Assembly (NCBI GenBank): GCA_018607135.1
Contig: JABBCA010000090.1
Span: 1 to 61,157 of the forward strand
Source: Opitutales bacterium
GTDB lineage: Bacteria; Verrucomicrobiota; Verrucomicrobiia; Opitutales; Coraliomargaritaceae
Reading direction: 5' to 3'
DNA length: 61,157 bases
Shown here one piece after another: positions 1-61,157 of this stretch. The translations under genes and the position numbers were made by a program. The notes under the pieces are model-generated. The model did no database searches, had not been told where the DNA came from, and was given only the letters and a program-made list of their open reading frames with translations. Position 1 is the first letter of the stretch. The number at the start of each line of letters is the position of its first letter.

Positions 1-55
<55 letters not shown>

Positions 56-198
56 CTATATAGTAATTGGCTAGTAGAAGCAGGAAACGCAGGAGATCAA
101 GTGAAAATTACCCTTATCTATTCTTTTCACTTTTTGTTTTAACCGAGATCGTATTAGCTACGCTGTCTACACCTCTCCTTTTAAATTACCCAATTCGA

Positions 199-495
199 AT
201 GAACTCTGAGTCTACACGCTCAAGCCGACGCTCCCAATCCAGTGCTTCTCGATCCAAAAGTCAAATCACCAGATTTATCCCAAACTTAACCCAATTGCAA
301 TCTGCGACCAAACAATTGCCCGATGCGGAGCTTTGGCCTGAAGACACCTGCCTCTGCCCTATCGATGCGAATGGCAAACGGCAGACGATTGAATTCACTC
401 GAAAGCAAATCAAGCGAGGTAAAGAGCGGCCTTATCGCTGGATATACAAGGGTAAGGTTTTGATACGAAATCGCGACATACCAGAAGATAGCTAA
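199..495 (+). CDS. Small basic hypothetical protein, 98 aa
   Basis: No family recognised. The frame is open from a TTG at 67, but the first ATG is at 199. I prefer that start because the upstream part would begin only 11 bases from the tRNA 5' end and encodes a hydrophobic stretch after a basic run, unlike the rest. The protein starts with a Ser/Arg-rich low-complexity segment (about residues 1-22), followed by a compact part with a CLCP motif near residue 51 and a basic C terminus. The two closely spaced cysteines could bind a metal, but a single pair is weak evidence. If the TTG at 67 is used, the product is 142 aa with one possible membrane segment. A cytoplasmic nucleic-acid-binding role is only a guess from charge. 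Confidence 0.55.
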   Translation: MNSESTRSSRRSQSSASRSKSQITRFIPNLTQLQSATKQLPDAELWPEDTCLCPIDANGKRQTIEFTRKQIKRGKERPYRWIYKGKVLIRNRDIPEDS

Positions 496-639
496 ATTAC
501 TTAACCTAGTTATTAAGTAGTCTGTTAGGAGATTTCAGAGCGGGATATACGATTGACCCTCGTAGCCAAGTTAATTAGAGTGGCGTCAAGCGCGAAAGCA
601 ATTCCACGAGCGCATACATCCACCTCAACTCGCAATGAA

Positions 640-1872
640 ATGTTCAACAAAAAGACAGTCGACATTGCAATCCTTGGCGCAGGCCCTGCAGGATTGACCG
701 CGGCCCACACCTTAGCTGATAAAGGTATGGACTTCGTGCTTCTCGATAAAGAAGACAAGAGCCACCTAAACCACCAAACAATTGCTCTACACCCTGAAAC
801 ACTGGAGTTGTTAGATGCGATCAACGTAGTCATTCCTGTGCTTAGCCAGTCCACGCACTTGAACCGGGCGTGCCTCTACGACAGCCATCAAAAACAACGT
901 GCTGTGATCGACTACAGCGAGCTCACGGTAAAATTCCCATTCATCGCAGTGATCGATCAAGATAAATTAGAGACCATACTGATCGATGCCCTAAAGGAGA
1001 AAGGATATAAACCCAAATGGCACCATCGAGCACGCTGCATTGAGCAATCAGACACGAACGTAGCATTCACCGTGGATCGGCTTACCGAGGGAATGACCGG
1101 ATATGCGGTTGCTCATATGGAAATGGAGATCGATAAGATCTTTGACTATAAGGCAAACTATGTAATTGCAGCCGATGGGAATCATTCATTGGCTCGCGAA
1201 GCGGCGGGCATCGACTACCCAGAGATCACACGCGATCTACATTATGCGGTCTTTGAGTTGACAACCGAGACTTCACTGCCGATGGAAATGCGTATGATCA
1301 TCGAAGGCGATCACACGCATGCCTACTGGCCTATGGGACCTCGGCGCTGCAGATTTAGTTTTCAGATGAACTCCGAATCCAGTGACCAAGACAGAGGAGG
1401 CTCAAGTCCAGACTTGGAGAACACACACCTGATGGCATTATTGAAAGCGCATGCACCGTGGTTTAAGGCACCCATTCACGATGTCACCTCACGAAAGCTA
1501 GTTCACTACCAAACACATCTAGCTGATTGCTTCGGGAATAATCGCATTTGGCTGGCGGGCGACTCTGCTCATATGACACCGCCGACTGGAATGCTCAGTG
1601 TGAATATAGGCATGCACGAAGCTGCGGATTTAGCCAATCGACTCAGCACCGCCCCGAATGACGACGTGCGCCAATTCCGGCTTCACGCTTACAATGCGGA
1701 TCGCACTGGTGAATGGAGACGTTTATTGGATATCGATCACCACATTGTTGGCGATGACAGCACCGCAAAGTGGCTGCTCCGACACCGCAACAACATTATT
1801 GGTAATCTCCCTGCATCTGGCGAATCACTGTCTGCGATCTTAAAGCAATTACACTTAACGGATGCAGCTTAA
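640..1872 (+). CDS. FAD-dependent aromatic hydroxylase / monooxygenase (PHBH/UbiH type), 410 aa
   Basis: The N terminus has a dinucleotide-binding fold with GAGPAG at residues 13-18, followed by the acidic end of strand 2 (LLDKE). Near the C terminus is the second FAD motif, GDSAHMTPPTG, with Asp308. This is the signature of the FAD_binding_3 family (p-hydroxybenzoate hydroxylase, UbiH, phenol hydroxylase), cytoplasmic enzymes that add one oxygen to a ring using NAD(P)H. The frame opens at a TTG at 553, but the Rossmann motif sits at the usual distance from the ATG at 640, so I start there. The length of about 410 aa fits the single-component class. The substrate cannot be told from the sequence, and no other catabolic genes are adjacent. 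The gene stands alone and converges on the pseudouridine synthase gene 14 bases downstream. Confidence 0.85.
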   Translation: MFNKKTVDIAILGAGPAGLTAAHTLADKGMDFVLLDKEDKSHLNHQTIALHPETLELLDAINVVIPVLSQSTHLNRACLYDSHQKQRAVIDYSELTVKFPFIAVIDQDKLETILIDALKEKGYKPKWHHRARCIEQSDTNVAFTVDRLTEGMTGYAVAHMEMEIDKIFDYKANYVIAADGNHSLAREAAGIDYPEITRDLHYAVFELTTETSLPMEMRMIIEGDHTHAYWPMGPRRCRFSFQMNSESSDQDRGGSSPDLENTHLMALLKAHAPWFKAPIHDVTSRKLVHYQTHLADCFGNNRIWLAGDSAHMTPPTGMLSVNIGMHEAADLANRLSTAPNDDVRQFRLHAYNADRTGEWRRLLDIDHHIVGDDSTAKWLLRHRNNIIGNLPASGESLSAILKQLHLTDAA

Positions 1873-1886
1873 GTAAACAAAAGAGA

Positions 1887-2870
1887 TCAACCTCCGCTTA
1901 AACGAGCCTCCAGATCCTGCATATCTCCTGGAATGCGAGATTCGAAGCGAACTTTACGCCCATCTTCTGGATGCTGAATTCCAATGACTGCAGCATGCAG
2001 TGCTTGGCGTTTAAATTGATACGGCAACTTCGCGCCTTTTTTACGCATCGCCTTGACCGTGCCATCGTGATAAGACCGATCTCCAAGCAAGGCCATATCA
2101 TGCTCTGCCGCTTGAATGCGGATCTGATGCTTCAAGCCAGTCTCTAAGCGAATACGCAACTTACTGACATGGTGGCGCTGAAAGACTTTTTCGACCGTGT
2201 AGTGTGTGACCGCCTCGACGGCACCGGTGGTGCCCTCTTCCACGACCGTTTGATTAAAGCCCGACTCATCCAACAGCATGTGGTTACGCCAAGTTCCCTC
2301 TGGGGTTGGTGACTCTCCATCTGCGTAAGCAATGTATTCTCGTAAAAAATCGTGACTCCGCAGCTGCTTAATTAAATTTCGTCGCGCATCGTCATTGAGC
2401 GCAATGCAGAGCAAGCCACTGGTATATTGATCCAAACGATGCACTGGCAACGGCTTCACCTTGTCTTTTTTACCAAAGAAACTACGACGCGTCGCCTCAC
2501 CGCGAAGGTCGTTCAAATAATTTGCCAGCACTTCAATTGCAGAAATTTTATCCTGCCCATCGGTAGGCACTGACAACAAACCCGACTCTTTATCGACTAT
2601 TGCTAGGGAGGAATCGAGGTGAACCAGCACCAGTTTCGGGTGGATACGTTTACGATGTCCCCAATTTTTGGGTGCCTTATCCGGAGCTCCCATGATTAAA
2701 CGATCACCTGGATCTGCCATACGCAGCCCAGCCTTGGTGACCACCACACCGTCCAAACAAAAGCGGCCAGCTACGATCCAATCCTTGATACGCTTTCTCG
2801 GAGAATCCGGACATAGGCGCACTGCCCAATCCAATAATGTCTTTTCCACCGAACTGTTTTCACGATCCAT
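1887..2870 (-). CDS. RluA-family pseudouridine synthase with S4 domain, 327 aa
   Basis: Isomerises uridine to pseudouridine in rRNA or tRNA. An S4-like RNA-binding region occupies about residues 10-75, including KRIKDWIVAGRFCLDG. The catalytic domain carries motif II HRLDQYTSG with catalytic Asp147 and the C-terminal motif KHQIRIQ. Order and spacing match the RluA/RluC/RluD class, so the family is secure but the target base is not. The frame extends 14 codons upstream to 2912, but that extension (hydrophobic, VVGFFF) is atypical and the ATG at 2870 begins a normal S4 lead-in. The gene converges on the FAD monooxygenase and diverges from the desaturase. Confidence 0.9.
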   Translation of the reverse strand: MDRENSSVEKTLLDWAVRLCPDSPRKRIKDWIVAGRFCLDGVVVTKAGLRMADPGDRLIMGAPDKAPKNWGHRKRIHPKLVLVHLDSSLAIVDKESGLLSVPTDGQDKISAIEVLANYLNDLRGEATRRSFFGKKDKVKPLPVHRLDQYTSGLLCIALNDDARRNLIKQLRSHDFLREYIAYADGESPTPEGTWRNHMLLDESGFNQTVVEEGTTGAVEAVTHYTVEKVFQRHHVSKLRIRLETGLKHQIRIQAAEHDMALLGDRSYHDGTVKAMRKKGAKLPYQFKRQALHAAVIGIQHPEDGRKVRFESRIPGDMQDLEARLSGG

Positions 2871-3064
2871 AAAAAAGAATCCGACGACAAGAGCTCGAAT
2901 TCGCAAGCTCATTTCGACTACACCCCAGAGTCAAAATGCATTCCAGCATTGCAAATGATCACGGGATGACTCAGTTCCATGTCACGCAACCATCACACGC
3001 AGGATGGAATCACCCTAAGAGAAGGCACACACTGTAGCCCCTCACATGACTTAAACGACACTCG

Positions 3065-4039
3065 ATGAGAACTGGAAAAGAGCTAATTTTAGCCACAAAA
3101 GAATACGCAAAAGATGACAGTGGCAGAAGCTGGTGGGCGGTCCTCTCGACCACTTTGCTGGTTATTCTCACGGCTGGCGGCACGATCTACAACATCCACT
3201 GGATTGCCCAGCTAGCCTGCTCAATCTTACTGGGGCTATTGATGGTCCGTCTCTTCGTGATCTATCACGACCACCAGCACAACGCGATCCTCACGAAATC
3301 CAAGGCGGCTAAGGTCTTCATGCAAATATGGGGCGTCATCGCGATCACTCCCACCAGTATCTGGACGCATTCTCACAACCACCATCACAATCACAACTCA
3401 AAGCTACGCAGTGCGCACATTGGCTCGTATCCGGTCATGACAAAGAATCGCTACCTGCGTGCCTCGAAGAAAGAGCGTGCACAATACCTAGCGATGCGTC
3501 ACCCGCTGACGATTGCCTTTGGCTACTTCACCATCTTTCTTGTGGGTATGTGTATTGTGCCCGCTTTTACCGAAATCAAAAAACATAAAGATTCAGCAAT
3601 TGCACTCATCTTGCACGTCGTTCTCTACGCATTGGTGATTTCCCTGTTTGGAGTCAGCACAGCGTTTTTTGCACTCTTCATCCCCTATTTTGTAGCCTGT
3701 GCGATGGGTTCCTATCTTTTCTATGCGCAGCACAACTTTCCAACTGTCGTCTTTAAAGAAAACGACGGCTGGACTTACGAGGGCGCTGCCCTGGAATCAT
3801 CCAGTTATTGTAAGATGAGCCCAATCATGCACTATTTTACAGGCAATATCGGCTACCACCATATTCATCACCTCAACGCAAAGATCCCCTTCTATCGTTT
3901 ACCCGAGGTGTATAAAAAGATGCCTGAGCTACAAAATGCCAAGACGACGACCCTCAATCCAATCGAAGTCCTACGTTGCCTACACTTGAAGATCTGGGAC
4001 AGCGACCAGCAACGACTGGTCCCGCTGAAAGAAATCTAG
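3065..4039 (+). CDS. Membrane fatty-acid desaturase, 324 aa
   Basis: Three histidine clusters that bind the di-iron centre are visible in order: HDHQH at 68-72, HSHNHHHNH from 102 and HHIHH at 265-269. Hydrophobic segments lie at about residues 25-65, 145-170 and 180-215, as expected of the integral membrane desaturase superfamily (PF00487). The reaction is oxygen-dependent introduction of a double bond in an acyl chain of membrane lipids. The second box is unusually His-rich, with six His in nine residues. The gene is followed after 15 bases by the C39-like peptidase gene on the same strand, so the two may be co-transcribed, though no functional link is evident. Regiospecificity cannot be told. 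Confidence 0.88.
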   Translation: MRTGKELILATKEYAKDDSGRSWWAVLSTTLLVILTAGGTIYNIHWIAQLACSILLGLLMVRLFVIYHDHQHNAILTKSKAAKVFMQIWGVIAITPTSIWTHSHNHHHNHNSKLRSAHIGSYPVMTKNRYLRASKKERAQYLAMRHPLTIAFGYFTIFLVGMCIVPAFTEIKKHKDSAIALILHVVLYALVISLFGVSTAFFALFIPYFVACAMGSYLFYAQHNFPTVVFKENDGWTYEGAALESSSYCKMSPIMHYFTGNIGYHHIHHLNAKIPFYRLPEVYKKMPELQNAKTTTLNPIEVLRCLHLKIWDSDQQRLVPLKEI

Positions 4040-4054
4040 ACTATCAAAAGCACG

Positions 4055-5452
4055 ATGAAACGGCTCACTCTTTCTGTTCTAATAGGGCTTAGCTTCTCGT
4101 TATTGGGCACGAGTGCCAGCGCGGTCTCGCTTACCAATCGAGAGGGAAAAACGATTGAAGTCGAAATTCTAGAAGTCGAAGAAGCCCGCTTGCACATCCG
4201 CATGGAGAATGGTGACGAACTGTGGTTTGAACGAAACTTACTCTCAGATAAAAGCCAAGCGCTCCTTGAAGACTTACAGAATAAGGATAGAGATATTTAC
4301 TTAGCGATTAATCACCTGCTAGGCATCCCACTGTTGAAAGATAACCTGTTGTGGGATGACACCGACGGAGAGGTCGCAGATCGTCTCAACTGGCCAAACG
4401 AATCGAGAACCAGCACACAATCTAGCTATCGCAGCTACCCAAGAAAAGAGTATCGCATACTCGCTAGTCGCCCCTACTCCGCAGCGCTTTACGGCGATCA
4501 AGGCAAGGCCCATAACATCAGTATCGTCTTCGCGAATAAAGGCGACTTTAAGTTCAGCCCCGAGCCGACAGATAGCGAAATTAGCGATATGGAGCAAGCG
4601 ATTGAAGCGGACCTTAAACAAATCGAATCCTTGCTCACACAACAATTAGGCGATCCTGATCGCCAACAATTCGGTGCTGGACGAGGCATTAAGCAACTCA
4701 TCCAACGCTGGGATTGGAAAGGTCACGCCTTCTTGCTCGCATCTCAAGATGGTGAATACGTGAATCTAAAAATAATGACGACAGCTGCGGCCGACAACAA
4801 AGGCAGAGGTGAAAAGTTATCGGATGCAGCTCTACGGAGCCTAACCACTGAAAAGTTAATTCAACGAGACAATGGCGACGTCGTCGTAGGAGACATCCCA
4901 ATGGTCAACCAAGGACCTAAGGGTTACTGCGTGCCTGCTACCTTTGAACGCTATCTTCGCTACATGCAGATCCCTGCAGACATGTATATCCTTGCGATGG
5001 CGGGCCAGACGCAGGTCGGAGGTGGCACATACTTGAACGAAATCATCGATTCCATCAGCGGCTATATTTCGTCGCAGAGTCGCTCAATGAAAGAATACCA
5101 AGAGCCTATAAAGATCCGCACTGTGCAGAAATACATCGATAAAGGCTTACCGATTATTTGGACCATGTTTTCGTCTAGTGCTTACAATAAATATTCAAAT
5201 CAACGCACGATCGATCGGCAGCAAGTCACCGACTGGGAAAGCTGGGAAAAGCGGGTAAAGTCTGAGGCGCGCTCATTAGAGCTCAATAGAGACATACTCG
5301 CCGGTCACGCTTGTCTGATAATCGGCTACAATAAAGAGACTGATGAAATCGCAGTCAGCGACTCTTGGGGGCCCACTTACCGCGAGCGCTGGATCTCCGT
5401 CGAGCAAGCCGAGCAAGTCTCACAAGGCTCGATCTATGTGATTGGATTCTAA
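4055..5452 (+). CDS. Secreted SHD1-domain / C39-like cysteine peptidase, 465 aa
   Basis: A signal peptide is clear: basic MKR, a hydrophobic core and small residues (SASA) near residue 23. Residues about 25-70 (TNREGKTIEVEILEVEE...) look like the SHD1 domain found in planctomycete and verrucomicrobial extracytoplasmic proteins. The C-terminal part is papain-like, C39_2 type: Cys292 in GYCVPAT, His418 in AGHACLIIGYN and Asp436 in SDSWG. These are the expected Cys-His-Asp/Asn residues in the right order, so the enzyme should be active. It is predicted to be periplasmic or surface exposed. The middle region, about 75-285, has no recognised domain. The stop codon overlaps the stop of the convergent methyltransferase-like gene. 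Target unknown; it is not fused to an ABC transporter, so a bacteriocin-leader peptidase is unlikely. Confidence 0.78.
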   Translation: MKRLTLSVLIGLSFSLLGTSASAVSLTNREGKTIEVEILEVEEARLHIRMENGDELWFERNLLSDKSQALLEDLQNKDRDIYLAINHLLGIPLLKDNLLWDDTDGEVADRLNWPNESRTSTQSSYRSYPRKEYRILASRPYSAALYGDQGKAHNISIVFANKGDFKFSPEPTDSEISDMEQAIEADLKQIESLLTQQLGDPDRQQFGAGRGIKQLIQRWDWKGHAFLLASQDGEYVNLKIMTTAAADNKGRGEKLSDAALRSLTTEKLIQRDNGDVVVGDIPMVNQGPKGYCVPATFERYLRYMQIPADMYILAMAGQTQVGGGTYLNEIIDSISGYISSQSRSMKEYQEPIKIRTVQKYIDKGLPIIWTMFSSSAYNKYSNQRTIDRQQVTDWESWEKRVKSEARSLELNRDILAGHACLIIGYNKETDEIAVSDSWGPTYRERWISVEQAEQVSQGSIYVIGF

Positions 5453-6156
5453 TCGATGAGATCTTCAGGGTGCTCGCCCGTGCCTTTACGACGATCCGCA
5501 ATATAGAGCATATAGGCCGCTCGCTTCGCGCGCGCATGCACTTTAGCAGGCACCGCTTGCACCTTAAAGCCGACACGTTTCAAGCGCTGCGCAAAGGCCA
5601 CATCCTGCTTAGCAGACCAAAAAACTGCACGTCCTTCGGGCTTCAGCGCACCCCAAACTCGCTTCAATCCAGTATTCGAATAAAGCGATACATTGGAGTC
5701 CGCAACCATCGCAAAAGGACCATTATCCACATCCACAATGATCGTATCGTAGAGCGCTTTCGCTTTGTTAATCACATTCACCACATCATCCGCAAAGACA
5801 TCCACTCCTTCGTTGCCCATTAACTCGCCATTTAAATCTTTTAAAAAGGTTTGATTCCATTCGATCACCTCAGGAACCAGCTCAGCCACATCAATCAAAG
5901 CCTCTGGCCCAACAGCATCAATCACGCTTCGTAAGGTGAACCCAAGCCCAAGCCCACCGATCAAAATACGCGGCTGCACATCCAACGGAACCTGCTCAAC
6001 CCCAAGCGTGCCCATCAAGCGTTCCGAGGCATGCGCCTCAGAATGCATCAACTCCTGACCATTTACACTCATCGAAAAGGCACCATCGTGCGAATAGAGT
6101 GCCATCATAGTGCCCCCTGCGACTGGAACCTCTGCCAATTTGATCTTTGGTTTCAT
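5449..6156 (-). CDS. Spermidine-synthase-like methyltransferase-fold protein, 235 aa
   Basis: A glycine-rich loop GGLGLGFT (residues 67-74) followed by an acidic strand end (DVAELVPEVIEW, about 89-100) and DTIIVDVDNGP is the core of the SpeE / class I methyltransferase fold. The arrangement matches verrucomicrobial spermidine synthase-like proteins. The typical N-terminal beta-strand domain of SpeE is reduced here to about 60 residues, so true aminopropyltransferase activity is doubtful and another small-molecule transferase is possible. The frame extends to 6237, but the ATG at 6156 precedes a normal N terminus. The stop codons of this gene and the peptidase gene overlap within CTAA at 5449-5452. 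No polyamine genes are nearby. Confidence 0.7.
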   Translation of the reverse strand: MKPKIKLAEVPVAGGTMMALYSHDGAFSMSVNGQELMHSEAHASERLMGTLGVEQVPLDVQPRILIGGLGLGFTLRSVIDAVGPEALIDVAELVPEVIEWNQTFLKDLNGELMGNEGVDVFADDVVNVINKAKALYDTIIVDVDNGPFAMVADSNVSLYSNTGLKRVWGALKPEGRAVFWSAKQDVAFAQRLKRVGFKVQAVPAKVHARAKRAAYMLYIADRRKGTGEHPEDLID

Positions 6157-6355
6157 AGATGCAGCCCGTAGATTCGCAGAGCACTTGGCAAGACTAAGTC
6201 GATGTGAACACCCAATCGACTGAATTTGACTCAACAAAAGTGCTGTTCGTTTCCCTACGAATACGAAAGATTTTTAGACTCGTTCTAGGGATGTGAATAA
6301 CAAACCTAGAAAATGATTTGCAGGATCGATACGCTAGGTTGATCGTCTCCTCAAC

Positions 6356-7513
6356 ATGACCGACACGCTTTACAATTTCGACAACTGCCCAGACCGCACG
6401 GGCTACGGCAGCCTCAAATGGGACAAATATAAAGACAAAAACATACTACCACTCTGGGTCGCAGATATGGACTTTGTCTCCGCGCCCGAGATTATTGCGG
6501 GTCTACAAAAGCGCCTCGACCATCAAATTTTTGGCTACACCGTGCCCTTTGAAGCTCCCGTGCAAGCCGTGCTCGACTATCTTGAACGGGCACATGGCTA
6601 CCCAGCTAAAGCACACTGGCTTAATTTCCTCCCAGGTCTCGTGCCTGCAATCAACCTCTGCTGTCATGCCTTCACTGAACTCGGTGACTCTGTGATGACA
6701 GCCACTCCTGTTTATCCACCCTTCCTCTCGGCCCCCGACTATGCAAAGCGCGAATTGATTAAAGTCCCTCTCTGCCTGAACCCAGACGACCAATGGACAC
6801 TCGACTTCGAAGCAATGGAAGCAGCAGTCAAACCAAGTACCAAAATTTTTGTGCTCTGCAGCCCGCATAATCCAGTCGGCCGTGTATACACTCGCGATGA
6901 GCTCTTAAAAGTCGGTGAATTCTGTGTGCGTCACGACTTGATCCTCATCTCCGATGAGATCCACTGCGACCTCGTTTTTGACACATCCAAAAAACACATT
7001 GTCACCTCTACACTCAGTGAAGAAATCGCCGCGCGCACCGTCACCTTGATGGCTCCAAGCAAGACCTACAACCTACCAGGCCTCGCTTGCGCCTTCTCTG
7101 TGATCGAAGACACTAAGTTACGCCTTCAATTCCAAAAAAGCATTCGCGGTATCATTACCGAGGTCAATTGTTTCGGCTATGCTGGTTGCGAAGCCGCCTA
7201 CAACCTTGGCGAGCCCTGGCGTCAGCAGCTGCTTACTTATTTGCGAGGCAACTACGAACTACTTTACAAATTTATCAACGAAGAGCTCTCAGGCATCACC
7301 TTCCGTCCAATGGAATCGACCTACCTAGCGTGGTTTGACGTGAAGGAGTTGGGGCTCGAAAACCCTATACAATTCTTTGAGGATAACGGCGTCGGCCTCA
7401 CCGATGGCGGCCCCTTCGGCGGACAGCAACACGTGCGGCTCAATTTCGGTTGTCCACGCAGCCGCCTCATCGAAGGCCTCGAAAAAATGCAAACAGCGCT
7501 GGAGAACCGATGA
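6356..7513 (+). CDS. patB: PLP-dependent C-S lyase / aminotransferase, MalY-PatB type, 385 aa
   Basis: Fold-type I PLP enzyme. The N terminus with WVADMDF is characteristic of the MalY/PatB group, as are the SPHNPVGRVY motif and the SDEIHCDLVF motif, whose Asp binds the PLP ring nitrogen. Lys236 in APSKTYNLPGL forms the Schiff base. The length agrees with E. coli MalY (390) and Bacillus PatB (387). The group cleaves cystathionine or cysteine-S-conjugates to pyruvate, ammonia and a thiol (cystathionine beta-lyase activity), in the cytoplasm. The gene is followed three bases after the stop by a REPIN-like repeat and then hslR. Confidence 0.88.
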   Translation: MTDTLYNFDNCPDRTGYGSLKWDKYKDKNILPLWVADMDFVSAPEIIAGLQKRLDHQIFGYTVPFEAPVQAVLDYLERAHGYPAKAHWLNFLPGLVPAINLCCHAFTELGDSVMTATPVYPPFLSAPDYAKRELIKVPLCLNPDDQWTLDFEAMEAAVKPSTKIFVLCSPHNPVGRVYTRDELLKVGEFCVRHDLILISDEIHCDLVFDTSKKHIVTSTLSEEIAARTVTLMAPSKTYNLPGLACAFSVIEDTKLRLQFQKSIRGIITEVNCFGYAGCEAAYNLGEPWRQQLLTYLRGNYELLYKFINEELSGITFRPMESTYLAWFDVKELGLENPIQFFEDNGVGLTDGGPFGGQQHVRLNFGCPRSRLIEGLEKMQTALENR

Positions 7514-7516
7514 CTC

Positions 7517-7579
7517 GTAGGGGCGCAACTTGATGCGCCCGCACATACGTCCAACGGGCGCGTCAAGTCGCGCCCCTAC
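7517..7579. repeat. REPIN-like element: two GTAG-headed hairpins in inverted orientation
   Basis: The element begins GTAGGGGCG and ends with its complement CGCCCCTAC. Each half is a 25-base unit that starts with GTAG and then folds into a hairpin with GGGCGC / GCGCCC arms. The second half, read on the minus strand, matches the first at about 23 of 25 positions. A GTAG tetranucleotide followed by a hairpin is the classical layout of REP sequences mobilised by RAYT (TnpA-REP) transposases, and two in opposite orientation form a REPIN/BIME. It fills nearly the whole gap between the C-S lyase stop (7513) and hslR (7583). It may also act as an mRNA-stabilising or attenuating hairpin. A relative lies at 60175-60234. 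Confidence 0.75.
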
Positions 7580-7582
7580 ACG

Positions 7583-7987
7583 ATGCAAACACCCTCGATA
7601 GACGAAAACCTCGCTCCCGTCCGCATTGACAAATGGCTTTGGGCGGTGCGCATCTACAAAACGCGAAGCGACGCCTCTGAAGCCTGTCGAGGATCCGCCG
7701 TGCGTATCAACAATGTAATCGCTAAGCCATCCAACAGGGTGCGGATCGGTGATACCATCATTGCGCGCACCAAAGCGATCACTAAGACTTTACACGTCAC
7801 CGACCTCACTGAGAAACGTATCGGTGCTTCCCTCGTCCCTGCATTTTACGAGGATCACACTCCCGAAGAAGAACACGAGGCCGCCCGCGAGAAACGCGCG
7901 AATGCAAAAATCTTCAGCCACAAAGGAAGTGGTCGTCCAACTAAAAAAGACCGAAGAGAGATCGAAAAATGGATCGGCTCAGATTAA
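7583..7987 (+). CDS. hslR: Hsp15-like S4-domain RNA-binding protein, 134 aa
   Basis: Starts shortly after the REPIN-like hairpin. The S4 domain occupies about residues 12-60: RIDKWLWAVRIYKTR, then SEACRGSAVRINN and PSNRVRIGDTI. This is the Hsp15 arrangement, with a basic C-terminal tail (KRANAKIFSHKGSGRPTKKDRRE) that is standard in HslR and ends near 135 aa. Family knowledge: Hsp15 binds stalled 50S subunits carrying nascent peptidyl-tRNA during heat stress. It may be co-transcribed with the upstream C-S lyase, with the repeat hairpin between them modulating expression. It is convergent with the PEP-CTERM gene 52 bases downstream. Confidence 0.9.
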   Translation: MQTPSIDENLAPVRIDKWLWAVRIYKTRSDASEACRGSAVRINNVIAKPSNRVRIGDTIIARTKAITKTLHVTDLTEKRIGASLVPAFYEDHTPEEEHEAAREKRANAKIFSHKGSGRPTKKDRREIEKWIGSD

Positions 7988-8039
7988 CCTGGACCCATAG
8001 TTCTGACAATGGGGAGGCGTTCAGCTATGCTGAATCAAA

Positions 8040-9338
8040 CTAGCAGAAGAATGCAAAGCAGCGTTTGAAACGCTTGCGTTCACGCCAACCAATGAGCATC
8101 GCCAAACAAACTGTGGCCGCCACGGCACTAGGCTCTGGAACAGGAACAAGGCCACCGGGAACAACTTCACCATCGCCAAGAATCTGCCCAAAATAGACGC
8201 CTGGTGCCAAACCATTAGGGTTAACGAAACGAATTTGGCTTAATTGACCCGCAGTTAATCCGCCTGAAGTCGTACCAAAGTAAATTTGATCATCACCACC
8301 GCCAGTTCCTAATGTCCCCTTCCAGTTTTCGATACTCAGTATTGTGCCGCCAGTCCACGCCGTAGCTGAGGCACTCGCCACCCTCATAGTCACTGTTCCA
8401 CCAGTGCCCAAGTCGATCGTGGAATCTGCGGACAGAGTTAGAGTCTTTCGAAAGGCTGCAGTTTGAGCTCCAGCATCAGCGAAGAGTAAGGTGCCTCCTT
8501 GCATCTCCAAGGCAGTCTGTTTCGAGGTACCACTCGGATCGACGATAATGTCGCTGCCTGTATGAGTCAATAAAAGCGTGCCAGAGATCAGACGGACACC
8601 TGGCATGTCTTGAAGTGTGCCTTGGGCTTCAAAGGTATTGGCAGCATCCAGTTGAACCTGAAAAACAGCGCTGGAGCCAGTGGTGTTATCAAAGTTAAGG
8701 GATTCAGTTGCGGTGATGTCGGAACTTCCCCGCATAACGATGTCCTTGGCATTACTGTTGAAGGATATTGTCCCGTTAAATAGCAAGCCTCCAGTACCTG
8801 AATCAAAAATCAACCGCTCCATCGGGCTACTTCCACCTTGAGCAGCAGAAATAAAATCCATATCAAAGGTGATCAGGTTGCTACTTTGGTTGCGAATGCC
8901 ATAGAAATCACCTGGATCAGTTAAACCAGCAGAAACGCCCAGCACCTCGAAAGTGTTCGTTCCGTCATTAGTAAAGACATATGCACCAGCATTCGATGCG
9001 ATATCAATAAAGCCGACAGGTTGGACGTCACTATTGTTACCTTGATCGAGATTGACTATGTAATCGGGTGCCCCGCCAGTCTCAGCACCGAATAGAAAAG
9101 TATCTGTGCTGGCTCCACTGTTGGGGGTTGGAGGCGCAGAGTTACCCGCCCAATTGGCATTGGTGCCGATGTTGTTGTCCGAACTTCCATCCCATGTGAA
9201 GGTTGCTCCCGACGAAGCCAATGGTAAACAAATCGCGATTGTGACGATCCCCATCCATGCTGATGCGGATAAAGCCGAGCCCAATAATTGAGACCGTGCA
9301 CAGCCTGACGCTTCTACATTTCGCTGAAAAATTAACAT
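8040..9338 (-). CDS. PEP-CTERM surface protein, autotransporter-like strands, 432 aa
   Basis: The C terminus shows a PEP-CTERM sorting signal: Pro-Glu-Pro at about 401-403, a hydrophobic stretch (AVAATVCLAMLIGW) and then a basic tail (RERKRFKR). An N-terminal signal segment lies at about residues 15-45 (ASAWMGIVTIAICLPLASSGA). Between them are Gly/Thr/Ser-rich strand repeats starting FTWDGSSDNN and ending GVYFGQILGDGEV, typical of verrucomicrobial PEP-CTERM proteins with autotransporter-associated strand repeats. It should be secreted, processed at PEP by the exosortase encoded divergently next door, and attached to or released into the extracellular matrix. The ATG at 9338 is chosen over the GTG at 9419 because it places the signal sequence normally. 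Two cysteines near the C terminus are an oddity. No ligand can be inferred. Confidence 0.82.
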   Translation of the reverse strand: MLIFQRNVEASGCARSQLLGSALSASAWMGIVTIAICLPLASSGATFTWDGSSDNNIGTNANWAGNSAPPTPNSGASTDTFLFGAETGGAPDYIVNLDQGNNSDVQPVGFIDIASNAGAYVFTNDGTNTFEVLGVSAGLTDPGDFYGIRNQSSNLITFDMDFISAAQGGSSPMERLIFDSGTGGLLFNGTISFNSNAKDIVMRGSSDITATESLNFDNTTGSSAVFQVQLDAANTFEAQGTLQDMPGVRLISGTLLLTHTGSDIIVDPSGTSKQTALEMQGGTLLFADAGAQTAAFRKTLTLSADSTIDLGTGGTVTMRVASASATAWTGGTILSIENWKGTLGTGGGDDQIYFGTTSGGLTAGQLSQIRFVNPNGLAPGVYFGQILGDGEVVPGGLVPVPEPSAVAATVCLAMLIGWRERKRFKRCFAFFC

Positions 9339-9496
9339 ATTTTTATGATTTGTAAGAAAAATGAGAAAAAGTAAAGAAAAAACACTGTTTGAACTGGTGG
9401 TAAGCAAGATTTGCTCCACTTTTTAAGAAATGACATTTTTTATATCAACTATAATTGGCCACAATCACATCGCCATCTTTTTGTAATCGGCGTATC

Positions 9497-11059
9497 ATGC
9501 CGCAGCGTAAACTTAAACACCTTTTCTTGAGTCCCTTTTTGGGTCCTGTGCTGATCATTTTACTTCTTTGGCTAGACTTTATTTGGATTGTTCACCGCGA
9601 GTGGACTTACAATGACCAGTATAGCTACGGGTGGCTGACTCTTATACTCCTGATTTACCTCATTTACGTCCGGCTATCTGATCGCCCAGAAGGCAGGTCC
9701 AATAAAACGCGAGTTGGTGGCTTCGTGCTATTGAGCATGGTGGCACTCACTATAAATCGTATTATATTGGGATCCAATCCCGAGTGGCGTCTGGCAATTG
9801 TCCTGCACACGGTGACAATTCTATCATTAACCATGGTGCTGCTCTGGAAGATGGGTGGATGGCCCTGGCTACGCCACTATGCACCCGCGTTTGCTCTCAT
9901 GTTATTCGCCGTGCCTTGGCCAACTTTCTTGGAAAACTCAGTGACGGGCAGCCTAATGCGGGCGGTGACGTCCATCGTCGTCGAGAGTATGAACCTGTGC
10001 GGGATTTATGCGGAACAATCCGGCAATTTGATTCGGCTCCGCAACGGTTGGGTTGGGATTGAGGCGGCATGCAGTGGCGTGCGTAATTTCCAGTCAACGC
10101 TGATGTCGGCTTGGTTTGTCGGCGAACTATTCCGTTTCTCACTTGCCGGACGCGGGCTGCTACTGCTCATAAGTGGGATAGCCTCGCTGGTTTTAAACGT
10201 GGTGCGAACGTGGATTCTTACTTGGGCGACGCACCGCAGTGGCTCCAGTTTGACCGAATCGATGCACGATCCTGTGGGCCATGCGGTTTCACTCATCGCC
10301 TTTTTCATATTACTTGGTGTCGCATTTTTACTACGTAAGTATTTTTTGCTGGAGACGGTTACGCATCAACAGAGCAAGGCCGCTCTTGTCGCTGGCACCT
10401 CTCCAAGCGATCTACAGCACTCCAAACTGCTCTCACCTTCCGCGTGGATAGCGGCTATTGCTCTTTTGGTAGGTGGTTACGTATTTACAGAATTATGGTA
10501 CTATCGCTTCGAACGCTCGTTGCCAGAACCGCAAACCGTTGAGTTGAATTGGCAAAGTTTGGATGCAGAAATCGAGTTTGTTGACATCTCGCCGGCGATT
10601 CGAGGCCAGTTGAAATACAGCGATGGGATTCACGCAAAGTGGGCCGAAGCAAACAAGCAGATAAAATGGACGGTCTTTTCCTTCTCATGGACAGAAGGGA
10701 CGGTATCGCCTTTTATAGACGTACACCGGCCAGAAACCTGCCTGCCCGCGTCTGGATTTAAAAAGGGAGCGAGTCACTCACCACTACAGATCGGAATCGA
10801 TGATCGGCAAATTCAGTTCGACGCCCATACTTTTTATTTCATGAACCGCCCCATCCAAGTATACTATGCTACTTGGAACGATCGTTGGGATGAGAATGTT
10901 CCGTTTGTACGAACAACAGCTGATCGACTTCGGCTGGCTTGGAGTGGACGCCGACTCAGCAACCGGCGCTCGTTACAGATTATAGTTGAGGGAATTGCCG
11001 ATGAGAATGTAGCTCGCGCAAAGGTTCAAGACTTTTTGGAGCAAACCGTACGCTGGTAG
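9497..11059 (+). CDS. Exosortase with C-terminal EpsI domain, 520 aa
   Basis: Residues about 10-290 form eight or so membrane segments with the exosortase catalytic residues: Cys192 in EAACSGVRN, Arg237 in NVVRTW and His262 in HDPVGHAV. Residues about 310-520 follow a further membrane segment and form an EpsI domain with the family motif HRPETCLPASGF (His410, Cys415). This fused layout is known from exosortase systems tied to exopolysaccharide production. The enzyme is an inner-membrane transpeptidase-like protease that cleaves PEP-CTERM signals; a substrate is encoded divergently at 8040-9338. The ATG at 9497 is preferred to the upstream TTG at 9455. The stop codon abuts the stop of the convergent ligase gene with no spacer. 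Confidence 0.92.
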   Translation: MPQRKLKHLFLSPFLGPVLIILLLWLDFIWIVHREWTYNDQYSYGWLTLILLIYLIYVRLSDRPEGRSNKTRVGGFVLLSMVALTINRIILGSNPEWRLAIVLHTVTILSLTMVLLWKMGGWPWLRHYAPAFALMLFAVPWPTFLENSVTGSLMRAVTSIVVESMNLCGIYAEQSGNLIRLRNGWVGIEAACSGVRNFQSTLMSAWFVGELFRFSLAGRGLLLLISGIASLVLNVVRTWILTWATHRSGSSLTESMHDPVGHAVSLIAFFILLGVAFLLRKYFLLETVTHQQSKAALVAGTSPSDLQHSKLLSPSAWIAAIALLVGGYVFTELWYYRFERSLPEPQTVELNWQSLDAEIEFVDISPAIRGQLKYSDGIHAKWAEANKQIKWTVFSFSWTEGTVSPFIDVHRPETCLPASGFKKGASHSPLQIGIDDRQIQFDAHTFYFMNRPIQVYYATWNDRWDENVPFVRTTADRLRLAWSGRRLSNRRSLQIIVEGIADENVARAKVQDFLEQTVRW

Positions 11060-13486
11060 TTATTCGCCCTGCAGAGACAACCACTCGGCGTAAATGTAGG
11101 CAGCTTCTTGCCTGTGATCGGTTTCAGCAAGCGCTCTCCCCAACCAGTATAGCGTTTCGGGTGGACTATCAGCTAGGTTTCGCGTGCGCTCAGCGGTGCG
11201 ACGAACTTCATCCCACATGTTGCGGCTAAGATAGGCCCGAATCAATTGAGTGGCCACTAGAGCGTCTTTAGAATGGATAAGGGCGGCGGTTTGAAGTTGC
11301 TTAAGGACATCGTCTGGCCAAGGTTCAGGAGGTAGAGGTTTATGGAAAAAATGCTGATCAAACAGTGCAAGTGCCGCCTCCCACCGATCTTCGGCGATGA
11401 GCGCTTGCATGACAATTGGCCAAGTTACTTTTTGTTTTTCAGCCAAGCTAGACTCGAACAAAGACAGCACCTGATCGGTCCGCTTGCGATGAGCCAATCT
11501 TTTTAGAACAATTTGTTGAGCCGAGGCGGTAAGCACCGACCAATCTTCCTTCAGGAGAGTAATGACCTCTTCAGTCTCTAAAGCTCTGGGAGAAATCGCA
11601 CTCCAGTAGGTAGCTATCAGCACTGGATTCTTACCCGCCATAGCACGCAAACGAATATGGAAAACCCTCTTAGAAACCGTCTTACTTAGTACTTGTTGAA
11701 ACGTATCGACTGAGTCGTAAGAGCTTAAGATTGCGCTATCAAAGGCAGCGAATGCACCTACGAAATTATTCATTTGCAGCAAAAAAGATCCTTCTTGAAA
11801 GGCAATCTGCGAATTATCCGCTCCGATAAAGCGCGCACGCTCAAAAGCATCGAGCCCCACTTGCGGATTCCCAGAGTAAGTTTTAACTGCGAATCGAAAA
11901 TAGGGTTGCCATTGCAGTGGCACATTCTGCAGCGGCTCCTCTGCCAACGGTGAATAAGTGCTTAGCATCGGAGATCGGAGCACGGACAAGGATATGAGTC
12001 CCGCGCCTGTGAGAGAGAATACGACACCGCAGCCTCGCCAAAAGAGTGGTAAGGTTTTACACGGCAACGAGGCTTTCAACGCTGGCAATGCGAGCGTGTA
12101 TAAGATAATAGCTAAGCACACGGTACCGAGCCGATGGGCACCGACATCGACAACGCTGTGAACAAAAAAAGGGACTAGAGCAGCAAGCGCGCAATGACGA
12201 TACAGTTGATCCACCGCAACTTCGTAAGTGTGACAGCCTTCGGACTGGTACTCTTTAGGACCGCGCAGACGAAACAAGAGTCCCCCGAGGCCTACAAGAA
12301 TTATACTCAACCCCACGACACCCAACTCCGCGGCCCACCAGAGCCAATCACTCTCAGGGTGCCGAATCGCCGCCGAATTAAGCGACGCACTGCGGTAATG
12401 AGGAAAGATATACTGAAACTGCCCAAGCCCGATACCAGTCCAAGGTTGATCAGCGATCATTGACAATGTGTCAGCGTAAATTTGCAAGCGAAACTCGGCA
12501 GAATTCCCTGTATTTCCGTCCACCTCATTCAGTGGCAATGCAGCGAAATCCATGATTCGATCGCGACTTTGCCCACCGAAGAAGACAAAGAAACTGAAGA
12601 GGAGGAGGATTGCTACAGGGACAAAACGCAGCAAATACTTGGTGGTGCGATTTGTTCTCGTGGATGCAAGCAGCAACAACGTAAGCATACCGCATAGCCA
12701 AGCGATGAGCGCTCCCCTTGAAAGGCTTTGAAAAACGGCATACAGCAGAAGGCCTCCTGAGCCGAATGCCCAAAGTGAGGCCTTACCTACTTTCAAGATC
12801 GAAAGTTCACGGCTTTTTTTTAACTGTTCTCGATCAAGGCGCCTGCGATGCCACGGTAGAAACGCGAGACCAAATGAAAGCACGCTGCCACAAGCAAAAA
12901 CGAGGGCGGTTTGATTCCTATTTGGAAACCATGAAAAGACATGAACCCGATCAGCCCATGGTAGTCGCCAATCGAAGCCCTCTGCCACTATGGCAGCCAC
13001 ACTTAATAGGCATAATACGGAGGCAAGCCAATGGATACCCTGTCGCCGTTGGCCAAAGTTAGGCTTGTATGAGAGAGTGAGCGTCAAAAGTGCAAATCCC
13101 GCCAAAAATGGAATCAGCGCTTCAAAGGTCACCCACAATTGCGACACCACAGCCGAGCGAATCGGAATACCCAGATGATCCGCCTTTAAGCGCCATTCAG
13201 ATTCGGCAGCAGGCAGCCAAAGGGTAATTAATATCCAAGAAATAAATGCAATCAACCAAAGGCATGACAATCGCTCAATCCGCCAATCAAGTGAACGAAT
13301 GCCCATCGCAAAGCCAAGAGCAAGGAGCAGAAGCGCTAAGGACAGCGGGTGAGTGCCGCCGCCAAGAACTATCAAAATTGCGAACCCTATGATTAGCCAG
13401 TGGAGGCAACTAGAATTCGTGCACGTAGGCCCACCCTGCCCTTCGCGTAAGCGAGATTCGGGTTTAAGCATAGATTTGGAAGCCAC
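11060..13486 (-). CDS. O-antigen ligase / Wzy-like polymerase with TPR-like C-terminal half, 808 aa
   Basis: The N-terminal ~460 residues hold about twelve hydrophobic segments, the Wzy_C feature SRGALIAWLCGM and a periplasmic loop with HPESDWLWWAAELGVVG. These identify the O-antigen ligase/Wzy family, which joins or polymerises lipid-linked glycans on the periplasmic side. The C-terminal ~330 residues are helical, A/L-rich repeats resembling TPRs, probably periplasmic. The GTG at 13486 has AGGA a few bases upstream; an ATG lies at 13471. It follows the Wzc-like gene by 14 bases and is the last gene of the run wza-like, wzc-like, ligase. A paralogue with the same two-part layout lies at 49690-52188. 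Whether it polymerises repeat units or ligates to another acceptor is not decidable here. Confidence 0.82.
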   Translation of the reverse strand: MASKSMLKPESRLREGQGGPTCTNSSCLHWLIIGFAILIVLGGGTHPLSLALLLLALGFAMGIRSLDWRIERLSCLWLIAFISWILITLWLPAAESEWRLKADHLGIPIRSAVVSQLWVTFEALIPFLAGFALLTLTLSYKPNFGQRRQGIHWLASVLCLLSVAAIVAEGFDWRLPWADRVHVFSWFPNRNQTALVFACGSVLSFGLAFLPWHRRRLDREQLKKSRELSILKVGKASLWAFGSGGLLLYAVFQSLSRGALIAWLCGMLTLLLLASTRTNRTTKYLLRFVPVAILLLFSFFVFFGGQSRDRIMDFAALPLNEVDGNTGNSAEFRLQIYADTLSMIADQPWTGIGLGQFQYIFPHYRSASLNSAAIRHPESDWLWWAAELGVVGLSIILVGLGGLLFRLRGPKEYQSEGCHTYEVAVDQLYRHCALAALVPFFVHSVVDVGAHRLGTVCLAIILYTLALPALKASLPCKTLPLFWRGCGVVFSLTGAGLISLSVLRSPMLSTYSPLAEEPLQNVPLQWQPYFRFAVKTYSGNPQVGLDAFERARFIGADNSQIAFQEGSFLLQMNNFVGAFAAFDSAILSSYDSVDTFQQVLSKTVSKRVFHIRLRAMAGKNPVLIATYWSAISPRALETEEVITLLKEDWSVLTASAQQIVLKRLAHRKRTDQVLSLFESSLAEKQKVTWPIVMQALIAEDRWEAALALFDQHFFHKPLPPEPWPDDVLKQLQTAALIHSKDALVATQLIRAYLSRNMWDEVRRTAERTRNLADSPPETLYWLGRALAETDHRQEAAYIYAEWLSLQGE

Positions 13487-13500
13487 TTAGGTTCCTAAGA

Positions 13501-15633
13501 CTAGGATCGTTCGCGTTTTTGTTTCGCATCAGGCTGCTGATGGTAGCTATCGTAGTGCCGATAGTTGTAGTAATAATCGACCCCTGTAGCTGGAGCGCAA
13601 TTGAAAACGAGACCCATAATTTTTGAAGTCCGTGAAGATAACCGCTCAAGTGAGGATTGCACTTGTCGGGTTGAGGTTTGACTCGCACGAACAACGAACA
13701 TCATTGAATCGGTTTTGTTCGATAAACCAATAGTGTCATTGACAGCTAAAATCGGAGGGGCATCGACGATAACGTACGTATATCGCTCCCTAGCCCATTC
13801 CAAGAGGTTATCCATACGCTCCGAAAGCAGTAACTCTCCAGAATTCAGAAGACTGCGACCATTAGCAATAAGATCTAATTTAGCGTGCTGCGTTTGCTGA
13901 ACATAGCCATCGAAATCGCTTTCGCAGCTCAGTAAATCGCTAAGTCCATTTTCGGCGCTGAGCGAAAACAAGTGGTGAACACCTCCCCTTCGCATGTCGG
14001 CGTCGATGAGTAGTACCCGCTTGCCGAGATGGGAAAGCGCAATTGCCAGATTCGCAGAAATGGTCGATTTACCCTCGCTGGGGGTGGCACTGGTAATGAG
14101 AATGCTTTGACTGGATGTGTGCACCGCATCCGACTGTTTTAGGAGAATTGTCGATCGTAACGTACGGCAAGCTTCAGCGAAGCGATGGCGACTGTCGTTG
14201 ACCTGTAGCAAATCAATTTGACCATTCGCATTCTGTAACTCCTCAGGAATGACTCCAATAACTGGATGATCGAAACGCTTGGCAAGTTCATCCGAATTTC
14301 GAATTCTGACGTCGAGAAATGAAATTGCAGCAATAATGACGATACCAACAGCAAGGCCAAAGGCAGCACCTTCCGCCACCTTTTTACCAACCTGCGGCGG
14401 TTGCACTCCGGCTCGCGATGCGTGTGCAAGGATACCTATTGTATCTTGCTCAATATTTTGGTTACTTTGGATCGCTTGAATAGAATCCAGCAGTCTTTGG
14501 TAAGTGTTGCGAGATCGGTCTAAGCGATACTGCAATCGCTCAAACTCTGCACTTTTGCGACTAATAGAGAGTGCTTGTTTCTCCCACTGCGCGATTACGG
14601 CGTCGAGGTTCTGAATTTGGCGCCGAAGTTGATCTTTGCGATCGTCAAGAGAGTCGGTCGTTTGGCGCTCCAATATATCGATAAGATTCGTGGCTCTTTC
14701 AATATTGAGCTCCAAATCGATAATTTTTGGATGCTTTGGCTTGAGATACAGCGAATACTCTTCCAACTGCGCCTTGAGCTGGGTCCACTCTTGCTGGGTC
14801 TTGTTAAGAAGTGCCACACTCTCTGCCTCGATTAAAGGTGATTGCTCTACGACCGACGTGGTGATATCACCCGTTTTCAGGTTTTCCAGAATAAGCAATT
14901 GAGTTTTCAACTCCGCCTGCTGAGTGGTCAACCGAGCGAGGTAGGCACCCGTTGATGAATCCTGTTCCTTCAGAAAGATCAGATTGTTTTCTTTCTGAAA
15001 ATCAACGACTGTATTCTCTTGATTCTCTATCTCTTCCTCCAAGCGATAGAGCTGTTCAGTGACCGCAATCAGGGTAGTCTCGGTAGTCTCTGAGCGCATT
15101 TCACTGCGGAACGTCTGATATTCCTCCATAACCGCATCGAGGAATTTTTGAGTAAATTCTGCGGATCCGCCCTGCGCCCGAAGTTGAAAAATAGAAGCCT
15201 GAGAACGTTGCACTACAGACAGGCTCACCCATGACGGAGTGATTTCCGGATACAACATTAGGACTCGATCCTTTGCTTGCTTTTGAACACGGTCACTCAG
15301 CATCAGAGTTATTTGTGTACCGAAGAAATTAGAGAGTTCTTCTCTGTAGACATTATCGGGTAATGCAAAGCGCCCACTCACCATCATCTCCGCGTAAGAA
15401 ACGTAGACTGGCTCTCGGTTCAGCTCGCGGTATGCTTGCCAGCCGATACCAATCGCGACCGCTAACAAAACAATCCACCACCAAATTGCGAGTAAACGCT
15501 TACTTTCAAAGTAAATTCGCTGAAGACGCTCGCCCCAGTCCAGAGAGCCCGAAGATTCATCCAAATCGTAGGATGAAGAAAAGTTGTTAGGATCAGAAGG
15601 CAATGATTCGCTCCTCCACACGGATAATATCAT
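13501..15633 (-). CDS. Wzc-type chain-length determinant and tyrosine autokinase, 710 aa
   Basis: A fused polysaccharide co-polymerase. First membrane segment at about 48-68 (LAIWWWIVLLAVAIGIGW), a long periplasmic coiled coil at about 190-380, second membrane segment at about 415-440, then a BY-kinase domain. The Walker A motif ATPSEGKST has Lys522, Walker A' is VLLIDADMR and Walker B is YVIVDAPP. The C-terminal tail is a tyrosine cluster (YYYNYRHYDSY), the usual autophosphorylation site. It controls chain length of the exopolysaccharide together with the Wza-like protein and a Wzy. The ATG at 15633 would overlap the upstream gene by 41 bases. A TTG at 15603, with GGAGG nine bases before it, is a good alternative start that overlaps the upstream stop closely. 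Confidence 0.92.
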   Translation of the reverse strand: MILSVWRSESLPSDPNNFSSSYDLDESSGSLDWGERLQRIYFESKRLLAIWWWIVLLAVAIGIGWQAYRELNREPVYVSYAEMMVSGRFALPDNVYREELSNFFGTQITLMLSDRVQKQAKDRVLMLYPEITPSWVSLSVVQRSQASIFQLRAQGGSAEFTQKFLDAVMEEYQTFRSEMRSETTETTLIAVTEQLYRLEEEIENQENTVVDFQKENNLIFLKEQDSSTGAYLARLTTQQAELKTQLLILENLKTGDITTSVVEQSPLIEAESVALLNKTQQEWTQLKAQLEEYSLYLKPKHPKIIDLELNIERATNLIDILERQTTDSLDDRKDQLRRQIQNLDAVIAQWEKQALSISRKSAEFERLQYRLDRSRNTYQRLLDSIQAIQSNQNIEQDTIGILAHASRAGVQPPQVGKKVAEGAAFGLAVGIVIIAAISFLDVRIRNSDELAKRFDHPVIGVIPEELQNANGQIDLLQVNDSRHRFAEACRTLRSTILLKQSDAVHTSSQSILITSATPSEGKSTISANLAIALSHLGKRVLLIDADMRRGGVHHLFSLSAENGLSDLLSCESDFDGYVQQTQHAKLDLIANGRSLLNSGELLLSERMDNLLEWARERYTYVIVDAPPILAVNDTIGLSNKTDSMMFVVRASQTSTRQVQSSLERLSSRTSKIMGLVFNCAPATGVDYYYNYRHYDSYHQQPDAKQKRERS

Positions 15634-16516
15634 TCGGTTTCACAATTGGGTCTTTTTCACGTAATCCACGTTGTAAAATCTCTTCGACATCGATAATTTG
15701 TGTGCGAGCATCCTCAGGTAGTGAGCTGTCACCACTAATCAACTTGACCGCATTTTTACGAGCAAATCGGCTGAACCCACCACTCTGCAAAATAGCTTTA
15801 CTAACAGTCATCGTATCGCCGGGCAACAGGTTAAGAATCCCTGGGGCATTCACTCCACCGACCACATACACGGTGCCGCTGCTCGTGTCTGACAATCGCG
15901 GCACAATGACCAAGTCTCCGCTCTGAATCGGCAGATCCTTGTCAAAATCCCCAGAATCCAAAATACTGCGAACATTGACCTGCAGTCTAGTCTCGGCCGT
16001 TGAAGCGTCACTACTACGGCGAACAAGAGTTACTTTTGTCCCATCGCTATCGGGAGTCATCCCTCCAGCGAGTGCGATCGCAGATGAGACCGTCAAAATT
16101 TGATCGCTCGGAAGTTGGTAAGTTCGCGGGGAATTGACAGCACCAGCGACGTCCACTGAGCCTCTGGAGGCTGATGGTTGCGGAAAACGTAGAATGACGG
16201 TGGCGCGGTGAAAATAATCGACTTCAAGCAATGATTTAATTTCAAAAGCAACAGTCTTAGGTGTTTTCCCCTCAGCCGCAACCGAACCGACCAGTGGAAT
16301 AGCGATCTCACCACTTGCGTTCACAAATACAAGAATCGGTAATTCGCGCTCTTCAATTACCTCATATGTCAGGCGATCCCCAATCTCGAGTCCTCGTTGA
16401 TCATCGAGGATATTCATTTGCCGATTTTCCGTGCCTACCGCCGGAGCGTATTGATGTAAAAAGGCACCAAAAAAGTAGACTACAAGAAGTAGCGCTGAAT
16501 AAGAGGGGCGTAACAT
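15593..16516 (-). CDS. Wza-type polysaccharide export protein (Poly_export + SLBB), 307 aa
   Basis: N-terminal signal or membrane segment (SALLLVVYFFGAFLH), then the Poly_export domain (GLEIGDRLTYEVIEERELPI ... ATVILRFPQP) and two SLBB-type repeats, VDVAGAVNSPRTYQLP and VYVVGGVNAPGILNLLPGDT. It should form the periplasm-to-outer-membrane channel for the exopolysaccharide. Unlike E. coli Wza it shows no lipobox cysteine and no obvious C-terminal transmembrane helix, so crossing the outer membrane probably needs a partner. The beta-barrel encoded directly upstream is the natural candidate. It starts with ATG four bases after the stop of the beta-barrel gene and overlaps the Wzc start. Confidence 0.9.
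   Translation of the reverse strand: MLRPSYSALLLVVYFFGAFLHQYAPAVGTENRQMNILDDQRGLEIGDRLTYEVIEERELPILVFVNASGEIAIPLVGSVAAEGKTPKTVAFEIKSLLEVDYFHRATVILRFPQPSASRGSVDVAGAVNSPRTYQLPSDQILTVSSAIALAGGMTPDSDGTKVTLVRRSSDASTAETRLQVNVRSILDSGDFDKDLPIQSGDLVIVPRLSDTSSGTVYVVGGVNAPGILNLLPGDTMTVSKAILQSGGFSRFARKNAVKLISGDSSLPEDARTQIIDVEEILQRGLREKDPIVKPNDIIRVEERIIAF
15613..15617 (-). promoter_or_regulatory. Strong Shine-Dalgarno inside the upstream gene, before TTG 15603
   Basis: On the minus strand GGAGG is followed nine bases later by TTG in the Wzc frame, and the stop TGA of the wza-like gene lies eight bases after the T of that TTG. Few other genes here have a visible Shine-Dalgarno. It suggests translation restarts at 15603 by coupling, giving a 700-aa Wzc rather than 710. 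Confidence 0.45.
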
Positions 16517-16520
16517 CCAG

Positions 16521-17855
16521 TTAGAAATCGTAGGTTAGCGTAATAGAAGCAAGATCTCTAGAGAAGTTACGCCGATCAACATTAGAATCCCTGAAGGTGT
16601 GCTCCACAAACGCTGAAAATTCAAGTTGCCGTGACAATGGGTAGCCCAGCCCTGCGCGAAATGCCCAACGATCGTATTCCTCAGGCACGATGCCACCAGA
16701 CTCATCCCCTTCATTCCAAATAACTGAAAAATAGACGTTACTGCGTTCAAATCCAGAGTAATCGACCTGATACTGAATTGACTGATTGGTTAAGCCGTTG
16801 GAAACAGTACCTAGATCAATGCTTCGAGCATAACTTATCGAATGCTGCAGGACAGGACTGATCAAATGCGTCAAAGCAATGTTACCTGCTAGGCCATCTG
16901 AAGTGCTAGTCTGATCCATGTTCAGGCCATCCGAATCAAAACTTCGACTTGTCCAAGAAACAAAAGCTTCGGTCTCGAGGAAATCTGTCGGTCTCCAGCT
17001 CGCACCAGTGCCGACCCACCATGATGAACTGTCAGGCTGATAATCCGTGCGCCATGTGTCTAAAGATCCACCAAACCTACCGTAAACATCGAGATTGGCG
17101 GCCACATGATGAGTTAGCCCTGCAGAAGCATCATAGCTGTGTCGCTGTAGATCTTCAAACTCATTGTCGAGGGGTATCATGTCGAGTCTAGATATGCCTG
17201 CGTCGGCAGTCCAGTAAGGGTTGATAGTCCAAATGCCATCGACGCCTAGGCGATTGCGAATACGATTGTACAAAACGACGTTGGTAAATCCTGGGCCTGA
17301 AATGGGATTTATAAAACGCGTATCCCCTGGGTCACTGAGTAGACTGAAATCATCATAAGCACGGAAATCGAAATTGCCTATTTGAAAAAATAATTCGAGA
17401 CCAGTCTCTGGAGTCAGGATGATGGTATTTCGACCTGTGTCATACTCAGAATTCTCCCAATACTTTCGAAATTCAGCACCAATGGACAGACTCAAAGTAT
17501 TGATTTCAGTCAATTCAACTTCGCCGCTTAAGCGAAGTCCAAACTGAGTTATAAAATCCGATTCGGCATCATTGCTTGAGCGACCAATATTAGAATCATA
17601 GGATTGGGTCAAACTAGCCTGTAAATCAAGATCCATGTTACCAATGCGTATGTTTTCCCCACCACCGTTTTCCTGCATTGCAGACAAACTCAAGGTGCCG
17701 AATCCGATCAACAAGAGCGCCTGTGTGGAACATTTCAACGCAGCCCTAAAAGCCATTGTGAATGAATTCAATGGCAGAGCGTGTGAGGGCATAGGATTGC
17801 CAAAGTCAGTATCGACGAATCGCCGGCTAATACGTAAGTGTCGCAAAGAATTCAT
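16521..17855 (-). CDS. Outer-membrane beta-barrel protein of the export operon, 444 aa
   Basis: After a signal sequence (MAFRAALKCSTQALLLIGF..., Met34) the protein is made of alternating strand-like segments and ends in ...SITLTYDF, a C-terminal aromatic as required for BAM insertion. It resembles the barrel proteins found beside Wza/Wzc genes in exosortase-linked EPS loci (EpsL-like, BBP2-like). The likely role is passage of the polysaccharide through the outer membrane. The ORF begins at ATG 17855, but the signal peptide begins at ATG 17756, which may be the true start and would give 411 aa. First gene of the run barrel, wza-like, wzc-like, ligase, with spacings of 4 to 14 bases or overlaps. 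The assignment rests on context and strand pattern. Confidence 0.72.
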   Translation of the reverse strand: MNSLRHLRISRRFVDTDFGNPMPSHALPLNSFTMAFRAALKCSTQALLLIGFGTLSLSAMQENGGGENIRIGNMDLDLQASLTQSYDSNIGRSSNDAESDFITQFGLRLSGEVELTEINTLSLSIGAEFRKYWENSEYDTGRNTIILTPETGLELFFQIGNFDFRAYDDFSLLSDPGDTRFINPISGPGFTNVVLYNRIRNRLGVDGIWTINPYWTADAGISRLDMIPLDNEFEDLQRHSYDASAGLTHHVAANLDVYGRFGGSLDTWRTDYQPDSSSWWVGTGASWRPTDFLETEAFVSWTSRSFDSDGLNMDQTSTSDGLAGNIALTHLISPVLQHSISYARSIDLGTVSNGLTNQSIQYQVDYSGFERSNVYFSVIWNEGDESGGIVPEEYDRWAFRAGLGYPLSRQLEFSAFVEHTFRDSNVDRRNFSRDLASITLTYDF

Positions 17856-18042
17856 AAGATTAAAATTATAGATTATAATACAAGAGGATGTGATTGCTGC
17901 ATATACATTAAAAGTGGCTAATAAAAGCTTTAGATTAAGATTGACCAGACTATTTTACAACTTACTAACATTTTATCGTCAACGAACGTTTTTAACGACA
18001 AAAATGCTTCACATCAGAAATCGCCTTTTTAAGATGTCTCTT

Positions 18043-18828
18043 ATGAAATCAACCTGTTTATCATTTTCAGCCTTAACGGCAAGCCTCCTGCTATTTAGTG
18101 TTGCAGGTGTCGATGCGAACCCTTCTCACCGTTTAAACCCAGTACCTGACACATTCGAAGACCAGACGACAGAAGATTCTGTAACCTCATCTACTGGGAA
18201 AGGGGGCAGCCCGGTCCCATCACCTAAATTATGGCCAAAGACCAGTAAGCGTGTTGATTACGACTTCGCCCGCGCGTCTTCAGGAGGTAAAGTTGCCTAC
18301 GTGGGTTCTGGGTCAGTTGAAACCGCCTACAAAATAGTAGATGGTGACATAAAGACATTTTTCAATTTTGATAAGGCAGGCGAGGATGCACTCTTCATTG
18401 TATCTCTTGCTGAAACCTATCCGGTGTATCAGGCCTCAATCGCGACCGACGAAGCCATTCAAAAAGTTGAGATATGGACACTAAGCAGCTATCCTAGCAA
18501 ACTATTTAGGGATCAGAACGCCACCGACGAAGATACCGCTAAACTGGTGATACCGAGCGAATATTTAGCGAGCCGTGCGACTGCGGGCCGTATCGATGTT
18601 CCAGCCGACCAAGATGTCAACTTTCTCACGATTCCGTTGCCTGATACGACCGCCCGCTACTTACTCGTACGAGTGGTCGCAAAAAACCCAATCAATACAG
18701 TAAAAGTCGGCACATTCTCTGTCGTTGGCAGAGTGCCTACGGACTATCTTGGACCCGCCTTTGTATCCCCTCCTACTTCCGAGCCACCCGAAGTGGATCC
18801 GCCAATTACTCCGTGGGCAAGTGAGTAG
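18043..18828 (+). CDS. Secreted protein with discoidin-like region, 261 aa
   Basis: Signal peptide from Met1 (MKSTCLSFSALTASLLLFSVAGVDA). Then comes a Pro/Thr/Ser-rich stretch and a beta-rich region, about residues 75-235, that carries features of galactose-binding/discoidin folds: AYKIVDGDIKTFFNF, a strand with VEIWTL and a closing strand ARYLLVRVV. The last 25 residues are Pro/Glu-rich. No named family is certain. The ORF is open from 17890, but ATG 18043 starts the signal peptide. It diverges from the export operon and converges on the TPR gene with eight bases between stops. A protein of similar plan lies at 52435-53046, also close to a ligase-TPR gene. A matrix or polysaccharide-binding role is inferred. 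Confidence 0.6.
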   Translation: MKSTCLSFSALTASLLLFSVAGVDANPSHRLNPVPDTFEDQTTEDSVTSSTGKGGSPVPSPKLWPKTSKRVDYDFARASSGGKVAYVGSGSVETAYKIVDGDIKTFFNFDKAGEDALFIVSLAETYPVYQASIATDEAIQKVEIWTLSSYPSKLFRDQNATDEDTAKLVIPSEYLASRATAGRIDVPADQDVNFLTIPLPDTTARYLLVRVVAKNPINTVKVGTFSVVGRVPTDYLGPAFVSPPTSEPPEVDPPITPWASE

Positions 18829-18836
18829 CCGCCAAG

Positions 18837-20513
18837 CTATCGGTCCTCTAGGATTTCTTCCAGAAGTTGTTCTTCTTCAGGAAGCAGATTCGCACGATTA
18901 ATGCCAGCAACAAGAGTTTTGGCATCCGCGTTTAATCCTTCCTTATAAAGGATTAAAGCAGTGATCAGTCGCCAGCGATCGCGGACTTCAAACCAGTTGA
19001 CCGGCAATTCTACGAGTAAGCTGAGGGCGTCTGACGAGCGGTCATTACAGATCAGACCGAGAGCTAAAGTCATACGGTAAGCAAGCATGTTAGGTTGTGA
19101 TTGATGCAATGCCTGCGCTTGGGCGAGTGCATCAGGCGCTTCTTTACGCATCAGAAAGCTTAGGTAGAGCGCGTCACTCTTTGACTCCAAATGTTCAGGG
19201 AAGTATTCGTTGAATTTGATAAAACTTGCGTGCAACGCTTCGGTGCGCCCCTCTTTTTGGAGAACAGCCAACAGATCCCGCATAGCTCTCTGTCGCATTT
19301 CAGGAGATTCAACCAGGCGTTGCAGGGCCACGATCTCGAATTCAGGCAGATTTAGCTGATTCGCCTTCTTGGCGAGATAGTAAAGCTTTGAGCTCTCTTT
19401 CCCCGCAGAGACTAGGGCACGCTCCCAAGCCAGTCGCGCACGACGCTCATCAGACATTTCAATGAAAGTGCGCATGCGGAAAAACTCGCGAACATAATCC
19501 TCTAAGGGCACACGCAAACCATCGAGTAAGCTACGAATGGCCTCCCATTCCTCATTAAGAGCCATGGCATCGAGCAGGATCAGAAACAGGTCTTGGCGCT
19601 GCATTGCCAACTCTACCGAGACGGCTAGACGAGTATAGTGCTGAAGGCCTTGACTATTGAGCCAGCGTCCGAAAATCACCCTTTCGGTAGGCTCGTCGAG
19701 CGCAAATAAGGCGCTCGCACGTTGATAAATTACTTTCGGGTCGGCCTCTGGTAGCCGGAGGCGCAGTTTCTCGGCTAACAATAAAAGATCACGACTATTA
19801 TCTTCACGATTGACGATAACATCAATAAGCTGTTCTACGTCAGCCGCTTCAAGAGGCAGACTAGCGAGCGTTTTGAGTGCCTCCTCTTGACGTAAACCTT
19901 TGCTCAACGCGATCGTTCGCAAATGGTCGACTCCAGCTTGGCGCACTGCTGAGTCAGGGGAGATTTGGCTTAGTTGAAAGAATAGCACATCTGCCTCGTG
20001 GGGAGCACCTCGCTTAGCGACCAAGGTAGTTGCCACAGACAAAGCCTGCTCGAAATCGCCCTGAAGCATCGCCGCGAACGCCTGTAAATAATCTATCTGC
20101 ATTGGGTGAAGGCCAGCTTTGCGTTGAGTCGCAATCTCCTGATCAAAATCCTGCCATCGATTCGCGTGCAAGTAGGCCCTCGCGAGTTCCAGTCGATCCT
20201 CTGAAACCACAGCAGACAACTCGACTACCCGCTCCCAAAAAGGGTACGCAGAAGCGGGATCGACTGTAGTGTAGATACGGGCCACGATTCGTGCGATGTC
20301 GGGATCGTCTGGACTCAACGAACTGGCAGCGCGAGCCAACTCCCACGCCCGACTCACAGCCTCGGGCGTGGTCAAAGTCAACAATGCTTCAGCTTCCGTA
20401 GCCATAGCACCAGCACGCCAGAAACGAATCTGACGATAAGCGGGGTAGCTCAACACTGCGATTAGTGAAACAAGCGTAATAAGCGTCCAAATTGTAGTTT
20501 TTTGTAAAGACAT
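18837..20513 (-). CDS. Membrane-anchored TPR protein, 558 aa
   Basis: One N-terminal membrane anchor (IWTLITLVSLIAVLSYPAY, about residues 7-26) is followed by a fully helical Ala/Leu-rich body with TPR-like spacing (EAVSRAWELARAASSLSPDDPDIARIVARIY...). The body should face the periplasm. Such proteins in exosortase and EPS loci resemble PelB/AlgK/EpsH-associated scaffolds, and the repeats resemble the C-terminal halves of the two ligase-TPR proteins in this window. The ATG at 20513 is chosen over the upstream in-frame codon at 20552 because it directly precedes the anchor. Its start diverges from the priming sugar transferase (60 bases apart), so a shared promoter region is likely. Function inferred from context only. 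Confidence 0.68.
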   Translation of the reverse strand: MSLQKTTIWTLITLVSLIAVLSYPAYRQIRFWRAGAMATEAEALLTLTTPEAVSRAWELARAASSLSPDDPDIARIVARIYTTVDPASAYPFWERVVELSAVVSEDRLELARAYLHANRWQDFDQEIATQRKAGLHPMQIDYLQAFAAMLQGDFEQALSVATTLVAKRGAPHEADVLFFQLSQISPDSAVRQAGVDHLRTIALSKGLRQEEALKTLASLPLEAADVEQLIDVIVNREDNSRDLLLLAEKLRLRLPEADPKVIYQRASALFALDEPTERVIFGRWLNSQGLQHYTRLAVSVELAMQRQDLFLILLDAMALNEEWEAIRSLLDGLRVPLEDYVREFFRMRTFIEMSDERRARLAWERALVSAGKESSKLYYLAKKANQLNLPEFEIVALQRLVESPEMRQRAMRDLLAVLQKEGRTEALHASFIKFNEYFPEHLESKSDALYLSFLMRKEAPDALAQAQALHQSQPNMLAYRMTLALGLICNDRSSDALSLLVELPVNWFEVRDRWRLITALILYKEGLNADAKTLVAGINRANLLPEEEQLLEEILEDR

Positions 20514-20573
20514 GGTTGTTTTTTTAGCTAAGATGCGCCTCCCTAGAGGCAATATTAGACTAAATTAAGTAAT

Positions 20574-21974
20574 ATGATCCGCCACAAACTCACCGCAAAA
20601 AAACAATTATTTATTGGAAGCCTCTTTGTCAGTTCAATACTGCTGATGGGTTTGCTTAAATACGTTTTTGCAGTCACAGGCATCCTGTCACTCACAAAGG
20701 ATGCGAATCTAGAGATTTATTTAATCGGGGTTTTTGCCGCTATATTCCACTTACGTGAGCAGTGGGCTGATATACTACAATGTTCAATACTTCCAGCACC
20801 TTTTAAAAGTGTATTATTGGGAGGCAGACTTGCTGTAGCTCAAGGTATCGCATTTATCCTAATTTACTTTTTGTTACAGGATATTGCAATCAGTCGTGCC
20901 TTTCTCATCTGGTTTTTAATAATCAGTCTACCACTTAATACCCTATTAATTCTCTGGCTTCCTATTTACCTACGCAAGCTCTTCAACCGTTCCAAAAAGC
21001 GGACTGCAGTGCTCGTCGGTAAAGGACCAATTCCTCAAGAAGTGGTTGATTACGCCGAGCGCTGTCGCCACTTCGGAGTCGATTTTTGCCTGCACTTTGG
21101 TGACCCGCAGGATCATGTTACGGGACTCACTCGACTCGGCAGTCTTGCTGACATGAACAGCAAAACTCTAAGCTCGGCTCCATCCTTGAGCCGCGTTCTC
21201 TTCTTTGTACAAGATTTAGAAGACCCAGATTACCGATCCGCGTTAGACCTTTGCCATCAACTTGGACTTAGAGTCCAAGTAATGCTGGATAAAAAATCAC
21301 TTTTCGGAAATCAGGTGCAGCATATAATCGACGGTGACACGCACTTGATCACATTCGCAGATGAGCCGCTGCAAAACCCATTGAATAGAATAGCCAAACG
21401 CTGCATCGACATCGCAGTAAGCCTAGCCGTGGTATTGATCGTGCTGCCACCGTTAACTCTAGTCGTTTGGCTGGCGCAACGGCGTCAGTCGCCTGGGCCA
21501 TTGTTTTTTCGACAATCCCGAAATGGATTGAACCGAGAAACATTTACGATTCTAAAATTCCGATCAATGCACTACTCGTGTGGATCCGAGGCTGTTCAAG
21601 CCTCAGCCGCTGATGCTCGCGTATACCCCTTTGGTAGACTGATACGACGTATGTCTTTAGATGAATTCCCCCAATTTATTAACGTGTTGAAAGGAGACAT
21701 GAGCGTCATCGGTCCACGCCCACACATGACGACTCACGATGACCTATTTGAGCAGGAGTTCAAAGCGTATCGAATCCGTCACTACGTAAAACCTGGAATT
21801 ACAGGCTATGCGCAGATACGAGGCTTACGAGGCGAAGTCACTTCACCAAAGGACATACAGGACCGGGTGCGACACGACATCTACTATATTAATAACTGGA
21901 ACCTTCAATTAGATTTTTATGTCGCCTGTAAAACCATCCTCACTTTGCTGCAGCCACCCAAAAGTGCATATTAA
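20574..21974 (+). CDS. Priming sugar transferase (undecaprenyl-phosphate sugar phosphotransferase), 466 aa
   Basis: Polyprenol-phosphate hexose-1-phosphate transferase of the WcaJ type. The N-terminal ~145 residues hold four membrane helices, then a degenerate nucleotide-binding region, then the catalytic domain from about 270: a re-entrant hydrophobic helix (RCIDIAVSLAVVLIVL), FRQSRNGLNRETFTILKFRSM, DEFPQFINVLKGDMSVIGPRP and KPGITGYAQIRG. The DE and RP motifs of the active site are intact. It loads the first sugar on undecaprenyl phosphate at the inner membrane and so starts the repeat unit. It is the only plus-strand gene of the core cluster, facing the GT26 gene with eight bases between stops. 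The sugar cannot be named. Confidence 0.93.
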   Translation: MIRHKLTAKKQLFIGSLFVSSILLMGLLKYVFAVTGILSLTKDANLEIYLIGVFAAIFHLREQWADILQCSILPAPFKSVLLGGRLAVAQGIAFILIYFLLQDIAISRAFLIWFLIISLPLNTLLILWLPIYLRKLFNRSKKRTAVLVGKGPIPQEVVDYAERCRHFGVDFCLHFGDPQDHVTGLTRLGSLADMNSKTLSSAPSLSRVLFFVQDLEDPDYRSALDLCHQLGLRVQVMLDKKSLFGNQVQHIIDGDTHLITFADEPLQNPLNRIAKRCIDIAVSLAVVLIVLPPLTLVVWLAQRRQSPGPLFFRQSRNGLNRETFTILKFRSMHYSCGSEAVQASAADARVYPFGRLIRRMSLDEFPQFINVLKGDMSVIGPRPHMTTHDDLFEQEFKAYRIRHYVKPGITGYAQIRGLRGEVTSPKDIQDRVRHDIYYINNWNLQLDFYVACKTILTLLQPPKSAY

Positions 21975-21982
21975 TGGGAGGT

Positions 21983-22756
21983 TCAACGTTTAGATTTGAA
22001 TGCGTCTCTCAAGGTGTAATAGAGCACCGGTATCGACTGAAAATATCTGGGCACGTAAAGTCTAGGACGTTTCAAGCAACGCATGGCCCAGCCAAGGTAT
22101 AGCCGATCAGCCCAGCGAGGGATGTGAGCCTGCTCGCCCGTTAAAAATGCTATTGCCGCTCCCGTACAGATCAGAGTGGGTAACTCAGCGTCCCCATCCG
22201 ATTCACGCCATTTATCCTGCAGCCAAGCCCCCAATCTTTCTTGGACGCCACCACCCAGATTGATCAATACATAACGTGGGGCTTTGGACCGCAATCGCTC
22301 CAACAAAGCGACATCCTCGACTGCACTTTGTTGATACATCGGAGCCACATATTGATCTTCACTCTCGATCATAATACCTAAGCCCTGCAACCACTGTCGA
22401 TTTCTACAGCTGGCTTCTGGCGAAGGGTCGACCAGATAGAGTGCACCTGGTCTACGTAATCTGGGATCCTCCAAAACCTTTTTAAGGAAAGCTAATCCGG
22501 ACACCCGCTGTATGATCGTCTTAGGGTGAACCAATCGCCACATCAATACCATTGCTCCACTGTCAGCCATCGCGAATTGGCTAGCGGCGAGTTGTCTAGA
22601 ATAAACTGGATCCTTAGACGCCAGTAACAGACAAGGACCTGAAGGCGCGGTGATCAGACCTCGCGATTCGAGCGCAAGATTCGTTAACTGTCCCACATCG
22701 CCTACAGCAAATGGGACATTGAGAATACTCACAGTTTGTATCGAAGTCGAAACCAT
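21983..22756 (-). CDS. WecG/TagA/CpsF family glycosyltransferase (GT26), 257 aa
   Basis: Shows the GT26 landmarks: ASKDPVYSRQLAASQFAMADSGAMVL (family pattern NxDG/ADG region), GALYLVDPSPEA and APRYVLINLGGGVQERL, then a C-terminal basic region (LYLGWAMRCLKRPRLYVPRY) that in this family contacts the membrane. These enzymes add the second sugar (e.g. ManNAc) to a lipid-linked monosaccharide on the cytoplasmic face. The ATG at 22756 follows the stop of the upstream GT2 gene by four bases, with GGTGAG just ahead; the longer frame to 22789 would overlap it. It is the last gene of the long minus-strand run and likely acts early in repeat-unit assembly. Confidence 0.88.
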   Translation of the reverse strand: MVSTSIQTVSILNVPFAVGDVGQLTNLALESRGLITAPSGPCLLLASKDPVYSRQLAASQFAMADSGAMVLMWRLVHPKTIIQRVSGLAFLKKVLEDPRLRRPGALYLVDPSPEASCRNRQWLQGLGIMIESEDQYVAPMYQQSAVEDVALLERLRSKAPRYVLINLGGGVQERLGAWLQDKWRESDGDAELPTLICTGAAIAFLTGEQAHIPRWADRLYLGWAMRCLKRPRLYVPRYFQSIPVLYYTLRDAFKSKR

Positions 22757-22760
22757 GGTA

Positions 22761-23615
22761 TCAATTCTCACCACGCTTACGAAGCTCATACGCCTTGGCT
22801 ACACAGAGAAACTCATACACCGCATGCAGGCGCGCAAAATACCAACCACGTCGCCCGTCAAGGAAGCCACGTTGAAAAAAATAAACAAAACAAAAGCGCA
22901 TGAAAGGTCGAAATGGCAGACGTTGAGCGAAGTGTTTTAAACGACGGCGCGCGCCCACAGCCTTATGTTGTAATGAATCAGAACCAGCCTGAGACACCGC
23001 GCTTTCTAGGGCAACATGGGCCTCCCAATTAGAGTAGCGATTATGCTTCTCAACAAAGGTAGACACATCTGGAAAGGGATAATGATCCATCTCTGCTTTG
23101 AGTTGTTTCGTCTCACCTTTGACGATCACATGCTCATGCACCTCATTGTCACCACTCTCCGTGGCAACCTCGGTTAGTTGCTCGTAACGCCCAAGACGAT
23201 GACGAAAGAGACGTAAATTCCAATTAGGATAATAGGCGTGCTTCATCCAGCCCCCCATGAACATGAAGCGGCGATTGATCCAATAGCCATCTACTTTGTG
23301 CCCAGGGTCGCAGACGATTTCACAAAACTCCATTTCCGCTTCAGCAGGGAGCACTTCGTCCGCATCCAGGATGAAGATCCAGTCATTATTGAACGGAAGA
23401 TTTTCCAGCGCCCAGTTTTTTTTCTTCGGCCAAGTTCCATTAAATGCGAATTGCACGACTTGCGCGCCAGCCGCTTCGGCAATGGCCTGCGAGCCATCTG
23501 TCGACTCTGAATCGACCACCCAGACTTCATTCGCCCAGCTGACGGAAGCTAGAGCACGGGGCAGGTTTTTCGCCTCATTTTTGATGGGGATGATGATCGA
23601 TACAGGAACTTTCAT
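22761..23615 (-). CDS. Family 2 glycosyltransferase, WaaE/KdtX-like, 284 aa
   Basis: GT-A fold: VSIIIPIKNEAKNLPRALASV at the N terminus, VVDSESTDGS and FILDADEVLPAE, with the DAD metal-binding motif near residue 84. The segment GTWPKKKNWALENLPFNNDW is typical of the WaaE/KdtX branch of GT2. The C terminus is basic with an amphipathic stretch (RPFMRFCFVYFFQRGFLDGRRG), a common membrane-association feature of the group. It transfers a sugar from a nucleotide donor to the lipid-linked glycan in the cytoplasm. The ATG start is clear, 50 bases after the acetyltransferase stop. Confidence 0.9.
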   Translation of the reverse strand: MKVPVSIIIPIKNEAKNLPRALASVSWANEVWVVDSESTDGSQAIAEAAGAQVVQFAFNGTWPKKKNWALENLPFNNDWIFILDADEVLPAEAEMEFCEIVCDPGHKVDGYWINRRFMFMGGWMKHAYYPNWNLRLFRHRLGRYEQLTEVATESGDNEVHEHVIVKGETKQLKAEMDHYPFPDVSTFVEKHNRYSNWEAHVALESAVSQAGSDSLQHKAVGARRRLKHFAQRLPFRPFMRFCFVYFFQRGFLDGRRGWYFARLHAVYEFLCVAKAYELRKRGEN

Positions 23616-23665
23616 GGCTCAAGAAGTGATAGTTGATTTCAAGTATAGCTGTAAGACGTCTCAGT

Positions 23666-24202
23666 TCACTCAATGCGTCGAGCAGGGTTACCAGCGACTC
23701 GTGTGAAATCAGCGACATCGCGAGTGACTACACTGCACGCACCTACAATGGCGCGCTCACCGACAGTTATACCTTTCAAGATGAAAGCACGTGCGCCAAT
23801 AAAAGCTTCTTCACCCACTACAATTGGAGCAGTCAATAGCGGCTTAGCATCCTCCTCTAAATCGTGATATCCAGTGCAAAGGTAGGCCTCTTGAGCCACG
23901 ATACAGCCTCGCTTCAACGTAATGAAACCTAAACTGTAAAGATTCGCTCGATCGCCGACACAGGCGTAATCCTCTATGGTCACATGCCAGGGAATGTGAA
24001 TGCGTGCTCGCTGGTGCACAAAAGGACGCCCCTCAACTTTTGCCCCAAACAAACGCAAGCACAACAGCCGCCAACTGTTAAACGGCTTCGGCGTCCATGC
24101 GCACAATAATGCCCAAGCCGCCCCCCAGAGCAACATGCGCACTCGCCAACTCGCAGGCCAAGGGCTCGATGATCGTAGCCGACTATTCACCTTTTCACTC
24201 AT
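23666..24202 (-). CDS. WcaF-like acyltransferase, left-handed beta-helix, 178 aa
   Basis: Hexapeptide-repeat protein: GYHDLEEDAKPLLTAPIVVGEEAFIGARAFILKGITVGERAIVGACSVVTRDV shows the [LIV]-G-x4 pattern of LbH transferases, with the catalytic His in TGYHD. The N-terminal hydrophobic stretch (RMLLWGAAWALLCAWTP) and the VEGRPFVHQRARIHIPWHVTIEDYACVGD region match colanic-acid WcaF acetyltransferases. It probably O-acetylates a sugar of the repeat unit using acetyl-CoA. The DUF1972-type neighbours of colanic loci are absent. It lies between the GT2 gene and a fragment of a possible sulfotransferase. Confidence 0.88.
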   Translation of the reverse strand: MSEKVNSRLRSSSPWPASWRVRMLLWGAAWALLCAWTPKPFNSWRLLCLRLFGAKVEGRPFVHQRARIHIPWHVTIEDYACVGDRANLYSLGFITLKRGCIVAQEAYLCTGYHDLEEDAKPLLTAPIVVGEEAFIGARAFILKGITVGERAIVGACSVVTRDVADFTRVAGNPARRIE

Positions 24203-24262
24203 GATAACAAACCATTACTCGCATGCGAACAACAGTCGCATCCATCGACCCATTGAACAATC

Positions 24263-24589
24263 TCAAAAAAGCCTGCACCACTCTGATGCTGAAATTAGCT
24301 TATCGGTCATGCCACAATAAAAATCAAAGCGCTCAAAAAAGAGCGATTCCTCGGTCACGTCCTCGATTAATTGTCGAACCCACAACTCGTCAGATGGATG
24401 TTTGAAATAGGTGCAGGTTGCATCGACAACTTTTTCTAGGTTTTCTATGCAGTTACTTTTCCTTTCATCATAAAAACGTTTGTATTTACTCTGCAAATCA
24501 GACTGGGGCGAACCGAGAGACGATAATAAGCTCACGGTGTCTAAGGGACTTTTTGTTAAACTCTCATAATTGATCTTAAAGTGGGGCAC
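24263..24589 (-). pseudogene. Remnant resembling the C-terminal third of a sulfotransferase, 108 codons
   Basis: The only start is GTG at 24589; the reading frame stays open without any ATG back to about 24637. The residues FKINYESLTKSPLDTVSLLSSLG look like the conserved tail of PAPS-dependent sulfotransferases (a YExL segment followed by Pro and a helix ending in LG). The expected N-terminal P-loop (PKTGT/GGTS) and the 3'-phosphate-binding Arg/Ser are absent. The rest (FERFDFYCGMTDKLIS) is not recognisable. Its length, lack of a good start and position among intact sulfotransferase genes suggest decay of a third one. It could instead be a genuine small protein. Confidence 0.4.
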
Positions 24590-24669
24590 TGTTTCGGCGC
24601 TCGAGCCTCCAACTAATTGAGTGTCCCATAGACTATATCAAATAGGTGGAAATAAATAAGCGAGTGAGC

Positions 24670-25830
24670 TCATCTCGACTTAAGCATTGAAATCAAGCGC
24701 CGAGCACTGGCGTCCGCTTCGAAGTTTTTTTTAAAACAACGGACGGCTTGAATGCGTGTCTCTTTTCTTTCATGAGTAATCAAAGCAAGGTGTTGCTCTA
24801 ACAGTGCCAACGCTCCCTCTTCAGTATCGTTTTCCGCGTGTCCTGCCTTGGCTTTGATGACCTCTCTCCAAATATCGACTTGTTTGGACAACAGGACAGG
24901 TGTGCCAACAGCCAGTGCTTCCGCAACGACCAATCCGAAATTCTCCTGATGCGAGGGAAGAATCAGTGCTTCGGCTTCTGCTAAAGCAGCCCATTTGGCA
25001 TCGCCATACAGAATACCCGCAAAATGAATACTTGGACAATCCGATGCAGCAGCTTCAAGCTGAGCTTGATAAGCTGCATCGCGAGCGGGGCCAACAAAAA
25101 CGAGTTGAAAAGGAGGCTCGCCCACTAAGGCGATGAACCGACGGTAGGCGCGTATCAATAAATCCACTCCTTTTTTCTCATGCAAGCGCCCCAGAAATAC
25201 AAGGTAGGGCGACTGGCCCAAAGTCGGAACGGCTTGTTGAAAGAGCGCCTTGCCTTTTGTCGAATCGTAACTCGGCTTCTGAATTCCCAATGGAGCAATG
25301 ATTTCGTCTTGTATTCGATACAGCCAAAACGACTGCCGTGCCTTCTGCAGTTCCTCCTCTGCCGTAAAAATCACTCCTTTGGCATCACGCAGGATCCGGT
25401 ATTCTGCCCAAGGCCAATAGAGCCATTTTTTAAGATGCTTTAGTGGATAATGACGCTTGAACCAAGGGTCTAGCATGCCATGTGGCATGACATAATAAGG
25501 AATTTCCCCTTTTAATGCCCGGTAGGCTGCCCAACCATGGTATTGCCAGAGACCATCGATGATTGCCGCATCAAAGGAAGCGGTATTGTCCCGAAGCCAG
25601 GGAGCCAGCTTCGGCGTATAGCCATAGCCGTTACGACGCGGTCCGAGTGCGACGACCTCAAACGGAAGCCCAACCAGCCAAGGAGCAGTAGGCTCGTCCA
25701 GCGTGACGACTGTCAAATCACATCCCTGTGCAGAGGCGGCTGAACCAAACTGTCGAATTGCTTCAGCGACCCCACCACCTGCAGGGTTCAAAGAGTGCAC
25801 AACACGCAGTAAACGAAAAGTATTCATCAT
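24670..25830 (-). CDS. GT4-family glycosyltransferase, 386 aa
   Basis: GT-B retaining enzyme. The N-terminal acceptor domain has VVHSLNPAGGGVAEAIRQF and MPHGMLDPWFKR. The C-terminal donor domain has VFLGRLHEKKGVDLLIRAYR and the PSHQENFGLVVAEALAVGTPVL motif with the catalytic EX7E glutamates. The MPHGMLDPWFK segment is shared by a subgroup of capsule GT4 enzymes (WcaI/PssE-like). The ATG at 25830 overlaps the stop of the upstream GT gene as ATGA, so I take that start rather than the longer frame to 25869. Adds a sugar to the lipid-linked repeat unit in the cytoplasm; sugar unknown. Confidence 0.9.
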   Translation of the reverse strand: MMNTFRLLRVVHSLNPAGGGVAEAIRQFGSAASAQGCDLTVVTLDEPTAPWLVGLPFEVVALGPRRNGYGYTPKLAPWLRDNTASFDAAIIDGLWQYHGWAAYRALKGEIPYYVMPHGMLDPWFKRHYPLKHLKKWLYWPWAEYRILRDAKGVIFTAEEELQKARQSFWLYRIQDEIIAPLGIQKPSYDSTKGKALFQQAVPTLGQSPYLVFLGRLHEKKGVDLLIRAYRRFIALVGEPPFQLVFVGPARDAAYQAQLEAAASDCPSIHFAGILYGDAKWAALAEAEALILPSHQENFGLVVAEALAVGTPVLLSKQVDIWREVIKAKAGHAENDTEEGALALLEQHLALITHERKETRIQAVRCFKKNFEADASARRLISMLKSR

Positions 25831-26996
25831 TTTGTGGTTGCGAGTGGGCCACATGCCGCAAGTCCCCAAGTCTTGTAATCGCTTTGCAATTGCTCGAAGG
25901 TAAAACGCTCGGCATTCTTAAAGCCTTTTTCTATCAGCGCACGCGACTGCTGAGAGTTTTGTATCAGACCCATCACTGCTTCACTCATGCCTTCAATGTC
26001 TCCTGGTTCAAACAGAGCGGCTGAATCGTCTAGAACTTCTGCCAGAGAGCCAGCATTCGAGGCCACAACAGGGCAACCGCAGGCCTGCGCCTCAACGGGA
26101 GGCCAACCGAAGCCCTCATACCAAGAAGGAAATAGGAAAACCGAAGCAGTGCTGTACAGTGCACTGAGAACCTCCGTGGTGACAGCACCACAGTCCACCA
26201 CTGCCTCAAGTGCATCGCTCTGTTCCAGCCGCGCCTGTTGTGGTGACGAGAGCTTCCCGCCGCTCAGAACAAGGCTGAGTTTCGGCATCTGGATGCGGCA
26301 CTTTAGGAAAACGTCGATGACTGCTTCTCTGTTCTTATACCAGGTTGCCCCACCATGATGGTGAATAAAGGGGGGGCGTATTTTCAAAGCCGCTGCGCTC
26401 AGACGAGCCGCGGCGACATCCGTAGGAACGACTTCTAGGGGCTGGGCTGATGCTGGGAATAGAATCGGCCAACCTGCTGCGGGTTCTTCACGGCCGGTCA
26501 AGCGTATGAAGTCATTTTTGGAAGCCTGCGATACAAATCCAGGGCAAGGCACTCTTTTCAGCGCGTTGAGTATCCAGTGTTGCTGCCAGCGTGCGGTGAT
26601 TCGCGAACGGGGACATGCGGGAGCAAATTCGCCGCGCGCCCGACGCACCGCTATCAAGTCATGACAGGTGACCAATACGGGGACTCCTTGAAAGTAAGGC
26701 GCATACGGCGCATTAGAATGGTCGACAATGTGAACGAAGTCCGGCTGCTGCTCAGAGGCCGTGAGACGCGCCCATCGGCGGCGAAAAGTGAGCGGGGTGA
26801 GGACATATTTATCAAAATAGCCGGCCAACTTCCCAAGCCCAGACAGCGTGTTTACTTTACTTCCATAACGCACTGTCGGATGCCAGCACTCCACCTGCCA
26901 ACCGAGTCCCTCCGCGGCCTCAACCAGCAGCTGCTCATACTGCAACATGCTACGCTGCCTGTCAGGCGTGTAATTGCCGATTAATAGAAGGTTCAT
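25827..26996 (-). CDS. GT4-family glycosyltransferase, 389 aa
   Basis: Starts MNLLLIGNYTPDRQRSM, a GT-B first strand and glycine loop. HIVDHSNAPYA and VTCHDLIAVRRA follow, and the donor half contains FIHHHGGATWYKNREAVI, then the EX7E segment FPSWYEGFGWPPVEAQACGCPVV. The frame is open to 27296, but the ATG at 26996 overlaps the stop of the upstream Wzy-like gene (ATGA) and matches the domain start. The HHHGG(x)WYKNR segment resembles mannosyl- and rhamnosyltransferases of the WbaZ type. Donor sugar cannot be fixed from sequence. Confidence 0.9.
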   Translation of the reverse strand: MNLLLIGNYTPDRQRSMLQYEQLLVEAAEGLGWQVECWHPTVRYGSKVNTLSGLGKLAGYFDKYVLTPLTFRRRWARLTASEQQPDFVHIVDHSNAPYAPYFQGVPVLVTCHDLIAVRRARGEFAPACPRSRITARWQQHWILNALKRVPCPGFVSQASKNDFIRLTGREEPAAGWPILFPASAQPLEVVPTDVAAARLSAAALKIRPPFIHHHGGATWYKNREAVIDVFLKCRIQMPKLSLVLSGGKLSSPQQARLEQSDALEAVVDCGAVTTEVLSALYSTASVFLFPSWYEGFGWPPVEAQACGCPVVASNAGSLAEVLDDSAALFEPGDIEGMSEAVMGLIQNSQQSRALIEKGFKNAERFTFEQLQSDYKTWGLAACGPLATTK

Positions 26997-28363
26997 GGTT
27001 TGAATTCTGCCGAATGAGTTCCTTCTAACGCATGGAGTTTCTTCAATCGCTTTAACTCTAGAACATCCCATCGATGACTCCGTTCCAAAGTAAACACCAA
27101 GCCAACTGCCAGCCAGAACCAGATAGATTGCGGCGGTTGGATTCCTAAGCTGCCAGTTATACCAGTGACGACAATATAGCCACTTGCGGCACAGACCGCT
27201 AAGTGATATTTTGACGCCTTTAGTCGTTGGCAAATCGAGACACACAAGACGATGATATAAAAACGGAGCCCCATCCACGTGATGACTAACCACCACCCCC
27301 CCTCGAACAAAGTATTTGGTAAATCAGCTTCGCCCCAGATCCGACGCTCGCGCCAAGAGTTGGCATACGGACTCAATTTTTCTGAGCCATTGCTCATGAC
27401 TCCCAGTCCATAGCCGAGAAGGTTTGGAGGCGCATCACGCAATCCGTAACGCCAATTGATAAAAGCATGCTCGAAACGCCCTTCCACTTCACCAGACAAA
27501 TCATTCGAGGAACGGCGCTCATAAACCACGAATGCATCGGGAATGATCCACTTTCCCACGAAATAACTAGCGATCACAAAAATACCAAGACCGAGCACTT
27601 TTTTAGCAGTACGTGCTTGATTTCCCATGAGTGCAAGCGACGTCGCGATCGCAAACATAGTCATGGCTCCTAGAACTGAAGTCCGAGACCCCGTTGCGAA
27701 GACAGAGATGATGTATGCCACCAGTATCACCGCGAATGGAATCGACTTAAGCAACTGGGGAACTTTTTTGGGTGTTCCCAAGACATAACGCAGGCCGAGT
27801 CCAAATACCATTGCATTCAAATACATAGCAAACTGCGCCACAAAGGGAAAAGTTGACGACACGCGCAGTATCCCACCAGATGAAAAGCCACTGAGATCCG
27901 TCCCACCAATACCTTGGTTCAACCAGTGGCTAGACGGCAAGCTCAACTGCAATAATGCGACTGCAGTCGTCGGCAAGACCAACAAGGCAAGACAATAGCC
28001 AAACTTGCGAAGAGACTCTCTATCGTCGGGAGGAAAAGCTCTGATTGCCGCGACGGCTACAATTGGAAACAACAAATACTGCTTCCCTCCAAAGAGTACC
28101 AATAAAGGATCGATTGACAGGGTATTTAAGATGACTGGAAATAGCAGGATCAAAAAAAGAACCCATGGCCCAGTGATGACGTTTACGGATTTTTTGATCC
28201 CCTCATTAAGCAACAAAATGAGCATCAAAAGACAAATGCCATCCTTCAAAAAAAACACTGCCTGTGAAACCAACGATGGTAGTAGCTTACGTAGCAGGCC
28301 CTCAAAGATGAGCGTAAGCACCAGTAAATAGAGCAAACGCCGCCAAAGAAGAACGTTCTTCAT
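26993..28363 (-). CDS. Wzy / O-antigen-ligase-like membrane protein, 456 aa
   Basis: About ten to eleven hydrophobic segments fill the protein (LLYLLVLTLIFEGLL, GICLLMLILLLNEG, GPWVLFLILLFPVIL and so on), with a large periplasmic loop from about residue 265 to 335 containing FVVYERRSSND and NWRYGLRDAPPNLLGYGLGVMSNG, the usual position of catalytic residues in Wzy and WaaL. It therefore probably polymerises the lipid-linked repeat unit. It lacks the TPR tail of the other two ligase-like proteins in this window. The ATG at 28363 overlaps the upstream stop as TGATG. Being embedded among the glycosyltransferases it is the best candidate for the repeat-unit polymerase; the TPR-bearing ones may ligate. 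Confidence 0.8.
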   Translation of the reverse strand: MKNVLLWRRLLYLLVLTLIFEGLLRKLLPSLVSQAVFFLKDGICLLMLILLLNEGIKKSVNVITGPWVLFLILLFPVILNTLSIDPLLVLFGGKQYLLFPIVAVAAIRAFPPDDRESLRKFGYCLALLVLPTTAVALLQLSLPSSHWLNQGIGGTDLSGFSSGGILRVSSTFPFVAQFAMYLNAMVFGLGLRYVLGTPKKVPQLLKSIPFAVILVAYIISVFATGSRTSVLGAMTMFAIATSLALMGNQARTAKKVLGLGIFVIASYFVGKWIIPDAFVVYERRSSNDLSGEVEGRFEHAFINWRYGLRDAPPNLLGYGLGVMSNGSEKLSPYANSWRERRIWGEADLPNTLFEGGWWLVITWMGLRFYIIVLCVSICQRLKASKYHLAVCAASGYIVVTGITGSLGIQPPQSIWFWLAVGLVFTLERSHRWDVLELKRLKKLHALEGTHSAEFKP

Positions 28364-29595
28364 CAATTGCAGCCTCCCCTTAAATCTTTTTCGAAAACTT
28401 TCAAAGCAATCCCCTCAGCAGCAGCCTCCACACTATAAGCTTCGATCGAGGGGCGACACCAATCGAAATCATGAACGAACAAAGCTAGCTCCCTCAATAC
28501 ATCTCTCAAGCCTTCGGCTTGCTCATCGATAAACACAGCAACCCGCTCCCAGCCTCCAAACTCCAAATGACTGCCGACCGCATCAGAGAGTGCCACGGCA
28601 CATCCTGCCTGTAAGGCTTCATTCGCAACAAGTCCCCAGGTCTCTCCCATCCGCCTCGACGGAAGCACCATAATATCCGCAGCCAAATAGTGTTTGGGTA
28701 GATCCTCCTGATCCACAAAACCAGCAAAGACCGAAGAAATCTTATGTTGCTCACACAAGCCTTTCAATTGTCCTTCAAGTGGACCGGAACCCGCAAATAC
28801 TACCAAATATTGTTGCCGTTCTATCTCTGGCATCATCGCGAGTGCTTGGCAGATCAGCTCCGGATTCTTCTTAGGAATAAACTTTCCGGAGAAAAGGACC
28901 ACTTTGGTCTCAGGCTGGCACCCCCACTCGGCCCGCAGTTGAGTGCGTAAATCATCTCGCTCGACAGTTGAAAGTGCTCGGATCGTATCAGGCACACAAT
29001 ACGGCGCACTTCCAATCGCCGCAGACTTCATTCCATGACGCAATAGATGGCTGCGATTCGCTTTACCACAGGCAAATGCACCGTCGATCAGTAAATACAA
29101 AGCCCGATAATAGAGCGCCCGCACCAAGCTTTTAAACCGACTGCGCTTAAAGGCCGCATCTTGCGTTTCATGCCGTATCCAAATTTTGCATCTCCTTCGC
29201 TTGGCTCCAAGGATAGCACGAAAATCCATCTGGTAGTTGCATTGCGATAGCAGCATGTGACATGGCTTCAACTCATTTAACCACTCATTAATACCTGCTC
29301 CTTTGAGCGCACTAAATCGTCCCAAGGAGACCTCTTCGCCACTGGATAAAAAAGCATGTGGATACCCTTCCAGCAATTGCTCGCCCCATGCCAATTTTCG
29401 TCCAAACTCAGGATCTGCCAATTTACCCTGCACAGATGCATCACAACCATAAAGCACGAACACACTGCCTGGATACAATTCAGCAAGTTTTCGATACACT
29501 GGGGCCTTGTATTGGATCGGATGCGAATCAACAATCAGCAAAGGCAAAGGTTTTATGAACTGCGATAAAGCAGGATTTTCTGTCGATACGGTCAC
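28363..29595 (-). CDS. GT4-family glycosyltransferase, 410 aa
   Basis: N-terminal domain LLIVDSHPIQYKAPVYRKLAE is the conserved start of a GT4 subgroup that acts on capsule lipids. The donor domain shows VVLFSGKFIPKKNPELI and VVFAGSGPLEGQLK, then the EX7E-like segment LPSRRMGETWGLVANEALQAGCAV. It starts with GTG at 29595; no better ATG lies nearby, and the HPIQYK motif sits at the expected distance. The stop overlaps the following Wzy-like start (TGATG), implying translational coupling. Role in repeat-unit assembly inferred from context. Confidence 0.88.
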   Translation of the reverse strand: MTVSTENPALSQFIKPLPLLIVDSHPIQYKAPVYRKLAELYPGSVFVLYGCDASVQGKLADPEFGRKLAWGEQLLEGYPHAFLSSGEEVSLGRFSALKGAGINEWLNELKPCHMLLSQCNYQMDFRAILGAKRRRCKIWIRHETQDAAFKRSRFKSLVRALYYRALYLLIDGAFACGKANRSHLLRHGMKSAAIGSAPYCVPDTIRALSTVERDDLRTQLRAEWGCQPETKVVLFSGKFIPKKNPELICQALAMMPEIERQQYLVVFAGSGPLEGQLKGLCEQHKISSVFAGFVDQEDLPKHYLAADIMVLPSRRMGETWGLVANEALQAGCAVALSDAVGSHLEFGGWERVAVFIDEQAEGLRDVLRELALFVHDFDWCRPSIEAYSVEAAAEGIALKVFEKDLRGGCN

Positions 29596-29630
29596 TGTAT
29601 TAAAAATAATAAATTCAATCGAAGTATCAG

Positions 29631-30836
29631 CTACAGCTTTCGATCCAACTTTTTTTGAAACTCAGAACGAAACTCTTGCAACATATCAGCGAGGGCTTGC
29701 ACTAGGTTTTGGCCGGACTGCTCCCATCCACCAAGTGTCGAAGCTTGCCTGTGCGCACTCTCTCTGAAGGAATCTCGACGCTCCGTATTTTGCGCTAAGC
29801 GAGCAAGATTTAAACGAATGTCCTCACTAGAACGACTTTCGACATGATAGCCACAAGTGACATTCTGAAAGAGTTCCTCAACTCCAGATTCACGCGTAGC
29901 AATAATTGGTAGCCCATGAGCAAGGGCTTCTCCTAAGACCAATGATAAGCCCTCTTCTAAGCTTGGCTGAACGAATACATCAGCATCGCGATACCTCGCC
30001 GCCAGTTCTTCGCCCTTCAACACTCCGACGACCTCAATGTCAGCACTCAGGCTCAAATCACCAAATCCCGATTGCTTATCTCTGGGACCCACCAAAACCA
30101 AGCGCTTGCGAGGATGATCCAAAGCCTGAAAACCTTCGATCAGATATCGAATCCCCTTTCGAACCGAAAGGCTACCCACGTAGAGTACGGTGAACTCGCC
30201 ATCGATCTTCGCCTTCTCTTCGCTAGGCCTGCCATGGCTCGAAGCCGGAAAACCATAAGGCACGACCCATACTTTTTCTTCAGGAATACCTTCGGCAATA
30301 AAACTACGCTTCACCGCTTGTGACGGGCACAGAATGGCATCGGCCTCCTCGTATTCCAGGCACCGTCGCTCCAACTCGTAACGCGGAAACCCTTTAAACT
30401 GTAATCCAAGTCGCTGGTGCTCCTCTTGTAAAATACGCTCTTGAAAGCGCGCATGTGTGTTCACTGCTTCGACCACACACAGTGTCGAGGCCTGATTTTT
30501 CTTAAGTTTCCGAAGCGTGTGCAAGCCTGCACCGCTATAAAACAAAAACACATCCGATTCGCTCGCGTACGGATAACTCACCGCATCCAAGCGACATTTA
30601 CTCCAACAAGCCAATCGCTCCGAAAAAGCCCTCGGCATACGGTAGCGAAGCGACAACACATAAAGTGTTTGTAGGTAATCAGCTCGATGCAGCTTTCCCT
30701 CTAGACATTCTGGGCATGATTCACGTCCGAACCTAGAATAGCCACTGATAAATGTGTGCAAACAACCAGCACTAACTAGGGACTGCGCATACGGGTAATG
30801 ATGCGAGCGATTCGGTGAATTGTAGGTCACATTCAT
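29631..30836 (-). CDS. GT4-family glycosyltransferase, 401 aa
   Basis: N terminus MNVTYNSPNRSHHYPYAQSL lacks the usual first-strand glycine loop but is seen in GT4 proteins acting on cell-surface glycans. The donor half is clear: VLYVGSLSVRKGIRYLIEGFQ, LVLVGPRDKQSGFG and the EX7E region QPSLEEGLSLVLGEALAHGLPII. A cluster of cysteines at about residues 25-45 (CLHT, CPECLEG) is unusual and could bind a metal. The ATG at 30836 overlaps the stop of the upstream GT4 gene by four bases. Confidence 0.88.
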   Translation of the reverse strand: MNVTYNSPNRSHHYPYAQSLVSAGCLHTFISGYSRFGRESCPECLEGKLHRADYLQTLYVLSLRYRMPRAFSERLACWSKCRLDAVSYPYASESDVFLFYSGAGLHTLRKLKKNQASTLCVVEAVNTHARFQERILQEEHQRLGLQFKGFPRYELERRCLEYEEADAILCPSQAVKRSFIAEGIPEEKVWVVPYGFPASSHGRPSEEKAKIDGEFTVLYVGSLSVRKGIRYLIEGFQALDHPRKRLVLVGPRDKQSGFGDLSLSADIEVVGVLKGEELAARYRDADVFVQPSLEEGLSLVLGEALAHGLPIIATRESGVEELFQNVTCGYHVESRSSEDIRLNLARLAQNTERRDSFRESAHRQASTLGGWEQSGQNLVQALADMLQEFRSEFQKKLDRKL

Positions 30837-31843
30837 AGCGATTGCTTAAAGACATTCAGATAATCGGCGGCAATCTGTGTCGGCTCGTGACGAGCCAGCC
30901 AGTTCTTAATCTCACCACATTGTGCGGACGTCTCATTCGTGTGCCTTTTAGCCACACGACGCAGTATCTCCGCGAGCGCTGTCGCATTGTTATTTGGAAA
31001 AACCCGACCATATGCACCGACAGCCTCGGGAAGCCCGCCCGAATCTGCGACAATCGGGATACTTCCACAGGCCAGAGCTTCAATCGCAACTAAGCCGAAT
31101 GGCTCTTCCCATCGGGAAGGCACTACTGTGTATCGAGCTGCAGTATAGAAAGACTGAAGCTGATCCATAGATTGAGTCCCTACGAACTCGATATAATCTG
31201 ACAGTCCCAGCTGTTCTACTTTCGCTTCCAAAGGTGCCTTCAGAGGGCCATCGCCAACGATCTTCGTACGCATGAAGCATTCTTCCTTCGCGAGTTCAGC
31301 CAGAGCATCTACCAATAAATCGACTCCCTTATCAGAGACCAAGCGCCCCACATATAACACATCAATATCACGCACCTGATCTGCTTGATAAGAGGTATTC
31401 GGAAACCGAGACGGGTTCCTGAGCACCCGAGTTCGCTCTTTGGGCAAATGCCCCGCAATCACATTACTCACAGCAAGAAAGCGGCAGGATTTAAACAAAC
31501 TACGACGTATCAATGAACCCATACCACCGCTCTGATAACAAGGCAGCCAAGTATGAACCGTCGCAAACCATGGTTTATGAAAGAGAATAGGCGCCCATGC
31601 AGTGCGCGCTGAGGGATGGTTATGGAAGACCACATCCGCCCAACGAGTGCAAGCGAGCACATCACTTCTCTGCGGCTGGCGTGTAATAGGTAGCTTTTCG
31701 TCTAATGTCGTCATGCCCGGCGTATCGGTTGTGACTTTAACCTCCATGCCCTCGTTGAGCCACTCATTCAGAAGTAGCTCACCCACAGTTTCGATTCCAC
31801 CCACCGAAGGTGGAAATACCTGGCTGTGCATATAAATTTTCAT
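30833..31843 (-). CDS. GT4-family glycosyltransferase, 336 aa
   Basis: Short GT-B enzyme. MKIYMHSQVFPPSVGGIETVGELL is a textbook GT4 first strand and glycine loop (PPSVGGIE). The donor part contains VLYVGRLVSDKGVDLLVDAL, KIVGDGPLKAPLEAKVEQLGL and VPSRWEEPFGLVAIEALACGSIPIV with both catalytic glutamates. At 336 aa it is near the lower end for the family because the inter-domain region is compact. The ATG start is certain; the stop overlaps the next gene. Adds a sugar to the growing unit; donor unknown. Confidence 0.92.
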   Translation of the reverse strand: MKIYMHSQVFPPSVGGIETVGELLLNEWLNEGMEVKVTTDTPGMTTLDEKLPITRQPQRSDVLACTRWADVVFHNHPSARTAWAPILFHKPWFATVHTWLPCYQSGGMGSLIRRSLFKSCRFLAVSNVIAGHLPKERTRVLRNPSRFPNTSYQADQVRDIDVLYVGRLVSDKGVDLLVDALAELAKEECFMRTKIVGDGPLKAPLEAKVEQLGLSDYIEFVGTQSMDQLQSFYTAARYTVVPSRWEEPFGLVAIEALACGSIPIVADSGGLPEAVGAYGRVFPNNNATALAEILRRVAKRHTNETSAQCGEIKNWLARHEPTQIAADYLNVFKQSL

Positions 31844-31863
31844 TTCGAGGAGAACGTAGCTCT

Positions 31864-33000
31864 CTAAACTGTGTCAGCTGGTGTGTCGACTGTATGCAAA
31901 AAACGGCGGGCAGCCTCTTGCCACATGTCGACACCGTCACTCTTCTTACGATTTGCAACTTCTACTATCGCATCTTCCTCCAGTCGAAAAAATCCGTCTT
32001 CCCAGTGGGGTAAGCAATCGTCCGACCAATCGCCATCGAAACGACTAAAAACTACTGGCAAGCCACAGCTGCGCATCGTCGCCACCGCGCTACTCTTTTG
32101 CCAGAGAGCGAAAGGAACCGTGGCTAGACCTACGTCGGCTTGGCACATATAACTGAGCGCACTGTCCGTCTCCAGGAAACCCAGGCTCTCGACAGTCACC
32201 CCAACTTCATTTCCAGACTCAACAACGCTTTGCAATGTCTGCTCATCCATACCGCCTTTTCCCAACAACCAAAGGCGCGCTTTTTTATTCATGCGTTGAC
32301 ATGCAAGACCAACTATTTGAATCACCTCACTCGCATTCCATTCTGGCGGAGTGTTACCAAATACGATGAATCTTAATTCATTGTTAGAAGCTTGAATGGC
32401 TTCGTCGGCAATGACCTTAAATGCGTGATTCCCGTGCCCATGAATATTAGAAGCTAAGGGAAGAATGTTCGATTTGATATCGATGGAACCGAGCGCCTTC
32501 CGGTATGGTTCCGCGTGCGTATGCACACAACTTGGCCTCAAGTCACGAAAGACTCGCCTATGAACTGCACGTTGTAAGCGTGAGTACAGACGCTCTTTCA
32601 AAGTGCCTGTCCCATCCGCCTTTATCCATATTTCATGGCACATGACATGCACTGGAAGTTCGCCAATAGTCTCACGTAGCCGTCTACCTAAATTTAATGG
32701 CAAGCCTTTGTCATGATACCCAAATGCAACCCACTGCAAACTGATCCAATCCGGGTTAACTGCTTTCACATACAAACTCAGTGCTTCCCAACGCTCGTTC
32801 CAAGAAGATGACTTCGGCAGCCGTAATACCCGACACCCTTCTCGAACCTCCTCGCTAGAAGAAACGACATATGAATCTGCAACAGCTACAATGTTGCACA
32901 TGACTCCACTCTTCGAAAGTGCATTGCTAAAGGCTACTGTGTAGTCACCAACAGCATCACGTCCCGGTTCAACTGACGTGCAAATCAAAAGAAGCTTCAT
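31864..33000 (-). CDS. Probable GT-B glycosyltransferase, divergent, 378 aa
   Basis: N-terminal strand and loop MKLLLICTSVEPGRDAVGDYTVAFSNALSKSG fits a GT4-like acceptor domain with a PGRDAVGDY variant of the glycine loop. The donor domain is recognisable (RFIVFGNTPPEWN, LGFLETDSALSYMCQADVGLATVPFALW) but the usual EX7E motif is degraded to a KSSAVATMRSCGLPVV segment. It may use an altered active site or have lost activity. The ATG at 33000 follows the upstream stop (33005) by four bases. Position between GT genes supports a role in the same glycan. Confidence 0.72.
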   Translation of the reverse strand: MKLLLICTSVEPGRDAVGDYTVAFSNALSKSGVMCNIVAVADSYVVSSSEEVREGCRVLRLPKSSSWNERWEALSLYVKAVNPDWISLQWVAFGYHDKGLPLNLGRRLRETIGELPVHVMCHEIWIKADGTGTLKERLYSRLQRAVHRRVFRDLRPSCVHTHAEPYRKALGSIDIKSNILPLASNIHGHGNHAFKVIADEAIQASNNELRFIVFGNTPPEWNASEVIQIVGLACQRMNKKARLWLLGKGGMDEQTLQSVVESGNEVGVTVESLGFLETDSALSYMCQADVGLATVPFALWQKSSAVATMRSCGLPVVFSRFDGDWSDDCLPHWEDGFFRLEEDAIVEVANRKKSDGVDMWQEAARRFLHTVDTPADTV

Positions 33001-33004
33001 ACTA

Positions 33005-34012
33005 TCAGGAGTCAATCCGTCGTATTCTTCTCCAGGCGACGAAGAGACTATAATAAATGCGCAGTCCGAGCATGCGCAGAAATGTTACTAGTATTGATGG
33101 GCGCGAAATAGAGTCCGGCAAACCTTCTTCACCCCCAGCCTTAGCCTCCATGAGTATTTCTTCCCAATCACAATCCCAAACATCTGCCCATTGATATCGC
33201 CTGAACCCATTTGCCTGAAACCGATGTAAAACCTCGATATCCCACCATAGTGGGCGGCTACGACGTAACAGCGAGAAATCGACATCATGCTCAGCAAAAC
33301 AATCCATCACACGCTGATCTACTGGAGACACGTTTCTTAAACCATATCGCATGAACAACTCAGAATTGCCCCTCCAAATTAAAGTTGTAAATGATTTCCC
33401 ATAATCTTTTTCCCTAAAAGCATACAGACGCCGCTTTGCTAACATCGCATCGAAATCCAACGCGTCCAGATGAACGAATTTGATAGCATGACAGCAAAAT
33501 TCAGCCTTTTCAGGCCCTTCTGGCACACGCCTTGAATGAAACCAAATACCTTTATAAGTAGTTCCATCATCAATATAACCCAAAGGAAAAGACGGACCAT
33601 ACTCGATCCACTTACTGGTCGATTCAACAAAGGATGGTTTATCAAACAACAGTGTCGTCCCTCCAGGGAGTTGCCGGACCTCTTCGAGCTCTTTATAAGC
33701 TTCAGGAGAGGGGCAGAACAACTCATCGGCATCGATTGCAAAAAGAATACACTGATCACCAAAGCGCTTTCTAGCCGCATCAATCAACATTCCAGAGCGA
33801 GCTCCATCATCCAAAATCGCGCTCCGGTTTTCAATGATTGTCACCGAATCAAATTTTTCCGCGATCGCTACAGTGCCATCCGTCGACTGTTGGTCCGCAA
33901 GAAAAACGTGATCAGCAAACTTAAGTGTCAATCGGAGAAATGTCTCGATTATATGCGCTTCATTGCGCACGGGTACAAGCGCCACGATCTTTCTAAATTC
34001 TGTTTGACTCAT
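33005..34012 (-). CDS. Family 2 glycosyltransferase, 335 aa
   Basis: GT-A fold: IVALVPVRNEAHIIETFLR, VFLADQQSTDGTVAIAEKF and ILFAIDADELF, with the metal-binding DAD near residue 94. It resembles the Glyco_tranf_2_4 type of processive-independent transferases found in capsule clusters. The C-terminal third has WRGNSELFMRYGLRN and a terminal hydrophobic and basic stretch (ILVTFLRMLGLRIYYSLFVAWRRIRR) likely to touch the membrane. The ATG is clear. It is followed by the divergent GT-B gene. Confidence 0.85.
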   Translation of the reverse strand: MSQTEFRKIVALVPVRNEAHIIETFLRLTLKFADHVFLADQQSTDGTVAIAEKFDSVTIIENRSAILDDGARSGMLIDAARKRFGDQCILFAIDADELFCPSPEAYKELEEVRQLPGGTTLLFDKPSFVESTSKWIEYGPSFPLGYIDDGTTYKGIWFHSRRVPEGPEKAEFCCHAIKFVHLDALDFDAMLAKRRLYAFREKDYGKSFTTLIWRGNSELFMRYGLRNVSPVDQRVMDCFAEHDVDFSLLRRSRPLWWDIEVLHRFQANGFRRYQWADVWDCDWEEILMEAKAGGEEGLPDSISRPSILVTFLRMLGLRIYYSLFVAWRRIRRIDS

Positions 34013-34070
34013 ATTTTTGTTATCAGAAATACTAATATTAGCTATTTATCCTGCGTATGCATTCGCAACC

Positions 34071-34751
34071 CTATTCTTGAGATTCAAAAGTATAGCCGAA
34101 CAAATCAATCGAAGCCGAAAATTTGTCTGCGACCAATTTGGCCGTCTCTTCATCGTAGTAGGATTGATACCCAACTCTCTTGGAAACATTTAGGTGAGGC
34201 AGGGCTTCAAGTGGAAGCTGATACTTGTTCACCAGTTGCTTCCAATCTTTATCTAGAGACTCAAATTTCAAAACATCGGTGACCAGTATTTTCCCGTTAT
34301 CCACAATCCATTCTGCGTAATCCTTCGCCTGAAACTCGTGAATGTAATACTTAAAATAATCAGAACGGACAAAGTTTCGGAATGACCCCATCTTCTGTAT
34401 ACTGTCCACTCTCTCAACCAAGGACACATGGCGGGCGGCAATTTGAGTCCACCAGTGATACGAGCTAACAGCCCAGTCCCATGGATTCCTAACAACTGCA
34501 AACGAGCAATACCGATCCCACTTGCGACGACCGATACTCGCACGCATTATCCGTGCCGGTTCATGCTTGCCCAAGCCGGGATATCTGTCGCGAGAAGGTC
34601 CAAGCGGTTCTAGTACCTTACGTATGGATGTGCCGCCAGTCTTTGGAATGTGTATAAAGACAAGCTCCAAATCTTCGATCACATTCTCAGCTGGTCGATT
34701 CGTCGGCCACCCTGCCACGCGCTTAAAATTAATTTTGGCTATATTGAGCAT
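34071..34751 (-). CDS. Sulfotransferase, family 2 type, 226 aa
   Basis: The P-loop-like 5'-phosphosulfate-binding motif IHIPKTGGTSIRK is at about residues 32-44, and VVRNPWDWAVSSYHWW carries the 3'-phosphate-binding Arg and Ser. This is the Sulfotransfer_2 pattern (heparan and chondroitin sulfotransferase-like). It moves sulfate from PAPS to a sugar hydroxyl. The ATG at 34751 is one base after the upstream stop; the longer frame to 34850 lies inside the upstream gene. With the second sulfotransferase at 37919 it implies a sulfated polysaccharide. No PAPS-making genes (cysDNC) are in the window. Confidence 0.9.
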   Translation of the reverse strand: MLNIAKINFKRVAGWPTNRPAENVIEDLELVFIHIPKTGGTSIRKVLEPLGPSRDRYPGLGKHEPARIMRASIGRRKWDRYCSFAVVRNPWDWAVSSYHWWTQIAARHVSLVERVDSIQKMGSFRNFVRSDYFKYYIHEFQAKDYAEWIVDNGKILVTDVLKFESLDKDWKQLVNKYQLPLEALPHLNVSKRVGYQSYYDEETAKLVADKFSASIDLFGYTFESQE

Positions 34752-34752
34752 T

Positions 34753-35877
34753 TTATTTATTGGCCATAGCCATATAATAATCGTAAGTGTTGCGTGCGAT
34801 CTCCGACCAGTCGAACTTACGAGATGCTTCGCGAGCCTGCTCTCGGGCACGCAAGCAAGTCTCAGTATCTGAGCGAAGAAGAGAGATTAGCTTCTCAGCC
34901 ATTTGAGGAGCATCACCTCTAGGCACTAACCACTCCGTTGGCAGAATATCACAAGGACCAGGCACATCGTAAGCTATAGTCGGTAGACCCGCTGCAAGCA
35001 TTTCCACCACTCCGATTCCAAACCCTTCCCAATAAGACGGGAAAACTCCTAAATGGCAATCCGACAGAAGATTCGCAAGCTCGCTGGGTTCAAATTCCTT
35101 TACGACCTCAATCGACCCTCGCAGATGACTCGGAAAAAACTGCAAGACCGCTTCTTTCGAGACAAACAATCCTTTCGTGCCAATAAGGCGAAAGCGCACG
35201 TCTGGGCAAACTTCTTTAATATGAGAGACAATCACTGGAAAATCCAAGCAGCCCTTACGATAGTCAAATGTCCCCACAAACGCGATGGTTGGTCTGCTCC
35301 CGATGCTATCTAGGGAATTTGCTTCCAATGTGCGCCGATGGCCATCTGTTAGACCATAGGGAAATACGGCTATTCTCTCTTCTGGAATCCCCAGCTTCTC
35401 TAGACAGGTTCGATCCTGCGAGTTGCTCACATTGATAATATCAGCATGACGAAGATTCTGTTCACGATAGGCACGATTCGCTTCCTGTAATCGCCTTTGT
35501 GAACGAGCCTTAATAGGTCGCAGATAGCGCGAAAGCATTTGCTTCATCGTCGCAGGGGGTTCTGGATGTGCCTGAAAAATCGAGTGCTCTCCAAGCAACA
35601 CTGACCGCGTGACTTTCAATACTTTACAATGCTCAGGTTGAATCCATGGCAACGCAGTATATGGATAGTCCACAACATCGTATCTGTTTGCATTCGCGAT
35701 TAAAAACTCACGCAAAGCGTTCTGATATTTAATTGCGTCATTTACAGGAGTATTTTCAGAAAATAAATCGCACTCCCATCCATGAGACCGCCAGGCCTCC
35801 GCAAAGTCGAGAACAACACGCGCGGCACCAAGACGACTGTCAATATTAGCAATCTGAGAACACAGGAGTAATTTCAC
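34753..35877 (-). CDS. GT4-family glycosyltransferase, 374 aa
   Basis: Begins MKLLLCSQIANIDSRLGAARVVLDFAEAW, a GT-B first strand with an altered glycine loop. The donor half has IAFVGTFDYRKGCLDFPVIV, FRLIGTKGLF and FPSYWEGFGIGVVEMLAAGLPTIAYDVPGP with the EX7E glutamates. Similar proteins add sugars to cell-surface lipids. It starts with GTG at 35877 with no nearby ATG alternative and no clear Shine-Dalgarno. Followed one base later by the sulfotransferase start, which suggests coupling. Confidence 0.88.
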   Translation of the reverse strand: MKLLLCSQIANIDSRLGAARVVLDFAEAWRSHGWECDLFSENTPVNDAIKYQNALREFLIANANRYDVVDYPYTALPWIQPEHCKVLKVTRSVLLGEHSIFQAHPEPPATMKQMLSRYLRPIKARSQRRLQEANRAYREQNLRHADIINVSNSQDRTCLEKLGIPEERIAVFPYGLTDGHRRTLEANSLDSIGSRPTIAFVGTFDYRKGCLDFPVIVSHIKEVCPDVRFRLIGTKGLFVSKEAVLQFFPSHLRGSIEVVKEFEPSELANLLSDCHLGVFPSYWEGFGIGVVEMLAAGLPTIAYDVPGPCDILPTEWLVPRGDAPQMAEKLISLLRSDTETCLRAREQAREASRKFDWSEIARNTYDYYMAMANK

Positions 35878-35892
35878 AAATATAAGTCTAGT

Positions 35893-36807
35893 TTATGAGT
35901 TTTTATTTTTCCAAGCATGAATTGCCCGGCGCGTCCCTCTTTCAGCTGCATCCATCATACGACGATCAAAGGATGCCATCCGACACCTTCTAAGCCAACG
36001 GCGCAAACGTTGTTTGAAATGAACAGAAGCCGGCTCTAGCTCATTACCCCGCACACAACTCAGCAATGCCCCCGAGTAATGCATCTCCTCAAAAAGTTTA
36101 AGCAAATACTCTGACTGCAAACGTTTGAGAGGAATCAAATGCTTGAGCCTTAGCTCACTGAAACGTCCGATCCCTAAACCGAGATCGTAGCTGCAATGAA
36201 TTAAATCGGTATCTCCGGATGACGCCAAAGATTCTCCACAACGATCCAATGACTTACGTAAGGGGTCACTTTGCACAAGATCTCTATAAAACTCTGCAAC
36301 GTTCCTACGCACACAAAGACCCGCCCCACAGGGTTCGATGTCGTGATTACCGGGCAAGAAACCCCAACGATCTTCTGGCGTTTCCCGTATCGCGAGCAGA
36401 TACCAATAAGGACGTGTCCATTCCGGCGGGTCCTCCGAAAACACCGCCTCGATACTCCCACCAAAAGCTCCTAGCTCTGGTCGGGTGCGGAACAGCTCTA
36501 AAGCATGCTCCAAGTAGTCAGGACCGAGAACATTGTCGTCGTCGACATACACGATCAGTTGACCACTACTTTCTTTCAAACCACGCAGGCGCGCAGGCGT
36601 CAGTCCAGGCTTCGGCTCAGTAACCAACCTCCCATTCGTAAGCCCCACACAAAGTTCCTCGGCCTTCAAAGGCACAGTCGAAGCATTATCGACTAAAACC
36701 AACTCCCATTGATCTACTGGTAGAGTCTGTTGGCGCAGGCCTTCCAACGTTTCTCGCAACGCTTCAAACGCCGGATTGTGAGTGCATATAACAACGGATA
36801 TATTCAT
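35893..36807 (-). CDS. Family 2 glycosyltransferase, 304 aa
   Basis: GT-A fold with VVICTHNPAFEALRETLEGLRQQ, LVLVDNASTVPL and VYVDDDNVLGPDYL; the DDD at about residue 92 is the metal site. The segment GAFGGSIEAVFSEDPPEW and PCGAGLCVRRN are typical of the rhamnosyl-/galactofuranosyl-type GT2 branch. The start ATG overlaps the stop of the upstream GT4 gene by one base (TAATG). C terminus basic. It works in the cytoplasm on the lipid-linked unit; sugar unknown. Confidence 0.9.
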   Translation of the reverse strand: MNISVVICTHNPAFEALRETLEGLRQQTLPVDQWELVLVDNASTVPLKAEELCVGLTNGRLVTEPKPGLTPARLRGLKESSGQLIVYVDDDNVLGPDYLEHALELFRTRPELGAFGGSIEAVFSEDPPEWTRPYWYLLAIRETPEDRWGFLPGNHDIEPCGAGLCVRRNVAEFYRDLVQSDPLRKSLDRCGESLASSGDTDLIHCSYDLGLGIGRFSELRLKHLIPLKRLQSEYLLKLFEEMHYSGALLSCVRGNELEPASVHFKQRLRRWLRRCRMASFDRRMMDAAERGTRRAIHAWKNKNS

Positions 36808-37907
36808 TAGAAACTTCGTAATTCAGTCGCATAGAGTCGGCAATAATCTTTGGACACAGATTGCCAGCCATAGCGAAACACATTGGCTCGACAAGCATTA
36901 TCAATTCCATCCGGTGCTGCCTCTAAATGTGAGAGCAACTGTCTTAGGCACTTTAATAATCCATCGGCATCACCCGCTGGAAAAACCCAACCGGTTGCCT
37001 CTTCTACTATAAACTCTTTCATAGGCCCAGCATCAGAGCAAAGAACGGGCGTCCCGCAAGCTTGAGACTCTAGAACGGTGAATCCCATTAATTCCGGGAG
37101 CGGTCCATTTTTATCACTACTCTCGGATGAGATAACCATAACTGCGGCATCACGATATGCATCCAATACATGCGCATCACTACTCTCCGTTTCAAAACGA
37201 ACCGCTAATCCTTCGGCAAGCTGGCATAGCTTTTCAAAATAAACAGGATCTCCGACTCGACCTATAATCCGTAATTGATACGTCGCAGATTCCAGTAGTC
37301 GAAACGCTTCAATTAATGTGTGAACTCCTTTATGAGGTAACAGCCTGCCGACAAAAAGGATCTCTTTCCGTCGGACCTGTTGGCGCTCACTCGGTGTAAA
37401 AGACTCTAAATCGACCCCGCCTGGAATCACCTCGATACGCCCTTCAAAATGTTTTAGCAATGGCTCTACAGCCTGCCGAGACTGAGCCACAACTTTGTGA
37501 TAACAACGATAAACTGGTAACCGTGTATTCAAAACCCAAGCACCACCACCACCATGATCGGTGCCGATTACCGGAAGCCTCCAAAGACACCCTGCCAGTG
37601 CGGCGAGGTCGGACACAAACGTACACAACTGATGCACGTGAACGACATCGGCCTTATGAAGCGACGCAAAGTGGCCGATTGAAAAAGGGTTGAGTAGCGT
37701 AAAATATCGCCAGAACCATGCCTTAAAGATTCTGTAATGCACCCCATCTTTCACAAAGGTTTTTCCGTTTCCCCCGAAGCTATAGATGGAAACCTTGGTA
37801 TTCGGAAGCTTTGCCTGAAACTTAGCGAGTTCATGCACATAGCGCTCGCCGCCGCCAATCACTGAGGTTTCATCAAAAAAAGTCGGGGTGACATGTATGA
37901 TATGCAT
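36807..37907 (-). CDS. GT4-family glycosyltransferase, 366 aa
   Basis: MHIIHVTPTFFDETSVIGGGERYVHELAKF shows the glycine loop GGGERY. HQLCTFVSDLAALAG and GTDHGGGGAW follow, then ILFVGRLLPHKGVHTLIEAF and the EX7E segment ending GFTVLESQACGTPVLCSDAGPMKE. A GTG at 37919 overlaps the sulfotransferase stop (TAGTG), but the ATG at 37907 fits the domain start better, so I place the start there. The donor-site segment includes SDKNGPLPELMGF, a somewhat longer loop than usual. Part of the tightly packed minus-strand run. Confidence 0.88.
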   Translation of the reverse strand: MHIIHVTPTFFDETSVIGGGERYVHELAKFQAKLPNTKVSIYSFGGNGKTFVKDGVHYRIFKAWFWRYFTLLNPFSIGHFASLHKADVVHVHQLCTFVSDLAALAGCLWRLPVIGTDHGGGGAWVLNTRLPVYRCYHKVVAQSRQAVEPLLKHFEGRIEVIPGGVDLESFTPSERQQVRRKEILFVGRLLPHKGVHTLIEAFRLLESATYQLRIIGRVGDPVYFEKLCQLAEGLAVRFETESSDAHVLDAYRDAAVMVISSESSDKNGPLPELMGFTVLESQACGTPVLCSDAGPMKEFIVEEATGWVFPAGDADGLLKCLRQLLSHLEAAPDGIDNACRANVFRYGWQSVSKDYCRLYATELRSF

Positions 37908-37918
37908 GGACGATTTCA

Positions 37919-38761
37919 CTAATAATCTAACTTCGACAACATACCCGGAAAGCGTGCCTCGAAATGGGCGGTGACTTTAGGTGTAAAATGCTCCTTCCAG
38001 TCGCCAGCGACTCCTTTCCGATAGTGACTGGATGTATCCTCCTGCCCTGGCTTGCGCCCTTTTGCATTACGTTCAAAACGATGCCTGTAAGCAATTTCTA
38101 GATAGGTCGCTGCGGGAATCGAAGGAACCGCCCACTGCATGCGCACACGATTGCGAGATGCAATACGCACAGCATCATAAACTCGATTGATCAAGGCACG
38201 TATTTCATCGCTAGCGCACACATCACGCTCGTCGACAAATCCCCAGTGAATCCCCGCGCGCAGAAGCCAACTATAGGGATCTCGGACGACGTCTTCATAT
38301 CGCAGCTCCAATACATTCTTCTGCTCGTAATCCCAAGTCTGCATTAGATCAATCGTTGGTCCGCTAAATTCGATCTCAGCGAGTAAGCCATCTTCTTTGC
38401 TAAGGGATGCTAAGCGTTTGCGATGCTCAATTAATTCAGTCCATCCCTCAGTTGGATGGCTTTTCATATGCGAGAAATAACCAGAAACCACCACGTCGCG
38501 AGGATCGCGAATCAGGTGCACTCCGCGAATAGGAGGAATGCTCCGAACCTGCTCGATGTTCGCATTCGTATAAGCGATAGTGCCGAGCGGATTTTGTTTT
38601 AAATGCTCCGCTAAATCTTCATCAAACTGCCTTGGGTTATCAAATGTGGCCATTGAACGACGAGTCAATCGACTCACGTCAGCCAAAATCCCCCGCAACC
38701 AAGTCGTCGCGCACTTGTGATGCCCATAAAAGGCAATCGGTTCTATGTTAGATTGAGTCAT
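37919..38761 (-). CDS. Sulfotransferase, family 1 type, 280 aa
   Basis: IAFYGHHKCATTWLRGIL is the 5'-phosphosulfate loop (HHKCATTW, residues 14-21), HLIRDPRDVVVSGYFSH holds the 3'-phosphate-binding Arg and Ser, and LELRYEDVVRDP and HYRKGVAGDWKEHFTP near the C terminus complete the Sulfotransfer_1 signature. It belongs to a different family from the sulfotransferase at 34071, so two different sugar positions may be sulfated. PAPS is the donor. ATG start; 26 bases separate it from the GT2 gene upstream. Confidence 0.92.
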   Translation of the reverse strand: MTQSNIEPIAFYGHHKCATTWLRGILADVSRLTRRSMATFDNPRQFDEDLAEHLKQNPLGTIAYTNANIEQVRSIPPIRGVHLIRDPRDVVVSGYFSHMKSHPTEGWTELIEHRKRLASLSKEDGLLAEIEFSGPTIDLMQTWDYEQKNVLELRYEDVVRDPYSWLLRAGIHWGFVDERDVCASDEIRALINRVYDAVRIASRNRVRMQWAVPSIPAATYLEIAYRHRFERNAKGRKPGQEDTSSHYRKGVAGDWKEHFTPKVTAHFEARFPGMLSKLDY

Positions 38762-38787
38762 AATGATCTTCTTTGCGATTCAGGTGA

Positions 38788-39702
38788 TTAACTTTGTCGG
38801 CTCAGCGCATACACCTGCCAGAATAGCTTCCAACGCTTAGGCCGCCAGAACTCGCGAGCATTTGCCAATAAAGCATAAAGGTAAGCAACCTTACTGTTAC
38901 CCGCCGCGGCCGCTTTCATTGACCAGTCCGCATATAAATCAGTCAATGTATTCAAGTGTGATCGGCCGAATGCTAGTTGTTCTAAGGGCAGGTGCCCATG
39001 TCTCTCACGGTATTCATTCAATGCTTTCAGGCGAAGCACGCACTGCTGCTCCCTACGAGTCACATTTGCACTGGCTGCATGCTGTCGATAATGAAGCAAA
39101 ATACCATCAAGGTTAGCAAGTTTCCCCACATCACTGAGACGAAGATAGAGATCGAAGTCCTCTACGTGACAAAAAATTTCGCGATATCCACCCAGTTTCT
39201 TTAAACATTTAGTTCGTACCATAAGTGTGGGATGGACGATTGCAGTCGCTCCCCCTTTAATGAGTCTCTCAACAATGATACTATGATCCGTGGCAGGATG
39301 TATAGGACAGAGCATGCGTCCAACTGGATCCACCATTGACACACCAGTTCCGCAAGCCACTACGTCTGGATGCGTAGACATAAAATCAACTTGTTCTTCT
39401 AAGCGAGTTGGCAGGGAAATATCATCGGCATCCATGCGCGCAATCATCGGGGCCTTCGCTTCGGCCAATCCAAGGTTCAATGCGTGAACGATCCCCTGTG
39501 CGCCCCCCTCTAATACACGCACGCGCGTGTCGCGCTTCTGCCAGCTGTTTAAAATTTCAGCTGAACTATCGGTGGAGCCGTCTTCAATGGCGAGGCACTC
39601 CCAATCCTGCAAAGTCTGAGCTTCCAAAGAAGCGATCGCCTCTGGCAAGTAGTCCGCGGCATCACGCACGGGTAGAAGAATTGATAATCTAGGCATGCGC
39701 AT
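38788..39702 (-). CDS. Family 2 glycosyltransferase, 304 aa
   Basis: Starts RMPRLSILLPVRDAADYLPEAIASLEAQ, followed by DWECLAIEDGSTDSS and APMIARMDADDISLPTRL; the MDADD motif is the metal-binding DxD. HPTLMVRTKCLKKLGGY and HVEDFDLYLRLSD are typical of the branch that includes many LPS glycosyltransferases. Two in-frame ATGs (39702, 39696) overlap the stop of the pyruvyltransferase gene; the longer frame to 39729 is less likely. Acts in the cytoplasm on the repeat unit. Confidence 0.9.
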   Translation of the reverse strand: MRMPRLSILLPVRDAADYLPEAIASLEAQTLQDWECLAIEDGSTDSSAEILNSWQKRDTRVRVLEGGAQGIVHALNLGLAEAKAPMIARMDADDISLPTRLEEQVDFMSTHPDVVACGTGVSMVDPVGRMLCPIHPATDHSIIVERLIKGGATAIVHPTLMVRTKCLKKLGGYREIFCHVEDFDLYLRLSDVGKLANLDGILLHYRQHAASANVTRREQQCVLRLKALNEYRERHGHLPLEQLAFGRSHLNTLTDLYADWSMKAAAAGNSKVAYLYALLANAREFWRPKRWKLFWQVYALSRQS

Positions 39703-40969
39703 CCGAAGAAAGACCTTTGAATAGATCATGATAGGCAGTTTTCACCGACTTGGCGATCCTGTGGGACTGCTCGATTAGGATTTTACGTCGACTCGGCGGC
39801 ATTTCCCATTGAATTCGAACGGCCTCTATCAGGTTTTCCGAAAATCCTGAACGTGTATGATTCAAAATGCGTATACCCTCCGGGAAAAAGTCGGCAAGCC
39901 CCTTAAACTTTGACTCATAATAAGCGTTAGCTGCGAGTGCGACTACAGGAATACCGCGTGCCAAGGCGAACACCGCAGCGTGGTAACTACCCGTCACAAC
40001 GGTGCGGCAGCAGGCAACGAGTGCAACAAGATCCTGTGGTAAATCAGGAAGCTGATAGTCACTGGAGAGCGTATCGCCGGCAAGGAGTGACATCGTTTGA
40101 GGACCATCCCCGCGAGTTGGACACAAATCTACTGGAAGTGGCATCCAAGCAGCGTCGAGTGCCAAGCGCGTCGCCTCCAAGCTAGCTGATAAAGCTTTAA
40201 TGCCTCCTTCATCTATTCCAGCGTATGCCGCAACTCGCAAATTGATACCAAGCGTATTTCCCCGCCAAGAGGTTTGCCGTTCAGATGTCAGTAGGGCGAA
40301 AGCATCATCACCAGTGACTTTCCACCTCGTCGTGTCACAGCCAAGAGATTCTCCAAATTCCAATCCATCAAGACTTTCGCGTAGACTCACGCTTTGAGCT
40401 GCACGCAAGCTCGCACCCGCCATGCGGCGAAGTCTGAGGATGGTTAGCGGCCCTAGCCCTTGGCCTAATAACGCCGTGGGCCGTTGTTTGAAATGTGCCC
40501 AGCGAAGCGTGTGCAAGATACCTTCTAGATGCGCGCCGAAATCGTCAGTGAAATAGCCTCCACCAGTCGAAACCACCACATCTGCCCATTCGATCGCATT
40601 TAACCAAGACTCTACCAGCGCTGCTTGTTGTGATCCGAAATTCCGTCGAGCTTGCATCGCTTCGAGTGCTTTAGCTGGCTGAGAAAATTTGTAGTCCTTC
40701 TCCTTATTGTAAACGTAGTCGCGTAATGTCGGTGGTAAGATGCGTTGTGGAACACGAAAGCACTTTGCCGCTAACCATGCGGCTTGGCCAGCGGGCGAGA
40801 TCGGCTCAACTCCAGAGCAAAGCTTTGCGAGCCTTTCCGGCTCTGTAGTAAAGACTCGAAGCTGAGCATCAGGATGGATCCTAAGCATTTCGCTACAAGC
40901 CGCTTGCAGCATAGCAGCATCACCTAAATTACGTAGATGGTAGCCACTGTTTTCTATAAGGATTTTCAA
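39689..40969 (-). CDS. Polysaccharide pyruvyl transferase family protein, 426 aa
   Basis: MKILIENSGYHLRNLGDAAMLQAA (NxGD-A loop), WADVVVSTGGGYFTDDF and LLGQGLGPL are the conserved blocks of PF04230 (WcaK/CsaB/EpsO). The C-terminal part has VTGSYHAAVFALARGIPVVAL, a typical His-containing motif. The family adds a pyruvate ketal from PEP to a sugar, giving negative charge. The frame starts at TTG 40969, since no ATG or GTG lies between it and the family motif; this is an unusual start. It overlaps the following GT2 gene. Confidence 0.9.
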   Translation of the reverse strand: MKILIENSGYHLRNLGDAAMLQAACSEMLRIHPDAQLRVFTTEPERLAKLCSGVEPISPAGQAAWLAAKCFRVPQRILPPTLRDYVYNKEKDYKFSQPAKALEAMQARRNFGSQQAALVESWLNAIEWADVVVSTGGGYFTDDFGAHLEGILHTLRWAHFKQRPTALLGQGLGPLTILRLRRMAGASLRAAQSVSLRESLDGLEFGESLGCDTTRWKVTGDDAFALLTSERQTSWRGNTLGINLRVAAYAGIDEGGIKALSASLEATRLALDAAWMPLPVDLCPTRGDGPQTMSLLAGDTLSSDYQLPDLPQDLVALVACCRTVVTGSYHAAVFALARGIPVVALAANAYYESKFKGLADFFPEGIRILNHTRSGFSENLIEAVRIQWEMPPSRRKILIEQSHRIAKSVKTAYHDLFKGLSSDAHA

Positions 40970-41000
40970 AGTGATTCTTTTACGATATAACGATAGATAC

Positions 41001-42020
41001 CTATCCGTTAGATGTAGGCTTCAATCGTGTTATCCAACCTGAAATTCTTCTACGTTGGTTACCAAAAAAATGCGACCATGGAATACATGCCATAGGATAA
41101 ACAATAGATTGTTTTCGCGTGCTTCGATACAGAGAATACATTTTAGTAAATATATAATACCACATATTATGTGATATGTGTATCAACAAGTTGATACACC
41201 AAGTAGGCAGATTTACCGACCCATGAATTTTCAAACGCAAAACTTCCCGCCGATAGTGAAAACCATTATAAAGCCCTAGAAATAAATGAGCGACGACGGG
41301 CTGGTAACGAATCTGATCGTTCCAGCACTCAAAAACGCCTTGCAGCACATTCATACGAACGTGCCCATCCATCAATTGAATCGGACCGATCATCACACGT
41401 TCAAGCTTATCATTTTTTGGTGAAATCCCAAGTTTTGCCATCGCAATCGAGATAAGAAATTCTTCTGTCGGGTCGGTGGTCGCTGGCACGTTTAGCGCAT
41501 TTAGCGAAGCAGCCATATGGGTATACTCTTGAGCCGCTTGATCAAAAAGTGCTTTCGCTCTGTTCGATTGACGGAAATAATAACAACCACCGTTGATTTT
41601 TGGCATGTGGGAAACAGAAAAAAAGCGACAAGCCTGCTCAACATCAAAACGCCAATTTCCTGCAGATTCTAAACTGCCAAATACACCGAAATCGCCATCA
41701 CCGAGCTTCTCCCAAAGCCTGTTAGTGTTTTTCAACACCAAAGAATCCGCATCAATAAACATCGTTTCAGCGAAAGGTGTATACTCATAAATATCGAGTT
41801 TGCGATAGGTCCCCCGCTTAGAATCGTCTTTGAGCGCTATCACATAGTCAAAGTATTGAGCTAAAAAACGTTCACCACTTTTATCACAGACGATAGCTCG
41901 TGGTGTATCCGAATCCCAATACTTAAGGCTCAAGGCCAAATTAGCGGCCAAATCGAGAAATCTTTGATCTCCAAATGCGAGCGTTAAATAACCTCGCTGA
42001 AATTCAGAACTGGAGTTCAT
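41001..42020 (-). CDS. GT-A nucleotide-sugar transferase, GT8-like, 339 aa
   Basis: GYLTLAFGDQRFLDLAANLALSL and then FAETMFIDADSLVLKN carry the strand and DAD(S) metal site of GT8-like glycosyltransferases (glycogenin/LgtC style). KINGGCYYFRQS is the NGG-type substrate region. The last 60 residues are basic and hydrophobic (HISHNMWYYIFTKMYSLYR), possibly for membrane contact. The ATG at 42020 is clear. The family call is probable; an alternative is a GT32 or other DxD transferase. It is the first transferase after the ABC exporter in the run. Confidence 0.72.
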   Translation of the reverse strand: MNSSSEFQRGYLTLAFGDQRFLDLAANLALSLKYWDSDTPRAIVCDKSGERFLAQYFDYVIALKDDSKRGTYRKLDIYEYTPFAETMFIDADSLVLKNTNRLWEKLGDGDFGVFGSLESAGNWRFDVEQACRFFSVSHMPKINGGCYYFRQSNRAKALFDQAAQEYTHMAASLNALNVPATTDPTEEFLISIAMAKLGISPKNDKLERVMIGPIQLMDGHVRMNVLQGVFECWNDQIRYQPVVAHLFLGLYNGFHYRREVLRLKIHGSVNLPTWCINLLIHISHNMWYYIFTKMYSLYRSTRKQSIVYPMACIPWSHFFGNQRRRISGWITRLKPTSNG

Positions 42021-42056
42021 CGTATTTTTTTAATCTAGAGCCATAGCTGGCCAGAT

Positions 42057-43868
42057 TCAAAGAGTTTGAGCGCTGACCATTTCTCCAAAGCGAGAATGCT
42101 TAAGATTAATCAGTTCGTCATAAGTGCCTTTCTCAACGAAGCGACCGCCTTCGAGCACGCAAACCACGTCAGCGTTGCGTATAGTGGACAGACGATGAGC
42201 AATAATGATAATCGTCGTGCGACCTTTCAGTTGGTCGATACTGCTTTGGATCGCTCGCTCTGATTCGGAATCCAAGGCGGAGGTCGCTTCATCTAAAATC
42301 AGTAGCCCCGGCTTTTTGAATAGCTCTCGGGCAATGAACAAGCGTTGTTTCTGGCCGCCAGAGATACGAACGCCGCGGTCCCCAACTATCGTGTTAAACC
42401 CTTCAGGTAATGCCTCAATAAATTTTAGCGCATTTGCTGCTTCAGCTGCGGCGACCACATCGGCTGTAAAAGCCGAATCTTCACCATAAGTTCCCGTCCA
42501 AAGGCCTATATTATTGGCAATTGTGTCATTAAAAACGACCGTATCTTGAGAAACGTAACCGATCTGATTGCGCCACGAATGGAGGTCGATATCGTTGGCA
42601 GCGATAGTGTCGATCGACACTTGTCCGCTTGTTGGCTTAAGAAGCAAGGTCAACAGGTCGACCAGGGTGGACTTGCCCGCGCCCGATGGTCCGACAAATG
42701 CGACGGTGGAACGAGCGGGGATCGTTAATGTGATATCTCGCAACACATCAGGCAGTTCAGCATGATAACGATAGCCCACCGCTTCGAGTCGAATCTCCTT
42801 CGAGAAAGGCGGTAATTCTCTAGTGCCATTTTTTTCAAGCTCGGAATCTAAGCACTTGAATTCGTTCTCAACGATTTCAAGGCTGCCCACTTGGTTCATC
42901 ATATTCTGCCATGTGCTTTGCAGCAGCATGATTTGCCCCATCGCCCGGTAAAGCAGTATCAGGGAAACCATAATAGTGGCCATCGAGGACTGGAAGAAAT
43001 GAATTTGCACCATCAAAACAATCAAGATCGCGATAATCGAAACTGGTTCTCTGACAGCGCCCGTAAATGAACTGGCAAGCCCCTGATTGCGCGCGTAACC
43101 CGTGAGTCGGTGAATGCTACGGTGAATTTTTTGCTTCAACGGAGCAATGGTTCCAGTCGAAGCGACGTATTTGTAGCTCTGCAGACATTGAACTAAAAAA
43201 CCGCTGAGTTTACCATTTTCTACAGCCGTCTGACGAGATAGCTTACCCACATAGACATTAAGGCGACGAAAGGTGATGAGAACCGTCCCGCCAAATACCA
43301 TGGCCATTAAGGCAAAGCGCCAATTGACCAGCAGCGCAACCGTCAGATATCCGGTAGTGGTTAGTAAAGAGACTAAGAAAGTTTTGTAGGCGCTAAAAGT
43401 TTGAATCAGCCGCGGCACCTGCCCATTAATAATATTGATAAAGTGACCTGTATCATGAGCGGTATAGTAACTGAAATTCATCTGCGAATACGCATTAAAT
43501 AGCTTACCTTTTATTTCACGTTCGAGCTGAGCAGTTAGAATGCTGCCGTAGGCATCGGCACAGAAACGAATCAGTCCTTTCGCGCCAACGAGAACACCAA
43601 TGAGAATGAGAATGCCACCGGTCGAGTTCTGTAAGCCAAGTATTGAAACTAGATCACTCACCCAACCCGATAGTTGATTGTGCCCAGACGAGGCTGCAAC
43701 ATGACCCTCCACACCCAAAGTGCCAATAAGCGGCAGCACCAAAGTGATACCTAAGGATTCGACCAGCACAGCAAACACGCTGAGGACGAAAACGAGGATT
43801 AATCGCTTACCAACATACTTCTGAAAAATACGAAAGTAAGTGACTAATACTGCAGGGTTAAAAATCAT
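42057..43868 (-). CDS. ABC exporter, fused permease-ATPase (MsbA/PglK type), 603 aa
   Basis: Residues about 20-320 contain six membrane segments (LILVFVLSVFAVLVESLGI ... ). The ATPase domain follows with Walker A GPSGAGKST, signature ISGGQKQRLFIAREL, Walker B LLILDEATSALD and the His switch IAHRL. All ATPase motifs are intact. Homodimeric half-transporters of this type flip lipid A (MsbA) or lipid-linked oligosaccharides (PglK). As the apparent first gene of the glycan run and with no Wzx-like flippase in the window, a role in flipping the undecaprenyl-linked unit is the best guess. The region upstream (43869-44233) should contain the promoter of the run. Confidence 0.88.
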   Translation of the reverse strand: MIFNPAVLVTYFRIFQKYVGKRLILVFVLSVFAVLVESLGITLVLPLIGTLGVEGHVAASSGHNQLSGWVSDLVSILGLQNSTGGILILIGVLVGAKGLIRFCADAYGSILTAQLEREIKGKLFNAYSQMNFSYYTAHDTGHFINIINGQVPRLIQTFSAYKTFLVSLLTTTGYLTVALLVNWRFALMAMVFGGTVLITFRRLNVYVGKLSRQTAVENGKLSGFLVQCLQSYKYVASTGTIAPLKQKIHRSIHRLTGYARNQGLASSFTGAVREPVSIIAILIVLMVQIHFFQSSMATIMVSLILLYRAMGQIMLLQSTWQNMMNQVGSLEIVENEFKCLDSELEKNGTRELPPFSKEIRLEAVGYRYHAELPDVLRDITLTIPARSTVAFVGPSGAGKSTLVDLLTLLLKPTSGQVSIDTIAANDIDLHSWRNQIGYVSQDTVVFNDTIANNIGLWTGTYGEDSAFTADVVAAAEAANALKFIEALPEGFNTIVGDRGVRISGGQKQRLFIARELFKKPGLLILDEATSALDSESERAIQSSIDQLKGRTTIIIIAHRLSTIRNADVVCVLEGGRFVEKGTYDELINLKHSRFGEMVSAQTL

Positions 43869-44233
43869 AGAATTTAGATTATGCGATCAGTTGCTGGTAA
43901 ATGTCCACTCTACCGACCTTGGTCGGTTGCTCGATCTTCGCGCAAGACATTCATAATCAATAATTTAAACTTTCACAACGAGCTTCATTTTATAGAGCCG
44001 AGTCCGAATTTGATGTAGCCACTAGAAAGCCTAGGCAAGAGGAAAAACCATCATAGCGAGGGCCCCGTAAAAGTCTCAAGCCGTAGCTAGCACTTTAACT
44101 GATAAGGTTCCTAAAGCAGAGAATCTTTATAAGCACCCACACGGTTCGCATGGGTGAAATCAAATATGAGTGAATACCTCGACAATTCTTTAGTAGAACT
44201 TGTCTTTAGTTCAAAGCTACACAGGCTCATTAC
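43869..44233. other. 365-base intergenic region between the glycan run and glutamate dehydrogenase
   Basis: No convincing gene. It separates divergent genes and should hold promoters for both the minus-strand ABC exporter/glycan run and the plus-strand dehydrogenase. The only distinct structure I see is a near-perfect palindrome at 43912-43927. A minus-strand frame at 44111-44326 overlaps the dehydrogenase start and shows no coding character. I found no confident -35/-10 pair. Confidence 0.6.
43912..43927. promoter_or_regulatory. Palindrome ACCGACC-TT-GGTCGGT, possible operator
   Basis: Seven-base arms are perfectly complementary with only two bases between them, too tight for a hairpin loop but ideal for a dimeric repressor. 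The shape resembles TetR-type operators. It lies 44 bases upstream of the ABC exporter start on the minus strand, where a promoter of the 22-kb glycan run would be expected. No regulator gene lies next to it, so the binding protein is unknown. Confidence 0.4.
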
Positions 44234-45559
44234 ATGGAGTCCTGTATTACCCCCGCCTGCCAATCTGCCCGCGATATCTTTCATGAATTGGAAGAACATT
44301 ACGACGAGCACAATCTTTACTTTCAAACCATCGGCTCCGTGCTCGAAGCTGCCGATGCGCTAAAAGTGCCACATCGACTGAAGCTGATACTCACCCAGCC
44401 AAAGAACGAGATCATGATTCACTTCCCCGTCCAAATGGACGACGGATCTTGGCAGCTCTTTAAAGGCTACCGAGTGCAACACAACAATGTGCTCGGCCCT
44501 TACAAAGGCGGCATTCGCTTTCACCCTGAAGTAAAACTCGACGAGGTAAAGACTCTCTCGCTATTGATGACGATGAAATGCGCCCTCGCCCGTCTCCCTT
44601 ATGGCGGAGCCAAAGGCGCACTACGAGTCGACCCGCGCTCGCTTAGCCCACATGAGCTACAAAAAGTCACCCGTCGCCTAACAGCGGCACTCGGTAGCAA
44701 CATCGGGCCCGACCACGACATCCCCGCACCTGACGTTGGCACCAATGCACAAATCATGGCATGGATGGCCGACACCTATATTAACTTTTCCGATTCTTCA
44801 AAGAAAACCACCGCACTCGGTGTCGTGACGGGCAAGCCACTGGAATTTGGTGGTTCTGAAGGTAGAGAAAAAGCGACTGGTCAAGGACTGGTTTACGTGC
44901 TCGATGCACTCCTCCCAGGAATGCAGATGGACATCGGTCAACTCACTTACAGCTTAATCGGATATGGCAACGTCGGCTCTTGGACTGCACGCCTACTCAA
45001 AGATCGAGGCTCAAAGCTACTCACCGTAATGGATCACACGGGAGCAATTTACAATGCCGACGGCATCGATGCAGATGCGCTCGCCGAGCACGTTCGCGCA
45101 ACTGGCGGCGTCGCCCAGTTTAAAGATGCTGAAGCCATTTCCAACGAGAACTTCTACAGCACCCAAGTGGACCTCTTCATTCCGGCAGCTCTGGAACAAA
45201 TGGTCGACCTCGAGCACGCCGAGCACATGAGCTGTAAAGTCCTAGTCGAAGCCGCAAATGCACCGACCACACCGAGAGCCGAGCGCTACTTACTAGATAA
45301 AGGAGTGCAGATCCTGCCCGCAATTCTCTGCAATTCAGGCGGTGTGACTGTAAGTTATTTTGAATGGAAACAAAATCGCCAATCTGAAACATGGGATGCC
45401 GAAGACATCGACGCTCGCTTGAAAAAGATCATGACCGCAGCCGCAAAACGGGTGCTGGAAACCGCCGAGCGATTGGACTGCAACATGCGCGTCGCCTCAT
45501 ATGCATCTGCGATCGAGCATATCGATAAAGTCTACAAGGTGCGCGGCGTTTTCCCGTAG
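44234..45559 (+). CDS. Glutamate dehydrogenase (Glu/Leu/Phe/Val dehydrogenase family), 441 aa
   Basis: N-terminal catalytic half: GPYKGGIRFHPEV, then TMKCALARLPYGGAKGAL with the substrate-binding and catalytic lysines, and DIPAPDVGTNAQIMAWMADTY. The C-terminal half has the coenzyme loop GYGNVGSWTA (GxGxxG). The closest pattern is the GudB/RocG-type hexameric glutamate dehydrogenase, which interconverts glutamate and 2-oxoglutarate with NAD(P)H and ammonium in the cytoplasm. The length of 441 is near normal (about 420-450). The ATG at 44234 is clear. Cofactor preference cannot be called; after the glycine loop the strand ends LLTVMDHTG, where an Asp suggests NAD. Confidence 0.92.
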   Translation: MESCITPACQSARDIFHELEEHYDEHNLYFQTIGSVLEAADALKVPHRLKLILTQPKNEIMIHFPVQMDDGSWQLFKGYRVQHNNVLGPYKGGIRFHPEVKLDEVKTLSLLMTMKCALARLPYGGAKGALRVDPRSLSPHELQKVTRRLTAALGSNIGPDHDIPAPDVGTNAQIMAWMADTYINFSDSSKKTTALGVVTGKPLEFGGSEGREKATGQGLVYVLDALLPGMQMDIGQLTYSLIGYGNVGSWTARLLKDRGSKLLTVMDHTGAIYNADGIDADALAEHVRATGGVAQFKDAEAISNENFYSTQVDLFIPAALEQMVDLEHAEHMSCKVLVEAANAPTTPRAERYLLDKGVQILPAILCNSGGVTVSYFEWKQNRQSETWDAEDIDARLKKIMTAAAKRVLETAERLDCNMRVASYASAIEHIDKVYKVRGVFP

Positions 45560-45570
45560 GCCTTTTCGTC

Positions 45571-45658
45571 TTAATCCTACTCCTAATCATAATCTTAATC
45601 CTCGATAAGCCAAGTCTTCGCTAATTAAAGATGAGATTAAGAATAAGATTATGAGTAA
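45571..45658. repeat. Inverted arrays of degenerate 6-base repeats
   Basis: From 45571 to 45600 five hexamers run in tandem: TTAATC, CTACTC, CTAATC, ATAATC, TTAATC. After a 34-base spacer, 45635-45658 carries GATTAA, GAATAA, GATTAT, GAGTAA, which is the reverse complement pattern. The two arrays could pair into a long imperfect stem between the glutamate dehydrogenase stop and the next gene. Part of the right arm supplies the start codon of the hypothetical gene at 45651. It may act as a terminator-like structure or be a mobile repeat; it lacks a T-run. Confidence 0.6.
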
Positions 45659-46172
45659 GATACCCTGCCCGCACCTCCCCACTCCGGAGGCACAGATGTC
45701 GCACCGTTGCCTAACTGACCTCAAAAAGGAAGCAGGCAGTGCCTCGTTTTATTTTAAAGCGCTTCAATATGGACACTACCTCTGGCTACAAGGTCATGCT
45801 GGGCGTGCCCTTTTAGCCATCACTCGCGCGCTCTACTCAAGCATTTCAGCCGACGCTGAAGTCTTAAAAACATGGCCACTCCCCTACGCCGCACTGGCGT
45901 GGGTCCTTGAGAATCACTGTAGCGACGACTTCCCTGGCAACCCGCGCATTAGTTTTCAACACCAAGCCACCCGACTACGCGGCGAACGCCAAGAACTCCG
46001 CCGCGCCAGAGCATGGGCAGTGTGGGCGCTGATCTGCAAAGTCCGCCCGAGCCTTCCAGCAGACAAAAATCAAAAATTTGAAGCACCCAGCCTCGAAGAG
46101 ATTGCTGGGGTGCTCAAACAGTTGGGGCATCCGAGTGAAGCCGAAGATTGGCATCGATTGCTGAATACGTAA
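45651..46172 (+). CDS. Conserved hypothetical protein, 173 aa
   Basis: No family identified with certainty. The protein is helical and Ala/Leu/Trp-rich, with FYFKALQYGHYLWLQGHAGRALLAITRALYSSI resembling a TPR pair, and a C-terminal helix (SLEEIAGVLKQLGHPSEAEDWHRLL). It is soluble and without a signal sequence. The ATG at 45651 lies inside the inverted hexamer repeat; an in-frame ATG at 45696 gives a protein that starts just before the conserved-looking part. The first 15 residues (SKIPCPHLPTPEAQ) are Pro-rich, which could mean the repeat created an extended N terminus. Function unknown. Confidence 0.62.
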   Translation: MSKIPCPHLPTPEAQMSHRCLTDLKKEAGSASFYFKALQYGHYLWLQGHAGRALLAITRALYSSISADAEVLKTWPLPYAALAWVLENHCSDDFPGNPRISFQHQATRLRGERQELRRARAWAVWALICKVRPSLPADKNQKFEAPSLEEIAGVLKQLGHPSEAEDWHRLLNT

Positions 46173-46269
46173 CGAAAAGCTGACGTTTTCATTTTTAAGA
46201 CAGTCTCCAAGGGCCATGCCCTACGATTTACGGCTTTCCACAGCTGCTTCATTCCTTACATTCATACTC

Positions 46270-46458
46270 ATGGATTGGACCAATTTCGCATCGATGGACC
46301 CGCACCTATTGGTCGGTCTGGTAAACACCGAGATTCGCAATAACTGCGACGACCTTGAAGACCTTTGTCGCACACATGAGGTCCAGCAAGCAGAGCTCAT
46401 TTCCTATCTAGCTGAAGCGGGCTACGTTTACTTTCCAGAGCAGAACAAGTTTCGATAA
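46270..46458 (+). CDS. DUF4250-family small protein, 62 aa
   Basis: The core PHLLVGLVNTEIRNNCDDLEDLCRTHEVQQAELISYLAEAGYVYFPEQNKF matches the short DUF4250 pattern: a helix with NTxLRN, a Cys/Leu-rich second helix and a closing GYxYxxxxNxF. The family is made of single-domain proteins of about 55-65 aa with unknown function, presumably helix-turn-helix-like. The frame opens at 46216, but the ATG at 46270 gives the normal family length. It sits 97 bases after the hypothetical gene and ends before the convergent ABC ATPase gene. Confidence 0.72.
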   Translation: MDWTNFASMDPHLLVGLVNTEIRNNCDDLEDLCRTHEVQQAELISYLAEAGYVYFPEQNKFR

Positions 46459-46506
46459 GGGCATAGGGGTTCTCACTAGCAAGGCGCCATAGTCAGAACT
46501 CAATCA

Positions 46507-47349
46507 CTACTTCACCGCAGCCATTTCTTTATCAATGGTGGTTAAACGGTGTTGTTTCACTCCAAGTTTTGGAATGCAGGCAATCAACGCCTTCGTATAA
46601 GGATGTTGCGGATGGTTAAGCACCTCATCGACTGCCCCTTGCTCCACGATCTCACCGCGATACATCACAATTACTTCGTCGGCAAAGCCTTTGACGATGC
46701 CAAAATTGTGAGTAATCAAGGCAATGCTCATGCCGAGGCGTTCACGAAGATCGCGTAACAGGTCGATAATTTGCGCTTGTATGGTCACATCAAGCGCAGT
46801 GGTCGGCTCATCCGCGACCAAGAGCTTCGGCTCACACGCTAGTGCCATGGCAATCATCACCCGTTGTTGCATACCGCCACTCATCTCATGAGGATACGCT
46901 TTAAATCGCTTCTCGGCATCTCGAATTCCAACAAGATCCAGCAACTCAATCACGCGCGCTTTCACATCGGTGAGATCGGGGCGATGTAGTTTTACCGCCT
47001 CTGCGATCTGATACCCCACAGTAAAGACAGGGTTCAAGGAAGCGGATGCTTCTTGAAAAATATACGCGATTCCATTGCCACGCACACCGCGGATCGCGTC
47101 GGCGTTCATACTTAAAATGTTCTTTCCTTCGAACAGAATCTCACCCGAAACAGTGCAAGTCGGCGGCTCAGGTAGGAGTCGCGTCAGTGACAAACAGGTC
47201 ACACTTTTGCCACTACCGCTCTCACCTAGAATTGCGACTGTCTTGCCGCCACTCTCTATGGAGAAATTAATCCCCTTGACCACTTCGTTGGACTGACCAC
47301 GAGAATGAAAGGCGATACGAAGATCAGATACTTTAAGGAGTTCAGGCAT
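46507..47349 (-). CDS. Lone OppD/DppD-type peptide ABC transporter ATPase, 280 aa
   Basis: Walker A GESGSGKSV, Q-loop FQEASASLNPVFTVG, signature MSGGMQQRVMIAMAL, Walker B LLVADEPTTALD and the H-loop ALITHNFGIV are all intact, and the segment HPQHPYTKALIACIP is diagnostic of OppD/DppD. It would energise di- or oligopeptide import. The tail after that motif is only about 20 residues, shorter than typical OppD (about 320-330 aa total) and lacking the usual Fe-S/cysteine region. No oppF, permease or binding protein lies in the window, so it is an orphan here. The ATG at 47349 is chosen over 47394 because it directly precedes the ATPase fold. Confidence 0.88.
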   Translation of the reverse strand: MPELLKVSDLRIAFHSRGQSNEVVKGINFSIESGGKTVAILGESGSGKSVTCLSLTRLLPEPPTCTVSGEILFEGKNILSMNADAIRGVRGNGIAYIFQEASASLNPVFTVGYQIAEAVKLHRPDLTDVKARVIELLDLVGIRDAEKRFKAYPHEMSGGMQQRVMIAMALACEPKLLVADEPTTALDVTIQAQIIDLLRDLRERLGMSIALITHNFGIVKGFADEVIVMYRGEIVEQGAVDEVLNHPQHPYTKALIACIPKLGVKQHRLTTIDKEMAAVK

Positions 47350-47365
47350 GATAACAATTTTGATT

Positions 47366-47520
47366 TTTAAACCGCTTAAGGACGACAATTTCACTGAAGA
47401 CGAGAAGGTCTGGTATGTAAGTTTTTTTCAATCGATGCCCGTTATAATATGGGGTGCCAAGGCATTCTTTATTTTCAGTCATATTCTAAGCGTAAATTAA
47501 GCGTCCTTAAGCGGTCTAAG
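47366..47520. mobile_element. MITE-like segment with inverted ends, about 155 bp
   Basis: The ends carry a perfect 14-base inverted repeat: ACCGCTTAAGGACG at 47371-47384 and its complement at 47502-47515. Similarity extends a few bases outward (17 of 19) and, less well, inward. The segment between is AT-rich and encodes nothing. It fills the gap between the ATPase start and the gpsA stop. The layout fits a small non-autonomous element or a long-range stem; without a second copy or a clear target duplication it stays tentative. Confidence 0.35.
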
Positions 47521-47522
47521 AC

Positions 47523-48521
47523 CTACTCACTTTTCAGGTCGCGGCTCATTAAAGTTTGCAAGGCTTCGAGTGGATTCTGCCCTTCATAGCAAATAGCATA
47601 GATCTGTGTAAGAATTGGCGCATCGACACGCTGTTCTTCGCAAAGACGCTTTAGGCAATCGGTCGCGCGGTAACCCTCCACAACACTCCTCTGCCCGGAG
47701 AGAATCTCGGTCGGTGTCTCGCCCCGACCGATACGTTCACCAAACGTGCGATTGCGACTCCAGCTTCCAGAACAAGTCGCTACGAGGTCACCGAAACCAC
47801 TCAGCCCAAAAAACGTTTCCTTCTGCCCACCCAGCATGACACCAAGTTTCACGAGTTCATTCAAGCTGCGAGTTAATAAGGCCGCCTTGGCATTGTCCCC
47901 CAATTGCAAACCATCGCATAAACCTGAAGCAATCGCATAGATATTCTTTAAAGTTCCACCCAGCTCTGTGCCACGCACATCTCGTGATAGATACGCACGA
48001 AGCGACCCATTACTGAAGGCTTGCTGGTAGTTTTCAGCTTCTGCGAAATCCGCATCCACCGCAAACGAAACTGCCGTCGGATTTCCTGCAGCGACTTCAC
48101 CCGCAAACGTAGGCCCAGATAATACGCCACAGGCTACCTTTGGGAAAATCTCATTCACGATCTCAGCCGGCGTTTTAAAGGTTTCGAGCTCTAGGCCTTT
48201 GCACATGACTACAAACAACTTAAGCTGCCACGCCTCCTTGATACCTGGTTGTAAGCTTTCGCACAACGAACGAAGTGCTTTAGACGGACATGCGAGAAAC
48301 ACCGCTTCAGCTTCCATCAAAACGGGCGCTACCTCACAACCAATTTGTATGCGGTGCGGCAATTTGTAACCTGGCAGGTAATCCTTATTTTCACGCGTTG
48401 ACGCAATCATGAGTGCATGCTCCATCCGGCGCGGGACTAGAGTAACTGAGTGGCCACAACGGTCCAAATGCAATGCCATGGCAGTGCCCCAAGCACCGGC
48501 TCCTAAAATACAACAGTTCAT
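47523..48521 (-). CDS. gpsA: NAD(P)+-dependent glycerol-3-phosphate dehydrogenase, 332 aa
   Basis: N-terminal Rossmann motif [15 protein letters not shown] (GxGxxG), [13 protein letters not shown], then [23 protein letters not shown] and [37 protein letters not shown] with the catalytic Lys in [27 protein letters not shown] completes the GpsA signature. It reduces dihydroxyacetone phosphate to sn-glycerol 3-phosphate for phospholipid synthesis in the cytoplasm. Length is standard (about 330-340). The start overlaps the panB stop (ATGA), so the two genes are coupled in an operon panB-gpsA. Confidence 0.97.
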
Positions 48522-49294
48522 GATGGAAACTTACCCTTGCGCACATCCTCAGCATAAGCCGCAAACGCTTTGCGAGCATCTTCACCGAGTTTGGCATATT
48601 GTTTAACAAAAGAAGGAACGTAGCCCGCATTGAGCCCTAGCATATCGTTCGTGACTAAGATTTGGCCGTCGCATTCAGCGCCACTGCCAATCCCAATCAA
48701 CGGCACGCTTAGCTGGCGCGCAATCGCACCAGCAGCCGTGGCGTCCGTCATTTCGCACAACACCGCGAAACAATTGGCGGCCTCAAAGGCCACAGCATCC
48801 GTAAGCAGTCGCTCGCGCTCCGCCTTTTTACGGCCAAACTTACGATATCCTCCAAGCTGATGGAAATTCTGCGGCAAGAGCCCGATATGGCCCAGCACTG
48901 GAATGCCCGCACGAGTGAGCCGCTCGACTGCCGGCGCCATCAACGCATCGCCCTCAATCTTGATCGCTTGTGCTCCGCCCTCTTGCATAAGGCGGCAACA
49001 GGCATTGAGCAGGACAGAAAAATCATCGTGCGCAATCGCAAAGGGCACATCGGCAACGAGCAAGGCTTTGGGTTTCGCGCGAGACACGGCAGCAGTGTGG
49101 TGCACCATCATATCCAGCGTGACTGGAACCGTGTTTTCGAAGCCAAGTTGAGTAGTGCCAACTGAATCGCCAACCAGGATGAGATCGACACCGGCGGCGT
49201 CTGCATAACCAGCCATCGGGGCATCATAGGCGGTCACCGCCACGATTGGACGCTGACCTTTAAGGCGTGAAATAGTTTGTGTCGTAGTGCTCAC
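48518..49294 (-). CDS. panB: 3-methyl-2-oxobutanoate hydroxymethyltransferase, 258 aa
   Basis: First step of pantothenate synthesis: transfers a hydroxymethyl group from 5,10-methylene-THF to alpha-ketoisovalerate. Hallmarks: [29 protein letters not shown], the [11 protein letters not shown] segment, VADVPF, KIEGD and GHIGLLPQN. The Mg-binding Asp of GDS and the catalytic Glu are in place. The N terminus is a GTG at 49294 ([13 protein letters not shown]), preferred over a TTG at 49303. Length is near the usual 260-280. The stop overlaps the gpsA start. Confidence 0.96.
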
Positions 49295-49403
49295 AGGAAA
49301 CAAAAATTTGTATATCCGAAATAATGAAAAAAATCACTCTGTGAGAGCTTCTTCAGTTTGACAACTCTTAGTCTTCACTCAATCAAAGATGTAGATTCGC
49401 TGG

Positions 49404-49676
49404 ATGCTTAAATACTACTATAAATGGCGCTATAATCGTGCCCAACGTGACAAATCTTTCAAACTACCTAGCTCAGGTGGAAAAGACGGAAACAGCCGAG
49501 TGTCTCTCGGCAGTTATTTAAGCCAAACTTCGGTTCGAGGCCGCACTTTTGATCGTTTTGATCTCCCCAATAAGCGACGCCGCGGATTGCAGTTGTTATG
49601 TGCAGTCGCGCTGATTGCTGGCTTTTGCTGGTTGGTTTACGAAAGCCTAAACGCAATTGCAATGCTGAGCCGATAG
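49404..49676 (+). CDS. Small protein with one C-terminal membrane segment, 90 aa
   Basis: No family recognised. The first ~60 residues are basic and aromatic (LKYYYKWRYNRAQRDK, then SVRGRTFDRFDLPNKRRR), followed by one hydrophobic helix near the C terminus (GLQLLCAVALIAGFCWLVY) and a short tail. This suggests a tail-anchored or single-pass inner-membrane protein with a positive cytoplasmic domain. It is alone on the plus strand, converging on the ligase-TPR gene 13 bases away. The ATG with GCTGG just upstream lacks a strong Shine-Dalgarno. Coding status is supported mainly by composition and a clean start and stop. Confidence 0.55.
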   Translation: MLKYYYKWRYNRAQRDKSFKLPSSGGKDGNSRVSLGSYLSQTSVRGRTFDRFDLPNKRRRGLQLLCAVALIAGFCWLVYESLNAIAMLSR

Positions 49677-49689
49677 TCAGTGAGCGCGT

Positions 49690-52188
49690 CTACTGCAAAC
49701 CATCTTTTTGCTTCAAGTAATCTTGTAATGCATACCAACTCTCAATGGTATCTCTAAGTTCACTCAGTATGAGGCCACGCCAGTAGTAGATTTGCATTGG
49801 TGGCTGCCCCGCCTCAATTAGAGTATCGGTTACGCCGAGTGCATCCTCGAATTTTTTTTGACGCATCAAGACTGAAATCAGTGCGATGCCTTTAGCACGA
49901 TCACTGGGTGTCACAGTATATTCACGGGTCAATCGAACCAGTGCTGCGGTGTCCATCTCGACCTCGGGAAGAGCGGGCGGCGGGATATGTTTCAATAGTA
50001 AATCCACTGCCTGGTTGAAGCTCGCGCGCTCTTTCAAGATGAGAGATTTCAACCACCAGCTATTCTTTAGACCTGACTCATATTTATCGAAATAGTCGTC
50101 AATTACAGCTAAGTCTCCAAAAGTAATCCACTGACGCACAATTTGGAATCGCTGTATTCGATTCAATTGCCCCAGAGATGAATCCACCAAGAACTCATGT
50201 TCAATTTCATCTAAAAATTGAACTCCCTCAAAAGACAGCAACGCCAAAACTCGATACTGCGCATCCAACGATGAAAGCTCAGGAATGAGGCGTCTTAACC
50301 TAATATCCTCTTCACTAGCATCCAATAACTGCTTGAACGCATCAACTTGACCTCCCCTCTCAAAACCAGCCGTGTAGGCTGCACCTGCCCGTCTTAAATC
50401 AATCGGTAGCCAAGCATAACCCTCAGCCACCCGAACCGCACTCAGGCTTGGCGCCACAGCACTCGCGCGCTTGAAAACATTCGAAACCAGCTCGCGGTCT
50501 TGATTCGACAACAATAGATACTTCGCATGCAAGTGATGAGCACGCCAATTCATGGGATTCCAAGATAGCAACGATTCAACACTCGAAATCGCACTTAAGT
50601 AATCCACCGCCTCGGCATGCTTCACAGCAGTTTCTTCATAGTGAGCGACTGCTTGTTTAGAATAAAACGGCGCCTCAGTCCAAGCTGCAAGCATCCAAGC
50701 CCCTCCAAATAGCACTAAAACCACACCGACCAGCCTCCCAAAAATCGGTTTAATACGTGCCTGCCGCTCACCGTCCACACGAGGTAATGCAAATGCGGCA
50801 ATCAGAAGCGCGAAATATGCAGTGCCAGAGAAATGCCCTGGTGTATCTATCAAGCTATGCGCCAAAAACATGAGCACTGCAACAAAAGCAAAAATTCGAA
50901 AGGCCCCACCCTTCCCTAAACTTAAATGACGACAGCGCTTAAAATAACCAAGCAATGCAATCGCTAAAAAGACCACACCGACAAGCCCCACCTCAGCGAA
51001 GATCGCCATAAGATCACTGCCCGCTCGCTCAACCATACCCACGTCAGAGGACTCACTACTGTATTGTGGAAAAATCGCCTCAAATGTGCCTGCTCCATGC
51101 CCAAGTAAGGGAGCATCCAGAAACATCTCCACGGTATCAGTGAACACTGACACCATTCGCGTGATGCCTACAGCGTCATCAGCCACAAAATAATTAGCCA
51201 CACTCGTAGCAGCATCCTTACTAAAGAAAACGACAAGACTCGTCCCCAATAGTAGAACGGTGAAACTCATTTTCGTCCTTGCAGACAAAGACTTGGACCG
51301 CAATCGGTATAAAAACCATGAGCAGGCTCCAAAATACAGTAGTAAAAATCCCGCAACTGCTCCGCTCATCAATAACGCTAAAAGGCAAAACACGAAACTA
51401 AACACTCCCACAAGGTGCATCAACTTCCGTGAGCGAAGCCCCTCAAGTGCGAAACCAAAGCCAATGACGCCCGATAAGGCAAAAAAACTCCCCTGCTGAA
51501 CCGAACTGGCAAAAAAGCCACTATCTGATGCATCCGCCAACTGAAAATTAGTCAGCTCGTGGTAATTCCCCCATATGCACGCTCCCGCGAGAGCTGCACT
51601 CAAAAGTGATAAGGTAAAGCAAAAATACCTGCGTCCAGTCCCGTTGATTTCCCAAGAAGTTGCCACATAAAACCATGAGACCGCACCTAAAAAGACCACT
51701 ATGGACTCTACGCTAATCCACGGATGCACGGTTAACGTGGAGGGTAAATCAATTCCATAGACTTCGACTGCATCAATACGCCAATCGGGCGACGGCCAAT
51801 AGAATTGAGGAACAAAGGAAAAGAATAAACAGCCAAAAAAGCCAAGAACCCCCAGATTTACCCATCGCCCTAAACTTTTCTTCGGCGGGCTTAACAACAG
51901 TGCGAGACCTGACAAAAACAAAGCACCACCTAGGGTAGCCACACTTCGACCTTCACCAAAGAGCAACAAAAGCAATAAACCGATCAAACCCAGTAGATAC
52001 GCACGCCAGACACCTCTTTCACTCGTCCCCTTAGGTAAACTCAAGCTCCGACGAGAAGGTAGCGGCACAGAGGAAAAGGATGAGGATTTCGATTTGCCAT
52101 GTCTACGACTGCTACCACTCGATCGTCGAGAAGAAGCTTTGCGATGTGGATGCGTAGATCGCCTACGCTTGCTTGAACCTGAATCCAT
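49690..52188 (-). CDS. Second O-antigen ligase-like protein with TPR-like tail, 832 aa
   Basis: The N terminus is extremely basic and Ser-rich (GSSKRRRSTHPHRKASSRRSSGSSRRHGK...), about 60 residues, unusual for the family. It is followed by about twelve membrane segments, including LLGLIGLLLLLLFGEGR and LVGVVLVLFGGAWMLAAW, with a loop containing LLGHGAGTFEAIFPQYSSESSDVGMVERAGSD, the typical Wzy_C/WaaL periplasmic segment. From about residue 500 the protein is helical TPR-like. The plan equals that of 11060-13486, so the two are paralogues. The basic tail might interact with RNA or acidic lipids, or be a cytoplasmic regulator. The target glycan is unknown. Confidence 0.78.
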   Translation of the reverse strand: MDSGSSKRRRSTHPHRKASSRRSSGSSRRHGKSKSSSFSSVPLPSRRSLSLPKGTSERGVWRAYLLGLIGLLLLLLFGEGRSVATLGGALFLSGLALLLSPPKKSLGRWVNLGVLGFFGCLFFSFVPQFYWPSPDWRIDAVEVYGIDLPSTLTVHPWISVESIVVFLGAVSWFYVATSWEINGTGRRYFCFTLSLLSAALAGACIWGNYHELTNFQLADASDSGFFASSVQQGSFFALSGVIGFGFALEGLRSRKLMHLVGVFSFVFCLLALLMSGAVAGFLLLYFGACSWFLYRLRSKSLSARTKMSFTVLLLGTSLVVFFSKDAATSVANYFVADDAVGITRMVSVFTDTVEMFLDAPLLGHGAGTFEAIFPQYSSESSDVGMVERAGSDLMAIFAEVGLVGVVFLAIALLGYFKRCRHLSLGKGGAFRIFAFVAVLMFLAHSLIDTPGHFSGTAYFALLIAAFALPRVDGERQARIKPIFGRLVGVVLVLFGGAWMLAAWTEAPFYSKQAVAHYEETAVKHAEAVDYLSAISSVESLLSWNPMNWRAHHLHAKYLLLSNQDRELVSNVFKRASAVAPSLSAVRVAEGYAWLPIDLRRAGAAYTAGFERGGQVDAFKQLLDASEEDIRLRRLIPELSSLDAQYRVLALLSFEGVQFLDEIEHEFLVDSSLGQLNRIQRFQIVRQWITFGDLAVIDDYFDKYESGLKNSWWLKSLILKERASFNQAVDLLLKHIPPPALPEVEMDTAALVRLTREYTVTPSDRAKGIALISVLMRQKKFEDALGVTDTLIEAGQPPMQIYYWRGLILSELRDTIESWYALQDYLKQKDGLQ

Positions 52189-52330
52189 ACTGAGTGCAAA
52201 AGTGAAATACTAACCAACAGCACTGATTCACCAAATCAAGCTCAGAGCTGCTACTGATTAGTGATCTTGAGCTAAACCCAAATACGGCAACCACAGTCTG
52301 AAACCCAGAGATCCGAAGTGCGTTGAAAAA

Positions 52331-52347
52331 TACACCTTATTGGTGTA
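52331..52347. promoter_or_regulatory. Inverted repeat TACACC-TTATT-GGTGTA
   Basis: Six-base arms flank a five-base centre within the 246-base gap between the divergent ligase-TPR gene and the secreted protein gene at 52435. It could be a regulator site or a small hairpin; it has no T-run, so it is not a clear terminator. Nothing else in this gap stands out to me. Confidence 0.3.
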
Positions 52348-52434
52348 AATTACTTGTAAAAGCCACAACATCAAACCATGCATGTTACATGATTCTTCAT
52401 ATAATAATTTAAAAGAATTCAAAGCTCTACCCCA

Positions 52435-53046
52435 ATGCTCCAATTTAAAACAGCTAGATTGTTCTCTTTTGCAGCGAGCGCGCTGCTGCTCAGCTCAACT
52501 ACGACAATTAGAATCGAAGCCAAGGTAATTACAGAGAGCACCACGGTATCCAATAACGTTTCAACCGATCAATTGGTCAACGTGGCCCGTTGGCACTACG
52601 GAAGCACTCTCGTTTTACCGATAAACAACGAATTTCAACGAATCACTACGTCGGAAATTCAAAATTTTGAAGAGGCTGTTTTTTTGAGTAGTAATACCGT
52701 AATCTCTTATAAAATAAATCAAGGTAAGCACAGATACATCATCGATTTTGGAGCGATCACCCCAATCTCGCGTTTTTTTATCAACAACCACACTGCTTCT
52801 GGCACCCTCGCACTCGCACACTGCGACACACTAGAAGCCATCGATAGTGATCACTGGAACCCCCTTGCGCTTCCTCTCAATTTTGGAAACGGTGTGATTC
52901 CATCAATAACTTTCAACGAAACCCACACGCGCTACCTGCTCATTAAACTCGAAATTCAAAAAGAAGGCGCAATCGGTAATTTTGGGGCCACAGGCTCACT
53001 TTCACAAAAGCAAGCGAGTGCCTTCAATCAAATCTTTCAAGACTAG
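52435..53046 (+). CDS. Secreted protein, discoidin-like plan, 203 aa
   Basis: Signal peptide MLQFKTARLFSFAASALLLSSTTT with cleavage around residue 25-30 is followed by a beta-rich region. LVNVARWHYGSTLVL opens it, then KINQGKHRYIIDFGAITPISRFFINNH, and RYLLIKLEI closes it, as in coagulation-factor/discoidin-like folds that bind sugars. Only the general plan is visible; no database family is claimed. The plan resembles the secreted protein at 18043-18828 (VDYDFARAS..., ARYLLVRVV). It is divergent from the second ligase-TPR gene, so the pair may be a functional unit. ATG start clear, no strong Shine-Dalgarno. Confidence 0.6.
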   Translation: MLQFKTARLFSFAASALLLSSTTTIRIEAKVITESTTVSNNVSTDQLVNVARWHYGSTLVLPINNEFQRITTSEIQNFEEAVFLSSNTVISYKINQGKHRYIIDFGAITPISRFFINNHTASGTLALAHCDTLEAIDSDHWNPLALPLNFGNGVIPSITFNETHTRYLLIKLEIQKEGAIGNFGATGSLSQKQASAFNQIFQD

Positions 53047-53165
53047 TAATACGAAACGATGTGGATGCGTTGATTCAATGTTTCCAAAACCAAAACAAGG
53101 TTTTTTATTAGTATAGGTAAGGACGGATTGACCTATCACAGTGCTGCCATAGCAATTAAAGAAAC

Positions 53166-55472
53166 ATGGCTCACCACCCGCAAAGCGATCAAAGCATCAC
53201 AGGCGTCCTCGAACGAATCATCTTCTTCAACGAAGAGAATGCCTACTGCGTGGCTGAAGTCTCCATCACCGAGGGCAAGCAACCAGTCACCGTCTTAGGC
53301 AACCTACCGGGCGTCCAATGTGGTGAAACCCTCAAATTAAACGGTGAATGGACTCGCCACGCGACGCATGGCGACCAGTTCAAGATCGCTAATTTCAAAT
53401 CACAACTCCCCGCCTCTATCCACGGCATTCGTAAATACCTTGGAAGCGGCATGGTGCATGGTATCGGCAAATCCTACGCCAAGAAAATCGTCGACCACTT
53501 CGGCGCAGATACCTTGCAAGTCATTAGCGAAGATTCAGGACGCCTACATGAAGTGCCGGGCATCGGCAAGACACGCGCCAAATCCATCAAAGCCGCTTGG
53601 GATGAACAAGCAGCCGTGCGCGATGTCATGATGTTCCTGCAAACGTATGGAGTCACGCCATCCCAGTGCGTCCGGTTGGTTAAAAAATACGGCAGTGGTG
53701 CCAAGCGTATCCTCCAAGACGAGCCCTATCGCCTCGCTGAAGACATCGAGCGCATCGGCTTCAAAACTGCAGACAAACTCGCACTCAACCTCGGCTTTCC
53801 CACCAATTCCAAAGAGCGCGTCGATGCCGGCATAGTGCACACCATGCAGGCCCTCGAAGACGACGGTCACACACTCGGCACCCAACAAGCCATCACCGAA
53901 CACGCGCTTAAGCTGCTTGGTGTCGAACCCCAACTCATCCAACAACGGATCCAAGCGCTGATTGATCGCGAACAACTGTTCTTCGTCATCGCCTACGACG
54001 AAAAACAACAAGTCCTTGGCCCTGCCTGCCAACGCCCGAAGCTCGCAGGTTCTGAGAAACGCATCGCAGAAGCCTTGCACCGCATCCACGACACCGCGTC
54101 CACAATTCCTTCCATCAAACTCGATGCCGCGATAACATGGGCACAAGAAAAAGCAGGCTTCCAATTTGCCGAGCAACAAGCCGCTGCGCTCAAGCAAGCA
54201 CTGAGCTCCAAAGTCGCCATCATCACCGGCGGTCCTGGCACAGGTAAAACCACCATCCTGCGCGCCATCGTCGACATCCTTCGCGCCAAGCGTGCACGCA
54301 TTCTACTCGCGTCGCCAACGGGACGCGCCGCGCAACGCCTCGCCGAAGCCTCGGGTGCCGACGCCAGCACCATACACCGCCTCCTTAAATACGACGGTGC
54401 CACCCGCACATTTACCCACAACGAAGACAACCCACTCCCCTGCGACCTCCTCATTGTCGACGAGGCCAGCATGCTCGACACACGCCTTGCAGATAGCCTC
54501 TTCCAAGCGGTGCCCAGCACCGCACACCTACTCCTCGTCGGCGACGCGGACCAACTCCCCTCAGTCGGCTCTGGCAACGTCCTTGGCGATCTCATGGCCG
54601 CACCGCCCGCACAAGTCACACGACTCGACACGATCTTTCGCCAAGGCGAAACGAGCGGTATCATCACCACTGCACACGCGATCCTCAAAGGTGAATCACA
54701 CCCCGGAAGAACCATCACTAGCCTCCGTGATCTCGACGCCACCGACGACTTCACTTTCGTCGAAGTTGAAGATGCAGAGCAATGCGCAAAAGCCATCACG
54801 TATCTAAATCGTGAATACATACCTAAAGCGCACAAGTGCGACCCAGTTAAAGATCTCCAAGTGCTCTCCCCCATGCATCGCGGCACCGCAGGGATCAGCG
54901 CACTCAACATCGATCTACAACAAGCACTCAACAGTAAAGAAAAAGCCCTCTCCCGTTTGCGCTCCGACCCCGATTACGTGCCCGCCCGCCAATCCCACTT
55001 TCGCGAAAAAACACGCAAGCCACTCCCAGCAGAGCTCGCCTACGGATCAGTCACCTATCGGATTGGCGATAAGGTCATTCAAACACGCAATAACTACGAC
55101 AAGGCCATTTTCAACGGAGATACTGGCATCATTCAGCGCATCGCACCTGACAATTCTGGCCTCACCGTGGAATTTACTGGCGACTCAGTCGAATACACCA
55201 AAGGTGAACTCTCCGAGATTCAACTCGCCTACGCGATTAGCATTCACAAGAGCCAGGGCAGTGAATACCAAGTTGTTGTGATTCCACTGCTCAAGCAGCA
55301 CTTCATGATGCTGCAGCGAAACCTTGTTTACACAGGTATCACTCGCGCGAAAAGTAAAGTCTACATCGTCGGCTCCGTGGACGCATACAGCATGGCAATT
55401 CGCAATAATGATCAGCAAGTGCGCCGCACGCATTTACAAGCACGACTACGAAAAGTAGCTGAGACCTTGTAG
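53166..55472 (+). CDS. recD2: RecD2-type ATP-dependent DNA helicase, 768 aa
   Basis: N-terminal region with an OB-like start (GVLERIIFFNEENAYCVAEV), helix-hairpin-helix motifs (IRKYLGSGMVHGIGKSYAKK; LHEVPGIGKTRAKSI), then helicase domain 1A with Walker A GGPGTGKTT (Lys361), Walker B LLIVDEASMLD, motif III GDADQLPSVGSGNVL, the SH3-like region DKVIQTRNNY and motif VI-like SIHKSQGSEYQVV with VYTGITRAKS. This is the RecD2 (YrrC) architecture for 5'-3' helicases not part of RecBCD. It unwinds DNA in repair or replication-fork processing. Length about 740-850 is normal. The gene stands alone with 119 bases upstream; lepB and uvrA follow further on. Confidence 0.95.
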   Translation: MAHHPQSDQSITGVLERIIFFNEENAYCVAEVSITEGKQPVTVLGNLPGVQCGETLKLNGEWTRHATHGDQFKIANFKSQLPASIHGIRKYLGSGMVHGIGKSYAKKIVDHFGADTLQVISEDSGRLHEVPGIGKTRAKSIKAAWDEQAAVRDVMMFLQTYGVTPSQCVRLVKKYGSGAKRILQDEPYRLAEDIERIGFKTADKLALNLGFPTNSKERVDAGIVHTMQALEDDGHTLGTQQAITEHALKLLGVEPQLIQQRIQALIDREQLFFVIAYDEKQQVLGPACQRPKLAGSEKRIAEALHRIHDTASTIPSIKLDAAITWAQEKAGFQFAEQQAAALKQALSSKVAIITGGPGTGKTTILRAIVDILRAKRARILLASPTGRAAQRLAEASGADASTIHRLLKYDGATRTFTHNEDNPLPCDLLIVDEASMLDTRLADSLFQAVPSTAHLLLVGDADQLPSVGSGNVLGDLMAAPPAQVTRLDTIFRQGETSGIITTAHAILKGESHPGRTITSLRDLDATDDFTFVEVEDAEQCAKAITYLNREYIPKAHKCDPVKDLQVLSPMHRGTAGISALNIDLQQALNSKEKALSRLRSDPDYVPARQSHFREKTRKPLPAELAYGSVTYRIGDKVIQTRNNYDKAIFNGDTGIIQRIAPDNSGLTVEFTGDSVEYTKGELSEIQLAYAISIHKSQGSEYQVVVIPLLKQHFMMLQRNLVYTGITRAKSKVYIVGSVDAYSMAIRNNDQQVRRTHLQARLRKVAETL

Positions 55473-55569
55473 GCAGAACTTAAGGGAAATACTAAATATT
55501 GGTATATTTTTAATGTTTATCGTTAAAAATAGCTTGACTATCGGCATCCACCGAGTTTCACCTGTCTGC

Positions 55570-56172
55570 ATGACTACAGATACAAACAATAATAAGAAAC
55601 TCAAAAGAATGGGTATTGCCCTCATCATTATCGCAGCGCTTAGCTTCGTATTTTTTTCGCTATTCGCCCTACTGCTCACACTGATGCTAACGATCGTGCC
55701 TAGGGAAGAATTCGACGAAATACTGACCGTGCTTCCTGAAGGCATTCAAGCAAGCGATAGCATCGCGACTCTGCAATCTGCAGATCTTGCTTTTTTTGAA
55801 ACGCAGACATCGTTGATGACCGTAAGCGCCATTTTTGGAGTTATTGTCTTCACATCCATCACCTATTTCCTCTTTAGAATTGGTTTGGCATGGAAGCGAA
55901 AAGAGACCTTCACGAAGCCCGTCATCTCAAGTATTCATTGGATTGGAGTCATCTCTATTTTAAATGCAATTGTCACTTTCTGCTTATCGATTACAGCTTC
56001 CGAGTCACCAGGCTCCCAAGCATTTGGTCACACTTTCCTCTACGATCTTATCATTTATGGCGGTGAAACAAATGGCCTGGGTAACCTGAGCACAGGCCTA
56101 CTACTAATCGCACTCGGTTGGGTCTTAAAGCACGGCCAGGCACTAAAGGAAGAACATGAACTCACAGTCTAA
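55570..56172 (+). CDS. DUF2975 membrane protein, 200 aa
   Basis: Four hydrophobic segments (ALIIIAALSFVFFSLFALLLTLMLTIV; LMTVSAIFGVIVFTSITYFLF; WIGVISILNAIVTFCL; LSTGLLLIALGWVLKHG) with the family tail GLLLIALGWVLKHGQALKEEHELTV, which is the diagnostic end of DUF2975. Such proteins are almost always encoded beside a small YozG-like XRE regulator, as here. The ATG at 55570 is taken because it leaves a short cytoplasmic lead-in; the frame opens at 55513. The function of the family is unknown; it is thought to be a sensor-like partner of the regulator. Its stop overlaps the regulator gene. Confidence 0.82.
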   Translation: MTTDTNNNKKLKRMGIALIIIAALSFVFFSLFALLLTLMLTIVPREEFDEILTVLPEGIQASDSIATLQSADLAFFETQTSLMTVSAIFGVIVFTSITYFLFRIGLAWKRKETFTKPVISSIHWIGVISILNAIVTFCLSITASESPGSQAFGHTFLYDLIIYGGETNGLGNLSTGLLLIALGWVLKHGQALKEEHELTV

Positions 56173-56416
56173 CCCATTAACGAACAACACTATGCCAATT
56201 ATCGTAAATTTAGACGTGATGCTCGCCAAGCGTAAGATGAAGTTGAACGACCTTTCAGATGCAGTCGGAATCACACCTCAAAACCTTTCCACACTCAAGA
56301 CTGGCAAAGCAAAAGCCATTCGTTTTTCAACATTACAAGCGATCTGCGAACACCTAGATTGCCAGCCCGGCGATCTACTTGAGTTCCAATCAGACGAGAC
56401 TGACTCCAACGCTTAA
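56156..56416 (+). CDS. YozG-like XRE-family transcriptional regulator, 86 aa
   Basis: The core IIVNLDVMLAKRKMKLNDLSDAVGITPQNLSTLKTGKAKAIRFSTLQAICEHLDCQPGDLLEF is the small Cro/C1-type HTH found next to DUF2975 genes. DNA-binding helices are LNDLSDAVGI and PQNLSTLKTGK. The ATG at 56156 has AAGGA five bases ahead inside the end of the DUF2975 gene; the alternative ATG at 56192 gives the usual family N terminus (MPIIVNLD). The coupled pair is probably autoregulated. It lies 11 bases before lepB and so may share its transcript. Confidence 0.9.
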   Translation: MNSQSNPLTNNTMPIIVNLDVMLAKRKMKLNDLSDAVGITPQNLSTLKTGKAKAIRFSTLQAICEHLDCQPGDLLEFQSDETDSNA

Positions 56417-56427
56417 CTCCAAATTCA

Positions 56428-57141
56428 ATGATCACAACATTACGACAACTCACACACACCATCTACAGCTACATCAAAAAAGAATGGGGTGGCACGATCC
56501 TCTTCATGCTTTTTATTATAGTGCCACTCAAGTCGAGTATCGCGGACACGAACTGGGTGCCCTCTGGCTCTATGAATCCCACAATCATGGAAGGCGATTT
56601 AGTGTATATTGACAAACTCGCATACGACCTACGCCTACCACTCACACTCAAAAGCCTCAAACATAACTCGGACCCGCAACATGGCGACATCGCTGTCTTG
56701 TTTTCCCCCGAAGACAACACTCGCTTAGTTAAAAGAGTGATTGGCCTCCCAAACGACACAATCGAGCTACGCAATAACCACTTACTAATCAATGGAATCG
56801 CAGCAACATATACCAGACTCGAAACTGAGACATACGAAGCTATGGAAGAACCACTGCGAAGCCTTGCTCAATTCGCAGACGAGAAGGTCGCAGGTAAAAC
56901 TCACCCCGTAATGAGCGTCCCAAATATCCCAACCCCACTACGAAACTTTGGCCCAATCACAATCCCCAAAGGTCACTACTTCGTCATGGGCGATAATCGC
57001 GACAATAGTAAAGACTCCCGAATATTTGGAGTCGTCGAGCGCAAGCAATTCGTAGGCAAGGCCGAACGAGTAGTCGTCTCCATGAACTTTCTCGATAAGT
57101 ATCAACCGCGCTTCAACCGCTTCTTTCAAGCTCTCAATTAG
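56428..57141 (+). CDS. lepB: Signal peptidase I, 237 aa
   Basis: An N-terminal membrane segment (TILFMLFIIVPLKSSI) is followed by the catalytic serine in VPSGSMNPTI, the catalytic lysine in RLVKRVIGLPND and the MGDNRDNSKDSRIFG box. This is the complete type I signal peptidase set (S26A). It cleaves signal peptides of exported proteins on the periplasmic face of the inner membrane. With one visible transmembrane helix it is like Gram-positive or alternative SPases rather than E. coli LepB with two. The length of 237 aa is within range. The starting ATG follows the XRE gene by 11 bases. Confidence 0.94.
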   Translation: MITTLRQLTHTIYSYIKKEWGGTILFMLFIIVPLKSSIADTNWVPSGSMNPTIMEGDLVYIDKLAYDLRLPLTLKSLKHNSDPQHGDIAVLFSPEDNTRLVKRVIGLPNDTIELRNNHLLINGIAATYTRLETETYEAMEEPLRSLAQFADEKVAGKTHPVMSVPNIPTPLRNFGPITIPKGHYFVMGDNRDNSKDSRIFGVVERKQFVGKAERVVVSMNFLDKYQPRFNRFFQALN

Positions 57142-57275
57142 AGACTCCCGACATGCATCTTATCGACTCAACAAATACCTAAAGAACGATCGGGAAGTTC
57201 ATTGGAACTGAACTAAATAGCGCATACTCACACGCATCGAAACTAAATCTCAAATTTCGATGCCAAGTATTCGAC

Positions 57276-57303
57276 GTTCAGTGCTGAACGTTTAATGTTA
57301 TAG
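57276..57303. repeat. Degenerate heptamer run just before the uvrA start
   Basis: Four 7-base units, GTTCAGT, GCTGAAC, GTTTAAT, GTTATAG, end six bases before the ATG of uvrA. They resemble the GTT-headed units inside the gene at 59118-59145 (GTTGAAC, GTTGGAT, GTTCGAA, GTTCCCT). The same bases also contain the palindrome ACGTTCAG-TG-CTGAACGT (57274-57291), which could be an operator; the two readings are not exclusive. The match is degenerate, so confidence is limited. Confidence 0.45.
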
Positions 57304-57309
57304 GCTTCT

Positions 57310-61157
<3,848 letters not shown>

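Follow-up and report, generated by a model that had tools for sequence, protein, structure and literature searches.

The gene for a PatB-family C-S lyase and the gene for an HslR/Hsp15-like protein are separated in an Opitutales bacterium (assembly GCA_018607135.1) by a short palindromic stretch. This raises the question of whether the stretch is a regulator of the two genes or a mobile repeat, and of why changes on one arm of its stems are matched on the other. We analysed it within a window of 61,157 nucleotides (contig JABBCA010000090.1, C50 of genome G000 in our numbering), to which positions refer unless another contig is named. The features are the following.

6356 to 7513, plus strand: upstream gene, PatB-family C-S lyase (TIGR04350, 429.6 bits, cut-off 340)
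7517 to 7541, plus strand: left REP unit, type A (GTAG tag, 7-bp stem GGGCGCA/TGCGCCC, loop ACTTGA)
7542 to 7554, plus strand: spacer of 13 nt between the REP units
7555 to 7579, minus strand: right REP unit, type B (GTAG tag, 7-bp stem GGGCGCG/CGCGCCC, loop ACTTGA)
7583 to 7987, plus strand: downstream gene, S4-domain HslR/Hsp15-like protein (PF01479 over its cut-off; PRK10348 67.6 bits, below its cut-off of 148)
60175 to 60199, plus strand: REP unit of type U in the long uvrA reading frame, with a decayed partner ending near 60234, seen by eye

The element at 7517-7579 is a closed REPIN, in which two GTAG-tagged REP units with 7-bp stems stand in inverted orientation within 63 bases; its identification as a REPIN in an earlier note on this DNA is therefore borne out. 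Each unit is 25 nt long and made up of GTAG, the stem and the loop ACTTGA, which in the left unit occupy 7517-7520 (GTAG), 7521-7527 (GGGCGCA), 7528-7533 (loop) and 7534-7540 (TGCGCCC). The unit sequences are GTAGGGGCGCAACTTGATGCGCCCG for type A (plus strand) and GTAGGGGCGCGACTTGACGCGCCCG for type B (minus strand), and the two halves differ at 2 of 25 positions, both of which belong to one compensatory pair (A-T vs G-C). As read directly, the TGA stop (7511-7513) is followed by CTC (7514-7516), the element, ACG (7580-7582) and the ATG at 7583, so that the placement of the element 3 bases after a stop and 3 bases before a start was also right. When inverted repeats of at least 14 nt were searched up to a distance of 120 nt, the element was the longest and most complementary of the four listed (25 nt, 92%). 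The fold of 7505-7590 had a z of -8.27, with 0/200 shuffles equally good, and the best single-strand fold of the element was one long hairpin (RNA, -48.5 vs -29.9 kcal/mol for two unit hairpins; DNA parameters, -28.8 vs -18.7). At gathering thresholds, the only Rfam match was a tRNA at the window edge.

The combination of GTAG with a short palindrome recurs in many dispersed copies. The exact 9-mer GTAGGGGCG has 69 sites in the genome against 23 for the backward control, and 57 of the 69 are REP units while 12 are chance sites. Within the window alone the 9-mer is not significant (10 sites with up to one mismatch vs 8.19 expected), and the exact site at 4469-4477 on the minus strand was discarded as a chance site, being without a REP hairpin and inside a coding frame. 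The loci around the 69 exact sites and around Y1-transposase genes contain 72 units that depart from one of three consensi at no more than 4 positions, 66 of them of type A or B (32 distinct) and six of type U, so the present element and the uvrA copy, which the earlier note allowed might be the only two, are not. A one-strand scan of 219 kb of shuffled letters gave no unit within 7 mismatches of the consensi. Note that gathering units around exact GTAGGGGCG sites and RAYT genes partly selects the outer 5' stem columns but not the inner ones. A covariance model of the unit gave 79 matches at E up to 0.01, which include U units and a redundant contig pair (C21/C96), in a search that scored 150 of 1755 first-look candidates. 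The ten units at distance 6-7 were left out of the covariation counts, one at distance 6 being kept for REPIN pairing; 6 of the 9 at distance 7 result from reading a unit in the opposite register.

Inverted doublets are the common unit, as the genome's units can be paired into 29 closed REPINs, 63-94 nt long. When the array at the RAYT1 gene described below is left aside, 50 of 52 non-redundant A/B units have a pyrimidine before GTAG, compared with 5 of 12 chance sites (p 3.9e-5). Across the order, exact A/B units were found in 2 of 223 genomes, this one (29) and its congener G001 (4), yet the sole RAYT match of G001 is of the other kind.

The order of the C-S lyase gene and hslR is itself found in the family, as seen among the 17 hslR loci listed from 22 of 29, this genome included. 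Five relatives without a repeat there (L077 and L081-L084) have a gap of 6-15 nt, and the gap in this genome minus the REPIN would be 6 nt, the comparison being with other species. The same-genus genomes G001 and G002 have a different inverted repeat in the gap (L070, L071), whose arm in G002 has 24 sites in that genome with up to one mismatch, against 0 for the control. Given this other repeat family in two sister species, the gap may be a repeated target for repeats. This second palindromic family, with arms like AACATCGAACGTCCAAC, has 34, 24 and 24 sites in G000, G001 and G002, respectively (up to one mismatch, control 0). For annotation, the sequence upstream of hslR is better taken as inserted repeat DNA than as a native leader.

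We then looked for an enzyme that could act on such units. PF01797 gave 13 matches in the genome, which we read as ten genes. One of these, RAYT1 on contig C64, has arrays of A/B REPINs on either side, and its frame extends into one of the arrays; a RAYT gene flanked by the same REPs is thus present. RAYT1 scored E 6.2e-22 and 78 bits with the model of REP-associated tyrosine transposases, just under the cut-off of 80, and 22 bits with Y1_Tnp of Pfam, just under the cut-off of 23. By itself RAYT1 gave nothing at E 0.001 by phmmer against the PDB, and a profile of 15 RAYT1 relatives had 4er8 (TnpA_REP) as best match at E 1.9e-16. The residues H72, H74, Y123 and N127 (H-x-H, Tyr, Asn), which have catalytic roles in the family, are invariant in 15/15. 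The gene accordingly belongs with the RAYTs by its Y1/HUH fold family, H-x-H motif and catalytic Tyr. The seven nearest of 52 named loci all have GTAG units of the GGGCGCA stem kind adjoining the gene; six have them on both sides and L151 on one. Six of these seven hold an identical unit, GTAGGGGCGCAGTCTTGCTGCGCCC, and L156 has variants in which both arms are altered. A tree placed RAYT1 outside a group of RAYT2 and RAYT3 (92/88), with no further resolution.

Another Y1-transposase gene, L038 (C64:46670-47279), is flanked by hairpins such as GGTTGCGACAGAGCGCAACC, which are without a plain GTAG tag, and one such hairpin also adjoins a B unit at C106:126704.

The comparison of the present element with the uvrA copy, from which the earlier note had deduced compensatory changes, proved to be of a different nature. 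The uvrA unit at 60175 has the stem GGGCGTCA/TGACGCCC, which extends to 9 bp with a TT loop. It differs from the left unit at five positions in three mirror-image column pairs, of which one goes from C-G to T-A, another from A-T to C-G, and the third is one-sided (A.A to A-T) and lengthens the uvrA stem. RAYT2, on contig C15, is flanked by units with 9-bp stems and TT loops like the uvrA unit. Similar units, in some cases with a single mismatched stem pair, accompany its relatives in G001, G004 and G051 (48-52% identity). Because the units flanking RAYT2 resemble the uvrA unit, 7517 and 60175 represent two REP types with two RAYTs, each type being linked to its RAYT, as far as neighbourhood indicates. 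The paired stem changes noticed earlier are therefore real, but they were drawn from a comparison of two REP families, the uvrA unit being of the second type with another RAYT; the compensatory case within one family is the difference between A and B inside the 7517-7579 element. A verrucomicrobial genome that holds two RAYTs together with two related REP types offers a natural test of how RAYTs discriminate between hairpins.

The uvrA frame itself encodes 1850 aa (57310-61157 in the window and onwards, C50:57310-62862) and comprises two tandem UvrA copies. The linker between them holds the REP unit at 60175, and a repeat piece at C50:61934, where the second palindromic family has a site, is also in frame. 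In L115 (G001), L117 (G004) and L114 (G051), RAYT2-type genes share an open frame (638, 673 and 757 aa) with the end of an AMP-ligase-like protein, the two being joined by REPs. As this neighbour recurs in three species from two genera, a gene fusion or read-through mediated by REPs is suggested. The neighbour is presumably MenE-like, judging by a motif.

To see whether the stems are kept paired within a family, as the earlier note had proposed to check genome-wide, we counted stem cells in the 66 A/B units, and covariation was found. Among the 32 distinct units, 95.1% of 224 stem cells are paired, and 19 cells are double-sided against a shuffled mean of 6.1, with 0/500 shuffles as high; with a sliding stem partner as control, at most 55.4% were paired. 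Stem pairing is thus kept through changes on both arms. Since the copies are related, these figures speak for pairing being kept and not for a number of restorations. Double changes fall at 3 of 7 stem pairs, a number reached by 76/500 shuffles and not unusual, and the A/B pair, which may be one old change, supplies 14 of the 19 double-sided cells. Compensated types in this genome are T-A for C-G at two pairs in addition to the A/B pair, and further ones occur in other genera. Family-wide, 14 genomes had a match to a pattern that left three inner columns per arm free, and among the matches listed 13 of these genomes (one has no listed unit) gave 53 distinct units. In these, 87.8% of 477 cells are paired and 51 cells are double-sided vs 19.2 after shuffling (0/500 as high), the number of double-changed pairs is unremarkable (454/500 shuffles), and mismatches at two inner pairs amount to 21 and 20 of 53 cells.

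Pairing could be kept in the small unit hairpins or in the long hairpin of the whole REPIN. In the 29 REPINs, Watson-Crick cells number 385/406 for unit hairpins vs 339/406 for the long hairpin, and 296/308 vs 264/308 when the RAYT1 array and redundant copies are removed. This preference arises because A-B heterodimers weaken the long hairpin: the 14 heterodimers have 190/196 vs 160/196, while six homodimers have 80/84 for both. Once the A/B pair is removed, the two structures are nearly equal (330 vs 320 of 348). The data therefore favour the unit hairpin through one pair, and the long hairpin is also compatible with them. We thus favour the small unit hairpin as the structure that appears to be conserved, a reading that rests almost wholly on the A/B pair.

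We further examined where the elements lie relative to genes, as called by a simple codon-score gene caller. Between called genes are 34 of 44 elements, 18 of them convergent and 16 same-direction with 0 divergent; 3 fall within genes and 7 at the edge of a contig. Of the 23 closed REPINs that lie away from the two RAYT loci, 18 have an end no more than 15 nt from a called stop codon (17/22 without the redundant contig); the RAYT1 gene was uncalled and its array is left out of this count. As this position is typical of the family, lying right after a stop does not by itself point to a role at hslR, which the earlier note had considered. The GTAG end of a REPIN also seems to provide the TAG stop of a neighbouring gene (distance -4) on contigs C3, C15, C64, C87 and C106.

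The element might instead be kept as RNA, its hairpin slowing the terminating ribosome or protecting the upstream mRNA, uncoupling hslR translation and setting the ratio of the two proteins. The near-stop positions, the lack of any element between divergent genes (0/44) and the greater stability of the long hairpin agree with such a role. In E. coli, moreover, the gene upstream of a REP is translated less when the REP is no more than 15 nt from a stop, according to Liang 2015 as cited in PMC12306157; an effect on the C-S lyase gene is therefore a fair prediction, and effects of the REPIN on neighbouring genes are possible. Nevertheless, mismatched stem cells have no G.T excess (13 G.T vs 9 A.C, p 0.52), this REPIN is absent from the C-S lyase/hslR gap of the relatives examined, exact units occur in so few genomes of the order, and the A-B pairs weaken the very hairpin that is most stable, so that we regard an RNA function as the reason for its maintenance as unlikely. 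A role as transcription terminator of the C-S lyase gene is highly improbable. Although a strong GC-rich hairpin stands right after the stop, no T run follows it, none of the three terminator-like sites in 6200-8200 is at the element, and its copies are dispersed in many gene contexts; an intrinsic terminator, which takes a hairpin and a T run, was accordingly rejected. The earlier note had left a choice between a RAYT substrate and a functional RNA hairpin: the RAYT gene embedded in the same REPINs upholds the former, and for the latter neither a G.T excess nor a terminator-like site at the element is seen.

The paired changes could also reflect a few old unit types that were copied often, without continuing selection on the stem. 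This agrees with the large share of double-sided cells due to the A/B pair and with the near equality of unit and long hairpins once that pair is removed. On the other hand, several distinct compensated types exist, here and in further genera, and compensated variants stand beside the RAYT1 relative L156, which makes this explanation rather improbable. The evidence speaks strongly for mobile DNA rather than a dedicated regulator, and we consider it highly probable that the element is a RAYT-dependent, non-autonomous mobile repeat inserted between the C-S lyase gene and hslR. Under this explanation, a REPIN would have been inserted into the short gap, and in single-stranded DNA each of its two inverted units would form a hairpin with a GTAG tag. 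The RAYT, a Y1/HUH enzyme whose gene lies on another contig, would bind and cut the unit hairpin and so move the element; the stem-arm changes would be matched because of this binding and cutting, which we infer. Any effects on the C-S lyase gene and hslR would be side effects.

A more tentative idea, which we think doubtful, is that the paired changes do double work, keeping a perfect unit hairpin for the RAYT and at the same time keeping the partners unlike (A vs B), while swaps between A/B and U would re-address a REP to another RAYT. The A/B difference would then avoid a perfect 25-bp hairpin and give the element a left and a right end. Heterodimers make up 19 of 26 A/B-typed REPINs (p 0.029), or 14 of 20 (p 0.12) when the RAYT1 array is left out together with a redundant contig and a tandem copy, as in the reduced counts of Watson-Crick cells and of the base before GTAG. 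If true, this idea would answer the question of heterodimer preference, for which PMC3733652 offers no obvious explanation, and would make that old question testable.

Taken together, the element is a real REPIN of known kind with conserved stems, and its features can be set beside systems already described. The GTAG REPs of Di Nocera et al. 2013 (PMC3733652), which include those of Opitutus terrae (Verrucomicrobia), share the tag before the stem and the inverted homo- and heterodimers. They are also alike in having alternative complementary stem residues, positions next to 3' gene ends, the TAG of the tag as stop codon in other species, and REPs inside uvrA; ours is likened by description to the REPs of that work, which has 24 consensi. 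Pseudomonas fluorescens SBW25 REPINs (Bertels and Rainey 2011, PMC3116915) have the same inverted doublets with a spacer, link to a RAYT and long hairpin, but there compensatory changes are reported for the spacer part of the long hairpin, and those counted here lie in the unit stems. Compensated changes in REP stems were already published (PMC2817692, PMC3733652), as were those of the long REPIN hairpin (PMC3116915). In the RAYT/TnpA_REP systems with cognate REPs of Nunvar et al. 2010 (PMC2817692), the RAYT gene is flanked by inverted REPs, as here, although the stem and loop sequences differ from those given for the systems of PMC2817692 and PMC8266576. According to PMC8266576, group 3 TnpA_REP enzymes depend on GTAG, on bases of the loop and on a stem without breaks, a broken stem reducing cutting, and the compensated stem changes fit this TnpA_REP biochemistry.
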